A stretch of DNA of 64,000 nucleotides from Hyphomicrobiales bacterium (GTDB lineage: Bacteria > Pseudomonadota > Alphaproteobacteria > Rhizobiales > RI-29): positions 372,001-436,000 of the forward strand of contig WGLQ01000007.1 in the NCBI GenBank assembly GCA_016125495.1, in the 5' to 3' direction. Made by a program: the position numbers and the translations under genes. This document shows, piece by piece, positions 1 through 64,000 of the stretch; position 1 is the stretch's first letter; the number at the start of each line of letters is the position of its first letter. Below the pieces are notes generated by a model, which did no database searches, was not told where the DNA came from, and worked only from the letters and a program-made list of their open reading frames with translations.

Positions 1-102
1 CGATTGTCAGCTGATCCTTCAACTCCGAAATGATCGCGAGCGGCGCCGAAACCGCGAACGTCGCACCGGCCGCCGATCCACCGATCCAAGGGAGAACCCG
101 CA

Positions 103-582
103 ATGCCCACGCGACACACCACGAGCCACATCCAGCCGAACGCGCCCGAATTCGGCGCACTCGTCCTGCGCGTCGGGCTCGGCGCCCTCTTTCTCGCCCA
201 TGCCTGGTTGAAGATCGCGGTCTTCACGATTCCGGGCACGGTGCAATTCTTCGCCAGCCTCGGACTGCCCGCGATCGCGGCCTACGGAACCATATTGATC
301 GAACTGGTCGGCGGCGTGCTCTTGATCCTCGGCGTCGCAAGCCGGCTGGTTTCGCTCGCCATGTTGCCAGTGCTGGCCGGCTCGATCCTCTTCGTCCACG
401 GCGACAAGGGCTGGCTGTTCTCCAACGAGGGCGGCGGCTGGGAATTCCCGGCGTTCCTGATAGTGGCGAGTCTTGCCCAGGTCTTCCTCGGCAACGGCGC
501 ATTGAGCCTCGGCACGCTGCTCGGCGAGCGCATGGCTCCGGCGGGCGCGAGCGGCCGGCTGGCTCGCGCGGTCGTCTCCTGA
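103..582 (+). CDS. DoxX family membrane protein
   Basis: A 159-aa protein with four hydrophobic segments at about residues 18-38, 62-85, 88-105 and 120-140, the layout of the DoxX family of small inner-membrane proteins. Family members are linked to redox or thiol-stress functions, but the exact role of this one is unknown. A Shine-Dalgarno-like AAGGGAGA lies 8 bases before the ATG. It is followed after 127 bp by the dioxygenase gene on the same strand, a pairing that suggests co-expression. The family call rests on length, topology and the N-terminal GLRVG-like glycine-rich helix pattern. Confidence 0.85.
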   Translation: MPTRHTTSHIQPNAPEFGALVLRVGLGALFLAHAWLKIAVFTIPGTVQFFASLGLPAIAAYGTILIELVGGVLLILGVASRLVSLAMLPVLAGSILFVHGDKGWLFSNEGGGWEFPAFLIVASLAQVFLGNGALSLGTLLGERMAPAGASGRLARAVVS

Positions 583-709
583 TAGCCAGGAACGAAGCGC
601 CCCGGGCCCTGGTCCGGGGCGCCGGCCGCACGGCGGAGGCGAGGCACCGCCGCCGATCCTGGAGCGCGCCACGGACCTCGCGCCGTTGCACCATCGAACG
701 AGGTAACAC

Positions 710-1501
710 ATGCCCCTCTCCCCGCTGGTTTTCGTCTCGCATGGCTCGCCCGAGCTGGCCCTGCGCGCAACGCCGGCCCACGGCCATTTGCGGACGCTCG
801 GCCGCAAGCTCACGCCGGCTCGCGCCATCCTCGTCGTCTCGGCCCACTGGACGACGCACACCCCGATGGTCGCGTGCGACGCCGCGCCGCGAACGGTTTA
901 TGATTTCGGTGGCTTCGATCCGCGTCTACGGCAGATCCGCTACGACGCGCCCGCCGCGCTCGACGTCGCCGACACCGCACTCGCGCTTCTGCGGGCCGCC
1001 GGTCTCGACGCCGGAACCGCCGATCACGTCGGCTACGACCACGGCGTCTGGGTGCCGCTCAGCCTCATGGCCCCCGATGCCAGCCTTCCGGTCGCGCAGG
1101 TCTCTGTCCAGCCCGATCGCGATCCGACCCATCACCATGAGGTCGGTCGCGCCCTCGCAAAGTTGCGAGAGGACGGCGTCGCCATTCTCGCCTCCGGCGC
1201 GCTCACTCACAACCTCATGGCGTTCCGTGGACAGCCCGTGGACGCGCCCGTACCGGGGTGGGTTTCGACCTTCAACGACTGGCTCGCCGAGGCCGTCGCC
1301 GAGGATCGCCTTGAGGACCTCCTCGACTATCGCCGGCGCGCGCCACACGGCGCCGACAACCATCCGACCGACGAGCACCTGCTGCCGTTCTTCGTCGCGC
1401 TCGGCGCCCGCGCACCCGGCGAGACGTTCGCCCGCACGCACGCGAGTTACGAACACGGCATCCTGGCCATGGACGTCTATGCGAGCGCCATGGCTGCCTG
1501 A
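710..1501 (+). CDS. DODA-type extradiol ring-cleavage dioxygenase (4,5-DOPA dioxygenase-like)
   Basis: A 263-aa protein of the LigB/DODA class III extradiol dioxygenase family, related to E. coli YgiD. Visible signatures are the N-terminal VSHGSPE (His11), SAHW (His46), YDHGVWVPL (His111) and GALTHNL (His167). These are the expected metal ligands and catalytic histidine. The length fits the family (about 260 aa). The enzyme opens catecholic rings, but its physiological substrate cannot be read from sequence. The start is supported by GAGG seven bases before the ATG. It lies downstream of the DoxX gene, and the two often occur together in proteobacteria. Confidence 0.9.
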   Translation: MPLSPLVFVSHGSPELALRATPAHGHLRTLGRKLTPARAILVVSAHWTTHTPMVACDAAPRTVYDFGGFDPRLRQIRYDAPAALDVADTALALLRAAGLDAGTADHVGYDHGVWVPLSLMAPDASLPVAQVSVQPDRDPTHHHEVGRALAKLREDGVAILASGALTHNLMAFRGQPVDAPVPGWVSTFNDWLAEAVAEDRLEDLLDYRRRAPHGADNHPTDEHLLPFFVALGARAPGETFARTHASYEHGILAMDVYASAMAA

Positions 1502-1545
1502 GGCAGGCCCCGGAACCCGGCTCACCGCGCGAGCAGGTCAGCCGA

Positions 1546-1815
1546 TCAATTGAGCCGGAACGAACCGTCGATGACGCGCAATTCCGCCGGACGGATGAGT
1601 TGGCTGTGCGCTACACGGACACCGAACAGCGGACCGTCGAGCTTTTCCATCCAGAACTCGAGGAAGCGCGTCAGGCGCGGAAAGCTCGGATGGATGTCGT
1701 ACTCCTGCCAGATGTAGGACTGCAGGAGCGATGGATGATCGGGCAGCCGGTAGAGGATCTCCGCGGTCGTCAGGCTGTAGCCTCTGAGCTGCTCGAGCAA
1801 GCTTCTGTCGGCCAT
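1546..1815 (-). CDS. usg: Usg family protein
   Basis: An 89-aa protein recognisable as the alphaproteobacterial Usg family by its LRGYSLTTAEILYRLPDHP core, the YIWQEYDIHPSFPRL stretch and the closing PAELRVIDGSFRL. Its biochemical function is unknown. The reading frame stays open a further 61 codons upstream, but the ATG at 1815 is chosen because it has AAAGGAGA at good spacing and matches the family's N-terminus. The upstream extension looks non-coding. The gene stands alone between convergent neighbours. Confidence 0.88.
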   Translation of the reverse strand: MADRSLLEQLRGYSLTTAEILYRLPDHPSLLQSYIWQEYDIHPSFPRLTRFLEFWMEKLDGPLFGVRVAHSQLIRPAELRVIDGSFRLN

Positions 1816-2015
1816 GTCATCTCCTTTCCAGGCACGGTTGACAACGACACGAATGGAGATGATAGACGTGTTCGCGGAACAGAAAAGTGGCATTTTTGTT
1901 ACGAAACAAGGCGTTAGCAGCCACGAGCTAAGGCTGCTGCCAACCGGGAGGCGACCCGCGCCGGCCGGCGCGAACTGACGGGTCCACCGCGCCCACATGA
2001 CCCGTCAGGCCTGCT

Positions 2016-3308
2016 TCAGGAGCGACCCGCGATCGCGGCGGCCGCCCGCTCGAGCAGTTCTCCCCTCTCGGGTGCGAAATCCTCCCTCACCCAGTCCGCT
2101 TGGATGCGCGCGAGAAGCGCGCCGACCGCCGGGCCGGGCGCAAGGCCCAGTTCCAGCAGATCGCGACCGGCAACGGGAAACCGTGGCACTTGCCAGGTCT
2201 CGGCGAATCGCGTCGCGGCTTTTCCATCCTCGAGCCCGAGCGTCCCGCCAGCCACGGCCAGCACGAGACGGTCGACGACGGCCGTCGCACCATGCGCATA
2301 GAGGAGCCGGCGCAATTCGCCATGACCCTGCCGCGGTTCCGGCATCGGCACACTCGCCATCGCCGCGAGACGTTCACCTTCGACCCGCGAGAGCCTGAGG
2401 CGCTCGGCGATCCGCGCGGCGTCACCCCGGGAATGGAGGAACAGCCCGGCGAGCCGTCGCAGCGCATCGGGCGCCAGGCCCATCGCCACCTCGACCTCCG
2501 CCACGCGACGCGCAAGCCCCCCGCGCGGCACGAACCCCAGCGCCTCCACCAGCGTACCGCAATCGCGCATCGCCTCGAGCGCGACGCCCACCCGCTTCGC
2601 CAGCAGGATGCGCAGGAGTTCAGTGCGCACACGTTCGCCGGAGAGGCGCCGCAGCCCCGCCCGCCCGCGCACCGCCGCCAGCAATCCCTCGCGGTCGAAC
2701 TCACCCTCGGCATACTCGGCGGAAAACCGGAAGAACCTCAGGATGCGAAGGTAATCCTCCGCGATCCGCCGGTCCGCCTCCCCGATGAACCGCACGCGCC
2801 GCGCGGCGACATCCGCCAATCCCCCGAGCGGATCGAAAAGTCTGCCCTCCCGGTCGCAGTAGAGAGCGTTGATCGTGAAGTCGCGCCGCCCGGCGTCCGC
2901 CACCCAGTCGCTCCCGAAGGCGACCTCCGCCCGGCGGCCATGGGTGGTGACGTCCCGCCGAAGCGTCGTCACTTCGATCGCCACGTGCTCGACGACGAGC
3001 GTCACGGTACCATGCTCGATGCCGGTCGGGATGGACTTCACCCCCGCCCTGCCCGCAAGTTCCACGACCTGATCGGGAACGGCCTCCGTCGCGACGTCCA
3101 CATCGCCGACCGGCCGGCCGACGAGTGTGTTTCGAACCGCGCCGCCGACCACGCGCGACCTTGCCCCGCCCCCTTCGAGCACGCCGAGAACCGTCTGCAC
3201 CGGTCGTGAAGAGAGCCAATCCGTTGCCGCGAGCAGCCGCGAGGCGGCGGCCTCCGCGTCCGTCGGTCCATCCCCCTTGGCAGGGCCGCGCACCTTCTCG
3301 TCCTCCAT
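2016..3308 (-). CDS. cca: CCA tRNA nucleotidyltransferase / poly(A) polymerase family
   Basis: A 430-aa class II nucleotidyltransferase. The fold's signatures are in order: GGAVRN (55-60), GDVDVAT with the two metal-binding aspartates (68-74), and RRDFTINALY (141-150), followed by the RNA-binding head with EDYLRILRFFRFSAEY. It adds or repairs the 3' CCA of tRNAs. Bacterial poly(A) polymerases share these motifs, but the small size and the Hyphomicrobiales context favour CCA addition. It is the last gene of a leftward run that starts at the DUF1285 gene, with only 9 bp between it and the DUF6111 gene. Confidence 0.9.
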   Translation of the reverse strand: MEDEKVRGPAKGDGPTDAEAAASRLLAATDWLSSRPVQTVLGVLEGGGARSRVVGGAVRNTLVGRPVGDVDVATEAVPDQVVELAGRAGVKSIPTGIEHGTVTLVVEHVAIEVTTLRRDVTTHGRRAEVAFGSDWVADAGRRDFTINALYCDREGRLFDPLGGLADVAARRVRFIGEADRRIAEDYLRILRFFRFSAEYAEGEFDREGLLAAVRGRAGLRRLSGERVRTELLRILLAKRVGVALEAMRDCGTLVEALGFVPRGGLARRVAEVEVAMGLAPDALRRLAGLFLHSRGDAARIAERLRLSRVEGERLAAMASVPMPEPRQGHGELRRLLYAHGATAVVDRLVLAVAGGTLGLEDGKAATRFAETWQVPRFPVAGRDLLELGLAPGPAVGALLARIQADWVREDFAPERGELLERAAAAIAGRS

Positions 3309-3317
3309 GCCCGGGCC

Positions 3318-3590
3318 TCAATCCTCCCGCGGGCGGATTTCACCAGGCCGCAGCGTCCCGTTCTCGAACGATGGCGGAGTGTATTTCCCGCCCGGCGGCG
3401 CGGAATCGAAGGAGATGAAATAGGCGACCATCGCGAGCACCAGGAGAACGCCGGCAATGGCGAGAGAGATGAGCGGGGCATCGGTCAGCAGCCCGCCCTT
3501 GCGCGCCCGCCGGTTCGTCAACCAGGCGTAGACGATGAACAGCATCAGCGGAAGAAGCAGCAGGAAGAGATTGATGAGGATGACCCGCAT
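3318..3590 (-). CDS. DUF6111 family small membrane protein
   Basis: A 90-aa protein with two membrane segments (about residues 2-22 and 38-60) separated by a basic NRRARKGG loop, then a proline-rich tail. It matches the DUF6111 family found next to NUDIX and CCA-transferase genes in Rhizobiales. The function is unknown. The start at 3590 shares one base with the stop of the upstream NUDIX gene (TAATG), which points to translational coupling. An in-frame upstream extension is ignored because it lies inside that gene. Confidence 0.75.
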   Translation of the reverse strand: MRVILINLFLLLLPLMLFIVYAWLTNRRARKGGLLTDAPLISLAIAGVLLVLAMVAYFISFDSAPPGGKYTPPSFENGTLRPGEIRPRED

Positions 3591-4336
3591 TATACTCCCT
3601 CGAGACGCTCGTGCAGATTGCGCAGGATTCCGGCCGTGGCGCCCCAGATGTAGCGCTCGCCATAAGGCATGGCGTAGTAGTTCCGCCGCGCCCCCCGCCA
3701 TATGGCGCTGTGCATTCGATGGTTGCGGGCATTCATGAGAAACGCAAGCGGAACCTCGAACACGTCGGCCACCTCCCGAGGATGGGGCATGAGCTCGGCC
3801 TCGGGATCGACCAGCGCGACGACCGGCTGGATGCGGAACCCGGAGCCGGTCTGATAGCAGTCCAAGTACCCGAGCGGCTCGACCCCTTCACGCGGAAGCG
3901 CGATCTCCTCCTCGGCCTCGCGCAGTGCGGCACCGAGCGCATCCTCGCGGCCGAGGTCGATTTTACCGCCCGGGAAAGCGATCTGGCCGGCGTGCGAGGG
4001 CAGCGCCTCGCTGCGCACCGTGAGGATAACGTTCAGCCCGCCCGCACGTTCGACGATCGCCACCAGGACCGCCGCCGGCCGCCAGTGGGCCGCCTCCTCG
4101 GGCCGGACCGGGCCGTGCGCCCGGGCGTCCTGCCCCACGGCCCGCGGGCCAGCCAGCACGACCGCACCACGGCTGAGCGCGAGCCCTAACTGGTGGTCGC
4201 CGCGCTCAGGAATGAGGGCGCCGTCGTAGAGTTCGCGCACTTCACCCGGTGCGAGACGCGCCAGCGCATGGGTCCGCAAGGCCGAGGTGTCGGCGAACCA
4301 CGCGCGTTCCATGTCGCCGGTCTTCTCGTTCGTCAT
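3590..4336 (-). CDS. NUDIX hydrolase, CoA pyrophosphatase type
   Basis: A 248-aa NUDIX hydrolase. The Nudix box runs from about residue 123 and ends in ALREAEEEIAL. Directly upstream is SHAGQIAFPGG, the signature of the CoA-specific subfamily (NudL/YeaB), which cleaves CoA to 4'-phosphopantetheine and 3',5'-ADP. The glutamate spacing in the box is one residue longer than the strict consensus. The ATG at 4336 overlaps the end of the DUF1285 gene by 4 bases (ATGA), which fixes the start. A longer upstream frame reads antisense-like arginine-rich sequence and is not used. Confidence 0.88.
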   Translation of the reverse strand: MTNEKTGDMERAWFADTSALRTHALARLAPGEVRELYDGALIPERGDHQLGLALSRGAVVLAGPRAVGQDARAHGPVRPEEAAHWRPAAVLVAIVERAGGLNVILTVRSEALPSHAGQIAFPGGKIDLGREDALGAALREAEEEIALPREGVEPLGYLDCYQTGSGFRIQPVVALVDPEAELMPHPREVADVFEVPLAFLMNARNHRMHSAIWRGARRNYYAMPYGERYIWGATAGILRNLHERLEGV

Positions 4337-4959
4337 TCGACCTCCGCCGCGAGCCGCGCCCGCGCGACGACGGCAAAGAACACCCCTGCGCTCGTCAATC
4401 CCAGCATGCCGTCCCGCACGTCGCCGGCTTCGATCATGTGCTCGATCAGCTCGTAGGCGACAGGCCGCGTCAAGCGGGCTTCGAGGCCATCGCGCACCGT
4501 CACGTACACCGCCAATCCCTCGTCGAGCGGATCGCCCACCAAACGCAGCGGCGAAGCCGCCCCGATCACCACCACCTCGTCGAGATTCGTTCGCACGAGG
4601 ATATCGCCCCCCTCGCCACCGCCGCGCACCGACATCTCCACCACCATGAACGGCGCATCGGCCACCCTCACCGGCACTTTCTCGGCTGGCGTCACCAGCC
4701 AATGGCGGCCCGCCGCATCGCGCATCAGCACACGCGCAAAGAGCCGCACCAGCGCCTCGCGCCGGATCTCGCTCCCTCGATAGCTCCAGCTCGCGTCCCG
4801 TTCGATGGCGAGTCCGATGTCTGCTCCCTCGGGCGGCGACCAGGTGTGCAACGGCGGCCGGTCGGCACGGGCCTGCTCCGAGAGCAGCGCCTCGAGCCGG
4901 CCGAGCACGGCTCCGCCACCGCCGTTGTCGTGACTGGTGTCGTGCTTGGCGTCGCCCAC
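4333..4959 (-). CDS. DUF1285 domain-containing protein
   Basis: A 208-aa protein of the DUF1285 family. Characteristic stretches are PPLHTWSPP near residue 35, the DASWSYRGSEI strand and the DRFLVTPAE-type region (here GRHWLVTPAEKVPV). Homologues are cytosolic, of unknown function, and usually sit directly before the NUDIX-CCA gene run, as here. It probably opens the leftward operon 4959-2016. The MoxR operon diverges from it, with 238 bp between them that must hold both promoters. Confidence 0.8.
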   Translation of the reverse strand: MGDAKHDTSHDNGGGGAVLGRLEALLSEQARADRPPLHTWSPPEGADIGLAIERDASWSYRGSEIRREALVRLFARVLMRDAAGRHWLVTPAEKVPVRVADAPFMVVEMSVRGGGEGGDILVRTNLDEVVVIGAASPLRLVGDPLDEGLAVYVTVRDGLEARLTRPVAYELIEHMIEAGDVRDGMLGLTSAGVFFAVVARARLAAEVE

Positions 4960-5197
4960 CTCGATCGCCTCCTGCTCGCTTTCCGGCGCGATCGCCGCGC
5001 CGCATCGGGATCAAACCCGCGTGGCCACCGTTTTCGCCGCGTGACGGCGGCCGTCAAGCCTCCTACGATGGCCTCACCGTGCGGTCGCACAGCTGCCACC
5101 GGCAGCGCCCCATCCAGGATGGTCGACAACACGTTTGTGACCCAATTTGGCGGGACAAGCTTGGTGTAGCCGGCCCGCACAACATATAGTCCAGGAC

Positions 5198-6196
5198 ATG
5201 AGCACACTCACCCCCAATACCGAGGACGCAGTCCTTCACATCGAGCGCGCTGGCGAGAGCCTGCGGCGCATCAGAGAGGCCGCTGGCCGCGTCATTTTCG
5301 GCCAGGAGCGGGTCATCGACCTCACCCTGATCACGCTGCTGTCCGGTGGCCACGCGCTGCTGATCGGCGTGCCTGGGCTCGCCAAGACCAGCTTGGTCGA
5401 GACCCTCGGGACCGTCCTCGGCCTCGACAACAAGCGCATTCAGTTCACGCCGGACCTGATGCCCTCCGACATCATCGGCTCGGAGATCCTCGACGAGAGC
5501 GAGGGGGGCGCGCGCCGCTTCCGCTTCGTCAAGGGCCCCATCTTCACGCAGCTCCTGATGGCCGACGAGATCAACAGGGCGAGCCCCAAGACCCAGTCCG
5601 CGCTCCTCCAGGCCATGCAGGAGCACCATGTCACCGTCGCCGGCCACCGCTACGACACGCCGGCTCCTTTCCACGTGCTCGCCACCCAGAACCCGCTGGA
5701 GCAGGAAGGCACCTACCCGCTTCCCGAGGCCCAGCTCGACCGCTTCCTGATGCAGATCGACGTCGACTACCCGGACGAGATCGCCGAGCGACGCATGCTC
5801 GAAGCAACGACGGGTACGGTGCGCTCGAACCTCGAGACGATCTTCTCGGGCGACCAGCTGATGGCCGCCCAGCACCTCGTGCGCCAGATCCCGGTCGGCG
5901 AAAAGGTGGTGGACGCGATCCTGCGGCTGGTCCGCTCCGCCCGCCCTGGCGGTGGTGCGGACGAGCGCACGGCCCGGCTCGTCGCCTGGGGCCCCGGCCC
6001 CCGCGCCAGCCAGGCCCTGATGCTCGCCGTGCGTGCCAAGGCGTTGCTCGAAGGGCGCCTCTCGCCCTCCGTCGAGGACGTCGCCACGCTGGCCGAGCCG
6101 GCCTTGAAGCACCGCATGGCATTGACTTTCGCGGCACGGGCGGAGGGCGCCACCCTCTCGGGGATCATCGCCCGCCTCACCGCCGAGATCGCATGA
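5198..6196 (+). CDS. MoxR family AAA+ ATPase
   Basis: A 332-aa AAA+ ATPase of the MoxR branch. It shows Walker [10 protein letters not shown] (57-65), Walker [16 protein letters not shown], and the sensor region [18 protein letters not shown] typical of the family. MoxR ATPases work as chaperone-like factors with VWA or DUF58 partners at the membrane. The ATG at 5198 is preferred over an in-frame one 51 bases upstream, because homologues start close to it and the upstream residues are not conserved in type. It is the first gene of a rightward operon (5198-12571) and ends 7 bp before the DUF58 gene. Confidence 0.93.
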
Positions 6197-6203
6197 GGTC
6201 GCA

Positions 6204-7196
6204 GTGAGCGAGACGACCGATCGCAGGCACGGCCCGGGGCCGGGCGATGGAAGCTCGGCCGGCGGGCCGGATCGTGCCCGCTATCTCGGCCTCGAGCGCG
6301 ATGCCGACGCGCTCGCCGCGCGCCTGCCCGAGTTGCTGGTCGAAGCCAAGCGCGTTTCCCATACGGTTGCCCACGGCATTCACGGCCGGCGCCGCGCCGG
6401 GCCGGGCGAGACGTTCTGGCAGTTTCGTCAGCTCCAGCCCGGCGATGGCCGCGAGCAGGTCGACTGGCGGCGCTCCGCCAGCTCCGACCGGCTGTTCGTG
6501 CGCGAGCGCGAGTGGGAGGCAGCTCACACCGTCTGGCTCTGGCCCGACCTCTCGCCCTCCATGGTGTTCTGCAGCCACCTCGCCAGGATCACCAAGCGTG
6601 ACCGCGCGCTGGTCATTACCTTCGCCCTCGCCGAATTGCTCGCCGGTGGCGGCGAGCGCGTCGGCCTCCTCGGCCTTACCGGCGCCCGCCTCTCGCGCAA
6701 CATCGTCCAGCGTCTGGCCGAGGAGTTGTTGTCCCAAGAGCGGCGCGCCGAGGCGCCCCCGAGCCTGCCTGCCGAGGCCACCGTCGGACCGTTTTCGGAC
6801 TGCATCCTGCTGAGCGATTTCCTCGAACCTATCGATGCACTCGCCGAGCGGCTCTCTCGCCTTGCGGGTCAGCGGGCCGGTGGCCACCTCGTTCAGATCC
6901 TCGATCCTGCCGAGGAAACTCTGCCCTATGCGGGACGCACCGAGTTCCTCGGCCTCGAGAGCGAGGGAAGCGTCCTCGCCGACAAGGTCGAGACCCTGCG
7001 CGCCGCCTATGGCGAGCGGATGGCGGCGCACCGCGCCGGCCTCGGCGATCTCGCGCGTGCCCTCGGCTGGACCTTGCTCGTCCACCACACGGATCGCCCG
7101 GCGGAAGAGCCACTGCTCGCGCTCTATGCACGGCTTTCCGGCCGCCTCGAGCTTGCCGCTTCGTCGGCTCCGCTGGCGGTGGGAGGCGCGCGATGA
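6204..7196 (+). CDS. DUF58 domain-containing protein
   Basis: A 330-aa protein of the DUF58 family (VWA-like). The hallmark is the [20 protein letters not shown] segment near residues 70-90, followed by [18 protein letters not shown]. Partners of MoxR ATPases carry this domain. The role is probably cell-envelope assembly or stress response. The stop overlaps the start of the next gene by 4 bases (ATGA), and spacing to moxR is 7 bp, so the unit is tightly co-translated. Confidence 0.9.
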
Positions 7197-10129
7197 GCTT
7201 GCCCTTCGCCGGCCTCATCGGATTTGCCAGCCCCTGGCTGCTCCTCGGCCTCCTGGCGCTGCCGCTCATCTGGTGGCTGCTGCGAACGACGCCCCCCCGG
7301 CCCAACCGTGTCGCCTTTCCGGCCGTCCGCATCCTGCGCGATCTCATCAACCGCGAACGCACGCCGTCGCGCACCCCCTGGTGGCTGATGCTGATCCGCA
7401 TGCTCGCCGCCGCCGCCATCATCCTGGCCCTCGCCGAGCCGAGCCTCAATCCACGTGGCCGCGCGATCGAGGGCACCGGCCCGCTCGCCATCGTGGTCGA
7501 CAACGGTTGGGGCGCGGCGGCGGACTGGCCGGCGCGCAAGGCCGCACTCGATCTCCTGCTCGACGAGGCCGAAAGGGACAACCGCCCGACCTTGATCGTC
7601 GAGACTGCGCCAGACGGGCGCGCCAGCGTTCCGGTCTTCGCACCGGCCAGCCGAACCGCCGAGCGGGCCGCCGCACTTGCCCCGGCGCCCCACGCCCCGG
7701 AACGTGCGGGCGCCGCAAGACGCTTACGCGCCGCCCTCGATGGGGCAGACGGCGTCACGATTTCGTGGATCGCCGACCCGTTGGACTATGGCGCGGCGCA
7801 GGCCTTCCAGGAGGACCTGCTGGCGCTCGTTTCGACCCCCGACCGACTGACCGTGGTCGAACCGAAGGGCGGCTCGCGCCTGCTTGCCCTGCGCCGCGCC
7901 TCGGGCGTGCGCGGTCTCCTGAAGCTCGAGGTTCTCGCCCTGCCGGGGGACCGGCGCGAAGGCACGATCTCGGCCTTCACCGCGCAAGGCCAGCGCCTCG
8001 CCGACACCACCTTCGCCGTCGAGGCCGGCGCCAGCCTCGCATCGGCCTCGCTCGACCTGCCCCTCGAACTCGCCAATCAGGTCAGCCGCCTGGAGATCAG
8101 CTCCCTCGAGGGCGCCTCGAGCCCGGGACCGGCGGCGGTGCACTTGCTCGACGCCCGCTCGCGCTGGAAGCGCGTCGCGCTCATCTCCGGCGAGAGCCAG
8201 GAAGGGGCACAGCCCCTGCTCGCCCCGCTCTATTACCTCGAGCGCGCACTGCAGCCCTTCGCCGACATCGTGCGCGGCGAGGAGGGCGATCTGTCGGGTA
8301 CCTTCGAAAGCGTCCTCGAGCGGCGCGTCTCGACCCTCGTGCTCGCCAACATCGGTACCCTCGTCGGGCGCACCGAGGAGCGGGTGCGTGAGTGGGTGCG
8401 CACGGGCGGGGTGCTGGTGCGTTTCGCCGGACCGCGCCTCGAGCGAGCGGGCGACCCCTTGCTGCCGGTGCCATTGCGCTTTGGTGGCCGCACGCTCGGC
8501 GGGGCCCTCTCCTGGAGCACCCCGCAGCGCCTCCAGACGTTCGACGAGACCAGCATCTTTGCCGGCCTCCCCGTCCCCGAGGAGGTCACCGTCAACCGCC
8601 AGGTTCTGGCGGACCCGGCCGGCCTCACGCCCGATGTCAGCGTCTGGGCCCGGCTCACCGACGGCACGCCACTGGTGACCGCCCGCCGCGAGGGCGAGGG
8701 CTGGCTCGTGCTGGTGCACGTCACCGCCAATTCGGATTGGTCCAACCTGCCGCTCTCGGGGCTATTCGTCGACATGATGCGCCAGCTCCTCACCGTTTCG
8801 AACCTCAGTCTCGCTGCCGGCGAGGGCAAGCCCGTGCAAACCCGCGACGATGGCGACGCCGCCACCGAGGCCGCTGTGCAGGCCTCGACCGCCACCGTCC
8901 TCGCCCCCCAGATCACCCTCGATGGCCTCGGTCGCCTCGGACCACCGCCGGTCACCGCCCAGCCCATCAGCCTCAACGGCTTCGAGGCCGCCGAGCCGAG
9001 CGCCATTCATCCGCCCGGCTTCTACGGCCTGTCCGACGCCAGCCGCGCTCTCAATGTGATGTCGGTCCGTTCCGAACTCGTCGCCCGCCCGCCGACCCCT
9101 TCGGGCGTTGCGACCATCGGCATCGGCGACGACGAGACCGTCGAGTTGCGCCCGTGGCTGTTCCTGGCCGGGCTCGCCCTCCTTCTCGTCGATGCCCTGG
9201 CGCTCATGCTGCTACAGGGTGGCCGCCGCGCGCTTTCGACGACCACGCGAAGCGCCGCCATTCTGTTGCTCGTTGCGAGTGGCATGCTCACCATCGGCGC
9301 CTCGACCGGCGCCCGGGCCCAGAACGATGGCACCGGCAGCCCGGCCGCCACCGCCACGACCACGCCCGACGAGCAGGCCGCGACCGCCTTCGCGCTCTCG
9401 GTCTCGCTCGCGACACGCTTTGCCTACGTCGTGACGGGTGACGAGGAAGTGGACCGCACCAGCGAGCGTGGCCTTTCCGGCCTCGCCCACGTCCTGCGCA
9501 TGCGCACGGCCGTCGAACCGGGTGAGCCGATCGGCATCGACATCTCAAGCGATGAACTCGCCTTCTTTCCGATCGTCTACTGGCCCGTACTGCCCGACGC
9601 CGAGGCCCTCGACGATGCCACGCTCTCGCGCATCGACACCTACATGAAGCAAGGCGGCATGCTGGTCTTCGACACCCGCGACTATGGCCAGTCGTTCGGG
9701 GAAGGGGCTTCCGACGGGCCCGGCGCGCGCGCCCTCCAGCGCCTCATCTCGCGCCTCGACATTCCGCGCCTCGAGCAGGTTCCGCCCGACCACGTCATGA
9801 GCAAGTCGTTCTATCTGCTGTCGTCGTTCCCCGGGCGGTGGGACGGCGGTCCCCTCTGGGTCGAGGCCGGCGGACAACTGGCCAGCGATTCCCGCGAGGT
9901 CCGCCAGGTCGACGGGGTTTCCTCGATCCTCATAACTGCCAACGACCTCGCCGCGGCCTGGGCAACCGATGACGTCGGCCGCCCCCTCTATGCGGTCGTG
10001 CCGGGTGGCGAACTCCAACGCGAGATGGCCTACCGCGTGGGGGTCAACATCGTGATGTATGCGCTGACCGGCAACTACAAGGCCGATCAGGTCCACATCC
10101 CGGCGCTCCTCGAGCGCCTCGGGCAATAG
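7193..10129 (+). CDS. Large membrane protein with BatA-type N-terminus and DUF4159 domain
   Basis: A 978-aa protein. The N-terminus (about 1-85) has two membrane helices in the BatA arrangement (SPWLLLGLLALPLIWWLLR). The long middle part is periplasmic. A second helical pair at about 665-710 (FLAGLALLLVDALALMLL) precedes a C-terminal DUF4159 domain with IVYWPVLPDAEAL and GGMLVFDTRDYG. It forms the third part of the MoxR/DUF58 system seen across Rhizobiales. The function is unknown, though a surface or envelope complex with the next gene product is plausible. Confidence 0.88.
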   Translation: MSLPFAGLIGFASPWLLLGLLALPLIWWLLRTTPPRPNRVAFPAVRILRDLINRERTPSRTPWWLMLIRMLAAAAIILALAEPSLNPRGRAIEGTGPLAIVVDNGWGAAADWPARKAALDLLLDEAERDNRPTLIVETAPDGRASVPVFAPASRTAERAAALAPAPHAPERAGAARRLRAALDGADGVTISWIADPLDYGAAQAFQEDLLALVSTPDRLTVVEPKGGSRLLALRRASGVRGLLKLEVLALPGDRREGTISAFTAQGQRLADTTFAVEAGASLASASLDLPLELANQVSRLEISSLEGASSPGPAAVHLLDARSRWKRVALISGESQEGAQPLLAPLYYLERALQPFADIVRGEEGDLSGTFESVLERRVSTLVLANIGTLVGRTEERVREWVRTGGVLVRFAGPRLERAGDPLLPVPLRFGGRTLGGALSWSTPQRLQTFDETSIFAGLPVPEEVTVNRQVLADPAGLTPDVSVWARLTDGTPLVTARREGEGWLVLVHVTANSDWSNLPLSGLFVDMMRQLLTVSNLSLAAGEGKPVQTRDDGDAATEAAVQASTATVLAPQITLDGLGRLGPPPVTAQPISLNGFEAAEPSAIHPPGFYGLSDASRALNVMSVRSELVARPPTPSGVATIGIGDDETVELRPWLFLAGLALLLVDALALMLLQGGRRALSTTTRSAAILLLVASGMLTIGASTGARAQNDGTGSPAATATTTPDEQAATAFALSVSLATRFAYVVTGDEEVDRTSERGLSGLAHVLRMRTAVEPGEPIGIDISSDELAFFPIVYWPVLPDAEALDDATLSRIDTYMKQGGMLVFDTRDYGQSFGEGASDGPGARALQRLISRLDIPRLEQVPPDHVMSKSFYLLSSFPGRWDGGPLWVEAGGQLASDSREVRQVDGVSSILITANDLAAAWATDDVGRPLYAVVPGGELQREMAYRVGVNIVMYALTGNYKADQVHIPALLERLGQ

Positions 10130-10142
10130 GATTGAGACGCCG

Positions 10143-12239
10143 GTGAGCTGGTCGCTGATCTTTTCCCCAATCGTGCCTTGGCCGGTGCTCTATGCCGCCG
10201 CCGCGGTCGTGGCCGTCGTTTGCGTCCTCGTGCTTTGGCGGGCCCGCGCGGGCGCTCTCTTGCGCGTGCTGGCGTTGCTGGCCCTCCTCGGCGCGCTGGC
10301 CAACCCGACGCTGAGCCAGGAGGAGCGCGAGACGCTCACCAACATCGCCGTCGTCGTCACCGACGAAAGCACCAGCCAGCGCCTCGATGGGCGCGCGGAA
10401 CGCGCCACGGCCATTCGCGACGAGCTTGCCGCCCGCATGGCCCGCATCCCCAATCTCGAAACGCGCTTCGTTGCTGCCGGCAGCGAAAGCCCTGACGAAA
10501 CCAAGCTGTTCGGCGCTCTCGAACAAGCCCTGTCCTCGGTCCCGACCGACCGGCTCGCCGGCGTCGTCTTCGTCACCGATGGCCAGATTCACGACGTACC
10601 GGCGACCGCCCAGGCCCTCGGCCCCGACGTTCCGGTGCATGCCCTCATCACGGGTCGCAAAGGCGAGTTCGACCGACGCATCGGCATCGTCAAGGCGCCG
10701 CGCTACGGCATCGTCGGCAGCGAGGCCGATGTCGAGTTCGCCATCGTCGTCGAAGGCGAGGGTCGTCTGGCCGAGGCCGCCCGCAGCGCGCCATCCCGCA
10801 TCCGGGTACGCCGCCAGGGTGGGCCCGATCAGTTCCTCATGGCGCGGCCCGGCCAACGCATCCGCCTGCCCTTCGCCTTTCCGCGCGCCGGCAAGAACCT
10901 CATGGAGCTGGAACTCGAGTCCGCCGAAGGCGAGTTGACCGAGGCCAACAATCGCGCCGTGATCGAGGCCGAGGGCGTGCGTGAGAACCTGCGCGTGCTG
11001 CTGGTTTCCGGAGAACCACACGCCGGCGAGCGCACGTGGCGCAATCTCCTGAAGTCGGATGCCGCAGTCGATCTCGTCCATTTCACGATCCTGCGGCCGC
11101 CGGAAAAGCAGGATGGCACACCGATCCATCAGCTTTCGCTCATCGCCTTTCCGACGCGTGAGCTGTTCTCGGAAAAGCTCGACGAATTCGACCTCATCAT
11201 TTTCGACCGCTACCAGCGGCGCGGCGTGCTGCCCGTGCTCTACATCGACAACATCGCGCGCTACGTTTCCGAACGCGGCGGTGCCGTTCTTGTGGCGGCC
11301 GGCACGGACTACGTCGATCACCTCAGCCTCTACCGCACGCCGCTGCGCCAGATTCTTCCCGCCGCCCCGACCGGCCGCATCGTCGAGCAAGCGTATCGAC
11401 CCACGGTATCCGAGGTCGGTCGGCGCCATCCGGTGACGCGCGATCTGCCGGGCAGCCCAGTGGACGCGAGCGGCACGCCGAGCTGGGGCCGCTGGTTCCG
11501 CCTCATCGATGCCGAGGTGGAGAAGGGCCACGTCGTCATGAACGGTCCAGCCGACAAGCCACTTCTGGTGCTCGACCGCGTGGGCGAGGGGCGCGTAGCG
11601 CTGCTCCTTTCGGACCACGCCTGGCTCTGGGCCCGAGGCCTCGAGGGCGGCGGTCCCCACACCACGCTGCTGCGCCGCCTCGCCCACTGGCTCATGAAGG
11701 AGCCCGACCTCGAGGAAGAATATCTCGGCGCGTCCGCGCGCGGGCTGACCATCTCCATCGAGCGCCGCACCATGGGTGACGAAACCGGACCGGTGACCCT
11801 GACGGCTCCTGACGGCACGACTATCGAGACCCGCCTCGAGGAGGCGAGCCCAGGCCTCTGGCGCGGCGATGTCGAGGTCGAGTTACCCGGCCTCTATCAG
11901 ATCGCCGCCGACGGCTTGTCCAGTGTGGCCCATGCGGGTGCCGCCAACAGCCGCGAGATGATGGAGGTGACCGCGAGCGCCGCGCCATTGTCGCCGATGC
12001 TCGAGCTGACGGGCGGCGGCGCCCTCTGGCCTGTTGCCGACGACGGCGACCTCACCATGCCGCGCGTCAGCCTGCTTCAGTCCGCCCGGCTGATGCACGG
12101 CGCCAGCTGGATCGGTCTGCGCGATCGCAACGCCTACGTGACGCGAGGCGTCCGCCTCATTCCCCTTTATGCCGGCTTCATTGCCCTCGCGGCCCTCATC
12201 GCCCTGGTCTCCCTGATGTGGTGGCGGGAGGGACGATGA
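10143..12239 (+). CDS. Membrane protein of the MoxR/DUF58 operon, glutamine-amidotransferase-like fold
   Basis: A 698-aa protein with two N-terminal membrane helices (about 10-60) and one at the C-terminus (LIPLYAGFIALAALIALVSL). The large region between contains RVLLVSGEPHAGERTWRNLL and FDLIIFDRYQRRG, which resemble the class I glutamine-amidotransferase-like domains found in this operon type. No catalytic Cys triad is evident, so it is probably structural. It starts 13 bp after the DUF4159 gene and its stop overlaps the next ORF by 4 bases. Confidence 0.85.
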   Translation: MSWSLIFSPIVPWPVLYAAAAVVAVVCVLVLWRARAGALLRVLALLALLGALANPTLSQEERETLTNIAVVVTDESTSQRLDGRAERATAIRDELAARMARIPNLETRFVAAGSESPDETKLFGALEQALSSVPTDRLAGVVFVTDGQIHDVPATAQALGPDVPVHALITGRKGEFDRRIGIVKAPRYGIVGSEADVEFAIVVEGEGRLAEAARSAPSRIRVRRQGGPDQFLMARPGQRIRLPFAFPRAGKNLMELELESAEGELTEANNRAVIEAEGVRENLRVLLVSGEPHAGERTWRNLLKSDAAVDLVHFTILRPPEKQDGTPIHQLSLIAFPTRELFSEKLDEFDLIIFDRYQRRGVLPVLYIDNIARYVSERGGAVLVAAGTDYVDHLSLYRTPLRQILPAAPTGRIVEQAYRPTVSEVGRRHPVTRDLPGSPVDASGTPSWGRWFRLIDAEVEKGHVVMNGPADKPLLVLDRVGEGRVALLLSDHAWLWARGLEGGGPHTTLLRRLAHWLMKEPDLEEEYLGASARGLTISIERRTMGDETGPVTLTAPDGTTIETRLEEASPGLWRGDVEVELPGLYQIAADGLSSVAHAGAANSREMMEVTASAAPLSPMLELTGGGALWPVADDGDLTMPRVSLLQSARLMHGASWIGLRDRNAYVTRGVRLIPLYAGFIALAALIALVSLMWWREGR

Positions 12240-12571
12240 CCGTCCCGCCCGCTCGCAAGCGCTTGTTGTTTTCGCTCGTGCTGGCTGGCGCGATGCTCGC
12301 AACGGTCGGAGCGCCGCAGTCGCAGGCCACGGCCGCTGCGCCCGCGGCCGCCGCGGGCACCGACTGCGACGCGCTCTGGCGCACCCGCATGGCCCTCTGG
12401 ATCAAATACCGGCGCTGTTTCAACGACCCGAAGGCGAGGGCGCTGCCCGGTGCCACCGACTGCCACCGAACCCGCGACGAGGCCCTGATGACGATGTCGG
12501 GCCCCGACCACGCCCGCCTCGAACTCTACCAGGCGCGGGCCGCCGAACTCGGCTGCACGCACGACGATTGA
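12236..12571 (+). CDS. Small secreted hypothetical protein
   Basis: A 111-aa protein with an N-terminal signal peptide (basic start, hydrophobic LLFSLVLAGAMLATVG, Ala-rich cleavage region). A mature part of about 75 aa has four cysteines (CDALW, RRCFND, TDCHR, ELGCTH) that could form two disulfides. I do not recognise the family. The start overlaps the preceding stop by 4 bases (ATGA), so it appears to be the last cistron of the MoxR operon and a periplasmic accessory of that system. Confidence 0.65.
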   Translation: MTVPPARKRLLFSLVLAGAMLATVGAPQSQATAAAPAAAAGTDCDALWRTRMALWIKYRRCFNDPKARALPGATDCHRTRDEALMTMSGPDHARLELYQARAAELGCTHDD

Positions 12572-12704
12572 ACTCTCCCGCCCGAGCGGGCATACCGCCC
12601 CGAGTACCGCCCGAGCGCCCGGGCCGGCAGGATGCACCGGTGACGAGCGCGGCGCTCCGGCGCCCGGAGCACGTGGCGAGTGAAGGACGATCGCGAGGAA
12701 CACG

Positions 12705-13679
12705 ATGCGCAACGCCATCATCATCGACAAGGAGCCGGAACTCTACATCGACCGTCTCCGAGACCGCTTTCCCGATATCGTCTTCCGCCTCGCCGCAACG
12801 CCCGACGAACTCACAGCGCGCCTCGCCGAAGCACCCGCCGAATTCGGTTTCGGCATCGGCGACCAGGGCTTCACGAAGGCCGGTCAGCGCATCGTCTCCG
12901 AGCAACCGAGTGTGCGCTTCTTTCAGGTCGGTGGCTCCGGCTACGACCACATGCTGCCCTTCGCCCGCCCCGACGTCACCGTCTGCAACTGCGCCGGCGT
13001 CCTCGCGCGCCATCTCTCCGAGACGGTGACCGGCGCCATTCTCGCCATCAACGGCAAGTTCTTCGACTACCGCGACCAGCAGCTGACCGGCGACTGGCGC
13101 CCGCTCGGGTTTCGCCCGCTCGCCGGCCAGACGCTGCTCGTCGTCGGGCTCGGAGCGATCGGCGGTTGGGTGGCCCACAACGCCAAGGCGCTCGGCATGA
13201 AGGTCCTGGCGACACGCGCACACCCGGCACCGCACCCGCACTGCGACGAGGTGCATGGCACGGACGCGCTCGACGACCTGCTTCCACGTGCCGATTACGT
13301 CTCCCTGCACGTCCGCCTCAACGACCGCACGCGCCACCTGATGAACGCGCGAACGATCGCCCTCATGAAGCGCGGCACAGTTCTCGTGAACACCGCGCGC
13401 GGCGGCTGCGTGGAAACCTCGGCCCTCCTTGCCGCGCTGGCCAGCGGGCATTTGCGGGCGGCATACCTCGACGTGTTCGAGGAGGAACCACTGCCCGCCA
13501 ACAGCCCGCTTTGGACCACGCCCAATCTCTTTGCGACACCCCACTGCGCCGACATGATCAACGGCTGGCAGGTCGAGTTCGCCGATTTCTTCGCTGCCAA
13601 TCTCGAGCGCTATCTGGTGGGGGAGAGCCTCGCCAACGTGGTGCATGGACCGGCGAATCCGGGAAAGCTCGGCGGGTGA
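12705..13679 (+). CDS. D-2-hydroxyacid dehydrogenase (NAD-binding)
   Basis: A 324-aa protein of the D-isomer-specific 2-hydroxyacid dehydrogenase family. The Rossmann motif is GLGAIGGWVA (about 148). The catalytic residues follow in order: Arg in LHVRLND (about 205), Glu in DVFEEEPLP (about 262), and His in TPHCAD (about 282). NTARGGCV is the family signature before the active-site Glu. The substrate (glyoxylate, hydroxypyruvate or another 2-ketoacid) cannot be told. It is monocistronic, with 133 bp upstream and 97 bp before the acyltransferase. Confidence 0.9.
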   Translation: MRNAIIIDKEPELYIDRLRDRFPDIVFRLAATPDELTARLAEAPAEFGFGIGDQGFTKAGQRIVSEQPSVRFFQVGGSGYDHMLPFARPDVTVCNCAGVLARHLSETVTGAILAINGKFFDYRDQQLTGDWRPLGFRPLAGQTLLVVGLGAIGGWVAHNAKALGMKVLATRAHPAPHPHCDEVHGTDALDDLLPRADYVSLHVRLNDRTRHLMNARTIALMKRGTVLVNTARGGCVETSALLAALASGHLRAAYLDVFEEEPLPANSPLWTTPNLFATPHCADMINGWQVEFADFFAANLERYLVGESLANVVHGPANPGKLGG

Positions 13680-13776
13680 CCCGCGTGACCACCGGGGCAG
13701 GCATCGCGGCTCGCAACAGTGACCGGTTGCACCGGCAGCGGTCACTTGGCGCGCCCTTGGCGGGCGGGGCGGAGGG

Positions 13777-14856
13777 ATGGCCTTGGCAGCCGAGCGAACC
13801 GCGACCCTGACGACACTGCAGGCGGGCCGCGCCATCGCCGCGCTCGCCGTCGTGGTCTTTCACGCCGCACTCGGCACGGCCGCCTTCGTTGCGCCATTGC
13901 CGGCAACGCTCGATGCCGTGGCGCGCTTGGGCGAGCTCGGCGTCGATTTCTTTTTCGTCCTCTCCGGCTTCGTCATCACCCATGCCAGCCGGATGAGGCA
14001 GCGCACGGTGCCCGAGGGCATAAGGTTCCTCGAAGGCCGGCTGATCCGGATTTTCGCCCCCTACTTGCCGATCGGGCTCGCGATGGTGGCGATCTACACG
14101 CTCGCACCGGGGCTTTCCGGCGCGCCGCGCGACTGGGGCTGGCTCTCCTCCCTCTTTCTCCTTCCGACGGCGAGTCCTCCGGCCCTCTCCGTCGCCTGGA
14201 CGCTGCAGCACGAACTCATTTTCTATGTGCTCTTTGCGTTTCTCTTCTTTTCCGGTCGTCTCGTTGCCGGCTGCCTCGTCTGGGCGGGATTGATCGTGGC
14301 ATCCTGGTACGCTGGGGCGGCCGAGGCGATCCCGGCGCGGTTCTTTCTCGGCGCCATCAACCTCGAGTTCCTGTTCGGTGTCGCCGCCGCCCTTTGGGTC
14401 GCGAACGGCGCGCGCCGCCTTCCTCCCGCCCTCTACGTCCTGATCGGAGCTGCCATTCTCACCCTCTGGTGGTGGCTCGGCGCGGGCCTCGAGGTGCGTG
14501 TCGTCTTCGGCCTCGCCGTTGCGTTCATCATGGTCGGGGCAACGAGCGCCGAGCTTGCCGGACGCCTCGGCGCTCCGTCGGTACTCATCCTCCTCGGCAA
14601 CGCGTCCTATGCGATCTATCTCCTGCACAACCCGATCGTCTCGGTGACCTCGCGGCTCTGCGCGAAGGTGCCGATCCTCGACGGTTGGCTGGTCGCCATG
14701 ACCGTCGCCATCGCCGTCTCGGTTGCGGCGGGACTGGTCTACCACCTTGCGATCGAAAAGCCGCTCATGGCGCTCCTGCGCCACCGGTTGCTCGGGCCAC
14801 CGCACCGCGCACCGGGCGCCGCAACGCTCCCTGCCGGAGGCGGTGCGCCACGCTGA
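13777..14856 (+). CDS. Acyltransferase 3 family membrane protein
   Basis: A 359-aa integral membrane protein of the acyltransferase-3 (OafA/NodX-like) family. It starts with LQAGRAIAALAVVVFHA, in which the His is the conserved catalytic residue, followed by the LGVDFFFVLSGFVIT motif. About ten membrane segments follow, including a late IYLLHNPIV segment. These enzymes O-acylate sugars of surface polysaccharides or lipids. No glycan cluster is next to it, so its acceptor is unknown. The start ATG lies 2 bases after GGAGGG, an unusually close Shine-Dalgarno. Confidence 0.9.
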   Translation: MALAAERTATLTTLQAGRAIAALAVVVFHAALGTAAFVAPLPATLDAVARLGELGVDFFFVLSGFVITHASRMRQRTVPEGIRFLEGRLIRIFAPYLPIGLAMVAIYTLAPGLSGAPRDWGWLSSLFLLPTASPPALSVAWTLQHELIFYVLFAFLFFSGRLVAGCLVWAGLIVASWYAGAAEAIPARFFLGAINLEFLFGVAAALWVANGARRLPPALYVLIGAAILTLWWWLGAGLEVRVVFGLAVAFIMVGATSAELAGRLGAPSVLILLGNASYAIYLLHNPIVSVTSRLCAKVPILDGWLVAMTVAIAVSVAAGLVYHLAIEKPLMALLRHRLLGPPHRAPGAATLPAGGGAPR

Positions 14857-14892
14857 CGATCTTGCTCCCCGTCGGTCCGACGCCGCCCGCTC

Positions 14893-16320
14893 TCACTCGC
14901 TGGCCAGCTCACCGCTCTTTCCGAGGTAGCCGCTCCAGGCGAACCAGTAGGCGACGTGGCCCGGAAGGCGATGAAAGCTCTTGCCGTCCGGCGCAACGAG
15001 AGCTTCCTCCGTCACGCGCCAATGGATTCCCTCCGGATCGCTCAGAATTGTCGGTCCGCCACGTTGCGCTGCGCCGGCCGCCGAGAATTCCCGTCCGTCG
15101 GTCCGATAAGCACGCACGGTGCGCGTCGCCGCATCGCCGACCAGCGTCAGCGACACGATCCCGGCAACGTCGTTGAGCACGGGCCGGCGCTCGAAGAGAC
15201 GCAATGGCCAGGCCTTCTCCGCGCCGGACGAGCGCAGCGCGAAGACGTAGTCCTTGGGCTTGAGGCGCGCATCCTCCACGCTCGCCGGGAACATCAACTT
15301 GTCGGACGCAAAGTAGGTGCCATAAGCCGCCCCGGGCGAATAGTCGCGCCGGTATCCCGTCTCGAGCGAGAGCACCGTCGTTGCGGGGTGATCACGCTTC
15401 CAGTCCGCCCAGCGGCCGATCACCACGGGACGTGTCTTCAATTCGATCCCCGAACCGGTGAGCGGCCCGACCACCGGCCTGCCCGTGAATTGATTCCAGA
15501 GAGAGTGCGTGGCCTCGTCGTACATCAGCTTGTTGGACCGAAAGAGGAAGCCGGACGATCCGAACACGAATGGCTTTTCCCGCCCTTCGACCGTCGTCTC
15601 GAAAAGGATACCGGAGCCGCACAGCGTGCAATAGGCAAGGCTGACCGGCACGCCGCCGACCACATCGTTGAACATCTCGTGCCAGTCCATCATTCGGAAC
15701 GGGTAGGCGCGGGCGTCGCCATTGATCGCAATTCCGAAGACGAGTTCGTCATCGCTCATGAAATCGGCGTCGGCTCCGGCGATCCGCTTCGGATTGGTGA
15801 GCGGCGGTATGCCGTCCTTGACCACGCCGCCCCAGGTGATCTCCTCGAGGCGGATCTCGTGTCGCACGCCCGGGTAGACGAACACGGAAAGGGCCGGATC
15901 GACACTCGCATGAACCGCCATGCTGATGTGGTCGAACCCGTCGAAGGGCCGATACTCCGCGATCGGATTGGCCTCCTGCCAGACCATCCACTCGTCCCAG
16001 GAGCGCAGCGTGGTCTCACCGGTCAGCTTGCGCAGGAGATCGATGATTGCCGGCTGCGTCTCCGAGACGAACCGCAGTGCCAGGATCAGCACCGGCACCG
16101 CGTCCTTGCCGGAGCGCTCGGCGAAGTAGTCGACCGCCTGTCGGCTGCTGGCCTCGATGGGGGAAAAAAGTTGGAGCCCGTGGACCATCTCGGGGCTCAG
16201 CCCGTCGGCGCGATCGCTGGTCTTTGCCGCCCTCGCCGGTATCGCAACCGACAACGACACAACCAACAGGGCCGCGAGCAACACGAACACCGAAGATGAG
16301 AGGCGATCCACACGAACCAT
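14893..16320 (-). CDS. DUF3179 domain-containing secreted protein
   Basis: A 475-aa protein with a signal peptide (SSVFVLLAALLVVSLSVAIP, cleavage near ARAA). The DUF3179 domain (about 130-430) contains the family's hallmarks YPFRMMDWHEMFNDVVGGVP, SLAYCTLCGSGI, SSGFLFRSNKLMYD and HSLWNQFTG. The paired cysteines in YCTLCGSG resemble a metal or haem site, but the function is not known. The ATG at 16320 is preferred because it precedes the signal peptide. An open extension of 20 codons lies upstream. The gene faces the riboswitch-controlled operon across about 200 bp. Confidence 0.88.
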   Translation of the reverse strand: MVRVDRLSSSVFVLLAALLVVSLSVAIPARAAKTSDRADGLSPEMVHGLQLFSPIEASSRQAVDYFAERSGKDAVPVLILALRFVSETQPAIIDLLRKLTGETTLRSWDEWMVWQEANPIAEYRPFDGFDHISMAVHASVDPALSVFVYPGVRHEIRLEEITWGGVVKDGIPPLTNPKRIAGADADFMSDDELVFGIAINGDARAYPFRMMDWHEMFNDVVGGVPVSLAYCTLCGSGILFETTVEGREKPFVFGSSGFLFRSNKLMYDEATHSLWNQFTGRPVVGPLTGSGIELKTRPVVIGRWADWKRDHPATTVLSLETGYRRDYSPGAAYGTYFASDKLMFPASVEDARLKPKDYVFALRSSGAEKAWPLRLFERRPVLNDVAGIVSLTLVGDAATRTVRAYRTDGREFSAAGAAQRGGPTILSDPEGIHWRVTEEALVAPDGKSFHRLPGHVAYWFAWSGYLGKSGELASE

Positions 16321-16523
16321 TCTTCGTCCACTCCATTGCTGACGGGCGTTCGAACCACGATAGCAGTGGCGCTCCGCCATCGCACGTCACGACCGCACAC
16401 GGTTGCTTGAAGGGACCCGGTCCGCCGTGCCGTCCTCCATGCCGGTAGCGGCGCGATCCGGATCAACCGCGAGGTGCCGCTCGGCGCTTGCGTTGCCCGC
16501 CCGATTGGCGCATCGTGCCCCGC

Positions 16524-16634
16524 ACCAAGGGGGGCCGGCGGCAGCCGGCTGAGATTGGCCTGAACGGCGGCACGCCCGCCCGAGCCGGCCAACCACCCTT
16601 CGAACCTGATCCGGGTCATGCCGGCGAAGGGATG
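16524..16634 (+). promoter_or_regulatory. TPP riboswitch (THI element)
   Basis: The conserved thiamin-pyrophosphate aptamer signatures are present in order: GGCTGAGATTGGCC at 16547-16560 and ACCCTTCGAACCTGATCCGG at 16594-16613, closing with GTCATGCCGGCGAAGGGA (16615-16632). The P1 3' strand contains AAGGGA, which is also the best ribosome binding site for the ATG at 16639. Ligand binding should therefore hide the site and block translation of the transporter operon. No Rho-independent terminator is seen before the gene. Confidence 0.95.
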
Positions 16635-16638
16635 GGAC

Positions 16639-17493
16639 ATGCACGAACGAGATTCAATGCTGACGCGCGCCATCCGCTCGGTCCCGGAGGGCGGATCGTC
16701 ATCGGCGCCGGCGAGCCGCGCAACCGACGTCGCAGAGCCACCCGGCGCCGTCACGACACTCGAATTCCGCACAGATGAAGCCATCCGCGCGCGGCATTAT
16801 GGCGCCCGGCTTTTCGCTCCAGGCCGGCTCACCATCGCGCATGGCCGGCGGACCGCGATCCTCGGGCCGAGCGGGTCGGGCAAGTCGACGCTGCTGCGCG
16901 CCCTTGCAGGGCTCCTCGATATCACCGGCTGGGCGATCGAGCATGGGCGCGACGGCCACGCGCGCATCGCGCTCATGGAGCAGAGCGCCAGCCTCCTGCC
17001 GTGGCTCGACGTCGCGGGCAACATTTCCATTGGCGCGCGCCTTCGCGGCGTGCCGATCAACCACCGCCGACGCGATGAATTGTTGCGGCGCATTGGTCTT
17101 TCCGAGGTCGCGGCCGCCCCACCCGAAACGCTGTCCGGCGGCATGCGCCAGCGCGTCTCCCTCGCCCGCGCGCTCTACGAGCAGGCAGACCTTCTCCTCC
17201 TCGACGAACCTTTCACCTCCCTCGATGCCATAACGCGGCGGCGCATGCAGGATTTGGTCGCTGCCGAGAGCACCGGCCGAACCCTCGTCATCGTCACGCA
17301 CGATCCCGACGAAGCCTTGCGCCTCGGCGAGCGCATCGTGCTGCTCGAGGGCACGCCCGCGCGCATTGTCACGCTCGAGCCGGGAGTGACATTGGACGAC
17401 CTCTGGCAGCGGATGCTCACCGGGGAACCTGCCTCCCCCGCCTCACCTCGCGCGCACCATGCCGACAGGCCACAGTCGGCGGCTCGCCTATGA
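16639..17493 (+). CDS. thiZ: Thiamin-precursor ABC transporter ATPase (ThiZ-like)
   Basis: A 284-aa ABC ATPase. Walker A is GPSGSGKST (about 75), Q-loop EQSASLLPW, signature LSGGMRQRVSLARAL (about 155), Walker B LLLLDEPF, and H-loop VIVTHDPDEA. The preceding TPP riboswitch and the NMT1/THI5-type binding protein two genes on indicate pyrimidine thiamin-precursor uptake. The ATG at 16639 is chosen because an earlier ATG (16618) lies inside the aptamer core. A later one at 16657 remains possible. The stop overlaps the permease start (ATGA). The first 45 residues are low-complexity and not part of the ATPase fold. Confidence 0.9.
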   Translation: MHERDSMLTRAIRSVPEGGSSSAPASRATDVAEPPGAVTTLEFRTDEAIRARHYGARLFAPGRLTIAHGRRTAILGPSGSGKSTLLRALAGLLDITGWAIEHGRDGHARIALMEQSASLLPWLDVAGNISIGARLRGVPINHRRRDELLRRIGLSEVAAAPPETLSGGMRQRVSLARALYEQADLLLLDEPFTSLDAITRRRMQDLVAAESTGRTLVIVTHDPDEALRLGERIVLLEGTPARIVTLEPGVTLDDLWQRMLTGEPASPASPRAHHADRPQSAARL

Positions 17494-18251
17494 GAGCGGC
17501 GGGACGAACAATGCTGCGAACGCTGCTCCATGTCGCGGGCGCCCTATTGATCTGGTGGCTGGCCATCCGCCTGTTCCGCATCCCCCACTACATCGTGCCG
17601 GCACCCGGCGAGGTGATCGCCCGCCTCTTCGAGCGTCCCGGCCTGTTTCTTCACCACGCCTCGATCACCGCCCTCGAGATCGTACTCGCGCTTCTTCTCG
17701 GCACGCTCATCGGCTTCGCCACGGGCATTGCCTGCTGGCGCCTGCCGGCCCTCGGCAGCCGGCTCATGCCCGCCCTGGCCGTCGCCCAGGCGCTCCCGGT
17801 ATTCGCCATCGCGCCGCTGCTCGTCACCTGGCTCGGCTACGGCCTCGCCCCGAAGATCGCCATGGCAACCCTCATCGTTTTCTTTCCAGTGACCCTCGCC
17901 ACGCTCGCCGGCCTCTCCGGAGTGCCGGACCGACTGCTCGACCAGGCCCGCCTGATGCGCGCCCGTCCCCTCGGCACCTTCCTCCTCATCGTCCTGCCGA
18001 CCGCCCTTGCGACCATCGCGGTCGGTTTGCGGCTCGCCGCGGTTTCCGCTCCCATCGGCGCCATCGTCGGGGAATGGGTCGGCGCGGCAGAGGGGCTCGG
18101 CTTCCTCATGTTGCGCGCCAACCAGCGCGTCGACACCGCCACCTTGTTTGCCGCTCTTTTCATCCTCGTCCTGATGACGCTCACGCTCCACGCCGTCGTC
18201 ACCCTCGCAACCCGCCGCCTCCTCCACTGGCTGCCGAACAAGGAGACATGA
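17490..18251 (+). CDS. thiX: Thiamin-precursor ABC transporter permease (ThiX-like)
   Basis: A 253-aa permease of the binding-protein-dependent (BPD_transp_1) family. It has six hydrophobic segments and the EAA-type cytoplasmic loop around DQARLMRARPLGTFLLIVLP (about 155-174), where the ATPase docks. The translational overlap with the ATPase and the 4-bp gap to the binding protein define a three-gene riboswitch-controlled operon. Family members import nitrate, taurine or pyrimidines. The TPP aptamer decides in favour of a thiamin pyrimidine precursor. Confidence 0.9.
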   Translation: MRAAGRTMLRTLLHVAGALLIWWLAIRLFRIPHYIVPAPGEVIARLFERPGLFLHHASITALEIVLALLLGTLIGFATGIACWRLPALGSRLMPALAVAQALPVFAIAPLLVTWLGYGLAPKIAMATLIVFFPVTLATLAGLSGVPDRLLDQARLMRARPLGTFLLIVLPTALATIAVGLRLAAVSAPIGAIVGEWVGAAEGLGFLMLRANQRVDTATLFAALFILVLMTLTLHAVVTLATRRLLHWLPNKET

Positions 18252-18255
18252 ACCT

Positions 18256-19227
18256 ATGCTCGCTCTCGCCCGCGGCCTCCTCGCACCCCTCGCCTTCGCC
18301 CTCGCCCTTGCTTTCGCCTCTCCGCGCGCGATCGCGGCAGAGCGGCTCACCGTCCTCCTCGACTGGTTCGTCAACCCTGACCACGCAACCCTCATCGTCG
18401 CCCGCGAGCACGGCCACTTCGCTCGCGCCGGCCTCGACGTCGAACTCGTGGCGCCGAGCGATCCAAACGATCCGCCGAAACTGGTGGCCGCCGGTCACGC
18501 CGACCTTGCCGTGTCCTATCAGCCGCAGTTGCATCTGCAGGTGCACGCCGGCCTGCCGCTGAAGCGGATCGCCACTCTCGTTGCCACCCCCCTCAACTGC
18601 CTCGTGGTGCTCGCCGACGGTCCGATCGCATCGATCGCCGACCTCGAGGGCCGCACGGTCGGCTTTTCCATCGGCGGCTTCGAGGACGCGATCCTCGGGC
18701 GGATGCTGGCCTCGCACGGTCTGGCCCTCGAATCCGTCCGTCTCGTCAACGTCAACTTTTCCCTCTCGCCCTCGATCATCGCGGGGCAGGTCGACGCCGT
18801 GATCGGCGCATTTCGCAATTTCGAACTGAACCAGATGGACATCGTCGGCCGCCCGGGGCGCGCCTTCTACCCGGAAGAGCACGGCGTTCCCCTCTATGAC
18901 GAGCTGATTGTGGTTGCCAACAGTGCCCGCCTCGACGATCCCCGCCTGCCACGCTTCCTCTCCGCGCTCGAGGCCGCGACCGTCGATCTCATCAACGACC
19001 CGGATCGGGCCTGGACGAGCTTCGTTGCGACCCACCCCGACCTCGACGACGAATTGAACCGGCGGGCTTGGCGCGACACGCTCCGCCGTTTCGCTCTGCG
19101 CCCTCGGGCGCTCGACGTGACCCGCTACGAGCGTTTCGCGCGCTTTCTGGCTGAGACCGGATTGATCGACACACCGAAAGGGATCGCCGAATACGCGCTG
19201 GAACTTCCCGATCCCGAGGGGCAATGA
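18256..19227 (+). CDS. thiY: Thiamin-precursor ABC transporter binding protein (ThiY-like, NMT1/THI5 domain)
   Basis: A 323-aa periplasmic binding protein with a signal peptide (to about residue 24, after SPRAIAA) and an NMT1/THI5-like domain. It opens with LTVLLDWFVNPDHATLIVA, the family's pyrimidine-binding start, and continues through AGHADLAVSYQPQLHLQ and GRTVGFSIGGFEDA. It probably binds formyl-aminopyrimidine or HMP and delivers it to the permease. The gene is last in the TPP-controlled operon. A tRNA-Pro gene on the other strand follows. Confidence 0.9.
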   Translation: MLALARGLLAPLAFALALAFASPRAIAAERLTVLLDWFVNPDHATLIVAREHGHFARAGLDVELVAPSDPNDPPKLVAAGHADLAVSYQPQLHLQVHAGLPLKRIATLVATPLNCLVVLADGPIASIADLEGRTVGFSIGGFEDAILGRMLASHGLALESVRLVNVNFSLSPSIIAGQVDAVIGAFRNFELNQMDIVGRPGRAFYPEEHGVPLYDELIVVANSARLDDPRLPRFLSALEAATVDLINDPDRAWTSFVATHPDLDDELNRRAWRDTLRRFALRPRALDVTRYERFARFLAETGLIDTPKGIAEYALELPDPEGQ

Positions 19228-19297
19228 GGAGGTCGTGGGGCGCGGCTTCTGGTCCGCTCACGATGTCGGGCGCTCGACACCGAGCGATCATGCACGA

Positions 19298-19374
19298 TGG
19301 TCGGGGCAGAGTGATTCGAACACTCGACCCCCGGCTCCCAAAGCCGGTGCTCTACCAGGCTGAGCTATACCCCG
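19298..19374 (-). tRNA. tRNA-Pro (anticodon TGG)
   Basis: A 77-base cloverleaf on the minus strand including an encoded CCA. The acceptor stem CGGGGTA pairs with TGCCCCG. The D-arm is AGCTCAGCCTGGTAGAGC, the anticodon loop TTTGGGA reads TGG, and the T-arm loop is TTCGAAT. All stems pair. Confidence 0.97.
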
Positions 19375-19491
19375 AACCTGTATCCTTCTGACGCCAACCC
19401 GCAACAGCGTCAAGCCACGCCCTCCGGCAGTCGGCATCGGCGACACGGGGAGCGACCGCCGTAGCGGCTCGCCGACCGGCGCTAGGGCGCA

Positions 19492-19992
19492 TCAGGGCTC
19501 CGGGAAATGAGGATGTCGAACGCGATCACCGACGGCAATTCCGAGCCGACGCGCCAGCCCCCCACCGATCTCGAGCACTCCGGTCACCGGCGTGCCCGAA
19601 GTGATGATGGCGGCCGAGAATGGCTCCGTCTCGCGCGCGATGCGCACGATGCGGCCGTGTTCGTCGATGAACAGCATGTCGAGTGAGATATAAGTATTTT
19701 TCATCCACATGCTGGCCACCTGACGCGGGTAGACGAACAGCATGCCTTCACGTTCCCCGAGCGACTGCCGGAACATCAGCCCCTTGGCCTGCTCGCTCGG
19801 GGTGCGCGCGATCTCTGCCTCGAAAGACACGGGGCCGCTGGCGGTTTCGATCACGACCGCCTCGCGCGGCAGAGTGTTGCTGGCGGCCATGGCAAGAGTC
19901 GGCGAAGCGACGAAAATGACGAACTGCACCAAACGAAAGAGGGCCGCTTGCACGGCCCTCCGATCAATTCCGCGATGGCGCATCGTCGACAC
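19492..19992 (-). CDS. DUF192 family exported protein
   Basis: A 166-aa protein with an N-terminal hydrophobic signal (LVQFVIFVASPTLAMAAS) and a DUF192 domain. The domain is recognisable by RTPSEQAKGLMFRQSL, GMLFVYP, MWMKNTYISLDMLFID and GTPVTGVLEI. The function is unknown. It lies 2 bp downstream of the double cold-shock gene on the same strand, a common alphaproteobacterial pair, so the two are probably co-transcribed. Confidence 0.9.
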   Translation of the reverse strand: MSTMRHRGIDRRAVQAALFRLVQFVIFVASPTLAMAASNTLPREAVVIETASGPVSFEAEIARTPSEQAKGLMFRQSLGEREGMLFVYPRQVASMWMKNTYISLDMLFIDEHGRIVRIARETEPFSAAIITSGTPVTGVLEIGGGLARRLGIAVGDRVRHPHFPEP

Positions 19993-19994
19993 GT

Positions 19995-20597
19995 TCAGTG
20001 CGGCGAACGATAACCGGCTTCGCTGTCCGGGCGAAGCTCAGCCGCCATCGCACCCTTGGGGCCCCGACCGTGGCGGCACAGCACCCACTGTCCCGGGCGG
20101 AGTTCAGTAAAACCGTACTTGCGCAAGGTCTCCATGTGCACGAAGATATCCTCCGTGCCTTCTCCCCGCGTCAGGAATCCGAAGCCGGAGATGCGGTTGA
20201 ACCACTTCACCTGGCAGCGTTCCCAGTCGCTCTCCGGCTCGACACTGACGTGCGTGCGCGCCTGGATCTCGGAGGGATGAACGGCCGTCGACTCGTCCAT
20301 GTTGAGGATGCGGAAGGCTTGCAAGCCGCGCTGGCGCTTCAAGACCTGGCAGTGAACCCGAGCCCCTTCGTAGGCCGTCTGATAGCCTCCCGCCCTGAGG
20401 CAGGTCACGTGCAGCAGCACGTCTGGCATACCGTTCTCGGGAACCACGAACCCGAATCCTTTACTCGCATCGAACCACTTTATGTGGCCTACGACTTCAA
20501 ACACGTCCACACCGGCCTCGCCACCTGCTTCCGACTTCGCATCACGCTGTTCGGCAGGTGTGCCTTCTGGCCTCTTCTCGGGTGGAAACCTATCCAT
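19995..20597 (-). CDS. Double cold-shock-domain protein
   Basis: A 200-aa protein with two cold-shock domains. The first, about residues 35-100, has IKWFDASKGFGFVVPE. The second, about 125-190, has CQVKWFNRISGFGFL and the RNP2-type DIFVHMETL. RNP1 is intact in both, and RNP2 is degenerate in the first (DVLLHVTCL). It should bind single-stranded RNA or DNA. The N-terminal 30 residues are charged and disordered. The ATG at 20597 starts MDRFPPEK. An in-frame start six codons upstream is also possible. Confidence 0.9.
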   Translation of the reverse strand: MDRFPPEKRPEGTPAEQRDAKSEAGGEAGVDVFEVVGHIKWFDASKGFGFVVPENGMPDVLLHVTCLRAGGYQTAYEGARVHCQVLKRQRGLQAFRILNMDESTAVHPSEIQARTHVSVEPESDWERCQVKWFNRISGFGFLTRGEGTEDIFVHMETLRKYGFTELRPGQWVLCRHGRGPKGAMAAELRPDSEAGYRSPH

Positions 20598-20615
20598 CTC
20601 AAAATTCCCCCGCAC

Positions 20616-21290
20616 TCGAATGCATCACTTCCACAGTCCCCGGCCTGTCCGATCGCTCATCTCCAGAGTGGCCCTCACCACTGGGGACAGAATCAGTAAG
20701 CCGTCGAATCGAGAATACCATTCATAGCCCCCGCGAGAACCACATTTCTTGCCCCTTCCCCGATCGCTCCTCGAACGTCCCATGGACATCCACGTCCCGT
20801 TCCGGTCCGCCGAGCACCTCGGCAGCCCACTTTCCCGGTCCAATCCGGAGCTTTCGAGCAGGCCAAATCCCACTTGGTGCCACAACGCCTTTCCTCGGGT
20901 GTGTGGCAATTCTGTAACAGCACGGGGCGCCGCAACCGGCCTTCCCGTCGCCGCGGTCGAGGGTTTCACACCCGCCGCACCGGCCTCGTCTTGAGCGGCA
21001 CACTGCCCCGGCGGCCCGGACATCTCAAGCCACCCCTCGGATCGGGCGGAACAACCGGCCGGCATGCGGGGGAAAAGGTCGTCGACCGATTTTCAGGTCG
21101 CCTGGTAAGCTTCTGCCACAGTGATGCTTTTCGCGGGGACAAGCGCCAGGTCGCCGGCCTGCTTCCCATTGGCGGGGCTGTGGAGTATCCGGAACGGAGT
21201 TCGAACGTCGACCACCCGGTGTCGGTTGGCGTTGCCGAGCCACCACAGTCCACCGCCAAGACCGATCATTCGACGAATTGAGGTGCAAAG
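20616..21290. other. Gene-free stretch between cold-shock and glyoxalase genes
   Basis: About 675 bp without a convincing gene. Several open frames exist on both strands, but they are rich in Pro, Arg and Cys with no recognisable domain and no good ribosome binding sites. The stretch must hold the promoters of the divergent cold-shock and glyoxalase genes. I see no clear repeats or hairpins. Confidence 0.5.
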
Positions 21291-21731
21291 ATGAAGTACC
21301 TGCACACGATGGTGCGGATCAGCGATATCGCGCAGTCCCTCGACTTCTACTGCAACAAGCTCGGCCTCGAGGAGGTCCGCCGCTACGAGAGCCAGCAGGG
21401 CCGCTTCACGCTGATTTTTCTCGCCGCCCCCGCCGACAAGGAACGCGCGCTGGCCGATCGGGCGCCGCTCCTCGAGTTGACCTACAATTGGGATCCCGAG
21501 GAGTACCGGGGCGGGCGCAATTTCGGTCATCTCGCCTTCCTCGTCGACGACATCCACGCGACCTGCGCACGCCTCATGGCGGCCGGTGTGACGATCAACC
21601 GCCCTCCGCGCGACGGACACATGGCGTTCATTCGCTCCCCCGACGGCATCTCGATAGAATTGCTGCAGAAAGGCGACAGCCTCACGCCCTGCGAACCGTG
21701 GACGTCGATGCCCAACACAGGCACGTGGTAG
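21291..21731 (+). CDS. gloA: Lactoylglutathione lyase (glyoxalase I), VOC family
   Basis: A 146-aa vicinal-oxygen-chelate protein of glyoxalase I size. The four metal ligands of the family are in place: His5 in YLHTMVRI, Glu in LLELTYNW (about 66), His in [10 protein letters not shown] (about 84), and Glu in SIELLQKG (about 125). It isomerises the hemithioacetal of methylglyoxal and glutathione in the cytosol. The ATG is preceded by GAGGTGCAAAG. Monocistronic. Confidence 0.92.
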
Positions 21732-22049
21732 GAGTGGGAATTTTTTCCTGCGCCTGCTCCGGCCGCGGCGTCTGGGCTCCGTCTGGCTGCAAGACCGCTG
21801 CGAACATCCATCGCGCCAACGCCGGCTGGCGCGCCGGATGTCGCATCCGGTGGGGCATCCGCGCTCCCGCCCTGCGGTGGTGCTCGCGGCGGCGCAGGGC
21901 CGCAAGGGGCACCCCCGCGACCGGCGGGCTTCGGCCATTCGATGGATCGGCGATTGTCTAGCGTCTCACCCGGGCCCGTCCTCGGCGCCCTCGGGCGCGG
22001 ACCGGCCACCCCACCATGGCGCAACGGGCATCATCGGCCCGGCATGGCT
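21732..22049. other. Gene-free stretch between gloA and tRNA-Glu
   Basis: About 320 bp, GC-rich after a short T-run at 21742-21747. I see no convincing gene, repeat or hairpin. The open frames here are shadow-like. Confidence 0.4.
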
Positions 22050-22124
22050 TGGTACCCCCTAGGGGAATCGAACCCCTGTTTCCAGAATGAAAATCTGGCG
22101 TCCTGACCACTAGACGAAGGGGGC
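22050..22124 (-). tRNA. tRNA-Glu (anticodon TTC)
   Basis: A 75-base cloverleaf on the minus strand including CCA. The acceptor GCCCCCT pairs with AGGGGGT (first pair G-U), the anticodon loop ATTTTCA reads TTC, and the T-arm GGGGTTCGATTCCCC is intact. Confidence 0.97.
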
Positions 22125-22228
22125 GGCGCGCAAGCGGTATAGAGACGATCGCAGCGCCGCGCAAGGACTTCGGGCGATGCTTCGACCCGCGGCTCGTACC
22201 GGCGCCACTTCACGGGTCTCGGCAGAGG

Positions 22229-24082
22229 TCAGCCTTGCTCCTGTAGGCGCGGATCGGCGACGTCGTCGATGGTGAGATCGATTCGTTCGCGCCCACCCCA
22301 GGTATCGCGCTTCAAGGCCCCGGCAACGTGCACCGGCATGCCGTCGGACGCCTGCAGCATGTCGCCGATCGCGGTACCGGCCGCCCGAAACGCGATGGCG
22401 TTGATGCGACTGCCGTCGCCGCCCTCGAGCGTGCAGCGCAGATGCGCTTCGCCAACCACCTTGACCGCCCGCACGCGCTGCGCCGGGAAGACGAACCTCG
22501 GGCTCGGATTGCCGGCACCGTAAGGCCCGGCCTTCTCGATCAGCGTCACCAGCGCGGGCGTTGCCGCCCCGGGCGAGAGCGCGCCGTCCACGCCGAGGCC
22601 GGCGACCGCCCGTGCATCGCGCACCACACCAGCGAGTCGGGCCCGCAGGAAACCCTCGAGCGCGCCGAGCCGCGCCTCGGCGACCGTCAGGCCCGCCGCC
22701 ATGGCATGGCCACCCCCCTTGACGATCACGCCCTCGGCCGCCGCCTGGCGCACCGCCGCGCCGATGTCGCACCCACGGATGGAGCGAAGCGAGCCGGTTC
22801 CCTCGCCGTTCTCGCCCCAGGCGATCACCAGCGACGGTCGGCCGAACTGCTCCGTCAGCCGGCTGGCGACGAGGCCGACGAGGCCCTTGTGCCAGTCCCG
22901 GGAGCCCGCGATGATGATGGGCCGATCCGGATCATCGGCCACCTGCGCCTCGCCAGCCGCGCGCGCGGCCTCGAGGATCTCGGTCTCCATGGTCTTTCGC
23001 TCCCGGTTGAGCCGGTCGAGCGTTTCGGCGATGCGCTGGCTTTCCGCGTCGTCCTCCGAGATCAGCAGCGTTGCCCCGAGCGCCGAATTGCCGATCCGTC
23101 CGCCGGCGTTGATGCGCGGCCCGAGCACGTAGCCGAGATGATAGGGCGTCGGCGCGGCCGCGAGCCCGGCAGCGTCGGCGAGGGCCCGCAGTCCGAGGTT
23201 CCGGCGCTGGCGCATCACCTGCAAGCCCTGCACGACGAAGGCACGGTTGAGCCCCTCGAGCGGCACCACGTCGCACACCGTCCCGAGCGCCACCAGATCG
23301 AGCCAGCCAAGCAGGCTCGGCTCCGGGCGTGCACGATAGTGGCCGCGTTCACGCAGCGCCTTTGTGGTCGCAACGAGCGTCAGAAAGACCACGCCGACGG
23401 CGCAGAGATGCCCCATGCCGCTGAGATCGTCCTGGCGGTTGGGGTTGATCAGTGCGGCGACCTCCGGCAACTCGGCGTCCGCCTGATGATGATCGATGAC
23501 GACGACGTCGACCCCACGTTCGCGAGCCACCGCGAGCGGACCATGGCTCGCCGTGCCGCAGTCGACCGTGACGATCAGTTGGGCACCTTCATCGATGAGC
23601 GAGGCGATCGCTTCGGGATTGGGGCCATAGCCCTCGAAGAGCCGGTCCGGAATGTAGATCCGCGAGCGGATGTCGTGCGCGGCGAGAAACCGCGCCAGCA
23701 GCGCCGAGGAGGTCGCCCCGTCGACATCGTAGTCTCCGAAAATCGCGACCCGTTCCCCCTTCTCGATGGCCGTTGCGAGGCGTTCGGCGCCCCTTCCCAT
23801 GTCCTGGAGGCCCTTGGGATCGGGCAGCAGATCGCGCAGCCGCGGATCGAGGAACCCCGGCACCTCGTCGATCCCGACGTCGCGGGCCGCGAGCAGCCGG
23901 CCGAGCAGCTCGGGCACATCGTGGCGTTGCGCGATCGCCGTCGCCAGCGCGCCCCTTCCGGGCGCCAGGCGGTCGTACCAGGAGAGCCCACGCGCGGAGC
24001 GACGAACGCCAAGGAAGAGACGACGCTCGGCCGGACCGGCCCCACTGTCCGGCGATTGGGTGAGGGTGGCTGTTTCGGTCAT
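22229..24082 (-). CDS. recJ: Single-stranded-DNA-specific exonuclease RecJ
   Basis: A 617-aa DHH-family 5'-3' exonuclease acting in recombination and mismatch repair. Motif I is FGDYDVDGATSSALL (about 117), the DHH motif VVVIDHHQAD (about 195), and the DHHA1 domain is marked by DWHKGLVGLVASRL and GGGHAMAAGLTV (about 465). A C-terminal OB-like domain follows. The length is normal for RecJ. It is the last gene of the conserved hom-glpX-recJ block, 108 bp after glpX. Confidence 0.95.
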   Translation of the reverse strand: MTETATLTQSPDSGAGPAERRLFLGVRRSARGLSWYDRLAPGRGALATAIAQRHDVPELLGRLLAARDVGIDEVPGFLDPRLRDLLPDPKGLQDMGRGAERLATAIEKGERVAIFGDYDVDGATSSALLARFLAAHDIRSRIYIPDRLFEGYGPNPEAIASLIDEGAQLIVTVDCGTASHGPLAVARERGVDVVVIDHHQADAELPEVAALINPNRQDDLSGMGHLCAVGVVFLTLVATTKALRERGHYRARPEPSLLGWLDLVALGTVCDVVPLEGLNRAFVVQGLQVMRQRRNLGLRALADAAGLAAAPTPYHLGYVLGPRINAGGRIGNSALGATLLISEDDAESQRIAETLDRLNRERKTMETEILEAARAAGEAQVADDPDRPIIIAGSRDWHKGLVGLVASRLTEQFGRPSLVIAWGENGEGTGSLRSIRGCDIGAAVRQAAAEGVIVKGGGHAMAAGLTVAEARLGALEGFLRARLAGVVRDARAVAGLGVDGALSPGAATPALVTLIEKAGPYGAGNPSPRFVFPAQRVRAVKVVGEAHLRCTLEGGDGSRINAIAFRAAGTAIGDMLQASDGMPVHVAGALKRDTWGGRERIDLTIDDVADPRLQEQG

Positions 24083-24190
24083 GGCGTGCCCCCGGGGAAT
24101 CGACGCCCCGGAGTGTGCTCGCTTTGCAGGGCCTCGGCGACCCCCAGGGCCGGCTTCCCACCAGTTTCGCGTCGACCGGCCGCCGCCCGG

Positions 24191-25159
24191 TCAGCTCGCC
24201 GACACGATCCGGTGCCGCGCCGAGATGCGCCGGACGGTGCCCGTGGCCGAGCGCATCACGATCGTCTCGGTCTCGATGACGCCGGTGCCGAAGCGCACGC
24301 CCGAAAGCATCGAGCCGTCCGTGACGCCGGTCGCCGAGAAGATCACATCGCCGAGCGCGAGTTCGTCGCGCGTGTATTTGCGTTTGATGTCGGCGATGCC
24401 GATCTTGTGGGCACGCACGATATCATCGTCCTTCATGGGAACGAGGCGCGTCTGGATCTGACCGCCGATGCACCGCAGCGCCGCTGCCGCCAGGACCCCC
24501 TCCGGCGCCCCGTCGATGCCGAAATAGATGTCGATGCCCGTTTCCGCCGGGTCCGTGGTCTGGATGACGCCCGCGATGTCGCCGTCACCGATGAGGCGCA
24601 CGGCAGCCCCGGCCTCGCGCACTGCCGCAATGAGCTGGGCATGGCGTGGCCGATCGAGGATGCAGGCCGTGAGGTCGGCGACCGCAACGCCCTTGGCTTT
24701 GGCAATGGCGGAAAGGTTCTCGCCCGGCGTGCGGTCGAGATCGACGATCCCGTCCGGGTAGCCGGGCCCGACGGCAATCTTGTCCATGTAGATGTCCGGC
24801 GCGTGCAGCAGCGTGCCCTCTGGTGCCACGGCAACGACCGCGAGAGCGTTCGGCAGCGCCTTGGCGCAGATCGTCGTGCCTTCGAGCGGATCGACGGCGA
24901 TGTCGACCCGTGGCCCGCCCGCGCCGACCTCTTCACCGATGTAGAGCATCGGCGCCTCGTCGCGCTCGCCCTCACCGATCACGATGCGCCCGCTGATCGC
25001 CAGCCGGTTCAGCTCGCGCCGCATGGCATCGACGGCGGCCTGGTCGGCGGCCTTCTCGTCGCCCCGCCCGCGAAGCCGCGCCGCCGCGATCGCTGCCTGC
25101 TCCGTCACTCTGACGATCTCGAGTGTCAGCGATCGGTTCAAAGTCGCCTCGATAGCCAT
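24191..25159 (-). CDS. glpX: Class II fructose-1,6-bisphosphatase GlpX
   Basis: A 322-aa protein of the GlpX family. Signatures are GEGERDEAPMLYIGEEVG (about 62-79), VDPLEGTTICA with the metal-binding Asp and Glu, and the GVLAAAALRCIGGQ segment. It dephosphorylates fructose-1,6-bisphosphate in gluconeogenesis. The start at 25159 (MAIEATLNRS) has GGGGGAGCTTGAA before it. An upstream in-frame start 11 codons earlier lacks family similarity. It lies 106 bp downstream of hom. Confidence 0.94.
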   Translation of the reverse strand: MAIEATLNRSLTLEIVRVTEQAAIAAARLRGRGDEKAADQAAVDAMRRELNRLAISGRIVIGEGERDEAPMLYIGEEVGAGGPRVDIAVDPLEGTTICAKALPNALAVVAVAPEGTLLHAPDIYMDKIAVGPGYPDGIVDLDRTPGENLSAIAKAKGVAVADLTACILDRPRHAQLIAAVREAGAAVRLIGDGDIAGVIQTTDPAETGIDIYFGIDGAPEGVLAAAALRCIGGQIQTRLVPMKDDDIVRAHKIGIADIKRKYTRDELALGDVIFSATGVTDGSMLSGVRFGTGVIETETIVMRSATGTVRRISARHRIVSAS

Positions 25160-25265
25160 TTCAAGCTCCCCCGCTCCGCCGCTCGCCTTCACGCCGTCCG
25201 GCGTCAGCCCCTTCCCGGTCCACCAGTCGATCGCCGCCTTCGCGCGCTGTCACGGCCGCCCCGGC

Positions 25266-26588
25266 TCAGAAATCCTCGATGCGAATCAATTGTGGCCGCC
25301 CGTTCAAATGACCATCCGTTTCGATTGCCGCCAAGGCCTCGCGAATGGCGCGCTCCGTCGTGCGGTGGGTAATCAGCACGACGGAGGCCATCGGCACGCC
25401 ATCGCCCTGCGGCTTGCCGCCCCCCGCACTGCCGCCACGGCGCTGCACGATGCTCTCGAGCGAGACGCGCTGCTCGGCCATGCGCGTCGCGATGGCGGCG
25501 AACGCGCCGATCCGGTCGTAGACGGCGAGCCTGACGAAGTAGGCTCCCTCGTGCGCCTTCATGCCGGCCCGCTCGATGTCCTTGAGTTCGGCCGCCGGGA
25601 TCACGAACACCGGGCTCTGATCGCCGCGCGCGACGTCGAGGATGTCGCTGACGACGGACGAGGCCGTCGGCCCCGCCCCTGCCCCCGCACCGACCAGCAT
25701 GATGTGTCCGACGCGGTCACCCTCCACGGCCACACAGTTCGAAACCCCGTTGACACCGGCGATCGCCGAACCGCGCGCAACCATCGTCGGGTGCACCCGC
25801 TGCTCGATCCCATGCTCGGTCGCGAGCGCGACCCCGAGCAGCTTGATCGCATAGCCGAGCTCGGCCGCCGCCTCCATGTCGGCGCGCTCGATGTTCTCGA
25901 TGCCCTCGATGTAGACCTCACCGATCGCGGGCTTGGTGCCGAACGCGAGCGAGGTGAGCAGCGCCAGCTTGTGAGCGGCATCGAAGCCACCGATGTCGAA
26001 GGTCGGGTCGGCCTCGGCATAGCCGCGCGCCTGCGCTTCGGCGAGCACTTCCGCGAAGTCGCGCCCTTCCTCCGCCATCGCCGTCAGGATGAAGTTGCAG
26101 GTCCCGTTGAGGATGCCGTAGACGCGGCGGATGGTGTTGCCTTGCAGGCTCTCACGCATCGTCTTGACGATCGGGATGCCGCCCGCCACCGCCGCCTCGA
26201 ACTTGATCGTCGTGCCGGCGGCCTCGGCAAGCCTGGCAAGTCGCGTGCCGTGGTGGGCGAGCAGCGCCTTGTTCGCCGTGACGACCGGCTTACCGCGCCC
26301 GATCGCCGCCTCCACCGAGGCACGGGCCGGTCCATCCTCACCCCCGATCAATTCGACGAAGAGGTCGACTTCGTCGGATTCGGCCAACGCCACCGGATCG
26401 TCGAACCAGCGATAGCTGTCGATGGCGACGCCGCGATTGCGCCCGCGCTGGCGCGCGCTGACGGCCGTGACCGTGATCGGGCGTGGCAGGTGCGCGTTGA
26501 TCCGTTCTGCGTGCGCACCGAGCAGCGAAAGCACGCCGCCCCCGACAGTGCCGAGCCCTGCGATACCGATCCGCAACGGTGTCGTCAT
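25266..26588 (-). CDS. hom: Homoserine dehydrogenase
   Basis: A 440-aa NAD(P)-dependent homoserine dehydrogenase for threonine and methionine synthesis. It shows the N-terminal Rossmann motif IGIAGLGTVGGGV (about 7-19), the substrate region NGTCNFILTAM and EADPTFDIGGFDAAHK (about 190-220), and a C-terminal ACT domain from about 350 that usually mediates feedback by threonine. The ATG at 26588 gives the family's usual N-terminus. A 64-codon upstream open extension is not supported. Confidence 0.95.
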   Translation of the reverse strand: MTTPLRIGIAGLGTVGGGVLSLLGAHAERINAHLPRPITVTAVSARQRGRNRGVAIDSYRWFDDPVALAESDEVDLFVELIGGEDGPARASVEAAIGRGKPVVTANKALLAHHGTRLARLAEAAGTTIKFEAAVAGGIPIVKTMRESLQGNTIRRVYGILNGTCNFILTAMAEEGRDFAEVLAEAQARGYAEADPTFDIGGFDAAHKLALLTSLAFGTKPAIGEVYIEGIENIERADMEAAAELGYAIKLLGVALATEHGIEQRVHPTMVARGSAIAGVNGVSNCVAVEGDRVGHIMLVGAGAGAGPTASSVVSDILDVARGDQSPVFVIPAAELKDIERAGMKAHEGAYFVRLAVYDRIGAFAAIATRMAEQRVSLESIVQRRGGSAGGGKPQGDGVPMASVVLITHRTTERAIREALAAIETDGHLNGRPQLIRIEDF

Positions 26589-26816
26589 TTGCCTGCCCCG
26601 GTTCCTCACAGAGATTGACGCCGCGTACTTCGCCCGGCGCCTCGTCACGGTCCATAGGACCGCTGACCGCAGCGGGTCGCAGCGCCGACCACCACTCACT
26701 CGGCGAGCCTTATGCCGCGAACCGACCGCGAGCGCGAGCGCAATATTGTGTTTGTCGAAGTGCCTCGAACCGGCGCCCATGCGCGGGATCGATCGCGCAG
26801 GACACCGGCGCGCGCG

Positions 26817-27116
26817 TCACGAACTGGGAGCGCTGATCGCCTTGACGGTCTGGCTGCCGTGCGTCTCGCGGATCGCCTCGAGTTCACTCACGGCCTTGGC
26901 CTGCTGGCTCGGCGTCAGAACCGGGATCGTGATCGGGCTGATGTCCGCGATACTCGGATATCGAACACCCTCCGAGCAGGCCGAAACGCCAATTCCGACC
27001 GCGATCACGACGCCGACCGCAGCCGCGATCCGGCTGGCCGGAACCTTCCGACGCCCATTGGCGGACGGCCGCACGGCGGGGCCGCGCGCGCATTCAGCAT
27101 GTTTCCCGTCCGCCAT
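26817..27116 (-). CDS. Small lipoprotein-like hypothetical protein
   Basis: A 99-aa protein with a basic N-terminus, one membrane segment (IAAAVGVVIAVGIGV) and a lipobox-like VSAC ending in Cys46. The tail PSIADISPITIPVLTPSQQA resembles short lipoproteins seen upstream of hom-region genes in Rhizobiales, of unknown function. The start at 27116 is supported by GGAGAGA. An ATG 11 codons upstream is possible. It diverges from phaC. Confidence 0.6.
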   Translation of the reverse strand: MADGKHAECARGPAVRPSANGRRKVPASRIAAAVGVVIAVGIGVSACSEGVRYPSIADISPITIPVLTPSQQAKAVSELEAIRETHGSQTVKAISAPSS

Positions 27117-27373
27117 GGCGAATCTCTCCGAGCGCGCGATTGTCATACCACATGGGGAATCACGATGGTAGGATGGTGGTGGTCGTAAGGCGGATTGCAC
27201 ACGGGCGCGAACGGCCTTAGGCGGTGTCTGTCGCTCGGGTGGCGGTTCAGTCGCGGCCGCTGACGCGTGCGTTCGCCGTTCCAGCCCGTCCATACCGCCA
27301 TCGTCATTGCGCCCGTCCGAGGTCGCATCGTGTGCGGCCGAGGCATTCCGACCGCCACGATTAGAGTCGAGCC

Positions 27374-29377
27374 ATGCAGAAGAAGCACGACAAGGACGCC
27401 GTTGGCGTCCCTCCGAAGGCAGCGGCGGGCACGGGTCGCAAGCGATCCAGGCAGCGCGCCGACGAGAATGCGCGCGAGGAGGCGGACAAGCCGGCCGCCG
27501 GAGCGAGCGAGCAAGCGCCGCCGCCCCGCGCCGATACCACACGTGCCAGCGCCGACGCCGGTGAGAAAAAGCACAAGCCGGAGGGCACACCACCTCCGCA
27601 GATCACCGACCTCGAGGAGTTCGCCATAAATCTCGCCCGCACCATGGAGGAGGGCACGCGCGCGCTCGCCACCATCATCGAGCATTCCTCCCCGGCCAAG
27701 AACGCTCGCCAGCAGGTGAGCGACATCAACGTCGCCACCCAGGCGATCGGCGAGGTCGTCAGCCATTGGCTCGCCGATCCCGCCAAGGTCGCGGCCGCCC
27801 AGGCCAGCCTCATGCGCACCTACTCCGATCTCTGGAGCAACCAGCTGAAGCGACTCATGGGTGGGGAGGCTCGATCCGTCGTTCAGCCGGAGGCTGGCGA
27901 CAATCGCTTTCGTGATACGGAGTGGTCCGAGAACCCCTATTTCGACTTCTGGAAACAGTCGTACCTGGCCACGACACGCTGGGCCGAAGAGGTGGTGGCC
28001 GAAGCCGACGGCATCGACGATCGCACCCGCCAGCGCGCGAATTTCTATCTCCGCCAGGCCGCTTCGGCGCTCTCGCCCTCGAATTTCCCGTTCACCAACC
28101 CCGAGGTCGTGCGCGAGACCATCCGCTCGAACGGCGAGAACCTCGCCCGGGGAATGGAGCACCTGCTGCGCGATCTCGAGCGCTCCGGTGACATGCTGAG
28201 GATCTCCCAGACCGACACCGAAGCCTTCCGCGTCGGCGAGAACCTCGCGACGACCAAGGGCTCCGTGGTCTATCAGAACGACGTGATGCAGCTCATCCAG
28301 TACGCGCCGCGCACCGCCACCGTGCACGACGTTCCGATCCTCGTCGTGCCGCCGTGGATCAACAAATTTTACATCCTCGATCTGACGCCGGACAAGTCCT
28401 TCATAAAGCATGCGCTCGATGCCGGCTTCACGGTCTTCGTGGTGTCCTGGGTGAACCCCGGCCCGGAGCATGCCGACAAGGGCTTTCCGGAATACATGTA
28501 CGAGGGCGTACTCGCTGCCGCGGACGTCGCGGCCGAGATCACCGGCTCGCCGCAGTCGCACGTTCTCGGCTACTGTGTCGGCGGCACGCTGCTCGGCACC
28601 ACGCTCGCCTGGCTCGCCGCGCGCGGCGAAGAGCCGTTCCGCACCGCCACGTTCCTCACGACCCAGCTCGATTTCGAGAACGCAGGCGACCTCCTCGTCT
28701 TCGTCGACGACGTCCAGATCGACGCCGTCGAGGAGATGATGGAGGAGAAAGGCTATCTCGAGGGCTCGCGCATGGCCCAGGCCTTCAACATGCTGCGCCC
28801 GCGCGATCTGATCTGGCCCTACTTCGTCAACAATTACCTCCTCGGAAAGAAGCCGTTCCCGTTCGACCTCCTGTTCTGGAACCAGGATTCGACGCGCATG
28901 CCCAAGCGCAACCACGCCTTCTACCTGCGCGAGTTCTACCAGGGCAACCGGCTGACCTCGGGCGAGATGCTCTTCGAGGGCGAGCGGCTCGATCTCGCCA
29001 AGGTGAAACTGCCGGTCTACGAACTCGCCACCCGGGAGGACCATATCGCGCCCGCCCGCTCAGTCTTTACCGGTGCGCGCCACCTCGGTGGCGACGTCCG
29101 CTTCGTCCTCGCCGGCTCCGGTCACATCGCTGGGGTCGTCAATCCGCCGGCAAAGCTCAAGTACCAGTACTGGACCGGCGCGCCCGTCAGCGCCGCCGCC
29201 ACGCTCGACGACTGGCTCGCCCTCGGCACCAAGGAGACCCCCGGCTCCTGGTGGCCGGATTGGTACGCCTGGCTGGCCGCGCATTCCGGCGCCGAGGTTC
29301 CGGCGCGCGAGGTCGGAAGCCCCGATTATCCTCCTATCGAGGACGCCCCGGGCAGCTACGTCCTCCAGAAGGCCTGA
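27374..29377 (+). CDS. phaC: Class I poly(3-hydroxyalkanoate) synthase
   Basis: A 667-aa PHA synthase. The lipase-like box GYCVGGTLLG (about 400) carries the catalytic Cys. The catalytic Asp lies in TREDHIAP (about 555) and the His in GSGHIAGV (about 583). It polymerises 3-hydroxyacyl-CoA into storage polyester on granules. At 667 aa it is longer than typical class I enzymes (about 590) because of a charged, Ala/Lys/Arg-rich N-terminal 75 residues. A downstream start would remove part of this. The VOC gene follows after 13 bp. Confidence 0.94.
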   Translation: MQKKHDKDAVGVPPKAAAGTGRKRSRQRADENAREEADKPAAGASEQAPPPRADTTRASADAGEKKHKPEGTPPPQITDLEEFAINLARTMEEGTRALATIIEHSSPAKNARQQVSDINVATQAIGEVVSHWLADPAKVAAAQASLMRTYSDLWSNQLKRLMGGEARSVVQPEAGDNRFRDTEWSENPYFDFWKQSYLATTRWAEEVVAEADGIDDRTRQRANFYLRQAASALSPSNFPFTNPEVVRETIRSNGENLARGMEHLLRDLERSGDMLRISQTDTEAFRVGENLATTKGSVVYQNDVMQLIQYAPRTATVHDVPILVVPPWINKFYILDLTPDKSFIKHALDAGFTVFVVSWVNPGPEHADKGFPEYMYEGVLAAADVAAEITGSPQSHVLGYCVGGTLLGTTLAWLAARGEEPFRTATFLTTQLDFENAGDLLVFVDDVQIDAVEEMMEEKGYLEGSRMAQAFNMLRPRDLIWPYFVNNYLLGKKPFPFDLLFWNQDSTRMPKRNHAFYLREFYQGNRLTSGEMLFEGERLDLAKVKLPVYELATREDHIAPARSVFTGARHLGGDVRFVLAGSGHIAGVVNPPAKLKYQYWTGAPVSAAATLDDWLALGTKETPGSWWPDWYAWLAAHSGAEVPAREVGSPDYPPIEDAPGSYVLQKA

Positions 29378-29390
29378 GGAGGGCCGACGC

Positions 29391-30044
29391 ATGGCCCTCG
29401 AACTCGACCACATCGTCGTTGCGGCAGCCGACCTCGCGGCGGGCCGCGCCTTCGTCGGCGCGCGGCTCGGCATCGAGGTGCCCGCCGGCGGTCGCCATGC
29501 CCGCATGGGCACCCACAACGCGGTTGCCGCGTTTTCTTCCCCGCCCGACACCTACCTCGAGGTCATCGCGCTCGATCCCGAAGCCGCCCCCCCGCCTCCC
29601 GGTATCGCCCGCTGGTTCTCCTTCGATGATCCCGGCCACCTTGCCCGCCTCTCGGGCGAGGGGCCGCGCCTTTCGCACTGGGTCGTGCGTACGCCCGATA
29701 TCGAGACGACCGTCAGGGCGTCGGGCGGCCTCCTCGGCACACCGATCGCGATGTCGCGCGGCGAGTTGCATTGGCGCATCGCCGTGCGCGCGGACGGGCG
29801 TCTGCTCGAGGATGGTCTCGTTCCGACGGTGATCGAGTGGCCCGAGGGACCCCACCCGTCGCGCCGCATGGCGCCCACCGGCCTCGACTTCCTGGGCCTC
29901 ACCCTCCATCACCCCGAGCCGGATCGCCTCGCCGCTCTCCTGTCGAGCTTCGGCGCCGGCGAACTGGTTGACATTCAGGCAACGACCGGCGTTCCGCGCA
30001 TCGTCGCGCGCCTCGCCCACGGGGATGCCGTCAGCATGCTCTGA
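29391..30044 (+). CDS. VOC family glyoxalase-like protein
   Basis: A 217-aa protein of the glyoxalase-like (Glyoxalase_3 type) VOC family. It begins LELDHIVVAAADLAAG, with the first metal-ligand His at residue 6, and includes DTYLEVIALDP and FLGLTLHHPEPDRL. Substrate unknown. The start at 29391 follows GAGGAGGGCC. It is 13 bp after phaC, so it is probably read from the same transcript, though no functional link to polyester synthesis is known. Confidence 0.85.
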   Translation: MALELDHIVVAAADLAAGRAFVGARLGIEVPAGGRHARMGTHNAVAAFSSPPDTYLEVIALDPEAAPPPPGIARWFSFDDPGHLARLSGEGPRLSHWVVRTPDIETTVRASGGLLGTPIAMSRGELHWRIAVRADGRLLEDGLVPTVIEWPEGPHPSRRMAPTGLDFLGLTLHHPEPDRLAALLSSFGAGELVDIQATTGVPRIVARLAHGDAVSML

Positions 30045-30209
30045 CACCCCCACCCGCCGGCCCGGGTGCCACGCTCCCACTCTTCGATCCGCAATGAAAC
30101 AGGCATTCGATACGGGCTCGCAAGCCCGCCGGCTTCGCCGCGTCCGGGAGCCGCAAGCGCCCCTTTATTGGCGCCCAGGTTGCCAGGGCGGGTGAGAACT
30201 GCTATACGT

Positions 30210-30234
30210 TCATTCGAAGATTGAATGACCATTC
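30210..30234. promoter_or_regulatory. Overlapping inverted repeats upstream of the Rieske oxygenase gene
   Basis: TCATTC (30210-30215) and GAATGA (30223-30228) form one inverted repeat. GAATG-AC-CATTC (30223-30234) forms a second, sharing the middle arm. Repeats of this size and symmetry are typical operators for TetR-like regulators. They lie 75 bp before the start codon of the oxygenase gene. No regulator gene is adjacent. Confidence 0.4.
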
Positions 30235-30309
30235 GGTTGCCATCGACCCCGTTCGAGGCAGCGTTGGCCGCGCGCGTGGCCACCCGGTCCCATCCCGCGA
30301 GTAGACACC

Positions 30310-31527
30310 ATGCCGAGTTCGACCAATGAGCGCCCCACCACGAGCCGGGCCGAAGAAGCACCCCGTTATGGCCTCGCCGCCTGGACGTACCGGAGCGACG
30401 AGTTGCAGGAGCTCGAATACACCAACGTCTTCCTGCGCTCCTGGCAGTTCGTCTGCCACGCGAGCGAGGTTGCCGCGCCCGGCCAGTACGCGACCCTCGA
30501 CATGCTGCGCGACAGCGCCATCGTCGTGCGCGACCGCGCGGGCGAGCTTCGCGCCTTCAAGAACGTCTGCCGGCATCGCGGCACGCGGCTCCTCGATGGC
30601 CGGGGCTCCTGCAAGCATCTGATCCAGTGCCCCTATCACGGCTGGACCTACGACTTCGACGGCCGTCTCGCCGGCGTACCCGAGCGTCCGACGATCCCCG
30701 GTCTCGACCGCGGCAAGCTGGGCCTGCTCGAGATCGAGATCGAGGTCTTCCTCGGCCTCGTCTTCGTGCGTTTCGAGGCCGGTGGCCCGTCCGTCGCCGA
30801 GATGTGGGGCGACTATGGCGACCTGCTGCGGCCCTATCGGATCGAGGACATGGAGCCGGCCGGCGAAACGATGACCGAGGTCTGGAACTGCAATTGGAAG
30901 ACGGCGGTCGAGAACAATCTCGAGAATTACCACATCCCGCTCGGCCACCCAGGCTATGATCGCATGCTCGACAGCGACCTCCTCGGTTTCATGAACGAGG
31001 AAGGCGTGGCCGGCAGCGAGAGTGTGCTCGCCCGCGAGGCCTCCATCTATCCGACCGAGCGCATGTACCAGCACCTGGCGCCGCGCGCCCTCGCCGATCG
31101 CCTCGGTGAAAAGCAGCGCTCGACCTGGACCTTCTTCACCATGCCCCCCAACATGGGCGTCGACGTCTACCCGGACAGTGCCGACATCTTCCAGATTCTG
31201 CCCTTGACGGCCGAGACCTGCATGCTCCGCTATCCGATTTTCAAGCGGCGCGACGAGACGCGCGAGGAGCGCCTCTTGCGTTATCTCAACATGCGCATCA
31301 ACCGTCAGGTTGCCGTAGAGGACAAGGCGCTCTCCGAGCGTGTCCAGGCGGGGCTGGCGACGGCCGGCTACACCCCGGGCCCGCTGTCCGATATCGAATT
31401 GCCGATCTTCGACCTGCACGAGCGCCTGCGCGCGGCGATCCCCGCGATCGGATTGCCCAGCGCCCCGCCACAAGGTGAGCTGGCGGCAACGGGCGGGCAG
31501 CTGGCCCTGCCCGTCGCGGCGGAATAG
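30310..31527 (+). CDS. Rieske-type ring-hydroxylating oxygenase, alpha subunit
   Basis: A 405-aa oxygenase alpha subunit. The Rieske [2Fe-2S] site is CRHRGTRL and CPYHGWTYDFDG (about 87-115). The mononuclear iron site is in NNLENYHIPLGHPG (about 205-218), with the Glu/Asp bridging position and two His. Relatives demethylate quaternary amines (betaine, carnitine, stachydrine) or hydroxylate aromatics, and the sequence does not settle which. No reductase or beta subunit is adjacent, so electrons must come from a protein encoded elsewhere. Confidence 0.92.
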   Translation: MPSSTNERPTTSRAEEAPRYGLAAWTYRSDELQELEYTNVFLRSWQFVCHASEVAAPGQYATLDMLRDSAIVVRDRAGELRAFKNVCRHRGTRLLDGRGSCKHLIQCPYHGWTYDFDGRLAGVPERPTIPGLDRGKLGLLEIEIEVFLGLVFVRFEAGGPSVAEMWGDYGDLLRPYRIEDMEPAGETMTEVWNCNWKTAVENNLENYHIPLGHPGYDRMLDSDLLGFMNEEGVAGSESVLAREASIYPTERMYQHLAPRALADRLGEKQRSTWTFFTMPPNMGVDVYPDSADIFQILPLTAETCMLRYPIFKRRDETREERLLRYLNMRINRQVAVEDKALSERVQAGLATAGYTPGPLSDIELPIFDLHERLRAAIPAIGLPSAPPQGELAATGGQLALPVAAE

Positions 31528-31690
31528 TGATGGAGCGGCGAGACCGACCGGCCGCGCTCCACGAACATCGGCCTCTTGGCGCTCATCGAGCGCCTGGAGG
31601 CGGGCGAGCGCCCTCTGGCGTGGACACCGGCGGCGAAGTCCGTTACTAGCGCCCTGCCGGAGCATGTGGCGCCAATGCGTGCCCGCTGGC

Positions 31691-31765
31691 GGGCGGGTAG
31701 CTCAGTGGTAGAGCATCTGACTTTTAATCAGATGGTCGTGGGTTCGATCCCCACCCCGCTCACCA
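31691..31765 (+). tRNA. tRNA-Lys (anticodon TTT), integration target
   Basis: A 75-base cloverleaf with CCA. The acceptor GGGCGGG pairs with CCCGCTC (one G-U), the D-arm is AGCTCAGTGGTAGAGC, the anticodon loop CTTTTAA reads TTT, and the T-arm GTGGGTTCGATCCCCAC is intact. Its 3' 48 bases are the left copy of the attachment repeat, so the integrated element keeps the tRNA whole. Confidence 0.98.
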
Positions 31766-31769
31766 ATGA
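31718..31769 (+). repeat. attL, left copy of the 52-bp direct repeat
   Basis: The sequence begins TGACTTTTAATCAGATGG and ends CTCACCAATGA. It is identical to 55887-55938. It covers the tRNA-Lys anticodon loop through CCA and four bases beyond. The flanking bases differ on both sides (C versus T before, T versus A after), which sets the exact limits. Confidence 0.97.
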
Positions 31770-32713
31770 TTTCAATGGGTTGACCGATATTGGAGCGTAC
31801 ACGAACACCCCTCTGGCTAACACCGGGCTAACATTTTCCTGCGCAGTTTCGTCGGAATCAGTGGACCGCGCCGCGGCGGGCTAACACGGATGGTCGGCGT
31901 TTAGGCCAAGCGGTGCGCGGCGTCTGCCAGGTGCGGCACTGACGCCCTGCGGACACCCACAGGACCAACCAGTCGGTTGATATAGAGGTCGAGGGCCCCG
32001 AACGAGGCGGTCACGCTCAGAGGTCGCGTGACCACCCCCCGTCATGACGGCGAACGGGGATGACGCATCGGTCAGCCTCGTGACCGGCCTCCGGCGACGA
32101 ATTTCTCGAGAAGCAGGTCACCGAGTCCGCTGATGTTGAGCGGCACCAGCAATTGCACAGCGATCGCGGGTGCCTCGGTGCTGAGACGAGACGATCCAAG
32201 CCCACTGAACAGGGGCCCAACCAGATCGTCCGCGCACGGTGTGATAATTTATCTTACGGAAAGCGAGCCGTCAGGAAGGTTGGCAGGGGGCGCCTGACCA
32301 ACCGTCTCGAACTTGGACCGGCGCCCTGGAAGCGTTGACGCGGACCTGCAATACTGCGACCGGCGATGCGCACTGGGTCGGGTGTTGCGCTTGGGCTGTA
32401 TCCTAGCCCGAGCCGACCTCGGAACACGCCGTCGTTTAGCAACGGTCCAAGCGAAGCGCCGCGTGGCGTGTGACAAGGAGCGGACGTGGGCGAGTGGGAC
32501 TGTTGTGCAGAGCAGCAACGGCGTGATGGGCCAATTCCGGAAACACTTTGGACATGCACAGCGGTGCGAGGGATAGTCAGCAGGGCGTGAGGAGCGGACT
32601 TCAGAGCCTTGGCCATGTATGTACTGATTGCGACACGGTTATTCCGGCTAAGATTGATCGCGGTGGCATAGTTTGATGACTTGAAGGTCTTGCCGGATGA
32701 TCTGCGGGGACGC
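31770..32713. other. Gene-free left end of the element, with arm-type sites
   Basis: About 940 bp without a convincing gene. It contains three copies of a GGGCTAACAC-like unit: 31815-31823, 31824-31834 (followed by ATTTT), and 31878-31889. These match copies beside the integrase gene. The rest shows no recognisable coding or structural signal, and composition becomes more AT-rich from about 32580. Confidence 0.6.
31815..31889 (+). repeat. Integrase arm-type sites, left end
   Basis: GGCTAACACCGGGCTAACAT (31815-31834) is two adjacent copies. A third, GGGCTAACACGG, lies at 31878-31889. The same double unit, GGGCTAACACGGGGCTAACA, is found at 55763-55782 near the integrase start in the same orientation. 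After excision these would flank the core on both sides, the layout of lambda-type arm sites. Confidence 0.7.
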
Positions 32714-33106
32714 ATGAAGAATTTTCTTGGATCAGTCGTTTGGATGTGTTTTTGGGGCGCAGTACTGGGCCTTCCGATTTTGTTGGTTTTGCATGATCTA
32801 ATTCCGGCATCATGGTGGGAAACAGTCGACCGGCCGGTCGTGCTCGAGTGCAAGCACTCAGATGGTGTGCCCAAACTGATCTCTTTCACCCCAAATTTGG
32901 GTAAAATAATCTATGACGGCAGCGAGGTATCTGGGGACGTAAGTAGTGGTGTAGTGCGTTTCGAATTCACAAACGTGGCCGGTGGGCGATGTGAATGGAC
33001 GGTTTCGCGCGTCGACGGCACTGGCCAATCCTCATGTAAAAACAAAGATGGCAAGCATTCATTCCGTTACTTTGAGTGCGATTTAGGCGCGAGGACAAAA
33101 TTCTGA
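32714..33106 (+). CDS. Hypothetical membrane-anchored protein
   Basis: A 130-aa protein with an N-terminal hydrophobic helix (VVWMCFWGAVLGLPILLVL) and a polar C-terminal part with four cysteines that could sit in the periplasm. No family is recognised. The ATG at 32714 is preceded by GGGGA. A TTG 33 bases upstream keeps the frame open. Base composition is lower in GC than the flanking chromosome, consistent with acquired DNA. It stands alone. Confidence 0.5.
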   Translation: MKNFLGSVVWMCFWGAVLGLPILLVLHDLIPASWWETVDRPVVLECKHSDGVPKLISFTPNLGKIIYDGSEVSGDVSSGVVRFEFTNVAGGRCEWTVSRVDGTGQSSCKNKDGKHSFRYFECDLGARTKF

Positions 33107-33547
33107 TTAGAATTTCTTGTCTCGGGAGAGCGCGCCTTTCCATTCACCGTAACGGCAATACCCTCGCTTGCGACTCGCGCCGCGCCGTCAGCAATGTCTC
33201 TTATGTCACAGTCTCGACGTTCGCTGACCGCATGATGCGTCGGGACCGCGAGGTCTGCAAGGGGTCAATCGCGTTGATCCGGTGCACCGATCATGTTGCA
33301 CCCGCTCACAGCCGCTCCTCACGCCCTCCAGATATTCGAGCAGGCGGACAGGCATCCGACGAGGCACTGACACGGATGGTCACTGCACCAGAAATCCGGC
33401 GCCAGCTCGTTTAGCGCCGGCTCGCCTTGTTGGCCGTGCAGTGATCGAGCTGTGGCGGTCCCGATCTGTCTGCCTACGGCGCTATCGCTCCCTCGGTCGA
33501 GCGCACGATGTGAAATGGCGCCGCCGGGGCGGCGCCAGTCTTATGGC
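33107..33547. other. Gene-free stretch before the ArdC gene
   Basis: About 440 bp between convergent genes. I see no supportable gene. The only structure is the hairpin just beyond the ArdC stop. Confidence 0.45.
33516..33537 (-). terminator. Hairpin downstream of the ArdC gene
   Basis: TGGCGCCGCC and GGCGGCGCCA form a 10-bp perfect inverted repeat (9 bp if a 4-base loop is allowed), 10 bases beyond the ArdC stop. Only a short T stretch follows on the minus strand, so termination may be weak or Rho-assisted. Confidence 0.5.
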
Positions 33548-34465
33548 TCACGCCTCACCCTGCCTGCCCTTGAGCCATGCGACGGCCTGGCTCGCCCTGG
33601 CGGCTGCGGTGAAGATGGCGCGGTCGTCGGCCTTCATGAGCCGCAGCCAGTGGGCGAGGTACTGGGCGTGGTCGGGCCGGATGTCCTCGGTGACGCCGAT
33701 CTCGGCGCAGAGGATGGCGGCTCCGATCTCGGCGACGAGTTCTTCCGCGGCATAGGCCTCCTTGCCGAAGCGGCCTGAGAGGTCGCGGTCGCAGCGCGAT
33801 GCATGCGCCGTCGCGTGCGTCAGCTCGTGGAGGAGCGTCGCATAATACCCCTCGTCCCGGCTCATGGTGTCGGTGCCGCAGAAGAGGGCCTCCTCGGGCA
33901 TCTGGATGTGGTCGCTCGCCGGAGCGTAGTAGGCGCGCTCGCCGCCGTGGCGGATTGCGATGCGGCAGGCGGTGATGAAGCGGTCGGCCGCTTCGATCCG
34001 CTCGATCGGGCCGAGAGGCTCGGGTGCTGCCGACGGCCCGAAGCCTTCGACCTCGGCGACATTGAAGACGCGCGAGGCCTTGGCGACACGGCGGACGCGG
34101 GTGCCATCGCCGTCCGTGCCGCCGGCATCATCGGTGTCATCGCCGGCCGCTTCGTACTGCTTGTAGAAGACGACGAGTTCGGAGCGGGCGCCCTTGACGA
34201 CCTGCGCGCCCATTTCGCTCCACTGGCGATAGGTCGCCCAGAGCGGAGAGGAAAACCCGCGCCGTTCGCCGGCGACCCAGAGGTTGACGATGTTGATGCC
34301 GTTGTAGGCGGCGCCGGTCGCGGCGTTCTCCGGGAGCCAGAGCGGGCGACCCGAGCGGCGCCAGGGCATCATGGGCTCGCCGGGGCCGGCCTCGATGGCG
34401 GCAATGAGGTTGGCGGTGATCTCGGCGTGGAGGTCGCGCCGGGGCGTGTTGGCTTGCTTCGACAT
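33548..34465 (-). CDS. ardC: ArdC-like antirestriction protein
   Basis: A 305-aa protein. The N-terminal ssDNA-binding domain shows PWRRSGRPLWLPENAATGAA and YNGINIVNLW (about 34-65). The C-terminal zincin-like metallopeptidase domain has HELTHAT (about 223) and a following GKEAYAAEELVAE. ArdC proteins protect incoming plasmid DNA from restriction during conjugation. The start at 34465 fits the family N-terminus. A much longer open frame upstream is shadow coding. Its presence supports a transferable origin for the element. Confidence 0.92.
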   Translation of the reverse strand: MSKQANTPRRDLHAEITANLIAAIEAGPGEPMMPWRRSGRPLWLPENAATGAAYNGINIVNLWVAGERRGFSSPLWATYRQWSEMGAQVVKGARSELVVFYKQYEAAGDDTDDAGGTDGDGTRVRRVAKASRVFNVAEVEGFGPSAAPEPLGPIERIEAADRFITACRIAIRHGGERAYYAPASDHIQMPEEALFCGTDTMSRDEGYYATLLHELTHATAHASRCDRDLSGRFGKEAYAAEELVAEIGAAILCAEIGVTEDIRPDHAQYLAHWLRLMKADDRAIFTAAARASQAVAWLKGRQGEA

Positions 34466-34831
34466 GTTCGGCTCCTTGGTCTGCGCCCGTCGATGCGCGG
34501 TGGGCGTGACGATACGGAGCCGCGGGGTCCCGAGGGGGCGCGGAACCCGAGCGCAGCGAAGGGCGGCCTGCGGAGCAGAAAGCCGAGGCCGCAGGCCTTG
34601 CAGCGCGCCCGCCCCGCGGCAGACATCGGCACCAATGCCCACCGCCCGAGCGGGCCCTTGGAGGAGCCGGAGGCGGAGCAGCAGCGCCAGGGGATCGGAA
34701 CGGAGGAACTCGCCAAGGGCGCTCGCCCGTAACGGGAACGCAGGAAGGCAGGCAGGGCACGGCGCCGTGGAGCCAGCCAGAAACGGAGAAAAACACTTCC
34801 GCCGCGTCGCGCAATCGGGTATCGTCGAGGG

Positions 34832-34996
34832 ATGACGAAACGCAGAATGCCCGAACGATTTTCCGGAAAGGAACTCTCGGAACGATTGCGCCAGGTGCTC
34901 GATGAACTCGCCACGGTCTGTGACGAGATCATGATCACGCACCTCGACGAGACCGAAGACGAGAGGCCGGCGGAGGACGAACCGAAGCCGCACTGA
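34832..34996 (+). CDS. Small hypothetical protein, 54 aa
   Basis: A short ORF encoding a charged 54-aa protein (starts MTKRRMPERFSGKELSERL, with an acidic C-terminus). Third positions are C/G-biased as in neighbouring genes. CGAGG lies just before the ATG. No family is recognised. It lies opposite the ArdC upstream region, so expression would need its own promoter. Confidence 0.35.
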   Translation: MTKRRMPERFSGKELSERLRQVLDELATVCDEIMITHLDETEDERPAEDEPKPH

Positions 34997-35041
34997 GCCG
35001 AACGGCGCGCGCCATCGTGCCGGATGTGCCGGGCCCGGGGG

Positions 35042-35302
35042 TCAGCGGCGGAGGCCGTACGCGTGCGCGAGCCGGTCGCAGAGATCGGCTGCGACGCCAT
35101 TGAGTTCGGCGATGGCGACCGCTTGCGAGCTGGTCCGATCGGGCGAGAGAGGCCCGCCGTAGCAGGTGAGGACGCCGCCACGGACGTCGTCGAAGCGGTA
35201 GATCAGCCGGATGCCGGTTGCGGGATCGAGGGCATGGATCGGCTGATCGGTCTCTTCGCACGCGGCGATCGCGGCCTCGGTGAAGATGGGACGCGAGCGC
35301 AC
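35042..35302 (-). CDS. Hypothetical protein in the antirestriction region
   Basis: An 86-aa protein with no recognised family, marked by the RPIFTEAAIAACEETDQPIHA and GIRLIYRFDDVRGGV-type stretches. The GTG at 35302 lies 8 bases after the stop of the upstream gene and would be translated by coupling. An ATG at 35347, overlapping that gene, is the alternative. Neither has a clear ribosome binding site, so the start is uncertain. Confidence 0.45.
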   Translation of the reverse strand: MRSRPIFTEAAIAACEETDQPIHALDPATGIRLIYRFDDVRGGVLTCYGGPLSPDRTSSQAVAIAELNGVAADLCDRLAHAYGLRR

Positions 35303-35309
35303 GGGGGAG

Positions 35310-35810
35310 TTATTTCGTGCGGGGAGCGGGGGCACCGCCACTTGCATTTGCGCTTGCATTCGAACCTGAGCCCGTGCCTGCAGCGGCGGAACCGAGGGCC
35401 TTTTCGCGGCGCTGCATGACCTGCTCGGGCGTGGCGCTCGACAGGATGACGCCGGCGGTGGTCTCGACACGCGAGCGGAAGGTCTGGCCGAGGGTATAGC
35501 CCTTCTCGCCCGTCAGCTTCTCGGCATCCGCATTCGTGAAGGGCGAGGCCTCGCGGATGTTGGTTGCCGGCACGAAGCGTTCGGCGCCGACGTTGACGAG
35601 ACCGATGCCCTGGGCACGGACCGCATCGAGGGTCTCGCGCGCGAGCTTGGTCGAGCGGTCGGCGAACTGGATGGCGATGTTGAAGCCGGCGGCCTCCTCG
35701 CCGTAGCGCTCGACGATGCGGGCGCGCTCCACCTCGCCGATCGGGCGCACGAAGCGGATGGTGTCGGTCGGGACGACGGAGCCGGAATTGATTTTTATTG
35801 TTTTATTCAT
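35310..35810 (-). CDS. Hypothetical protein (element backbone)
   Basis: A 166-aa soluble protein with TIRFVRPIGEVERARIVERY near the N-terminus and a low-complexity Gly/Ser/Ala tail. No family recognised. It has a strong Shine-Dalgarno (AAGGAGAAAATC) and a near-consensus promoter (35846-35874), making it one of the best-equipped genes of the element for expression. The following 86-aa gene is probably co-transcribed. Confidence 0.65.
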   Translation of the reverse strand: MNKTIKINSGSVVPTDTIRFVRPIGEVERARIVERYGEEAAGFNIAIQFADRSTKLARETLDAVRAQGIGLVNVGAERFVPATNIREASPFTNADAEKLTGEKGYTLGQTFRSRVETTAGVILSSATPEQVMQRREKALGSAAAGTGSGSNASANASGGAPAPRTK

Positions 35811-35845
35811 TGATTTTCTCCTTAAAATGATTTAGAAAGACGCAT

Positions 35846-35874
35846 TATATATTTATGAAAACCTGATATGTCAA
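35846..35874 (-). promoter_or_regulatory. Sigma-70-like promoter
   Basis: On the minus strand TTGACA (35874-35869) is followed after 17 bases by TATATA (35851-35846), or after 19 bases by TATAAT. The 71-bp divergent region is strongly AT-rich against its surroundings. It should drive the 166-aa gene. Confidence 0.65.
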
Positions 35875-35881
35875 CACAATT

Positions 35882-36208
35882 ATGAGATTCAAAATACCCG
35901 GAGAATTCGAAACAGAAACCCTGCTCGACCTTTCGCAGCGCATCATGGCGGTGCTTCAGGACGCCGGTGTCGAGCGCGTGGCGCAATTGAACGTCTATCT
36001 CTCGATCGTCGGGCGCGATGGCTTGCAGCGGGAGCTGGAGCGCGACGGCGAGCCGATCGATACGCTGACGCTCGACGGCCGCGACCTCGCCTGCCCGTCC
36101 CGCCCGGACCGGCTTACCGTCTCCGATCGCCCGGCGGAAAGCCGCCCTGCGGCACGATCCGAGGCGCGGCGAGCGCCGGCCGCCAAGCGGCAGGGGGAGC
36201 GCCGATGA
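35882..36208 (+). CDS. Hypothetical protein (element backbone)
   Basis: A 108-aa protein. Residues 1-70 look folded (FETETLLDLSQRIMAVLQDAG) and the remaining 35 are Arg/Ala/Pro-rich and probably disordered. No family recognised. The stop overlaps the GIY-YIG gene by 4 bases (ATGA), so the two form a small operon divergent from the 166-aa gene. Confidence 0.6.
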   Translation: MRFKIPGEFETETLLDLSQRIMAVLQDAGVERVAQLNVYLSIVGRDGLQRELERDGEPIDTLTLDGRDLACPSRPDRLTVSDRPAESRPAARSEARRAPAAKRQGERR

Positions 36209-36786
36209 GCTACACGGTCTATGCGATCATCGACCCGCGTTCGCAGCGACCGTTCTATGTGGGCGAAACACGGGCCTTTGCCCGGCGCTGCCGCGAGCAC
36301 CTCGAAGGCACGGACCAGATTTCCGGGCTGGTGATCCGCCAGATCATCGAGAACGGTTTCGTGCCGCACTTCGTCGTGTTGGAGATGCACGCCGACGAGG
36401 AGACGGCGCTCCGGGCTGAGATCTTCTGGATCGAGACGATGCTGGGTCGCGCCATCGCGCTGGTCAACAGCCAGGCATTCTCGGGGTTTCGCGAGCGCTC
36501 CGCCAGGCGTCGGTCAGAGACGTCGAAACTTGAGACCATGCAACGCCTTCGCACGGTTGCGAACGGGCGCACAGCCAAGCGCACTTCGGCCGGCCGGCAG
36601 GCCGCTCTCCCAAGTGCTCGGGGCGCCACGGCCACCCGCCCTGCCCCGGACCACTGGCAGCCCGCCGAACTCAAGCGGCTCGATGGCATGCGGCGCCACG
36701 GCATGGATGCAAAGACGATGGCCAAGATGCTCGGCCGCCCGGTTCGTCAAGTTCGGGCCAGGCTCGCCGAAACCCGCTCCACCTGA
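36205..36786 (+). CDS. GIY-YIG domain protein
   Basis: A 193-aa protein with an N-terminal GIY-YIG nuclease-like domain (YTVYAIIDP, then RPFYVGET, then ARRCREHL, and the Glu-containing EETALRAEIFWIETM; about 3-95). A basic linker follows, then a C-terminal helix-turn-helix-like part (RRHGMDAKTMAKMLGRPVRQ). The combination suggests a site-specific DNA nicking or binding protein. It is translationally coupled to the 108-aa gene before it. Confidence 0.75.
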   Translation: MSYTVYAIIDPRSQRPFYVGETRAFARRCREHLEGTDQISGLVIRQIIENGFVPHFVVLEMHADEETALRAEIFWIETMLGRAIALVNSQAFSGFRERSARRRSETSKLETMQRLRTVANGRTAKRTSAGRQAALPSARGATATRPAPDHWQPAELKRLDGMRRHGMDAKTMAKMLGRPVRQVRARLAETRST

Positions 36787-37234
36787 CGCCGGCCGGGCAG
36801 CCGTCGTCACCATGTCGTCGCGGTGTGACGACCGCCCGCCGCTCCGCCCTCCTCGCCCCGCCGGTTTTCTTGTTCGGCCGCGCCGCAGGCTTTTCTCGTC
36901 CCGGCCGGGCGCGTGACGCGCCATCGCGCGCAGGGGCTGTGAAGGCTGGCGCGTAGGCGCCACCGCAGGCTTGGCCTTGACGGCGCCGAGCACGGTGGCA
37001 CGCTGACGAACCGGGGCGCCCTGCCACTGGAATGCGGGTCCATGGCGCCGGGTGAATTTCCAACCGTTTCCCCTACGGATGGTCGTCGATCGAATTCGCT
37101 GCTTCGCCGAACACGATCCGCACGAATTCATTTCGGGATCAATTACTTCTTGCGCAACCCACTCGATTGTTCTAGGTTTTCTATATTGTTCGCATATTTG
37201 CGATTTCATTCATTTATTTCGAAGGGAGAATTCC
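36787..37234. other. Gene-free stretch before the outer-membrane protein gene
   Basis: About 450 bp with no supportable gene. The last 170 bp are AT-rich (TATATT at 37182) and likely hold the promoter of the beta-barrel gene. Confidence 0.45.
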
Positions 37235-37879
37235 ATGTACAAACTCATTGCAACCACCGCCTGCCTGGCGGTTCTGTCGGACCCGGCCCTTGCCGGGAAC
37301 ATGACGCTCGCGCCCTATATCGGCTTCGATCTGCAGCGCACCACCTACGACTACAACGACAGCTACGACATCGGCGGCGGCCTCGCGCTCGACGGCGATG
37401 CGATCCTCGAGGACAGCCTCGACGGCTTCAACATCCACGTCGGCAACCGCTTCCACGAGAACTTCGGCGTCGAACTGGGCTATTTCCGCACCCGCGAGGA
37501 GGGCAAGGCGATCGCCAGCGGCGCGACCGTCGGGCCCGGCACAGTGGCGACGGCCGACTTCACGACCGACGTCAAGGTCCAGGGCTTCACGCTCGATGCG
37601 TTGGGTCTGATGCCGCTACCCGAGACGGAGAACCGCGTCGCGCTGATCGGCACGGCGGGTCTTTCCTGGAGCAAGGCGGAGGTGACGGCCACCGTCCCGG
37701 GCGTCGGCTCCGGTGACACGGACGAGAGCGAGATCGGCTTTCGGGCCGGCGCGGGCGCCGCGGTCAACCTCTCCGACGAGGTCAGTCTGCGCGGTCTCGT
37801 GCGCTACCAGACGGCCGACTTCGACGGCGTCGCCGACAACGCCTGGACCTATTCGCTCGGCCTCAACTACGCGTTCTAG
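37235..37879 (+). CDS. Outer-membrane beta-barrel protein
   Basis: A 214-aa protein with a signal peptide (MYKLIATTACLAVLSDPALA, cleavage before GN) and a mature part of alternating amphipathic strands. It ends NAWTYSLGLNYAF, whose terminal Phe is typical of outer-membrane porins. The size fits the eight-stranded OmpA-like/OMP_b-brl group. It has GAAGGGAGA before the ATG and its own terminator, so it is monocistronic. Its role on a mobile element may be surface modification or phage-receptor change, which is inference only. Confidence 0.85.
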   Translation: MYKLIATTACLAVLSDPALAGNMTLAPYIGFDLQRTTYDYNDSYDIGGGLALDGDAILEDSLDGFNIHVGNRFHENFGVELGYFRTREEGKAIASGATVGPGTVATADFTTDVKVQGFTLDALGLMPLPETENRVALIGTAGLSWSKAEVTATVPGVGSGDTDESEIGFRAGAGAAVNLSDEVSLRGLVRYQTADFDGVADNAWTYSLGLNYAF

Positions 37880-37901
37880 AGAGAATTCCCCGGGAACCCG
37901 C

Positions 37902-37931
37902 CTCCCCGCCTCCGGGCGGGGAGTTTTTTTT
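37902..37931 (+). terminator. Rho-independent terminator of the beta-barrel gene
   Basis: CTCCCCGCC and GGCGGGGAG form a 9-bp perfect stem with a TCCG loop, followed by eight T residues. Confidence 0.95.
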
Positions 37932-38116
37932 GCGTCAGGTCCGGTGACGAGCTTCGATTCCCGCGCCTGATCGTCACCCGCAAGGGCCGAGACCGGTCGC
38001 CGAGGTCGACATCGCTTGCGCATGTTGAGCTGGCCGGGCTCGGTGCGCCCTCCCGGCCAGGGCGGGCGCATAGAGCAGGTTCCGCCGCCAGGCGGCGGCG
38101 CGCCACACCTGACGAC

Positions 38117-38650
38117 CTATCTCAACCGCCGCCCGTCCTCTTCGAGTTCATCGGGATCGACGCGGTATCCGGCTTTGGCCAAGGCGCTGAGGACGAGGAA
38201 GCGCACGGTGACGGCGTCGGTCGCGGCTTTGACCTTGAGCTCCCGCGCCAGGTAGTCCGGCACCTCCAGGGAGAGCGGCCGCCGCCGCGCAACTGTCCGC
38301 GCCTTCTCCTCCTGTCCGTCGCCCCTGCGATCCTCTTCACCCAAGGGGCGGTGGGCGGGCTCGGGACTGGAATCCCCTCTGGAATTGCGGCTCGAACGTC
38401 GCTCCGGCAGCGGGGGAGGCTCCTTCTCTGAAGTCCGGCCCGTCGGAACAATCGTCGCCTCCACGGCGTCGAACGCCCCGCCGCCCAATTCCTCACCTGT
38501 CGTGGTATCGGCTCCATCCGTGCCGGGCGGCGGCGCAAAGCTCATGGAAGGAATGCGCTTGCGCCGGGCGGTCTCGGCGAGCCGGGCATCGAGGGTGAGG
38601 TCGAGTTCGTCGATCTCGATGGCGAGGAAGTCGGGAGGCGCTGCCGTCAT
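38117..38650 (-). CDS. ParA partner protein, probable small ParB-type adaptor
   Basis: A 177-aa protein with a folded N-terminus (AIEIDELDLTLDARLAET), a long low-complexity middle, and a C-terminal RPLSLEVPDYLARELKVKAA stretch resembling a ribbon-helix-helix fold. The start overlaps the parA stop by 4 bases (ATGA). A small DNA-binding partner after a ParA ATPase is the layout of type Ib plasmid partition. The homology itself is not certain. Confidence 0.65.
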   Translation of the reverse strand: MTAAPPDFLAIEIDELDLTLDARLAETARRKRIPSMSFAPPPGTDGADTTTGEELGGGAFDAVEATIVPTGRTSEKEPPPLPERRSSRNSRGDSSPEPAHRPLGEEDRRGDGQEEKARTVARRRPLSLEVPDYLARELKVKAATDAVTVRFLVLSALAKAGYRVDPDELEEDGRRLR

Positions 38651-39333
38651 GCCGCCCTGCCCTTGCCAGCCGCCGTTTGCGCCGACTTACCACCTTGCTT
38701 GCGCCCGAGAATGATATCGATCTCGTTGCAGAGGGCTCTGATTTCCTTTGCCGCCTTTCCCTTGGGCTCGGCCATTGTCGGAGCCTTGCCATTGAGGAAC
38801 ATCTCGCGGTACTGCGCCCGCTCGACGAGGCCGGTCGCAAAGCGGGCAATGCGGTGGCGGGCGATCTCGCGGTGCGCGAAGGCGGTGACACGTGTCGGGA
38901 GGGGAAAGAGCTTGGTCAGCAGCAGCCGGTACTGGACGTTCGTTGCACCAGCCTCCACGACGTCGCGGATGTCGTCGATGACGACGAGCGCCTCGCGCAG
39001 ATCCGGCTCGGAGGCCTGGGCCGGGATGATGACGAGATCGGAGCGCGCCATGGCTTTCAGGAGCGTCGCTTCGCGCGTGCCGGCGAGATCGATGAGGACG
39101 TGGTCGAACGCACCGGCCTTCTCGCGGAACACCTTGGTGAAGGCATCGGGCACGACCGCGAGGGCTTCGAGACCGGCGAGCGCGGCCTTCCTGGCCCACC
39201 GGGCGACGGTCTGGTTGTGATCGAGATCGAGGACCAGGACGCGGTCGCCATCCTGGGCCAGCTTTGCGGCGAGCGCGGCACAGACGGTGGACTTGCCGAC
39301 GCCGCCCTTCGATGAGGCGAACGAGAGAATCAT
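38647..39333 (-). CDS. parA: ParA-type partition ATPase
   Basis: A 228-aa ParA/Soj-type ATPase with the deviant Walker A SSKGGVGKST (about 8-17), Walker B-like DHVLIDLAGT, and VIIPAQASEPDL. It is short and lacks an N-terminal DNA-binding domain, as in type Ib plasmid ParAs. The start at 39333 fits the family. Open reading continues upstream only through repeat sequence. It probably segregates the element during an extrachromosomal phase. Confidence 0.9.
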   Translation of the reverse strand: MILSFASSKGGVGKSTVCAALAAKLAQDGDRVLVLDLDHNQTVARWARKAALAGLEALAVVPDAFTKVFREKAGAFDHVLIDLAGTREATLLKAMARSDLVIIPAQASEPDLREALVVIDDIRDVVEAGATNVQYRLLLTKLFPLPTRVTAFAHREIARHRIARFATGLVERAQYREMFLNGKAPTMAEPKGKAAKEIRALCNEIDIILGRKQGGKSAQTAAGKGRAA

Positions 39334-39387
39334 ACTAGTATAAATCGTTGCACAATTGCCAAGGAATGCAAGTATCGATTGCCGCAT

Positions 39388-39509
39388 CTGCAAACTTGTC
39401 CAGATCGGCAACACGGCAACTCTACAAATAGGCAGATCATGACTTGCGCAAGTCGAGATTTGCCTTTGCCGCAACTTGCTCAAGACCGCAATCCGGCAAG
39501 TCTGCAAGT
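39388..39509. repeat. Repeat region upstream of parA, candidate partition site
   Basis: Two imperfect direct copies of about 41 bp, 81 bp apart (39388-39429 and 39469-39509), share the pattern GCAA-CTTG, AGA, GCAA, CGGCAA-T. Between them lies a perfect 14-bp palindrome GACTTGCGCAAGTC (39441-39454). Placement just before a type Ib parA is that of a centromere or operator. From here to 40061 there is no supportable gene. Confidence 0.6.
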
Positions 39510-40061
39510 CACCAAACCTGCAAACCCGCATTTTCTCCTTTGCGTTGCGCCGAGACCAGTTTGTTTTCCAGAATGCGGATCGGCGAAATCGGCCCCAGAA
39601 GGCCCCTGGAGAGCTTAAAGGCGCGTGTGCTGTCCGGGGAGCCAGAGAGACCGTTCATCGCGCTGAGCGTGCCCCAGAGAGCCAAATCGGGCCCATCCAC
39701 GGGCTGAGGAGGGGGCCGGGTGGCTCGAAACCCTCCGTTTGCGTTCTCGCAAAGCCAATTTGCGGTCCCTCGGCCGGCTCGGAGCATCCGGCCTCTCTCG
39801 ATCTTGCCACCCTCACCAGGAGGTGCGGCGGACCGCGCGCGTCAGCGCAAGGGGAGGGTGAGGCGAGACCAAACACCGCGGCGGCGTCAGCCGTCCGCGT
39901 CCATTATCGCGTCGAAGACGCGCACAGCCGGCATCGCGCCGCAGGCGCGCATGAGGTTCGCGGGTGACGCCGTCTCACCGTTCAAGGATTCTTGTCTGTT
40001 TCAAGGATTCAAATTCGGGGAGGCGAACGGCCTGCAATTCCGCGGGTCTCGGGCCGCCAAA

Positions 40062-40188
40062 GTGAGAAGAAGGGCGGAGAAGGTGAGAAAGTGGGCGGAG
40101 TCGCGTGAGGAAATGGGCCGAGTCGGGTGAGGAAATGGGCGGCCTCAGGTGAGGGATTGGGCGGGCGCCGTATGGCCGATGTGGATAA
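40062..40188 (+). other. Iteron-type replication origin (oriV) with DnaA box
   Basis: Five tandem units start at 40062, 40083, 40105, 40127 and 40149 with a 21-22-bp period. The core is GTGAGGAAATGGGC, with variations. A perfect DnaA box (TTATCCACA on the minus strand) lies at 40180-40188. The initiator gene begins shortly after. This is the standard layout of an iteron-controlled plasmid origin. Confidence 0.9.
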
Positions 40189-40236
40189 GTGAGGCTTTGC
40201 AATGAGTTATCTCACCGCGTGCGCTCGGTCTGTGGC

Positions 40237-41109
40237 ATGCTGGAGCCCGTGAGTACCGCAACCCGAGAGACCGCAACGGAGCCCCGGACCGACCTTCGAA
40301 CGTTGGCGCTGAAGGTCGCGGGCGATCCCCTCGACCCCGACGACCGGGCGACCTTCATCAAGCCGACCGAACTCGTCGATGCCGTCGAGATCACGCCGCT
40401 CAACCGCAACGAATTGATCCTCTACAATCAGCTCCTGGCGCATGCCTGGAACGGCATCGCCCCCGGCCGCATCTACCGCGTCGCCAAGGCCCGCCTGCGC
40501 GGCAGCCACGAGAGCAACGATCGCCTGCACGAGGCCTTCGACCGGCTGATGGCGGCCTTCGCGAAGGTCAAGGTGCGCGATCCGGTCACGGGCCTTTCCA
40601 AGACCGTGCGGATCAACCTTCTCGGGCCGAACGCGGAGGAGGAGGGGGACGAGGGCTTTTTCCACTACACCCTGCACCCGAGCCTGATGGAGGTGCTCAA
40701 GGGGAGCCGCAGCTGGGCGCGCCTGCGCTCGGAGATGCAGTACCTGCTGCGCTCGAAATACTCCATCCGCCTCTACGAGATGATCGAGCAGCGGATCAAT
40801 CTGCGCAAGCAGTCGCAGGCCTTCGGGATCGCCGATCTCAAGGGCCTGCTCGGCGTGCCGAAGGGCAAGCTCGCCCGCTTTGCCGATTTCAACGCCCAGT
40901 GCCTCAAGGTGGCGGTCGGGGAGGTCAACCAGCTGACCGACTTCGAGGTCGCCATCGGGCTCAAGAAGCGCGGCAGGCAGGTCGAGACGGTCACGCTGAC
41001 CTGGCTGAAGAAATCCCCCGAGGCCCGCCTTGCCGCAGCCAAGGAACGCGAGCGCTCCCGCGTCGGCCGCATCGCCCGACGCAAGGCAACGGTCGAGGTG
41101 ATCGTCTGA
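40237..41109 (+). CDS. Plasmid replication initiator, Rep_3/RepA type
   Basis: A 290-aa initiator with two winged-helix-like halves. Typical segments are VEITPLNRNELILYNQLLAHA (about 45-65, shown in part), YTLHPSLMEVLKGSRSWARL and LLRSKYSIRLYEMIEQRINL-like sequence, the last being the hallmark of the Rep_3 family. The protein should bind the five iterons just upstream. The ATG at 40237 is chosen. The frame is open for 16 codons more from 40189. Confidence 0.88.
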   Translation: MLEPVSTATRETATEPRTDLRTLALKVAGDPLDPDDRATFIKPTELVDAVEITPLNRNELILYNQLLAHAWNGIAPGRIYRVAKARLRGSHESNDRLHEAFDRLMAAFAKVKVRDPVTGLSKTVRINLLGPNAEEEGDEGFFHYTLHPSLMEVLKGSRSWARLRSEMQYLLRSKYSIRLYEMIEQRINLRKQSQAFGIADLKGLLGVPKGKLARFADFNAQCLKVAVGEVNQLTDFEVAIGLKKRGRQVETVTLTWLKKSPEARLAAAKERERSRVGRIARRKATVEVIV

Positions 41110-41212
41110 CCCCCGCCCAATTCCTCACCGCTGGGCTTGGAACACAGCCATATGTGGGAAGGACCGCGAAGAGGCCGCCTACTTCAGATTGACCGCGTCA
41201 TTCGCTGTCTCT

Positions 41213-41758
41213 TTATCTCCTGACGCACACGCCGACGCTGGTTGTGTATGCTCCACCGGAGAACTCGGGCCAGTCACAGGCGTGCCCGGCGTTGACCATC
41301 TCGGCCGCGACATCGAGGTTGTCGACAAAGCACTGCGCGACGATGCGCCGCCGATTGGTTGGCTTGGAGCGGCCATCGCAGACCGTGCCGCGCCCGACCT
41401 GGATACAACGCACAATTTGGTTGTCCAAGATAGCCTTGAGGCTATTCGAAGCGGGCTCGAAGCCGGGCTGGCCACGTTCCGGTGCATCGATGCCGCATAG
41501 GCGGACGCGTTGACAAGAACCACCGCTGCACAGATCGAACGTATCACCATCGATGATCGCGCCGGCCGAGCCCTGGAATTCACCGACCTCGGGGGTAGCA
41601 GTGGACACGATCAGTCGATAGGCGAGCAGGCCAATGGTGGTGGTGGCGATGATCAGGAAAATAATGGATACGAGCCAGGACCTCCATCCTGCCGGCCGCC
41701 CTCCGTAATCGGGGGATTTCTCGTATCCTGACGGCACGGCAACCACTCGGGAGCGCAA
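41213..41758 (-). CDS. Membrane-anchored thermonuclease-like protein (SNase family)
   Basis: A 181-aa protein with one N-terminal membrane helix (LVSIIFLIIATTTIGLLAY, about 29-47) and a staphylococcal-nuclease-like domain (IIDGDTFDL, RLCGIDAPE, then a Cys-rich part to the end). The domain normally hydrolyses DNA or RNA with Ca2+ and here would face the periplasm. Six cysteines suggest disulfides. The start is uncertain (TTG at 41758, or a GTG a few codons in). Confidence 0.75.
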   Translation of the reverse strand: MRSRVVAVPSGYEKSPDYGGRPAGWRSWLVSIIFLIIATTTIGLLAYRLIVSTATPEVGEFQGSAGAIIDGDTFDLCSGGSCQRVRLCGIDAPERGQPGFEPASNSLKAILDNQIVRCIQVGRGTVCDGRSKPTNRRRIVAQCFVDNLDVAAEMVNAGHACDWPEFSGGAYTTSVGVCVRR

Positions 41759-42032
41759 AAAGGGAACTCGGTTCAGTGTACTCAGAGCGGGCGAGCGAGC
41801 ACAAGCTCCCTATGCGGGAAAGGCCAAGACGCCAACTCTGGTAGCTGACGCAGCTCAAGTGGCGGTGAAGTGTTGAGATGTGGAGATTGCGGACAATCGC
41901 TCGGGCTGTGCCGTTGTGGCCCCTCTGTTCTTGATCGGAACGCGATACCTTCAACAGCGGACTCCCTGTAGTCTGGTAATCGTCGGCGTCATGAAATCAA
42001 TCGCGGAGCATGCCAAGGTGCGGCGCCGACGT

Positions 42033-43457
42033 TCAAATCAAATGAAGAACTGGGTTTGGCGTGCAAACGACAAGTCTCTTTGAACCACGTGTCATCGCCA
42101 CGTAAAGGTTCTTTGCGTCGAGTGCTTGGACATTCAGGATGACAGCGACTTCAGCTTCCAGTCCCTTTAAGAGCAGCGTGCTCCCAACAGCGCGTTGGGG
42201 GAGGGGGCGGCCGACGAGTCGGTTCTGTTCCCGCATGCGAATGGAAGCATCGTAAAAGGACAAACCTTCCGTGCCTACACAGAGCTGTAGAGCCTTGATG
42301 CAGGATCGGAGTACGGCGGGGCGATGAGCTGTAACGCCACCTTGATTTCCGATCGCGACGAGGACATCGATTGCCTTTTGGTGCGACGGGTCGCGGACGA
42401 AAGCGAGTGCGATGCTCTCAGCCTCACTTGCTTCCCTCCGAGCCGTGCCGCGGTGGAGTGCGGCTAAGCGCTTAACAAAGTCCGCCGCACCCACATTTCG
42501 CATCACGCTTTGTGCGAACTCGACAAGGTGCTGGAGTGACTGCGGCGATGCCGGATCGAAGCGCTTCGCGAACGCGACGAGGTCTTTCAGGTCGACCGAC
42601 TCGACCGTTACTGCTCCCGGCGTCTGACTAGCGAACCGTCGCTGACTGTCGGGGCTCGTGCTCTCGCCTATAATCAGCACACGACCTTCTGCTTCGGGCG
42701 GTCTGATCCTTGCCGCTTCAAGGCGCTTCTCGTGATCACTTCTTCCATCAAGATGGACGCATGTTACACCTTCAGGTGCGGTCCGGAGGTCGATCGCCTC
42801 GCCCCTCACTAGTCTGCCACGCACGTCCAGAAGCCAACGTCCCAGCGGCTCAGCTCCCGCGTTAATCCAGCGCCACGGCGTCGCGAGTTCTCCCACCAAC
42901 GGAAAGTAGCCGCAGACTTGCTCGTCCCAGATCGCCAAATCATCGCCGCCGAACCCGAAGATCGCCTGCATGGGGTCGCCGAGCACACAGGTCGGCAAGG
43001 TTTGGGCCGCATAGACAATGATCGCGTGCTGACGGATCGAGCAGTCCTGATACTCATCGACGATAAGCCGCGCATAACTCGCATTGAGAACGTCAGCGAC
43101 GTGGCCTGTCTTCAGCAGCTTTGCAGCTGCGACACGAATGTTCGGGTAATCCGTGCCCGGCCTCGCCAGATTGAGAAGTTCCGGATCGTGTCCGCTACGC
43201 GTGGGGAACGTGGAGATGAGCCGCATCGCCCATCCGTCGATTGTCGAGAGTCGATATGCCTTCGACGGGACACCGGCCTTGTCGAGCCGGCCCCTCAAGG
43301 CGACGACACCAGCGTTGGTGTGGGTCAGAACGAGGATGGGTTTGTCGCCGCTGTGCCGCGTTAGTGCCTCAGCGATTAGGTGTGTCTTGCCGCACCCGGC
43401 CGGCGCCGTCACGGTTCCCCGGTCAATCGCGAGCAAGTCGATCTCAGGCGCCGGCAT
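42033..43457 (-). CDS. gajB: GajB-like UvrD/PcrA-type helicase (Gabija)
   Basis: A 474-aa superfamily 1 helicase. Walker A is APAGCGKTH (18-26), motif II VDEYQDCS (about 131), a later LGDPMQAIFGF (motif III), and the C-terminal VAMTRGSKRLVV (motif VI). Length and position right after an OLD-family nuclease gene match GajB of Gabija, which works with GajA to cut phage DNA and deplete nucleotides. The start overlaps the gajA stop by 14 bases. A longer upstream frame is excluded, as it would lie inside gajA. Confidence 0.88.
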   Translation of the reverse strand: MPAPEIDLLAIDRGTVTAPAGCGKTHLIAEALTRHSGDKPILVLTHTNAGVVALRGRLDKAGVPSKAYRLSTIDGWAMRLISTFPTRSGHDPELLNLARPGTDYPNIRVAAAKLLKTGHVADVLNASYARLIVDEYQDCSIRQHAIIVYAAQTLPTCVLGDPMQAIFGFGGDDLAIWDEQVCGYFPLVGELATPWRWINAGAEPLGRWLLDVRGRLVRGEAIDLRTAPEGVTCVHLDGRSDHEKRLEAARIRPPEAEGRVLIIGESTSPDSQRRFASQTPGAVTVESVDLKDLVAFAKRFDPASPQSLQHLVEFAQSVMRNVGAADFVKRLAALHRGTARREASEAESIALAFVRDPSHQKAIDVLVAIGNQGGVTAHRPAVLRSCIKALQLCVGTEGLSFYDASIRMREQNRLVGRPLPQRAVGSTLLLKGLEAEVAVILNVQALDAKNLYVAMTRGSKRLVVCTPNPVLHLI

Positions 43458-45192
43458 TGGCACACCACACGAAGATGCTCTCGACGAGATCGCGGATGCC
43501 GGCATCGGCGTTCGGCAAGTCCGGGCCAACGATCTCCCGCGCCACGTCTTCCATCCATGTGACCGACTTGAACCACCCGGCGCGTTTCGTTCGCGCCGCC
43601 GCCCCAAGCGCAGCCCTACTCTCCGGGGAAATCCCTCCCGCTTCGCCCTCCGCCAGGACCGCGGCCAGATCCTTGGCGTTCTTGGTGGCTGACTTGATGT
43701 GCTCGTTCACCAGATCGTCGCCATGGAGATCGATCGCGCGAGCCACTAGTTTGCTAACCCCATCATCGGACAGGCTCAGGAAAAGCTCGTCTTCCAAGGC
43801 ACGGCCGTCGCGCCAGGCAATCACTTTGCCGCCTTTGGCGATGAAGCCGTCCTCGATAGCGGCCGTCGGCTTCTTGTCATCGTCGCGAACGACGGCAACC
43901 CTATACCCCAGCGCTTGGAAAGCTTCTCCTCTTGCGAAGGGCCGGTCGGAATCGCCGCCGCCGCAATCCACTAACGCGGTTCCCAATGCTGTGATGGCGT
44001 CCTTCCCCTGCGCTGTCCTGTATTGATCGAGACCCCGCACGAGACCAACCTCGCTTGCGCCTTCGCAGACGATCACCGAAGGCGCGAGGAAAGCATCGGG
44101 ATAGAGTCGGATCGTGCTCTGAACACCGTCGGCGGTGCCGACGTTTAACACTTCGTGGCAATTGCCAGATCGGCGCGCCACGAACAATTGGCTACCGGAG
44201 AGCTCCCGCAAGGCAACGGGCGAGTGCGTCGTCATGAAGACCTGGAGTGGCGGCGTCCTCTCCTTGGCGCCGAGCGACCCGAGAAGCCGGATGATTCGGT
44301 GCGGTTCGAGCCCATGTTCCAGTTCATCGATCAGGATCACCGTCGACTGCGCTGCCGCCTTTCGCTGGAGGCCAGCGATCAGCAGTCGGGTAGAGCCGAT
44401 GCCCAACCCCCTCAGCGGTATGCCGCCCTCGTCATGCAGGGAAATCGTCCCGCTGCTGAAGGACACCGAGTGCGCGTCCAGCATTGCCTTGATGTTCTCA
44501 CCTATTGGGATGCCGAGTTCCTTGGCGGTCGTCGCTACAATGGTGAGTGCTTCGCCGAATTGACCTTGGGCCTCTTCGCCGAAGGCCGCCCGGGCATCCC
44601 TAGCAGCCTTCGCCAGCGCGGCCGAAGCATCGGCACGCTCCTCCGATACACGGTTCAGAACCGAGCCGCGCCGCCAACCCAGATGGTATTCCGCTAGCGC
44701 GCCGATCCGCGTCGGTGTCAGCCTGACCCGGTCTCCCCAGCCGAGATTCCGGCCAAGCCCTTGCGCCTCCGCCCTCTCCGACACCAGGGTCCAGCTCGGC
44801 TCCAGATCACTGGCCACCGTCAGCCGAAGGCTCAGGACGGTTTCGGCGTCCCTTTCTGGTTCATCCTCGATCTTTCCGGTCGCTGGGTCGAACCCACGGA
44901 CGAACATCCCATAGGCATCGAGGTTCTTCAGTCCATCATCGAGTTGGCCCAAGGTCACCGTGATCATGAACGGCGTTTCAACGTCCAGCTTATGAAAGTC
45001 CGCGTCAGTGAACTGCATGTTTCGACGCGCACCCAAACAGAAGTCGATGGCATCGAGGATCGAAGATTTTCCACTATCGCCAGGACCGACTAGGCAATTG
45101 ATGCCGGGCGAGGGGTACCAGACGAGTTCCTTGATGCCTCTGAAGTGCTTGATCTCAACCGCACGTATCCGAGCCAATTCTCGTCTCCACAT
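43444..45192 (-). CDS. gajA: GajA-like OLD-family endonuclease (Gabija)
   Basis: A 582-aa protein. The N-terminal ABC-type ATPase has Walker A GPGDSGKSS (36-44), signature-like RGLGIGSTRLLIAGL, and ILIDELEHGLEP with FMTTHSPVALREL. The C-terminal TOPRIM domain has VCEGASE (about 374) and VRDDDKK (about 437). This is the OLD/GajA architecture and its usual length (about 580 aa). It overlaps gajB and starts 43 bp after the PIN gene. The ATG at 45192 matches the family start (RIRAVEIKHFRGI), though its ribosome binding site is weak. Confidence 0.9.
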   Translation of the reverse strand: MWRRELARIRAVEIKHFRGIKELVWYPSPGINCLVGPGDSGKSSILDAIDFCLGARRNMQFTDADFHKLDVETPFMITVTLGQLDDGLKNLDAYGMFVRGFDPATGKIEDEPERDAETVLSLRLTVASDLEPSWTLVSERAEAQGLGRNLGWGDRVRLTPTRIGALAEYHLGWRRGSVLNRVSEERADASAALAKAARDARAAFGEEAQGQFGEALTIVATTAKELGIPIGENIKAMLDAHSVSFSSGTISLHDEGGIPLRGLGIGSTRLLIAGLQRKAAAQSTVILIDELEHGLEPHRIIRLLGSLGAKERTPPLQVFMTTHSPVALRELSGSQLFVARRSGNCHEVLNVGTADGVQSTIRLYPDAFLAPSVIVCEGASEVGLVRGLDQYRTAQGKDAITALGTALVDCGGGDSDRPFARGEAFQALGYRVAVVRDDDKKPTAAIEDGFIAKGGKVIAWRDGRALEDELFLSLSDDGVSKLVARAIDLHGDDLVNEHIKSATKNAKDLAAVLAEGEAGGISPESRAALGAAARTKRAGWFKSVTWMEDVAREIVGPDLPNADAGIRDLVESIFVWCANAGA

Positions 45193-45235
45193 TATGTGTT
45201 GCCCCACAATGGCAGAGGTAGCTTGCCATCGTGGA

Positions 45236-45910
45236 TTAATCCGTTTCGTGCCGCGGCTTTCGGACACTTGGCACTGCTTTCGTCTGAAAGCGCTCCCGCG
45301 CTTCCTGCGACAGGCTTTTGAAGTTTGGCAGGCAGGTGCAATCAAGAGCACGTTCGCGCCCGATCAGAGCCACAACGTCATCCGCGCACTCCGGTGGGAT
45401 GCGCATTCGCCCATGTCGCAGGGCCAGATAAACGATGTCAGTAGCCAAGTGCTCGCCGAGGCCTTCTAGAACACTCGGGTGCCACAGAAGATCGAGGGAC
45501 CAGGCTGGCTGTTCATCATTCATGAGCGCCGTTGCTCGTGCGCGGCCCTTTCGTTCATCAATGACGGCGCGGAAGCCGCGACCCGCGGCAATGGCGATCG
45601 TCGCCGCTTCCCCATCATCCAGGGAGGAGGGACCGCCTGAGAGCGCGGCGAACAGATCGTACTCTGCATCGCTCAGGCCGTCGACGGTGACCTCGCCGCG
45701 TCCGGTGAGGCCGTAGAGGAAGCTGTGATCCCCGTTCCTCCGGCTCGTCTCGTGCTCCAGTTCCCCGGCCACGATGTGGGAAATCACGATATCGTTGTGG
45801 ATCATCGACAGCACCCGCTCGCCATGACCGCAGGCATGCAGGTTGACCAGAACGCTCGTGTCCAGCACCAGCGGTCTGCAGTCATCAGCCAGGGAGCTTG
45901 AGAAGGTCAT
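45236..45910 (-). CDS. PIN-domain nuclease, probable toxin
   Basis: A 224-aa protein. The first ~150 residues form a PIN domain with all expected acidic positions: Asp17 in PLVLDTSVLVNLH, Glu50 in VAGELEHE, Glu101 in DDGEAATIAIA and Asp118 in RAVIDERKGRA. The domain is probably an RNase. The protein overlaps the XRE-ImmA gene by 26 bases. Pairing of an XRE-ImmA/IrrE protein with a PIN-like protein is a known toxin-antitoxin layout, so this is likely the effector. The 75-residue C-terminal part is unassigned. Confidence 0.82.
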   Translation of the reverse strand: MTFSSSLADDCRPLVLDTSVLVNLHACGHGERVLSMIHNDIVISHIVAGELEHETSRRNGDHSFLYGLTGRGEVTVDGLSDAEYDLFAALSGGPSSLDDGEAATIAIAAGRGFRAVIDERKGRARATALMNDEQPAWSLDLLWHPSVLEGLGEHLATDIVYLALRHGRMRIPPECADDVVALIGRERALDCTCLPNFKSLSQEARERFQTKAVPSVRKPRHETD

Positions 45911-47075
45911 CCGTTACGTTCTCCTCAAGCTCGATCTGGTCAATCAGCTCGCGCACCTCTACGCGGCGCATCCTTAGCAGCTCCGCTAGCTGTCCTTCCG
46001 ACATGATGCCACGCTTCCAGGCGGCGTGCGCCATGAGGCTCATTCTGTGGGAGACTGGCCGGTTTGCGTCGCTCTTGGCCACATCGAGCCGTTCGGCGGC
46101 GTCTCCCAGCACTTCGCGCGCGTGGTAGTCTTTGATCCCGCCCTTCGTCTTGAGCCATTCCCACGTGCCTTTCTTCAGTAGCTCCAACTCTTCGAGCCGG
46201 CGGACGCAAGCTTCGCGGGAGATGTTATACTGGTGAGCCAGTAGGATGACGTGCCGACGGTTGAGCATGTCCGCGCCGGCCGTCAGCTGTTTGAAACTCT
46301 CCGAGAAGCTCTTGCGCGGCGTCACGAAGGCGCGGCCGAAGGCATTCGCATACCGTTCGTCCCGCGAGAGGAACTGCTCGTCATCCTCCAGAACCTCGGG
46401 CACCCGGCGCGTCCCGACGAAATGCCCGATTTCATGGGCGGCGGACTGGACGCGCCGCTCTAAGCGATGATTTGCATTCAGGAGCATGCAGGCACCGACT
46501 GCGTCATCGTACGTAAACAAGCCGGCAACCTTCGACTTGGAGGATAGTCGTCTCTGGTATAGGCGGATGCCGAGATCAAACTCGATGATCGAGAAAATGT
46601 TGCCGATTGGACCGCCGCCCAAACCAAGCCAGTTACGCAGCTCTTGCGCATGGTTCTCGCCAAGCTCGACAACATCGCCCTCGTTGATGCCTTTCTCCGG
46701 CGGATAGTACCGCCGCCGCTCGATGCCGAGGACGTTTTCGAGTTCCACCTCTGCTTTCACCAGGTCATTGAGAAGCTCGATGGCTTCCAGGGCGTGGTCG
46801 TCTTCGGTCTCCCGCATCTTGCGGAATCGCGGCACTAGATCGGTATGGACGGCTTCCCGACGCAGGAGCGCGTTAACGGAAACGCCGTAGTGCCGGGCGA
46901 GCAGCTGCAATTCCTGTATGCGAACACGCCGCATGCCTTTTTCAATGGAGACGAGGGTCGGGCGCGACATGCCGATGACCTCTGCCGCCTGATCCTGACG
47001 GATGTTCGCATTCTCCCGTGCAAGACGCAGGCGCCGACCGATTTCCTGCGCGCTCAATTCATTCAGATCGGCCAT
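45885..47075 (-). CDS. XRE-family regulator with ImmA/IrrE metallopeptidase domain
   Basis: A 396-aa protein. An N-terminal XRE helix-turn-helix (about 8-65; RQDQAAEVIGMSRPTLVSIE) is followed by an ImmA/IrrE zincin with HEIGHF (about 212) and a distal Glu region. The C-terminal part (about 270-390) carries further helix-turn-helix-like repeats. Such proteins act as antitoxins and cleave or inhibit regulators. The start has AGGGAGG. It overlaps the QueC-like gene by 17 bases and the PIN gene by 26, so the regulator and its likely toxin are made together. It is the best candidate to bind the TGACA/TGTCA boxes before the operon. Confidence 0.88.
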   Translation of the reverse strand: MADLNELSAQEIGRRLRLARENANIRQDQAAEVIGMSRPTLVSIEKGMRRVRIQELQLLARHYGVSVNALLRREAVHTDLVPRFRKMRETEDDHALEAIELLNDLVKAEVELENVLGIERRRYYPPEKGINEGDVVELGENHAQELRNWLGLGGGPIGNIFSIIEFDLGIRLYQRRLSSKSKVAGLFTYDDAVGACMLLNANHRLERRVQSAAHEIGHFVGTRRVPEVLEDDEQFLSRDERYANAFGRAFVTPRKSFSESFKQLTAGADMLNRRHVILLAHQYNISREACVRRLEELELLKKGTWEWLKTKGGIKDYHAREVLGDAAERLDVAKSDANRPVSHRMSLMAHAAWKRGIMSEGQLAELLRMRRVEVRELIDQIELEENVTDDLLKLPG

Positions 47076-48450
47076 GACGCCCTCCCTTTGTCCAGCTTCT
47101 GAGGAAGCTTTGTTCTCCCTGGGCGGCCATGAAGGCGCGCCATTCCGCTGCGTGCGTCAGCAACATGTTTCTGAGCTTTTTCAAGACGTCGTCCTGTGGT
47201 TCGCTCGTCGCGCGCGCGATCTCGAAGGCATGAACCTTCAATTCTGCATCGGGCAGATCCGCCATATCGGCAAGCTGCTGGAGGTGCCGCGAACCGACGC
47301 TACCGTACTCGGCCATCGATCGGCTCAGGCGAACTTTCTTCCTGCCGGGAAGGGCATCCCGAAACGACGGTACCGTCAGATCGGCGATGACGTAGGTGCC
47401 GGTCGGCTCGTCTATCCCGGCGGCGTGCATGCTCATCCGTCGAAGTAGACAGGCGGCGCACAAACCGCACTGCCGAAGCTTGCCGTCCATCTTCGCGTTC
47501 CAGCGCTGCTGCCAGCACGAACGGGTCTCGAAGAGTTCATCGACCGCCCTGTTGTTGGCGAGCCGAAAGGCCGCAATCGTTTCGCCCTTCGTGTTCCAAA
47601 GGCGCGGCTGGTCATAACGGACTTGATGATTAAGCAACGCCTTGATGAACCGCTCCATCTTGCGGAAGTACGTCGGATGATTGCGATAGTCGGCATAGAC
47701 GTTGTGCAAGGGCAGGAGCACCGGACCGAGTGCACCCTGACCGCTTTCGGGAACGACAATTCTGGTCAGCCCCGTCAGCTGGGCGGCAATTGCCGTCACG
47801 GCGGCAAACTTGAAGCCACGAGATCGCACAGTGCTTTCCCGCGAGGAGGGGACGTCGACACGAAAGGGGATCTGGTCGAACGGCTCGTCGCCCTCCTTCA
47901 GGGGATGGCGATGTTTGGTGACGCGGACGCAAACAGCGGCGGGCCCGTTTCCCGGCAGCTTGGAGACGCAGCGGGAGTCCAGCCCGTCGCTATAAGCGAT
48001 CACGAAGCTCCGCTCCGTCCCGAATGGGAGCGACCGTTGCCGCGCGCCGAGAATGCTTTCCCCCTGCCAGGGAACAAAGGAGAAATGCCACTCGTCGCCG
48101 GTCAGATGTCGCAGCGCCGACCAAAGGCTGGCTTGCACCTCGGGCTGTTGCCACCTTGCTACTTCGACGACAGGCACCGTGATGTCGAAATCGCGTGCCC
48201 ATCGGTTGATTCGCCTTGCGGCGCGGCGATCCGCATATTCAACGGCAGCGCTGACGACGAACAGATCGTGGTGGATCGGTTTCCAGCCGTCGTAGTTGTA
48301 CGCGTCCAGAGCATCCGGGACGAAGGTGATTTCCCGACCGATTTCAGCGATCATCGTGGAGTCGGGCAGGCATCGCCCATATCGATGGCCCGCCTCGACG
48401 ACGCGCAACCTGAGGCCATGGCGCTCGGGACTGGTCACATCAGCCTTCAC
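47059..48450 (-). CDS. QueC-like PP-loop ATPase of immunity type
   Basis: A 463-aa protein, twice the size of housekeeping QueC (about 230 aa). An N-terminal domain of about 145 residues (DGWKPIHHDLFVVSAAVEYAD, RWARDFDITVPV, HLTGDEWHFSF, in shortened form) is followed by a PP-loop of the QueC type, SDGLDSR (about 153-159). The second Gly of SGGLDS is replaced by Asp. A zinc site follows: Cys near 311, then CGLCAACLLRR (about 326). Related QueC-like proteins are parts of Qat and type IV CBASS immunity. It begins with GTG overlapping the upstream stop by 4 bases. Confidence 0.8.
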   Translation of the reverse strand: MKADVTSPERHGLRLRVVEAGHRYGRCLPDSTMIAEIGREITFVPDALDAYNYDGWKPIHHDLFVVSAAVEYADRRAARRINRWARDFDITVPVVEVARWQQPEVQASLWSALRHLTGDEWHFSFVPWQGESILGARQRSLPFGTERSFVIAYSDGLDSRCVSKLPGNGPAAVCVRVTKHRHPLKEGDEPFDQIPFRVDVPSSRESTVRSRGFKFAAVTAIAAQLTGLTRIVVPESGQGALGPVLLPLHNVYADYRNHPTYFRKMERFIKALLNHQVRYDQPRLWNTKGETIAAFRLANNRAVDELFETRSCWQQRWNAKMDGKLRQCGLCAACLLRRMSMHAAGIDEPTGTYVIADLTVPSFRDALPGRKKVRLSRSMAEYGSVGSRHLQQLADMADLPDAELKVHAFEIARATSEPQDDVLKKLRNMLLTHAAEWRAFMAAQGEQSFLRSWTKGGRHGRSE

Positions 48451-49025
48451 AATCGAACCATCCCGTCATCGACACCGTCGCTCTTGCCGACGTCATTCTC
48501 GAAGGCGTCCTGCCGACCTTCAATCAGCGCTTCGCGGACCCTCTCGCAGTCCACGGCGTCGAAGGCGGCATCCACTTTTCCACGCGCCGTTTCCGCTGCA
48601 TCCCGGCTCATCTCGCCGTCTTCCTGTGCCCGGATGTATTCCTCATGGAATCGGTTTCGCGTTTCACTGATCTGCGAAGCGATGGCGGCGTCGAGCGCGG
48701 ACACAATGGCATCGCTGAGTGCCATATCGTTGGCCGTCCGGTACGCCAACTCTTTCTGAAGCGCGTCGAGGAACGGCGTCTTCTCGCAACGATCGAAAAT
48801 GGCCTCGATAGACCCCAAAGGATCGAGCTCAAGCTGTCTCTGACCGAGATGTGCCTCGATCTCTTGCAGCGCTCTGACGTGTTCTTTGTTGATGAGGTGG
48901 CGGGTCAGCGCATCTGACGCAACGGCGCTGCATTCGTCAGGTGATGCCGCGTCGTTTTGCACCGCTTCAGCCAACCGCTTCCAGCAGCTCCCGAGTCTCA
49001 AATTTTTGAACGGACCATCGGTCAT
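48447..49025 (-). CDS. Unrecognised 192-aa helical protein, first gene of the defence operon
   Basis: A 192-aa, mostly alpha-helical, acidic protein with the sequence start MTDGPFKNLRLGSCWKRLAE and heptad-like stretches (residues 40-130). No family is recognised. It does not resemble QatB or any CD-NTase. The ATG at 49025 has GGAGG 5 bases before it, better than an ATG four codons upstream. Its stop overlaps the QueC-like GTG start, so the two are made in fixed ratio. It may be a partner or a substrate of that enzyme (inference). Confidence 0.75.
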   Translation of the reverse strand: MTDGPFKNLRLGSCWKRLAEAVQNDAASPDECSAVASDALTRHLINKEHVRALQEIEAHLGQRQLELDPLGSIEAIFDRCEKTPFLDALQKELAYRTANDMALSDAIVSALDAAIASQISETRNRFHEEYIRAQEDGEMSRDAAETARGKVDAAFDAVDCERVREALIEGRQDAFENDVGKSDGVDDGMVRL

Positions 49026-49047
49026 GGCGGCCTCCATGGCACGTGCA

Positions 49048-49095
49048 TGACATAAATACCTGACATTGTCAAGGTTTGCGTAAGAATTTCTGACA
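49048..49095 (-). promoter_or_regulatory. TGACA/TGTCA boxes at the defence-operon promoter
   Basis: TGACA lies at 49048-49052, TGACA-T-TGTCA at 49061-49071 (a perfect 11-bp palindrome) and TGACA at 49091-49095. The palindrome overlaps TTGACA (49072-49067 on the minus strand), a -35-like element. No good -10 follows. Palindrome size fits an XRE-type operator, so the operon may be repressed by its own third gene. Confidence 0.5.
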
Positions 49096-49267
49096 GCCCG
49101 GAGGGAGACAGTCTCTTTATGCTGTTTGTTGACGCGGCGAGGCCACCGGCGCTTCCGGACCACATCGCAAGGCGGACATCTGAACCAGCTTGACCAGTAT
49201 CGAGACGCGCTAATCAGCATGTCTCCTTTTGGGATTTCTCAACCCCCATCACCGTCATCGTCGCCCC

Positions 49268-50878
49268 CTACCGCGGCCGAGGCCGTCGCTTTCGGCCGCC
49301 CGTTCGGGCACCCGTCTTGCCACGATTGCGCTCGCGCTCGGCGCGTTCGGCCATCTTTGCCTTGGCGCGCTCGGCGACGTCTCGGGCGTGCTGTTCCGGA
49401 TCGCGCTTGACGAAGGGCAGCCGGTTCTCCGTCGTCCGGGCGGCGGTTCCGGGTCCCTCTGGTGATTTCGCGGCGCCCCACGGAATGGGCTTCATCTCGA
49501 TCGGCTCGTTCATCTTGCGCCGGTCGTCGGCGGCCTGGCGCCAGTCGCGGGCCTCCTCGATGTCGTAGCGCGCCGAGATCACAGTGCCGAAGAGGGGCGG
49601 TTTCAGCTTGCCCATGTCCCACCGGTCCCGGCGGGCGCGCCAATCACGCGTGTCGCTGTCGCGGTAGGTCTTGCAGCGTTTTTCATCCAGCCAGTTCTGC
49701 CAGGCGTGGATGCGCTCCATCTTCTTGAAGGCCCGCTTACGCTCGGTGATGGTCTCGGCCCGGCGGATGTCACGCTCCTTGCGAATCTCGGTCTTGATCC
49801 TCTCCAGCTTGGCGATGTCGGTCCGGTTGGCGATGCGCGCGACAATGCCGTGGAGCGCACCGCGCACGGCCCCGAACATGACGTCGAGGAGCGAGGCGGG
49901 ACGCTTCTCCCGCCCTGCCTTGGCGATGACTGCCTCGCCCTTCAGGACTTTCAGCGTCCGTTCGATCCGCGCCAGCGTCTTGCCGTTGGCTCGCTCGTGG
50001 TTGAGATCGATGTCGGCGAACTTGCGGGCGGTGACGCGTTTGTGCTGCTCATAGTCGCGCCTCTGGCGCTCGGCCCGGGCGGCGCGCACGTCTGCGAGAT
50101 TGGCGCTGCCGTGCTCGTTCCAGAAGGCGATCTCGGAGGGCGGCAGGCCGGTGTTCTTGACGTAGCCGGTCGCCTTGACGGGCTCGCCCCTCGCACGCGC
50201 CGTCCGCTTGACCTCGGCATTGTCGCGCCGGGTCTCCCGGTTCGGCTCACGGGCCGGACAGACCACCTTGCCGTGGCGCCGCTCCCAGTCGAGCGCCCAG
50301 TCCGAGAGCTTGAGCCGATCGTTGGCGAGCGACGCGAACTTGCCGGTCCTCGGATGCACCCGGTTGATGATCAAGTGCACGTGCGGGTGCTTCGTGTCGG
50401 TGTGCTCGACGATGAGGCACTGGTGCTCGCCGAGCCCGAGCACACCGCGGACCTCGTCGGCTGCCTTCAGCATGTTGGCCTTGGTGGCGTGGGGATCGCC
50501 CGGCGGGAACGAGAGGGAGAGGGAATAGACAGGCTTGGTTCCCTTGCGCCCGCGGAACGGATTGGCCGCCTTGACGTAGGCGTCATAGCTCATGCCGGCG
50601 GCCCTGGCGGCAGCCGTAACGGCCGCAACGCGGATTTCGTGGGCGTGCGCGGCCGTGAACGCCATCTGGCGGAGTGCCGCCATCGGATCGCTGCCGGTAC
50701 AGTTGCGGGTGGCGGTGAAGCCGACCCGCTCGGCGGTCTGGGCGGGGCCCTTGTCGGAGAGGAAGTACTCGGCCGCCGTCTGCCGCTTCGCCTCCGCCGC
50801 GTCCTCGCACTTGTCGTGCATGTAGTACATGCCGGCGCCGACGAACCCGGTGCCGAGCTTGGCGATACGGGGGATCAT
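49268..50878 (-). CDS. MOBP-type relaxase
   Basis: A 536-aa relaxase. The N-terminal region has AKLGTGFVGAGMYYMHDK. The conserved motif III HTDTKHPHVHLIINRV (about 153-168) carries the metal-binding His residues. The C-terminal half is a long basic coiled region, as in MobA/VirD2-like proteins. It nicks one DNA strand at oriT for transfer. The start overlaps the MobC-like gene by 4 bases. No primase domain is visible. Confidence 0.88.
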   Translation of the reverse strand: MIPRIAKLGTGFVGAGMYYMHDKCEDAAEAKRQTAAEYFLSDKGPAQTAERVGFTATRNCTGSDPMAALRQMAFTAAHAHEIRVAAVTAAARAAGMSYDAYVKAANPFRGRKGTKPVYSLSLSFPPGDPHATKANMLKAADEVRGVLGLGEHQCLIVEHTDTKHPHVHLIINRVHPRTGKFASLANDRLKLSDWALDWERRHGKVVCPAREPNRETRRDNAEVKRTARARGEPVKATGYVKNTGLPPSEIAFWNEHGSANLADVRAARAERQRRDYEQHKRVTARKFADIDLNHERANGKTLARIERTLKVLKGEAVIAKAGREKRPASLLDVMFGAVRGALHGIVARIANRTDIAKLERIKTEIRKERDIRRAETITERKRAFKKMERIHAWQNWLDEKRCKTYRDSDTRDWRARRDRWDMGKLKPPLFGTVISARYDIEEARDWRQAADDRRKMNEPIEMKPIPWGAAKSPEGPGTAARTTENRLPFVKRDPEQHARDVAERAKAKMAERAERERNRGKTGARTGGRKRRPRPR

Positions 50879-51384
50879 GCCGAGAGCACCTTGGCAACGA
50901 CGGCATCGAAGGTGGCGATCATGCCCCGCGCCCTGGCGGTCATCCGGCCCGAGGCCTCCAACTGCTCCCCGATCGCCACCAGGCGCTCGCGATACACGCC
51001 GAGTTCGTCCGCGAGCCGGCTTGCGATGATCAGACGGTCGAGCTGAGTCTCCAGGCGCACGCAGACGGCATCGAGGCCTTGGGGCACGACACCCGTCTCA
51101 CCGGCGATGAACCTCAGCCGCGCCAGGTCATCGCCGATGCGGGCGAGCGCATCGACGGTCGCGAAATCCGGGGCCCGGGCGGCCCCGATCCCAGCACGGG
51201 CCCCCGTCGCGCAGAGGACCTCGCGGGCATAGTCGTTCGACGAGAGCCCCGCCTCGGCGGCATTGACGAGGAAGGCCGCCTTCTGGACCTTGGTGACACC
51301 GAAGGAAATACGCTCCGTGCGCCGTTGCTCGGGGGCAACCGACGGTCGTCCGGTTTTCGATTTCGATCCTCCAGTGTCACTCAT
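50875..51384 (-). CDS. MobC-like relaxosome protein
   Basis: A 169-aa protein with a ribbon-helix-helix-like part (TERISFGVTKVQKAAFLVNA, AAEAGLSSNDYAREVL) and a helical C-terminus. The pattern matches plasmid mobilisation proteins that load the relaxase on oriT. It directly precedes and overlaps the relaxase gene. The ATG at 51384 is chosen. A GTG two codons upstream is possible. Confidence 0.8.
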   Translation of the reverse strand: MSDTGGSKSKTGRPSVAPEQRRTERISFGVTKVQKAAFLVNAAEAGLSSNDYAREVLCATGARAGIGAARAPDFATVDALARIGDDLARLRFIAGETGVVPQGLDAVCVRLETQLDRLIIASRLADELGVYRERLVAIGEQLEASGRMTARARGMIATFDAVVAKVLSA

Positions 51385-51854
51385 TGTCACTCGTTTGCAC
51401 CGCCACGCTTACCCACAAACACATCCGCCACGGTGTGACATCACACCGTGGTTGCCGGTTCGCCACAGATGCAGACGGGTTACGGGCCCGAATGCCACAC
51501 TGTGGCATCGCCTCGGATCACTGCATCCGTTCTGAACCGGTGCACGCCGCCAGCCTGAGCTGGGTTGAATTGACCCCCTCGGGGGTCAAGAAGGGGGTGG
51601 CGCCAGACCCCCTTCAACAGTTTTTCGGCACGAAAAACATATCTTGCTATTCCGTAGCCCAAAACGCCCACGAGACATAACCCATTTCCAGAACCGATCG
51701 CAAGCATTTTTCGCGACTGGAGCAAACCCGACGCATTTACGCAGTATTACGCTACGGTGCATGAATTCGAACTGCGGCGCAATAATGCGCATAATGGAGA
51801 GTAACAGCGAAAATCAGTGGAAAGAGACGGGGCGAATGAATGCCGCGCACCGGT
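51385..51854. other. Hairpin-rich intergenic region, candidate oriT
   Basis: Four inverted repeats lie upstream of the mobC-relaxase pair: 51428-51451 (11-bp arms, 2-bp centre, CCACGGTGTGA), 51492-51508 (8-bp arms, ATGCCACA), 51571-51588 (8-bp arms, TGACCCCC) and 51590-51615 (9-bp arms, GAAGGGGGT). No gene is supportable. oriT sites usually sit at this place and contain such hairpins, but the nick site is not identified. Confidence 0.6.
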
Positions 51855-52157
51855 TCAGAGCTGATCCAGGGGATCGCTCTTCCAGTCCTCGCGGCCATGG
51901 CGCACGCGCACGATCAGGACCTCGTCCTGCTCATTGGTGAGGTAGATGATGACGTGCACGCCCTGTGGATGGATGCGATAGGCGGGGGTGTATTCGGGGC
52001 GCTCGTTGGCGATCCGGGGAAAGTCGGCAATGAGTTCGAACGCGCGGGCCATCGAACCGAGGTAGCGCTCGGCCTGGGCCGAGCCGAACCGCATCGCGCC
52101 GTCGACATAGATATCGATCAAGTCCTGTTCGGCCGCGTTGGTGAGACGGTAGCCCAT
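51855..52157 (-). CDS. parE: ParE/RelE-superfamily toxin
   Basis: A 100-aa toxin of the ParE type. It opens YRLTNAAEQDLIDIYVDGA and has the middle ANERPEYTPAYRIHPQG region and the closing VLIVRVRHGREDW, all characteristic of this family, which poisons gyrase. Its start overlaps the stop of the upstream antitoxin gene by one or more bases. It probably stabilises the element by addiction. Confidence 0.92.
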   Translation of the reverse strand: MGYRLTNAAEQDLIDIYVDGAMRFGSAQAERYLGSMARAFELIADFPRIANERPEYTPAYRIHPQGVHVIIYLTNEQDEVLIVRVRHGREDWKSDPLDQL

Positions 52158-52414
52158 CAGCCCCGCGGATCGCCGGCCGCCGCCACCTTCCGACGCGCGA
52201 TCTCGCGGATGTCATCGATCGTGTGCTCGGAGACGCCGCTCGCAAGGCCTTCGTCCAGCAGCTGCTGGAGCTGTGCGATATTTGCGACCCGCTCCTGATC
52301 CTGGCGGATCAGGTCGCGCACGTAGTCGCTCGCATTGGCGTAGCGACCGGTTCGGGTCTGCGCCGTCACCCAGTCCTTCATCGGATCGGGCAGCGAAATG
52401 TTCATGCTGGCCAT
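52157..52414 (-). CDS. parD: ParD-type antitoxin
   Basis: An 85-aa protein with an N-terminal ribbon-helix-helix (MASMNISLPDPMKDWVTAQT, then GRYANASDYVRDLIR) and a helical C-terminus, the ParD/CopG architecture. The start at 52414 follows GGAGG by 5 bases. It neutralises the overlapping ParE toxin and represses the operon. Confidence 0.92.
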   Translation of the reverse strand: MASMNISLPDPMKDWVTAQTRTGRYANASDYVRDLIRQDQERVANIAQLQQLLDEGLASGVSEHTIDDIREIARRKVAAAGDPRG

Positions 52415-52436
52415 GGCGTCCTCCATGGTCTCATGA

Positions 52437-52451
52437 TGGCATAGATTGCCA
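52437..52451 (-). promoter_or_regulatory. Inverted repeat upstream of parDE
   Basis: TGGCA-TAGAT-TGCCA, 23 bp before the parD start. TTGACA lies just beyond it on the minus strand (52462-52457), but no -10 at proper spacing is seen. It is a plausible ParD operator. Confidence 0.4.
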
Positions 52452-52547
52452 AAGTTTGTCAATTTTGGGGAGGCCGTGCGGCGCCAGCTTGGTGCACGGA
52501 CGATCGACATAGCGAGCAGCCCGTTCGGAGACGGGCTGCAGCGCGTG

Positions 52548-52778
52548 TCATAGGTCGTCCAGATGGTCGTCGACCGTCTCCCAGGTGATGCCCAGGGTTG
52601 CGTCGTGATTTGCGTCCATCCGCTCGATGATCCGGACGGCGGTCGCATCGCTGACCGCGAGCCCGCGCGCCTCGGCACGCGAGCGCACGTCGGCGAGCTG
52701 CCAGAGGGCAACGGCGATGCGCGCATCCGGATCGAAGTTGCGCTCCAGATGCGCGATGAGGTCTCTCACGCTGGTCAT
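52548..52778 (-). CDS. Hypothetical protein (small-gene operon, fifth gene)
   Basis: A 76-aa acidic protein (MTSVRDLIAHLERNFDPDAR, then VALWQLADVRSRAEARG and DANHDATLGITWETVDDHL in part) with no recognised family. Its start overlaps the preceding gene by 4 bases (ATGA). It closes a leftward operon of five small genes from 54103 to 52548, all overlapping by 4-7 bases. Confidence 0.6.
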   Translation of the reverse strand: MTSVRDLIAHLERNFDPDARIAVALWQLADVRSRAEARGLAVSDATAVRIIERMDANHDATLGITWETVDDHLDDL

Positions 52779-53014
52779 GACGCACCTCCTTGGCCAGGAG
52801 GCCCGAGCCGGTGCACGGCGAGGATGACCTCGACGAGCTGGCTGGCGAGCTTCAGCCGGTCCCGCATGGGCAGGATCGTGCCGATCGCGAGGTTGCGGTT
52901 GCGCTCGACCGTCATCGCCTCGATGGCGAGCGTCGCCTCGTGGCTGAGCCCGAGGAGCTGATCATCGAGCACGCGCAAATGATGCAGGATGGCGCTGTCT
53001 GTTGCATTCAGCAT
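52775..53014 (-). CDS. Hypothetical protein (small-gene operon, fourth gene)
   Basis: A 79-aa helical protein (SAILHHLRVLDDQLLGLSHE) of unknown family. It overlaps its neighbours by 7 bases upstream and 4 downstream, which supports it as a real gene translated by coupling. Confidence 0.6.
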   Translation of the reverse strand: MLNATDSAILHHLRVLDDQLLGLSHEATLAIEAMTVERNRNLAIGTILPMRDRLKLASQLVEVILAVHRLGPPGQGGAS

Positions 53015-53253
53015 GACGCACCTCCAATTACCGGCACGACCCGGAATTCATCCGCGCTGTAGCCTTCATCCGCTGCACGAATGCCGCATGCGATCTCATC
53101 AGCGATCTCGGTGAGAAACTCATCGAGGGCCGTTTGCGCCGCACGGCGCGTTGCGAAACGTTCGGGCTCATCGTCGACGAACCACGTGTTGATCCAGCCG
53201 TCACAGAGCGTGAAGGTCTGGACCTCCCAGGCGATGGGCTTGCGTTGTCTCAT
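53008..53253 (-). CDS. Hypothetical protein (small-gene operon, third gene)
   Basis: An 81-aa protein (KPIAWEVQTFTLCDGWINTW and FVDDEPERFATRRAAQTAL in part) that looks like a small regulator or antirestriction-like protein, but no family is recognised. The start at 53253 overlaps the methyltransferase stop by 4 bases. A longer frame upstream is a shadow. Confidence 0.55.
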   Translation of the reverse strand: MRQRKPIAWEVQTFTLCDGWINTWFVDDEPERFATRRAAQTALDEFLTEIADEIACGIRAADEGYSADEFRVVPVIGGASC

Positions 53254-53876
53254 GACGCACCTCCCGCGCGGTGTGGCGCCGTCGAGAGCCAGTGGAACGT
53301 CGTCGTCACTTTGGGGGTTTGTTCCCAGACCATCCAGCAGTAGCGATGCCGGCGGGTGTAGGGCCCCGCAAGATCGGGATCGCCGTTCGGATAGCAGACA
53401 CAGTCGTCGAGGGCGTAAATCCGCGCCGGCGGCCGCGCCACGTACGAATAGTGCCGCACCGGATCGCAGAGGCTCGCAAGGTTGAGGAGCATCGCGACTT
53501 TCCCGCCGGTCCGCGCGGTGAGGCTGAGGGCCTTGCGGATGAACCGGTCGGCGAGCCCCGCGCCGTAGGGCGGGTTGGTGACGATGTGTTTCGCCCTCGG
53601 CACCTCGAGCCCGAGGAAGTCGAGGCCCGGCTCGCCATAGCCGTAGTCGGCGATGTCGGTTGCAACGACGTCGTAGCCGGCAGCGATGCATTCTCGGGCG
53701 ATGGCGCCGTTGCCGCAGGCGGGCTCCCAGATGGAGCCGTCGAAGCGCTCGGCGGCAAGGAAGGTTCTCGTTGCCTCGGGCGGTGTCGGATAATATTCCC
53801 GCGGTGCGCGCCAGGGCGAGAGGCGCCAGCCCGGGGTTGTCCCCGGGCCTTGGCTGTTGGTGATGTCGGGGATCAT
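53250..53876 (-). CDS. DNA-methyltransferase-like protein (NPPY)
   Basis: A 208-aa SAM-dependent methyltransferase. It starts YYPTPPEATRTFLAAERF, has motif I IWEPACGNGAIARECI (about 49) and catalytic motif IV HIVTNPPYGAGLADRF (about 98). The N6-adenine/N4-cytosine class carries NPPY. It is clearly paralogous to the 208-aa protein at 62249-62875 in the second element, with aligned motifs over the full length. It overlaps its neighbours by 4 bases each. Confidence 0.85.
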   Translation of the reverse strand: MIPDITNSQGPGTTPGWRLSPWRAPREYYPTPPEATRTFLAAERFDGSIWEPACGNGAIARECIAAGYDVVATDIADYGYGEPGLDFLGLEVPRAKHIVTNPPYGAGLADRFIRKALSLTARTGGKVAMLLNLASLCDPVRHYSYVARPPARIYALDDCVCYPNGDPDLAGPYTRRHRYCWMVWEQTPKVTTTFHWLSTAPHRAGGAS

Positions 53877-54103
53877 GCGAACCCCCGATCTTCCGCGGCG
53901 ACCGGATCGAGGAAGAGAACGCCCTTGGCGAAATTCTGCGGCACGATGTCGAGCTTGAGGATGGCGCCCTTGCCGGCCTCGCGGCGCGGCCAGACGGCGC
54001 CGATCTCGACGACGCGGCCGAGCCGGTCTTTTCCCTCCGGGTCTGTTCCGATGACAGGGGCGAACTTGGCCCGGTAGATCGGTTTCTGTTTGCTGTTACT
54101 CAT
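53873..54103 (-). CDS. Hypothetical protein (small-gene operon, first gene)
   Basis: A 76-aa protein (KPIYRAKFAPVIGTDPEGKD) with no recognised family. It has a good ribosome binding site (AAGGAAACCATC) and leads the five-gene operon of small proteins and the methyltransferase. Such operons are common on mobilisable plasmids. Confidence 0.6.
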   Translation of the reverse strand: MSNSKQKPIYRAKFAPVIGTDPEGKDRLGRVVEIGAVWPRREAGKGAILKLDIVPQNFAKGVLFLDPVAAEDRGFA

Positions 54104-54566
54104 GATGGTTTCCTTTCGTTATGGGCTGCTCCATTGCAGCCATGACCATCACCGGCACGGCGCAAAGCGCGAGCGGAACCGATGTCCGTCAGGACGAGGC
54201 GGCCGGCGCAGCCGAGTCCGACCCCAACGGGGTTGCAGCGAGTGCGGGCCGTGCGATGGTCGGATCAGGCTGCAATCGATGCGGCAGCCCATCGAGAAGG
54301 AAAACATGCGTAACGCCGCGCAAACAAACGCGATCACGCGCCGCCCAAGGGCGATCGACATTGAAGGAGAGGGTAATGACCAGTAACGGCCCTCGGGCCA
54401 CGACGTGGCGCAGTCGTGCGAGACGCCAGAAATGCCGCAAGTTGACGAGCCGATGAGCGATGACGCCTGAAGTGCAGGAGAACAATCCGCGCGTTCTTTG
54501 CGGCAGTGCACGCAATGACGAGTTGCTAGATCGGCCATGCCGTACCTGGCCGGGGCAAGCCCCCCC
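54104..54566. other. Gene-free stretch before the integrase gene
   Basis: About 460 bp between the small-gene operon and the integrase stop. I find no supportable gene or strong repeat. Confidence 0.4.
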
Positions 54567-55736
54567 TCAGTCCTTCCGGCGCATTGTACCGACGATGGCA
54601 TTGCTGACGGTGTCGGAGAGTTCCTTGATCGGGTCGGCGACGAGATGGGCGTAGCGCTGCGTCGTGAGGCTGGAGGAGTGGCCGAGCAGCTTGCCGATCA
54701 TCGGCAAGGAGGCACCGTTGGCGGCAGCGATGCTGGCAAAGGAATGCCGCAGGTCGTGGATCCGGACATCCTCTATCCCGGCGCCCGCGCGGATGCGATG
54801 CCAGGCCTTCTGCAGGTTGACGAGATGTGCGCCGGCTCGTTCGCCGACGACGACATGGGGATTGTCGGGCTGTCGAGGCAATGCGGCGAGCAGCGCACGC
54901 GCTTGGCCACCAAGATAGACGACTTTCTGTCCCGTCTTGCTGTCGGGAAGGAGGAAAAGACCGCGTTCGAGATCGACGTGCTGCCACTGCAGCGTGAGGA
55001 TTTCGGAGAGGCGGCAGCCGGTGAGCAGGAGGAGGCGGATGGCGGCGATGACGGCGGGGCGCTCGGCACCTGCGGCCTCCAGCGCATCGAGGTGGGCCCC
55101 AAGTCGCTGCAGCTCTGCCTCGGAGAGATATCGCTGGCGCTGCACCTCGCGGAATTTCTTGACCGCGGGGCAGGGGTTGGAGCGCACGGGCCGCAGATGC
55201 CGACCTTCGGCCCAGGTCATGATCGTCGAGAGGACCGCGAGGGCATAGTTGGCGGTCCGCGGTCTGCTGGCCAATCCGACGTGAAAGGCGGCAACGTCGC
55301 TCGTTGTTATATCGGCGAGATGACGGCGGGCGAACGCCGGCTTGAGACAGACATCGATCAATCGCTTGTAGTCGGCGCGTGTGCTCTCTTTGAGCTTGGG
55401 TGCGTGTTCGGCAAGGTAGAGATCGGCGGCCTCGGCAAAGAGCGGAGCGGCCCTGGCCGCGGCCTTGGCCTGACCGGGATCGAGCCCCTCGTTGATCTTG
55501 GTGATGAGCCGCAGCGCCTCCTTGCGGGCACTGGCGGGCGTCCAGGGCGAGCCGTGCGTGCCGATGGTGATGAAGCGCAGGCGCCCCTTGACCCGGGTCT
55601 GCAGGTAGTAGGTCGGCGCTGCAGCGGAGCGGCGGCGAGCGCCGAACCCCATGATCTCGGTGTCGCGCAAAGTGTCGCCCGGCTGGAGCGAATCGACGGT
55701 GCTGGTGTTGACGCGGGCGCGCAGCTGACGGGGCAT
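54567..55736 (-). CDS. int: Tyrosine recombinase integrase
   Basis: A 389-aa phage-type integrase. An N-terminal DUF4102-like/arm-binding part (TEIMGFGARRR, YYLQTRVKGR) is followed by a core-binding domain and a catalytic domain with Arg in TGCRLSEIL (about 242), HDLRHSFAS (about 327-330), GHSSSLTTQ and the nucleophile Tyr in RYAHL (about 361). The start at 55736 is near the right attachment site, with the arm-type repeats between. It most likely integrates and excises the element at tRNA-Lys. No excisionase gene is recognised in this element. Confidence 0.94.
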   Translation of the reverse strand: MPRQLRARVNTSTVDSLQPGDTLRDTEIMGFGARRRSAAAPTYYLQTRVKGRLRFITIGTHGSPWTPASARKEALRLITKINEGLDPGQAKAAARAAPLFAEAADLYLAEHAPKLKESTRADYKRLIDVCLKPAFARRHLADITTSDVAAFHVGLASRPRTANYALAVLSTIMTWAEGRHLRPVRSNPCPAVKKFREVQRQRYLSEAELQRLGAHLDALEAAGAERPAVIAAIRLLLLTGCRLSEILTLQWQHVDLERGLFLLPDSKTGQKVVYLGGQARALLAALPRQPDNPHVVVGERAGAHLVNLQKAWHRIRAGAGIEDVRIHDLRHSFASIAAANGASLPMIGKLLGHSSSLTTQRYAHLVADPIKELSDTVSNAIVGTMRRKD

Positions 55737-55762
55737 AATCAGATGTCCTGACGGTTGCAAAC

Positions 55763-55786
55763 GGGCTAACACGGGGCTAACATTTT
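55763..55786 (+). repeat. Integrase arm-type sites, right end
   Basis: GGGCTAACACGGGGCTAACA at 55763-55782, followed by TTTTT, is two adjacent copies of the GGGCTAACA unit seen at 31815-31834 in the left end, in the same orientation. It lies between the integrase start and attR. Together the sites form a candidate attP arm set. Confidence 0.7.
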
Positions 55787-55886
55787 TCTTCGCAAGCGAG
55801 CAAGTCCCTGTCGGAAGTCGCCTTCGGATTCGTTGAATTTGTTGGATCTTTCGAACCCCTGACGGTGCCTGGCGGATACATAAGCT

Positions 55887-55938
55887 TGACTTTTAATCAG
55901 ATGGTCGTGGGTTCGATCCCCACCCCGCTCACCAATGA
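55887..55938 (+). repeat. attR, right copy of the 52-bp direct repeat
   Basis: Identical to 31718-31769. It contains only the tRNA-Lys 3' part and no 5' half, so it is not a gene. It also marks the left limit of the second element. Confidence 0.97.
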
Positions 55939-55981
55939 AATCAACTAGTTACACGATATTGAGGCGCACACGCCATAGCGC

Positions 55982-56002
55982 CAGTCCCCACTCAGTCCCC
56001 AC
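55982..56002 (+). repeat. Direct repeat CAGTCCCCAC, candidate arm sites of the second element
   Basis: CAGTCCCCAC at 55982-55991 and 55993-56002, with 11-bp periodicity. Similar AGTCCCCA pairs often occur near attachment sites of tyrosine integrases. The unit differs from that of the first element, so a different integrase would be expected. Confidence 0.5.
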
Positions 56003-56132
56003 CAAGATTTCGGTTGTTGCGGATCGCCTGCGGTGCAGCCTGCCGGCGTGCCTATGGATGGGGTGGTGTTGAAACGTGGTTGGGTGGGGGCGATGCCGGT
56101 CCAAGTTTTGGCGCAGCCGCACCGAGGCGGCC

Positions 56133-57902
56133 TCACCCAAGCAACATGCCGAGGTCGTCGGCGATGAAGGGCACCTGGATGAGGCGGCGGCGGCCGTCGC
56201 CGAGGTCGGCATAGAAGCATCCGGCCGGAAAGTCGGCGGGGCGGATGTCCTCCAGCTCCTGGGCATCGCCGAAGACGTTGGCGATGGCGGCGCGCTCGTA
56301 GACCCGTCCAACCAACCGCGCACCCATGTTGAACCGGATGACCGAGGGCACGGCGTCGGCGTGCGGGCGTTGCGTGGCGGCGATCATCTTGACCCGCGCC
56401 GCCCGACCCTTCATGAGCACGCTCGCCATGTCGGCGATCAACTGAGCGTTCTCGGCCTTGGCTTCGCGCGTTGCCAGCGGCACGTGGGTGATCGTTGCCA
56501 CCTCGTCGAACACCACCATGATGGTCTTGCCCGGATAGCGCTTCTGGCGGGCGGCCCGAGCCTCGCGGTAACGCGCGGCGATGGTGGCGTTCAGCTCCTG
56601 AAAGAGCCGTGGCAATTCCTCATATTCGGTGACGAGGCGCACGTTGGGGAGCTGGCCTTCGAGCCCCCCGAACTCGCCCCCGTGCTTGAGGTCCACCAGA
56701 ACGATCGTCTCATAGTGGGCGATGTTGTGGAGCATGCCGGCGATGAGCACGTTGAGGAGATTGGATTTGCCGGACCCGGTTTGCCCCGCGATGAATGTCG
56801 AGGGATGGTCCGCGACATCGAGCCAGGCATCGCTGTCGTCATCGCGGCAGCGGCCGACATAGAGCCGGCCGTCCTGAAACTGTTCGGCCCCGAACACGGT
56901 GTCCTGCGCACCGCCCCTCGTAGGGGCTTTTCCCGCGCGGACGTCGATGAGCACGATGCGGTCCGCACGCGCGGGATCGGCCGCAACCTCGACCGGCCGC
57001 CCCATGATCCGGGAGGCCTCGTCGAGATGGCGCTGCCAGAGTTTCACATCGGCGGTGATGCCGCCGAGCCGGAGCATCGGATAACGGCACGCATCGGCCG
57101 CCTCGACATCGAGGCGGTAATTGTTGAAGGCGCCATTGCCATCCATGGCTGCGAGATGGAGGGGCAGGGCCACCCAGTCGTCGAGCGCGATACCGAGCCG
57201 CACGAAGCAGGCGTGCGCCCGGATGCCTTGGCGGCGCATCTCGGAGGTGAGGGGAATCGCCGGATGGGGCAAACCCTCGTGCCAGCGCATGCCGGCGAAC
57301 GGGGTATCGAGGCACTGGGGCGGATAGTCATCCAGTTGCACGAGGCGCTGTGTCGCGCCGGTGTCCGGATCGACCAGATGCTGCTCGAAGCGCGTCGGAT
57401 GATAGAGCGGAGCGAGGCCGAAGGCCCCGACGGGCAGCAGAAGCCGGTTGAGCGTGGCGCTCGGGTGGCCGGCGTGCCAGCCGAACCCGCGCCAGTTGGC
57501 CTCGAAGTCCACCGCAGCAAGATCGGGATGAAGTCCGGCGGTGCGGAGACGCCTCCAGAAGACCTCCGCCTGGGCACGCACCCCGGCGTCCTCGGCCATC
57601 CAGCGCTCGGCCTGGGCGAGGGCATTGGCAACGTCCGCCGCATCCCCGGCGAGGTCGGACGGCAAATAGCGGTCCGCCCCGGTCTCGGCGGCGCGCCAGA
57701 GCAATTGCGCCCGCCGCTCGCCATCGCTGCGCCCGGGCGGCCGCATCTGGCGCAGGTTACGGGTCCGCTCGCTCTCGCTCCGCCAGTTGGCCACCGCTGA
57801 TCCGATGCTCGCTCCGATGGCCTCGCCGATCCGGCTGCTCACCGGGAAGCGCTTCTTGTTGCGCTCCTCGATCGTTTCCATGAGCGTCGTGAAGACTGAC
57901 AT
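56133..57902 (-). CDS. FtsK/SpoIIIE-like DNA translocase
   Basis: A 589-aa P-loop ATPase. The FtsK-type core is at about 365-540: Walker A IAGQTGSGKSNLL (about 370), IVLVDLKHGGEF, Walker B MVVFDEVA (about 464) and the KMIAATQRPHADAVP sensor. The N-terminal 360 residues are unassigned. FtsK-like translocases pump DNA in Gram-positive style conjugation or chromosome segregation. In this element it could move rolling-circle DNA. It is the last gene of a leftward set beginning with Rep. Confidence 0.85.
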   Translation of the reverse strand: MSVFTTLMETIEERNKKRFPVSSRIGEAIGASIGSAVANWRSESERTRNLRQMRPPGRSDGERRAQLLWRAAETGADRYLPSDLAGDAADVANALAQAERWMAEDAGVRAQAEVFWRRLRTAGLHPDLAAVDFEANWRGFGWHAGHPSATLNRLLLPVGAFGLAPLYHPTRFEQHLVDPDTGATQRLVQLDDYPPQCLDTPFAGMRWHEGLPHPAIPLTSEMRRQGIRAHACFVRLGIALDDWVALPLHLAAMDGNGAFNNYRLDVEAADACRYPMLRLGGITADVKLWQRHLDEASRIMGRPVEVAADPARADRIVLIDVRAGKAPTRGGAQDTVFGAEQFQDGRLYVGRCRDDDSDAWLDVADHPSTFIAGQTGSGKSNLLNVLIAGMLHNIAHYETIVLVDLKHGGEFGGLEGQLPNVRLVTEYEELPRLFQELNATIAARYREARAARQKRYPGKTIMVVFDEVATITHVPLATREAKAENAQLIADMASVLMKGRAARVKMIAATQRPHADAVPSVIRFNMGARLVGRVYERAAIANVFGDAQELEDIRPADFPAGCFYADLGDGRRRLIQVPFIADDLGMLLG

Positions 57903-57915
57903 CGCTTTATTCCCC

Positions 57916-58929
57916 TCAGAGGTTCACGAGGCCGCGTGGACGCTCTGGGGCACGGTTGGTGTGGGGGGCATGGGGTGCTCGCCCGCCGCCGCCTTCGTGG
58001 GGGCAATCGCCGCCACTCGGGCAACGCTGCCCGGCACCGAGAAGACCCCCATCGAACGGAGCGCCGCCTCCGGCCCCGAAGCCGCCGCCCGTGGGCTGCC
58101 ATTCACCGTCGCCGTGACCGGCTCGAGGGGCAGCGCGGATCAACCGGCGGTAAAGGACGAGCGCAAAAAGGTTGGCCAGCTCGCACAGCGTCGTGAAGAC
58201 GATGCCAATGCCGATCTGCACTCGCTCGATGCTGGCGCCGAGCAGTTGAGCGAGGGCGAATGCGGCACCATCGGTAGGCGTTGCGTTGGCCAGGGCCCCG
58301 AGGCGATCCTCCAGCAGCGCGGCCCGCTGGCGCATGAGGTCCTCGTGGCGGCGGGCCGCCGCCAGCTCGATGCGCAGTTCGGCAACCTTGGCGCAGGTCT
58401 GAGGCCCATAGGTCTCGACCGTGGTGCAGCCATTGGTGTGGGCATCGACGGAACGGCCACCGACCCGGGTCTGCAGGAGGGCCGCGATCTCCGCCTCGAT
58501 CTCGGCCGGCGACCGCTCGGTCGTGCGCCGGGAGAGTTCGGCGTCCAACCGGGCCAGCTCGCGGGATTTCAGCTCCCCGGCCGTTGCCTGGTTGCGGGCG
58601 GCATCACTGCCGACCAAGCGGTGTGTGGTGGAGAACGCATAGCCCGCGCACCAGCTGTAGCCGATCATGAGGGCGCCGAGGACAACGAGACAGCCGAGAT
58701 AGGCCGGCCTGACCTCCTGGAAGGCCCGCAACCACATGAACGGCAGGTAGGCCTTCAGAATGTCGCTGCACATCGCAACGATGGCCAGGATAATGGCCAC
58801 CGGTACGATCGGCTGGCCGACCTCGAACCCGACGGCCATGTTCATGGCGATGGAGGTGATGGCGAGCAGGCCGACGGTCATGGTGTAGACCGTGCCCCGA
58901 AAGATCAGCTCCCAATTGGTGTTCGGCAT
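57916..58929 (-). CDS. Membrane/coiled-coil protein partnering the FtsK-like gene
   Basis: A 337-aa protein with three N-terminal membrane segments (VYTMTVGLLAITSIAM, VAIILAIVAMCSDIL, LGCLVVLGALMIGYSW), a helical coiled region (about 120-220), a fourth membrane helix (IGIGIVFTTLCELANLFALV) and a Gly-rich tail. No family recognised. It ends 14 bp before the FtsK-like gene, so the two are probably a membrane channel and its motor (inference). The start at 58929 has GGAG before it. Confidence 0.65.
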   Translation of the reverse strand: MPNTNWELIFRGTVYTMTVGLLAITSIAMNMAVGFEVGQPIVPVAIILAIVAMCSDILKAYLPFMWLRAFQEVRPAYLGCLVVLGALMIGYSWCAGYAFSTTHRLVGSDAARNQATAGELKSRELARLDAELSRRTTERSPAEIEAEIAALLQTRVGGRSVDAHTNGCTTVETYGPQTCAKVAELRIELAAARRHEDLMRQRAALLEDRLGALANATPTDGAAFALAQLLGASIERVQIGIGIVFTTLCELANLFALVLYRRLIRAAPRAGHGDGEWQPTGGGFGAGGGAPFDGGLLGAGQRCPSGGDCPHEGGGGRAPHAPHTNRAPERPRGLVNL

Positions 58930-58963
58930 GGTGCGCTCCATGGGGTTGGGATGGAGAGGGGGG

Positions 58964-59185
58964 CTAATGCCCCCTCATGGCATGGTCTGTGGTGCTCGAC
59001 CGGAGGCGGGTTTCCATCCAGGCCCGGAGATCGCTCAACCGGTAGAGCACCCGGGCCCGGGGGCCGTCGCCGAGCTTGCAGAACGGCGGTCCGCCACCGG
59101 TGATGCGCAGTTGTTCCAGGCTGCGCGGGCTGTAGCGCAGGAGGGCGGCGGCTTCTTTCGTCGTCAGATAACGGTCGTGATCCAT
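58964..59185 (-). CDS. Helix-turn-helix protein (AlpA/excisionase-like)
   Basis: A 73-aa winged-helix/MerR-like protein (YLTTKEAAALLRYSPRSLEQ, then FCKLGDGPRARVLYRLSDL in part). These domains are typical of excisionases and small regulators of mobile elements. The ATG at 59185 is chosen. It could direct excision of the second element. Confidence 0.8.
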   Translation of the reverse strand: MDHDRYLTTKEAAALLRYSPRSLEQLRITGGGPPFCKLGDGPRARVLYRLSDLRAWMETRLRSSTTDHAMRGH

Positions 59186-59349
59186 GGACGCACCTCGTCT
59201 CGGGTTGTTCCGTCTCTTTCTACTCTCTGACGCAATACGGGGGATCGTCCGGCCCATAAGCGGGCCGAAGCGCTGGTTTGGACGTGGCGATTGAAGGCCA
59301 CCATCGGAGATGACTGGGCACGCCGACGGAGGGCGCGACGTATCCGGGC

Positions 59350-59697
59350 TCAGACACCCATGGCGCGCTGGCCGGTGATGGCTTCGCGGTGCAGCTCCTG
59401 GAGCACCTCCGTCAACCGCTGATAGTCCAACTGCCGCAGGGCCTCCGGCCCGAGCGAGCGCATGAACAAGCGGCCATCCCGACTGGTGGAGACGGAGACC
59501 GGCAGCGTGACGAAATTGCCTTCCGACAGTCCCTCCAGGGGAAACTGATCATCGAGGAAGATGCTCGTCGGCGCGAGATGCGCGCCATCGCGCGCGACGT
59601 TGGCGAACTGGGCGCGGTAGTAGGGGCCACGCTTGCTCTCGCCGCGAATGAGGGCGAGGAGGCTGCCAGAGACCATATGGATCGTGGGATAGTGCAT
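59350..59697 (-). CDS. Hypothetical small protein of the second element
   Basis: A 115-aa protein (GSLLALIRGESKRGPYYRAQ, then FANVARDGAHL) with beta-rich character. A single-strand DNA-binding role would fit its place after a rolling-circle Rep, but no motif proves this. An AGGGAAAA lies before the ATG. Confidence 0.6.
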   Translation of the reverse strand: MHYPTIHMVSGSLLALIRGESKRGPYYRAQFANVARDGAHLAPTSIFLDDQFPLEGLSEGNFVTLPVSVSTSRDGRLFMRSLGPEALRQLDYQRLTEVLQELHREAITGQRAMGV

Positions 59698-59741
59698 GAC
59701 GGTTATTTTCCCTGTTGTGAACGCTTGTTGGATCGATTGGC

Positions 59742-60701
59742 TTACGCAAGAACCCGGTAGTCGCAGCGCGGTTCATCCCAGATGCGCACTAGCGCGGTGA
59801 TGAATGGCGCCAGGCGCGGATCGTGTATGTCGTCGAAATCCGGACTGCCGTCGTCGTCCGGGTCGGGGAGTTTGAGTTGTTGGCGTGCCTCGTAAAACAC
59901 CCCGGATAGACTCATCTTCCGGCGCCGCCGCAGCACGCCGAGCAGCGAGCGGACCGCCTCCGGGTTACAACGCCAGCCGGCGTTATCATCGCCGGAGTAA
60001 AGGTCCGTCGGCTTGAACGCATACTTGGCCACCTCGACCAGTGCCTGCCGGAGACCGTCCGGCCCATCATCCCGGGCGCCAATAGCTCCCATGTGGATTT
60101 GCGACACCGGCCGACCGACTTTGCGGCTCCAATCCGCCCTCAGCTGATCGGCGGTGACGTAGCGGCCGGCCTCCTTGGCGTAATAGCGGGGATGCAGCGC
60201 AACCAGGCAGTGGGCATGCGCATGCAGCAGGCCCGTGACGTCGTTCCGGGTCACCTCCAGGCAGCGGATGCTGCCGAGCACGGCGGCGCGGTAGGCGCTG
60301 TTGCGCATCGGCTGGGTCCAGCCCTTGGAGATGGCTCCGAGGGCCTGTCCAGTCTCGCCCGGTGTCGTGGCGCCGAACGTGAGGGTCCAGTGCTGGAACG
60401 GCGCATTGGGCTCCGTCTTGCGGACGTGATCCAGGATCGGCACCAGGACCGCGAGGTTGCGGGCAGCCCGCGCCGCCTGGCATTGGGGGCACAGCAGGTG
60501 TTTGCAGGAGTACCGGCCGGTGACGATTTCCTCGGCAATACCCCCCACGTCGAACACGTCGGTATCGAGCCGCGTCTGGCAATAGCCGACATTGTGTGCG
60601 GCCTTGGCTTCACCGATCTGGTCGAGTGCTAAGGACAGCGCCAAGGAGCGGCGCTTATTCTGCGTCAGGCGGTCGATTTTGTTGCGTCTGTTGTGCCTCA
60701 T
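59742..60701 (-). CDS. Rolling-circle replication initiator (Rep_1-like)
   Basis: A 319-aa HUH endonuclease. A Cys-His site CKHLLCPQCQ (about 64-73) precedes the HUH motif LLHAHAHCLVAL (about 156) and the Tyr motif VAKYAFKP (about 224). The layout matches Rep_1-family initiators of rolling-circle plasmids and phages. The ATG at 60701 has GGGGGA before it and is preferred to an ATG 25 codons upstream. It would nick a double-strand origin, probably in the region just upstream. Confidence 0.88.
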   Translation of the reverse strand: MRHNRRNKIDRLTQNKRRSLALSLALDQIGEAKAAHNVGYCQTRLDTDVFDVGGIAEEIVTGRYSCKHLLCPQCQAARAARNLAVLVPILDHVRKTEPNAPFQHWTLTFGATTPGETGQALGAISKGWTQPMRNSAYRAAVLGSIRCLEVTRNDVTGLLHAHAHCLVALHPRYYAKEAGRYVTADQLRADWSRKVGRPVSQIHMGAIGARDDGPDGLRQALVEVAKYAFKPTDLYSGDDNAGWRCNPEAVRSLLGVLRRRRKMSLSGVFYEARQQLKLPDPDDDGSPDFDDIHDPRLAPFITALVRIWDEPRCDYRVLA

Positions 60702-61845
60702 GTTGTCCCCCGTCTCTGCACTGGGCCGGTGACAGGGGAAATGACCGAGAATTTGGTTAATGTCGACTGACGTCATATGTCACGATGTTTCAGCCAGATC
60801 AGTGAGATAGGCTGTCGCAACGTCAGGCATTGTAGTACCTTCGCCAAGACAGTGAAGCCTGCGGAAAAATCGTGATTTCGGCTGGGGAACAGGCCCCGGA
60901 GTTGTGACCTGCATATCGCTGTGCGGTTGGTTGTTTTGCGCGTTGTATAACCATTTAGGGCTGGCGACACGCTGCGCAGGACTGTGGTCGGTGGTCGGCA
61001 TGTCACGTTATTTCTAAAGTATCAAGCCTATCGGATAGGGTCAGACTCTCTCCTTATGCCAACATGTCCCATCGATGATGATCTCTACTCTCCCGGGACC
61101 GCGATCTGTAACAGCCCCGCGGCATTATCCAGGTTGCAGACGCACCGCATTGCCCAATCATGCCGATGCCGTCCGTGGCAGCGCCGGATAACACCTCGGA
61201 GCGGCACCAGGGTGCCGCGATTGGCCAAGCGCAGGGTCAGGACGATGCCGCGCCATGCCGGCTCTCGGCGGCTGTCCCGACCCTCCCCTTGATACCCCGT
61301 CGTGCCGTGGGCGCGGATGGGGTCCGTCGCCTGCCCGTCCGCCTCAGCCGCTGAAGCGGCTTCGTCGTCCGCGCCGGCTGCCGGGTCCGCTCCTGCGTCG
61401 CCAGCCAGGCGATCCCATGGGGTGGCCCATACCGTGTGTCGAAGCCCGCATGGGGAGGTTCGCCGTCCCAAGCGCTTCGGTCTCCCGCCGGTCCAAGGTG
61501 GGCGCCACCGCAGCGCCAGCGGGCGCGGGCGCAGGACGGCGCCAGCCAGGATCGCGTGCAGCAGGGCGCTGTCCCCCGGCGCCGAGCCCGTCTCGTCCCC
61601 CGGTCGGCGCCAGGGCCATTTCCGGCTCCTCGTCCGGATGGGCCTCCCTCTTGGGTCTCGTCCGCCCCTCGCGTCCTCTCCATGTCGCCCATGCTGCACG
61701 CAACCCGCCGTCGCAAAAATCGTCTTCCGCCGCCGGGCGGTCTCCCGAGAAGAGATTTTTGCTCCGTCGGAACGACGTGCGGTTCGCATGGCGACGAGGA
61801 CGCAAGGGTTGCGGCCTCGCACAACCAAGAAGAAGGAAATATCCC
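60702..61845. other. Gene-free region with probable origin and promoters of the second element
   Basis: About 1.14 kb. Bases 60760-61085 are clearly more AT-rich than the surroundings and include the palindrome TGACGTCA (60768-60775), fitting an origin or promoter region between the Rep gene and the rightward genes. Bases 61090-61845 are very GC-rich with several shadow-like frames but no supportable gene. A short hairpin AGCCGC-TGAA-GCGGCT lies at 61346-61361. Confidence 0.5.
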
Positions 61846-62037
61846 ATGAACGAGAGACCGAAATTCAAAGTGCTGGCGCCCGAGCGCGGCAAGGACGGCA
61901 AGGTCTACTACACCGAGGTCGGCCGCGCCTGGCCACTGCGCGACAAGGACGGCTGCACCGTCCGGCTGTCCGCTCTGCCCCTCGGCGGCGAACTGCTGGT
62001 CCTGCCCCAGGACACCAAAGGGGAGGTCAAATCATGA
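61846..62037 (+). CDS. Hypothetical small protein of the second element
   Basis: A 63-aa protein (MNERPKFKVLAPERGKDGKV, then YYTEVGRAWPLRDKDG). It resembles the small conserved plasmid proteins that precede DNA-modification genes in alphaproteobacterial elements, without a known function. AGAAGGAAA lies before the ATG. The stop overlaps the next gene by 4 bases. Confidence 0.7.
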   Translation: MNERPKFKVLAPERGKDGKVYYTEVGRAWPLRDKDGCTVRLSALPLGGELLVLPQDTKGEVKS

Positions 62038-62252
62038 AGCGCCACGACTTGACGAAACTCATCCTGGCGCTCGATGCCCTCGCCTTGCAGGCCTCCCATT
62101 GGACGGCGGAGGCGCGCCAGGCCAAGACCCTCGACGGCGCCGTTGCCGCCATCAGCCTCATCGAGCCCATCGGCGAGGACCTGATGGCGCTGGCCCGCAA
62201 CATCGTCGCCATGCACGCGGCGGGACAGTTCAAGTCGGAGGTGCGATCATGA
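62034..62252 (+). CDS. Hypothetical small helical protein of the second element
   Basis: A 72-aa helical protein (DLTKLILALDALALQASHWT) with no recognised family. It is coupled by 4-base overlaps to its neighbours on both sides, so the three genes form a tight operon ending in the methyltransferase. Its helical layout recalls the 79-aa protein in the first element, a weak resemblance. Confidence 0.65.
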   Translation: MKRHDLTKLILALDALALQASHWTAEARQAKTLDGAVAAISLIEPIGEDLMALARNIVAMHAAGQFKSEVRS

Positions 62253-62875
62253 GCCTCCTGTTCCGCACATCGCACGCGCACCGTCTGCCCTTCGGGGCGG
62301 ACGGCCGCGTCGGCCCGAACCGCATCCCGTTCGAGTTCTATCCGACCCCGCCCGAGGCGACCCGGGCACTCCTCTCGGTGGAGCGCTTCGAGGGTTCCAT
62401 CTGGGAGCCGGCCTGCGGCGACGGCGCCATTGCCAAGGTGCTCGCCGACGAAGCAGGCCACGACGTGGTCGCGACCGATCTCGTCGACCACGGCTTCGGC
62501 GTGTCGGGGATTGATTTCCTCGAAGAGCGCGTGCCCAGAGCCCGGCACATCGTCACCAACCCGCCCTACGGGTCGGGGCTGGCGGACGCGTTCGCGGTCA
62601 AAGCGTTGCACCTGACGGCTGCCACCGGCGGCAAGGTGGCGTTCCTGGTCAACCTGACCTCGCTCTGCCACCAGAAGCGCACCCGCTGGTATCGGGCACA
62701 TCCGCCGGCCCGCATCTGGGCGGTCGACAACATCGTCTGCTGGCCGGACGCCCGCCACGGCTACGGCGAGGCACCGCGATACTTCCGCAACCACCGCTAC
62801 TGTTGGCTGGTCTGGGACCCAATCCACACCGGCCCGACCCGCTTCGACTGGCTCGCCGGGGCGGATTTTCGGTGA
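62249..62875 (+). CDS. DNA-methyltransferase-like protein (NPPY), paralogue of the 53250 gene
   Basis: A 208-aa SAM-dependent methyltransferase. It shows FYPTPPEATRALLSVERF, motif I IWEPACGDGAIAKVL and catalytic motif IV HIVTNPPYGSGLADAF, in the same order and spacing as the gene at 53250-53876, and the two have the same length. It is the third gene of its operon. Possible roles are plasmid DNA modification and antirestriction. Confidence 0.88.
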   Translation: MSLLFRTSHAHRLPFGADGRVGPNRIPFEFYPTPPEATRALLSVERFEGSIWEPACGDGAIAKVLADEAGHDVVATDLVDHGFGVSGIDFLEERVPRARHIVTNPPYGSGLADAFAVKALHLTAATGGKVAFLVNLTSLCHQKRTRWYRAHPPARIWAVDNIVCWPDARHGYGEAPRYFRNHRYCWLVWDPIHTGPTRFDWLAGADFR

Positions 62876-63026
62876 GCCGCCTCCCCTCTGACCGCCGCTC
62901 TCGGGCGGCGGCTCGGGTGTGCCAGTCGTCTGGCGCCCTTCGATAACAGGATTGCCACACCGCCACCTTGCATCAGGGCAGCCAGCGTTGGCGCGGCTCA
63001 TCGGCCCCGGTAATGTTGTAGCCGAC

Positions 63027-64000
63027 ATGGATTCGATGGAAAGCGCGCGGGAGTTCGACGATATGGCCAAGGGGCGCCAGAACGGCGGTGGTGGGCGGAC
63101 CGTCGACCGGGGACAAATCAACAACCTGTCCGGCTTCGTCTGGTCGATCGCCGAAATCCTGCGAGGTGACTTCAAGCAGTCGGAATACGGCAAGGTCGTG
63201 CTGCCGTTCGTCGTGATGCGGCGGCTCGACTGCCTCCTGGAGCTGACCAAGGACGCCGTGGTCATGGCCCACGCAACCCTGCCCAAGGGCGTCGATGAGG
63301 CCACGCAGGACATGATCTTGTTCGGCGCGGCAGGTCGGGGCTTCAAGGTCTACAACACCTCGCCGCTGACCTTCACCAAGATCAAGGGCCAGGACGCCGC
63401 CCAGCTGCACGACAACCTGGTGAGCTACATCATGGGCTTCTCGCCCAAGGTGCGCGACATCTTCCTCGACAAGTTCCTGTTCACCGACCAACTCAAGCGC
63501 CTCAAGGAGGCGAACATCCTGTTCCAGGTGTTCGATCGGTTCTGTCAGATCGACCTGCACCCGAACGCGGTCTCCAACCTGGAGATGGGCTACCTCTTCG
63601 AGGAGCTGATCCGCCGCTTCTCGGAAATCTCCAACGAGACGGCGGGGGAGCACTTCACGCCGCGCGAGGTCATCCGGCTCATCGTCGACCTGTTGATTGC
63701 CAATGACGACGACAAGCTGACCGGCAGGGGCATCATCCGCCAGGTCTACGACCCCGCCTGCGGCACCGGCGGCATGCTGGCCCTCACAGAAGAGGCTCTC
63801 AAAGGCTTCAACGAGAAGATCCGTGTCGAGCTGTTCGGACAGGAGCTGAACGGCGAGTCCTTCGGCATTTGTAAGTCTGACATGCTGGTGACGGGCCACG
63901 ATCCCGAGCAGATCGCCTTTGGCAACACGCTGACGGCCGACGCGCATGCGGGCAAGGCCTTCCACTACATGCTCTGCAACCCGCCCTACGGCGTCGACTG
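63027..64000 (+). CDS. hsdM: Type I restriction-modification methyltransferase subunit HsdM (5' part)
   Basis: The open frame runs from an ATG at 63027 to the window end, 324 residues so far and truncated. The N-terminal helical domain (WSIAEILRGDFKQSEYGKVV) is followed by the methyltransferase domain with HFTPREVIRLIVDLL, motif I DPACGTGGMLA (about 242) and motif IV NPPYGVD (about 318). Typical HsdM proteins are about 500-550 aa, so about 200 residues are missing. An ATG at 63036 is an alternative start. HsdS and HsdR should follow outside the window. Confidence 0.93.
   Translation, partial: MDSMESAREFDDMAKGRQNGGGGRTVDRGQINNLSGFVWSIAEILRGDFKQSEYGKVVLPFVVMRRLDCLLELTKDAVVMAHATLPKGVDEATQDMILFGAAGRGFKVYNTSPLTFTKIKGQDAAQLHDNLVSYIMGFSPKVRDIFLDKFLFTDQLKRLKEANILFQVFDRFCQIDLHPNAVSNLEMGYLFEELIRRFSEISNETAGEHFTPREVIRLIVDLLIANDDDKLTGRGIIRQVYDPACGTGGMLALTEEALKGFNEKIRVELFGQELNGESFGICKSDMLVTGHDPEQIAFGNTLTADAHAGKAFHYMLCNPPYGVD

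Follow-up and report, generated by a model that had tools for sequence, protein, structure and literature searches.

What does an FtsK-like DNA motor do beside a rolling-circle initiator in an alphaproteobacterium? The question is raised by a leftward group of genes in the stretch of DNA analysed here (64,000 nucleotides, called the window), in which a first-pass annotation had noticed an HUH-Tyr Rep, a helix-turn-helix (HTH) protein, a four-helix membrane protein and a 589-aa FtsK-like ATPase. All four genes are indeed present on the minus strand (Table 1), and the alphaproteobacterial nature of the host was borne out by GcrA (E 2e-50). A fifth gene (59350-59697), which encodes a small protein of 115 aa, had been overlooked between rep and the HTH gene, and rep, although read in the right frame, had been given the limit 60701, which is an internal ATG, as the gene extends to 60776. 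Since the gaps between the five genes are only 13, 22, 92 and 44 nt, these co-directional genes look like one compact operon with the order rep, small protein, HTH, membrane protein and ftsK-like gene. The third-position GC is high across the set.

The gene set is, as judged from its sequence context, the replication-and-DNA-motor core of a 35-kb integrative mobile element in tRNA-Lys. The 3' end of this tRNA gene is repeated at two further sites, identical over 48 bp and 35,212 bp apart, and two tandem islands, A and B, can therefore be recognised. Island A carries its own integrase at its end, while in island B the five-gene set forms the left edge and the integrase the other end; the predicted neighbours in the excised circle are int, att and the FtsK-like gene. 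As assembled, the reading frame of the island B integrase is shifted near the N-terminus, which makes the present mobility of the island uncertain. The two integrases are related (E 2e-96), and that of island A might act in trans on island B. Island B also encodes a Rep3 initiator, ParA, a MobA/MobL relaxase and a VirD4-type coupling protein, and holds a type I restriction system region. With one Pfam model, VirB4 was not found in the host genome (G000) nor in three genomes with related loci (G176, G316 and G199), and was present in G074, G191 and G1097.

Table 1. Features of the locus (window scale; positions above 64,000 lie beyond the window) and related elements with defined boundaries.
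Feature	Position	Strand	Size	Remarks
tRNA-Lys (TTT)	31691..31765	+		Target of both tandem islands
Island A	31.7-55.9 kb
Island A integrase	54567-55772
att site	55891..55938	+	48 bp	tRNA-Lys 3' end, left boundary of island B; E 2.3e-18 in own genome
Island B	55.9-91.2 kb		35.2 kb	Second of the tandem pair; mostly beyond the window
FtsK-like ATPase	56133..57902	-	589 aa	PF01580 E 4e-10; Walker A near residue 373; without C-terminal gamma/winged-helix domain
Four-TM membrane protein	57916..58941	-	341 aa	Coiled region between TM3 and TM4; alphaproteobacterial family without Pfam name
HTH_17 protein	58964..59257	-		Excisionase/regulator-like; HTH_17 E 4e-10
Small protein adjoining Rep	59350..59697	-	115 aa	Conserved; proposed ssDNA-binding accessory; beta-rich, fold prediction unreliable
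Rolling-circle initiator Rep	59742..60776	-		PF01446 (Rep_1) E 9e-30; HUH motif HAHAHC and KY tyrosine
Putative double-strand origin nick site CTTGATACTTTAGAAATAACGT	61005..61026	-		250 nt upstream of rep, rep strand
VirD4-type coupling protein	76793-78097			PF02534, E 8e-69
MobA/MobL relaxase	78144-79316			PF03389, E 4e-47
Island B integrase	89780-90829
Repeat of tRNA-Lys 3' end	91103-91150		48 bp	C7:463103-463150
G316 element			33.0 kb	tRNA-Gln
G199 element			35.9 kb	tRNA-Arg
G074 element			30.6 kb	tRNA-Arg
Nitrobacter element			22.4 kb	tRNA-Arg, 18-bp repeat

The motifs of Rep are intact in the window protein, and HUH is intact in all nine modules that we compared (see below). A CTTGATA-type nick region was found upstream of rep in the window and close to rep in two related loci (L029 and L030), CTTGATA being what we take to be the nick sequence of the pC194 family. 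The gapped nick pattern of the pC194/pUB110 type occurs once in the 4.05-Mb genome of the host and in none of 100 shuffles of the window. In each of the whole genomes G000, G074 and G191 it occurs exactly once, adjoining the rep of the module, and a reversed control pattern gave no matches in these genomes. Near rep in L032-L034, L040 and L092 the pattern was not found, and the hairpin at the nick site is no better than in shuffled sequence. Upstream of rep, CTTGATACATATAGAAATAAC and CTTGATACTATATAGAAATAAC are found in Rep_1 plasmids of Listeria and Staphylococcus, and island B shares with the pC194/pUB110-family plasmids both the Rep_1 family and the nick region CTTGATAC-AGAAATAAC. A Rep_1 protein with HUH and the catalytic tyrosine, together with a CTTGATA-type nick region, gives the locus the predicted features of a pC194-type rolling-circle replicon. 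Unlike the Rep of these plasmids, that of island B sits in a chromosomal integrative element of 35 kb, which also has an FtsK-like motor and, as a second initiator, Rep3.

The first-pass annotation had treated the four genes as a set that might be conserved. This holds for Rep and the FtsK-like ATPase, which together with the small protein are found adjoining one another at eight further loci of Alphaproteobacteria, from which the membrane protein is absent. In the same order, 397 genomes yielded seven loci at which Rep_1 matched strongly (E below 1e-29), and each of these has an FtsK-like gene nearby, usually after the small protein; with Nitrobacter vulgaris (L092) and a 16.5-kb IMG/VR record (L040) these make up the nine modules. 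Rep_1 without FtsK also occurs elsewhere (L176 and L182). Boundaries could be defined for five elements including island B, all of them in tRNA genes and 22-36 kb long. ParA is common to the four bounded relatives, most of which also have a RepA-like initiator, and the integrases of G316, G199 and G074 are closely related. The HTH protein has homologues in modules L032 and L033, and an ArdA-like gene adjoins the module in L029-L031, the Pfam ArdA match of the L029 protein being just under the cut-off.

Scans of IMG/VR with the single window proteins, ATPase and Rep, gave no relatives; an alignment-based scan mostly yielded FtsK genes from phages of Firmicutes, with no Rep, and L040 was the one record with the module. 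Among the matches listed, a scan of genome contigs returned mainly ordinary FtsK/EssC proteins, plus the Nitrobacter module. In Sphingomonas, Agrobacterium and Rhizorhabdus, the plasmid genes matched by the window ATPase proved to be large FtsK-domain genes and not the module; two of them adjoin phosphoadenosine phosphosulfate reductase genes (Dnd-like). The loci of weak Rep_1 matches (L036, L038 and L039) resemble proviruses of tailless-phage type and were also set aside.

The 115-aa protein is considered conserved because a profile of its eight syntenic homologues ranks it first among the ORFs of the window (E 1.2e-5). It has no detectable homology to YdcP, to the small protein of pKH9 or to the small proteins of actinomycete integrative and conjugative elements (AICEs). 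Its structure prediction is unusable (pLDDT 43), and the function of a ssDNA-binding accessory is therefore only proposed here. The membrane protein has hydropathy segments at residues 21-39, 44-62, 82-100 and 241-259. No homologue of it was found in the other eight modules; relatives (E down to 1e-21) occur in 51 of the 397 genomes of the order, mostly outside the module. Those that were located lie mostly beside conserved chromosomal genes (13 neighbourhoods examined), and two are near plasmid- or mobilisation-type genes (L276 and L282). This protein looks like a member of a captured family of host membrane proteins. As to the other modules, the ATPases of L029-L031 have N-terminal hydrophobic segments of their own, and a two-TM protein is encoded separately in L032.

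The affiliation of the ATPase is central to any reading of the module. In three samplings the nine module ATPases form one clade (support 95/82, 100/98 and 99/98), which in all three trees lies outside the clade of chromosomal FtsK, as had been anticipated for a protein other than a segregation FtsK; the AU test did not reject a sister relation of these two clades (p 0.076). Beyond their own clade, the module ATPases have no stable placement across our trees. A grouping with PM1-like phage proteins was not rejected (p 0.21), and one with TcpA gave a borderline p 0.059. The AU test of the module with pCW3 TcpA (p 0.004) carries no information, as it splits pCW3 from its 53%-identical relative.

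Against solved structures, the profile of the module ATPases gave its best match with TcpA of pCW3, a coupling protein of conjugative T4SSs (E 3e-29, compared with 4.7e-24 for FtsK) in one colinear stretch including the pre-RecA domain, and no TraB structure was among the matches. Foldseek with an AlphaFold model of the core (residues about 340-577) also placed pCW3 TcpA first, above FtsK. Moreover, 214-245 residues follow Walker A in the module ATPases and 223-234 in TcpA-type proteins, compared with 319-350 in TraB and chromosomal FtsK taken together, of which 319-345 are the values for TraB; the C-terminal DNA-reading domain of these two is missing from the module.

A similar arrangement is known from Firmicute integrative elements bearing TcpA, such as Tn916 (YdcP-FtsK-MobT-ArdA), pCW3 and the streptococcal IME classes, in which RCR-type relaxases are paired with TcpA (PMC5357655). 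These share with our module an RCR-type HUH protein adjoining a short FtsK-like ATPase without the gamma domain, a tyrosine integrase, tRNA-type sites and, in some, a nearby ArdA-like gene. They differ in the host, TcpA being described from Firmicutes only, and in the Rep, which here is of PF01446 with a pC194-type origin; in addition, the small protein cannot be recognised as YdcP. Streptococcal IMEs with TcpA are always without canonical relaxases (PMC5357655), whereas island B has MobA/MobL and VirD4.

From these data we suggest that the module is a rolling-circle replicon whose DNA pump, TcpA-like and associated with the membrane, serves transfer of the element, a reading to which we would give a probability of about 0.45. 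Island B would excise, Rep would nick the origin and the circle would replicate by the rolling-circle mode, the small protein possibly assisting on single-stranded DNA. The ATPase may be held at the membrane by its partner protein, or in the relatives by its own N-terminal TM helices, and its hexamer would pump the Rep-processed DNA towards the envelope, acting as a coupling motor beside the element's own VirD4/MobL pair. The type IV channel would most likely be borrowed from a visiting conjugative element. As far as the gene content allows it to be predicted, transfer of the element is a likely function.

This coupling role is favoured by the att repeats, the order of the circle, the Rep motifs and nick site, the conserved trio of Rep, small protein and ATPase, the profile and Foldseek matches to TcpA, the TcpA-like C-terminal length and the ArdA-like neighbour in L029-L031. 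Against it stand the lack of a VirB4 match in the host, the frameshifted integrase and the trees, which do not group the module with TcpA; furthermore, among the groups compared it is the phage FtsK-like proteins, which cannot be conjugative, that rank first in profile scores. Given the resident VirD4/MobL pair and the missing VirB4, three roles have to be weighed for the ATPase.

VirD4 and MobL being already present in the element, an additional pump may have a different function. Inside the cell, the motor could work with Rep when the excised circle is replicated by the rolling-circle mode, resolved or segregated, and could bring this dsDNA circle to the membrane or to a daughter cell, with transfer left to VirD4 and MobL only. 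This is a strong rival to TcpA-like coupling, even if we regard it as somewhat unlikely. Island B, G074, G316 and G199 each combine the module with a canonical relaxase, together with VirD4 in the first three and without a nearby VirD4 in G199, which fits such a division of labour; in the Nitrobacter element and the G176 locus, in contrast, the module occurs with no relaxase homologous to those of the other modules. The most similar group is made up of Firmicute phage FtsK-like genes such as that of PM1, whose neighbour is annotated as replication initiation protein, and the small plasmids pKH9 and p5GD01, typed as non-mobilizable, carry Rep and FtsK-like genes. The ATPase nevertheless lacks the C-terminal XerD-interacting and KOPS-reading domain that is used for dimer resolution.

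The first-pass annotation had been reminded of actinobacterial elements that transfer double-stranded DNA with a single FtsK-like protein. The parts list does resemble AICEs and the Streptomyces rolling-circle plasmids (pSAM2 and pIJ101, with TraB, Spd, Rep, Xis and Int) in its FtsK-type translocase, RCR Rep and tRNA integration, and L239 and L240, two AICE-like loci, have the same components (Int, HTH/Xis, HUH Rep, multi-TM protein, small protein and FtsK); an integrase, frameshifted as assembled, and tRNA att sites, a criterion for AICEs, are both found in island B. The ATPase and its partner alone might then pass dsDNA to a neighbouring cell as Streptomyces TraB does. In one tree TraB is sister to the module at 98/90, a search with pIJ101 TraB reaches the ATPase of the Nitrobacter module (E 1.3e-15) ahead of chromosomal FtsK, and the missing VirB4 in G000, G176, G316 and G199 would suit such a mechanism. 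However, the sisterhood with TraB is lost in two other samplings, no deep clade is common to both, and the ATPase is without the C-terminal winged helix that reads clt. Island B has no Spd homologue, its small protein is not detectably related to those of AICEs, and its Rep belongs to PF01446 and not to RepSA, RepAM or Prim-Pol (the control L240 gave RepSA at 5e-99). The partner protein is not conserved, canonical mobilisation genes are present, TcpA and not TraB is the best solved match, and the proteobacterial host is non-mycelial with a two-membrane envelope. TraB transfer is described as restricted to multicellular Actinobacteria (PMC5704250) and AICEs as confined to Actinomycetales (PMC3218068). 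We find AICE-like autonomous transfer improbable, and slightly more so the wider claim that a self-sufficient FtsK-type pump with a rolling-circle Rep passes DNA between Gram-negative cells from alphaproteobacterial integrative elements without any T4SS.

A module of filamentous-phage or satellite type, in which the ATPase would be the export motor, is very improbable: Rep, small protein, membrane protein and P-loop ATPase recall the order of inoviruses, yet there is no Zot or coat-family match in Pfam or PHROGs, the operon leaves no space for small coat genes and the single-protein IMG/VR scans with the window ATPase and Rep gave no relative.

A partial parallel is offered by ICETh1 of Thermus (PMC5365140), which has 47-bp tRNA repeats and whose TdtA is an ICE-encoded hexamer of the FtsK/HerA superfamily thought to push DNA from a donor without T4SS; TdtA is HerA-like, however, and its partner is NurA instead of an RCR Rep. 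A 2025 review reports VirD4-type coupling proteins in all Gram-negative T4SSs (PMC12857230). In the open-access literature, which was not searched exhaustively, we found no description of a Rep_1 and FtsK-like module in Proteobacteria.

The literature that we found confines FtsK-type DNA transfer pumps to TraB in multicellular Actinobacteria (PMC5704250) and TcpA in Firmicutes (PMC5357655). A module in which Rep and an FtsK-like ATPase are conserved together, with a rolling-circle origin that can be recognised, departs from that pattern when it is carried by alphaproteobacterial elements integrated in tRNA genes. Being compact, it lends itself to the question of whether a motor of this kind serves transfer, coupling or segregation of DNA in Gram-negative bacteria.

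A homologous methylase-like gene is carried by both tandem islands and by the related element of the alphaproteobacterial genome G316, in which it lies directly after the ftsK-like gene. All three copies share the signature YPTPPEATR...EPACG...NPPYG, and no Pfam match was obtained for any of them. Island A is a separate tRNA-Lys element with its own integrase, in which no Rep_1/FtsK module was noticed. The integrase of island B is frame-shifted near the N-terminus in the assembly.

Relatives of the four-TM protein encoded in the island B operon are four-TM proteins with a coiled region, belonging to a family without a Pfam name which has members in the host genome and in 50 other genomes of the order; those examined mostly adjoin chromosomal housekeeping genes.

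Coordinates of the features (window scale, also in the L012 rows; the G000:C6, G000:C34, L239 and L240 rows use the scale of the contig or locus named)
Feature	Location	Coordinates
Island A	window	31691-55938
MobA/VirD2-type relaxase	island A	49268-50878
NikA-like protein	island A	50875-51390
Methylase-like gene	island A	53250-53876
Integrase	island A	54567-55772
Four-TM protein	island B	57916-58941
Methylase-like gene	island B	62249-62875
Nucleotidyltransferase-like and HEPN-like genes	island B (L012)	75263-76308
Integrase	island B (L012, contig C7)	89780-90840
Four-TM family member	G000:C6	33555-34259
Four-TM family member	G000:C34	19931-20641
Small protein	L239	11347-11667
Small protein	L240	10935-11339

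The AICE-like loci L239 and L240 also have a small protein (106-134 aa) near the FtsK gene; its relatedness to the window's small protein was not detectable. The 5284-bp plasmid record NZ_CP061945.1, assigned to Pseudomonas sp. SK2, has a TraB 99.8% identical to that of Streptomyces pIJ101 and is likely a vector or contaminant. At three loci of the same order (L036, L038, L039) weak Rep_1-type proteins adjoin small FtsK-like packaging ATPases, and these look like tailless-phage (PM2-like) proviruses. The small nucleotidyltransferase-like and HEPN-like genes of island B resemble MNT/HEPN toxin-antitoxin pairs.
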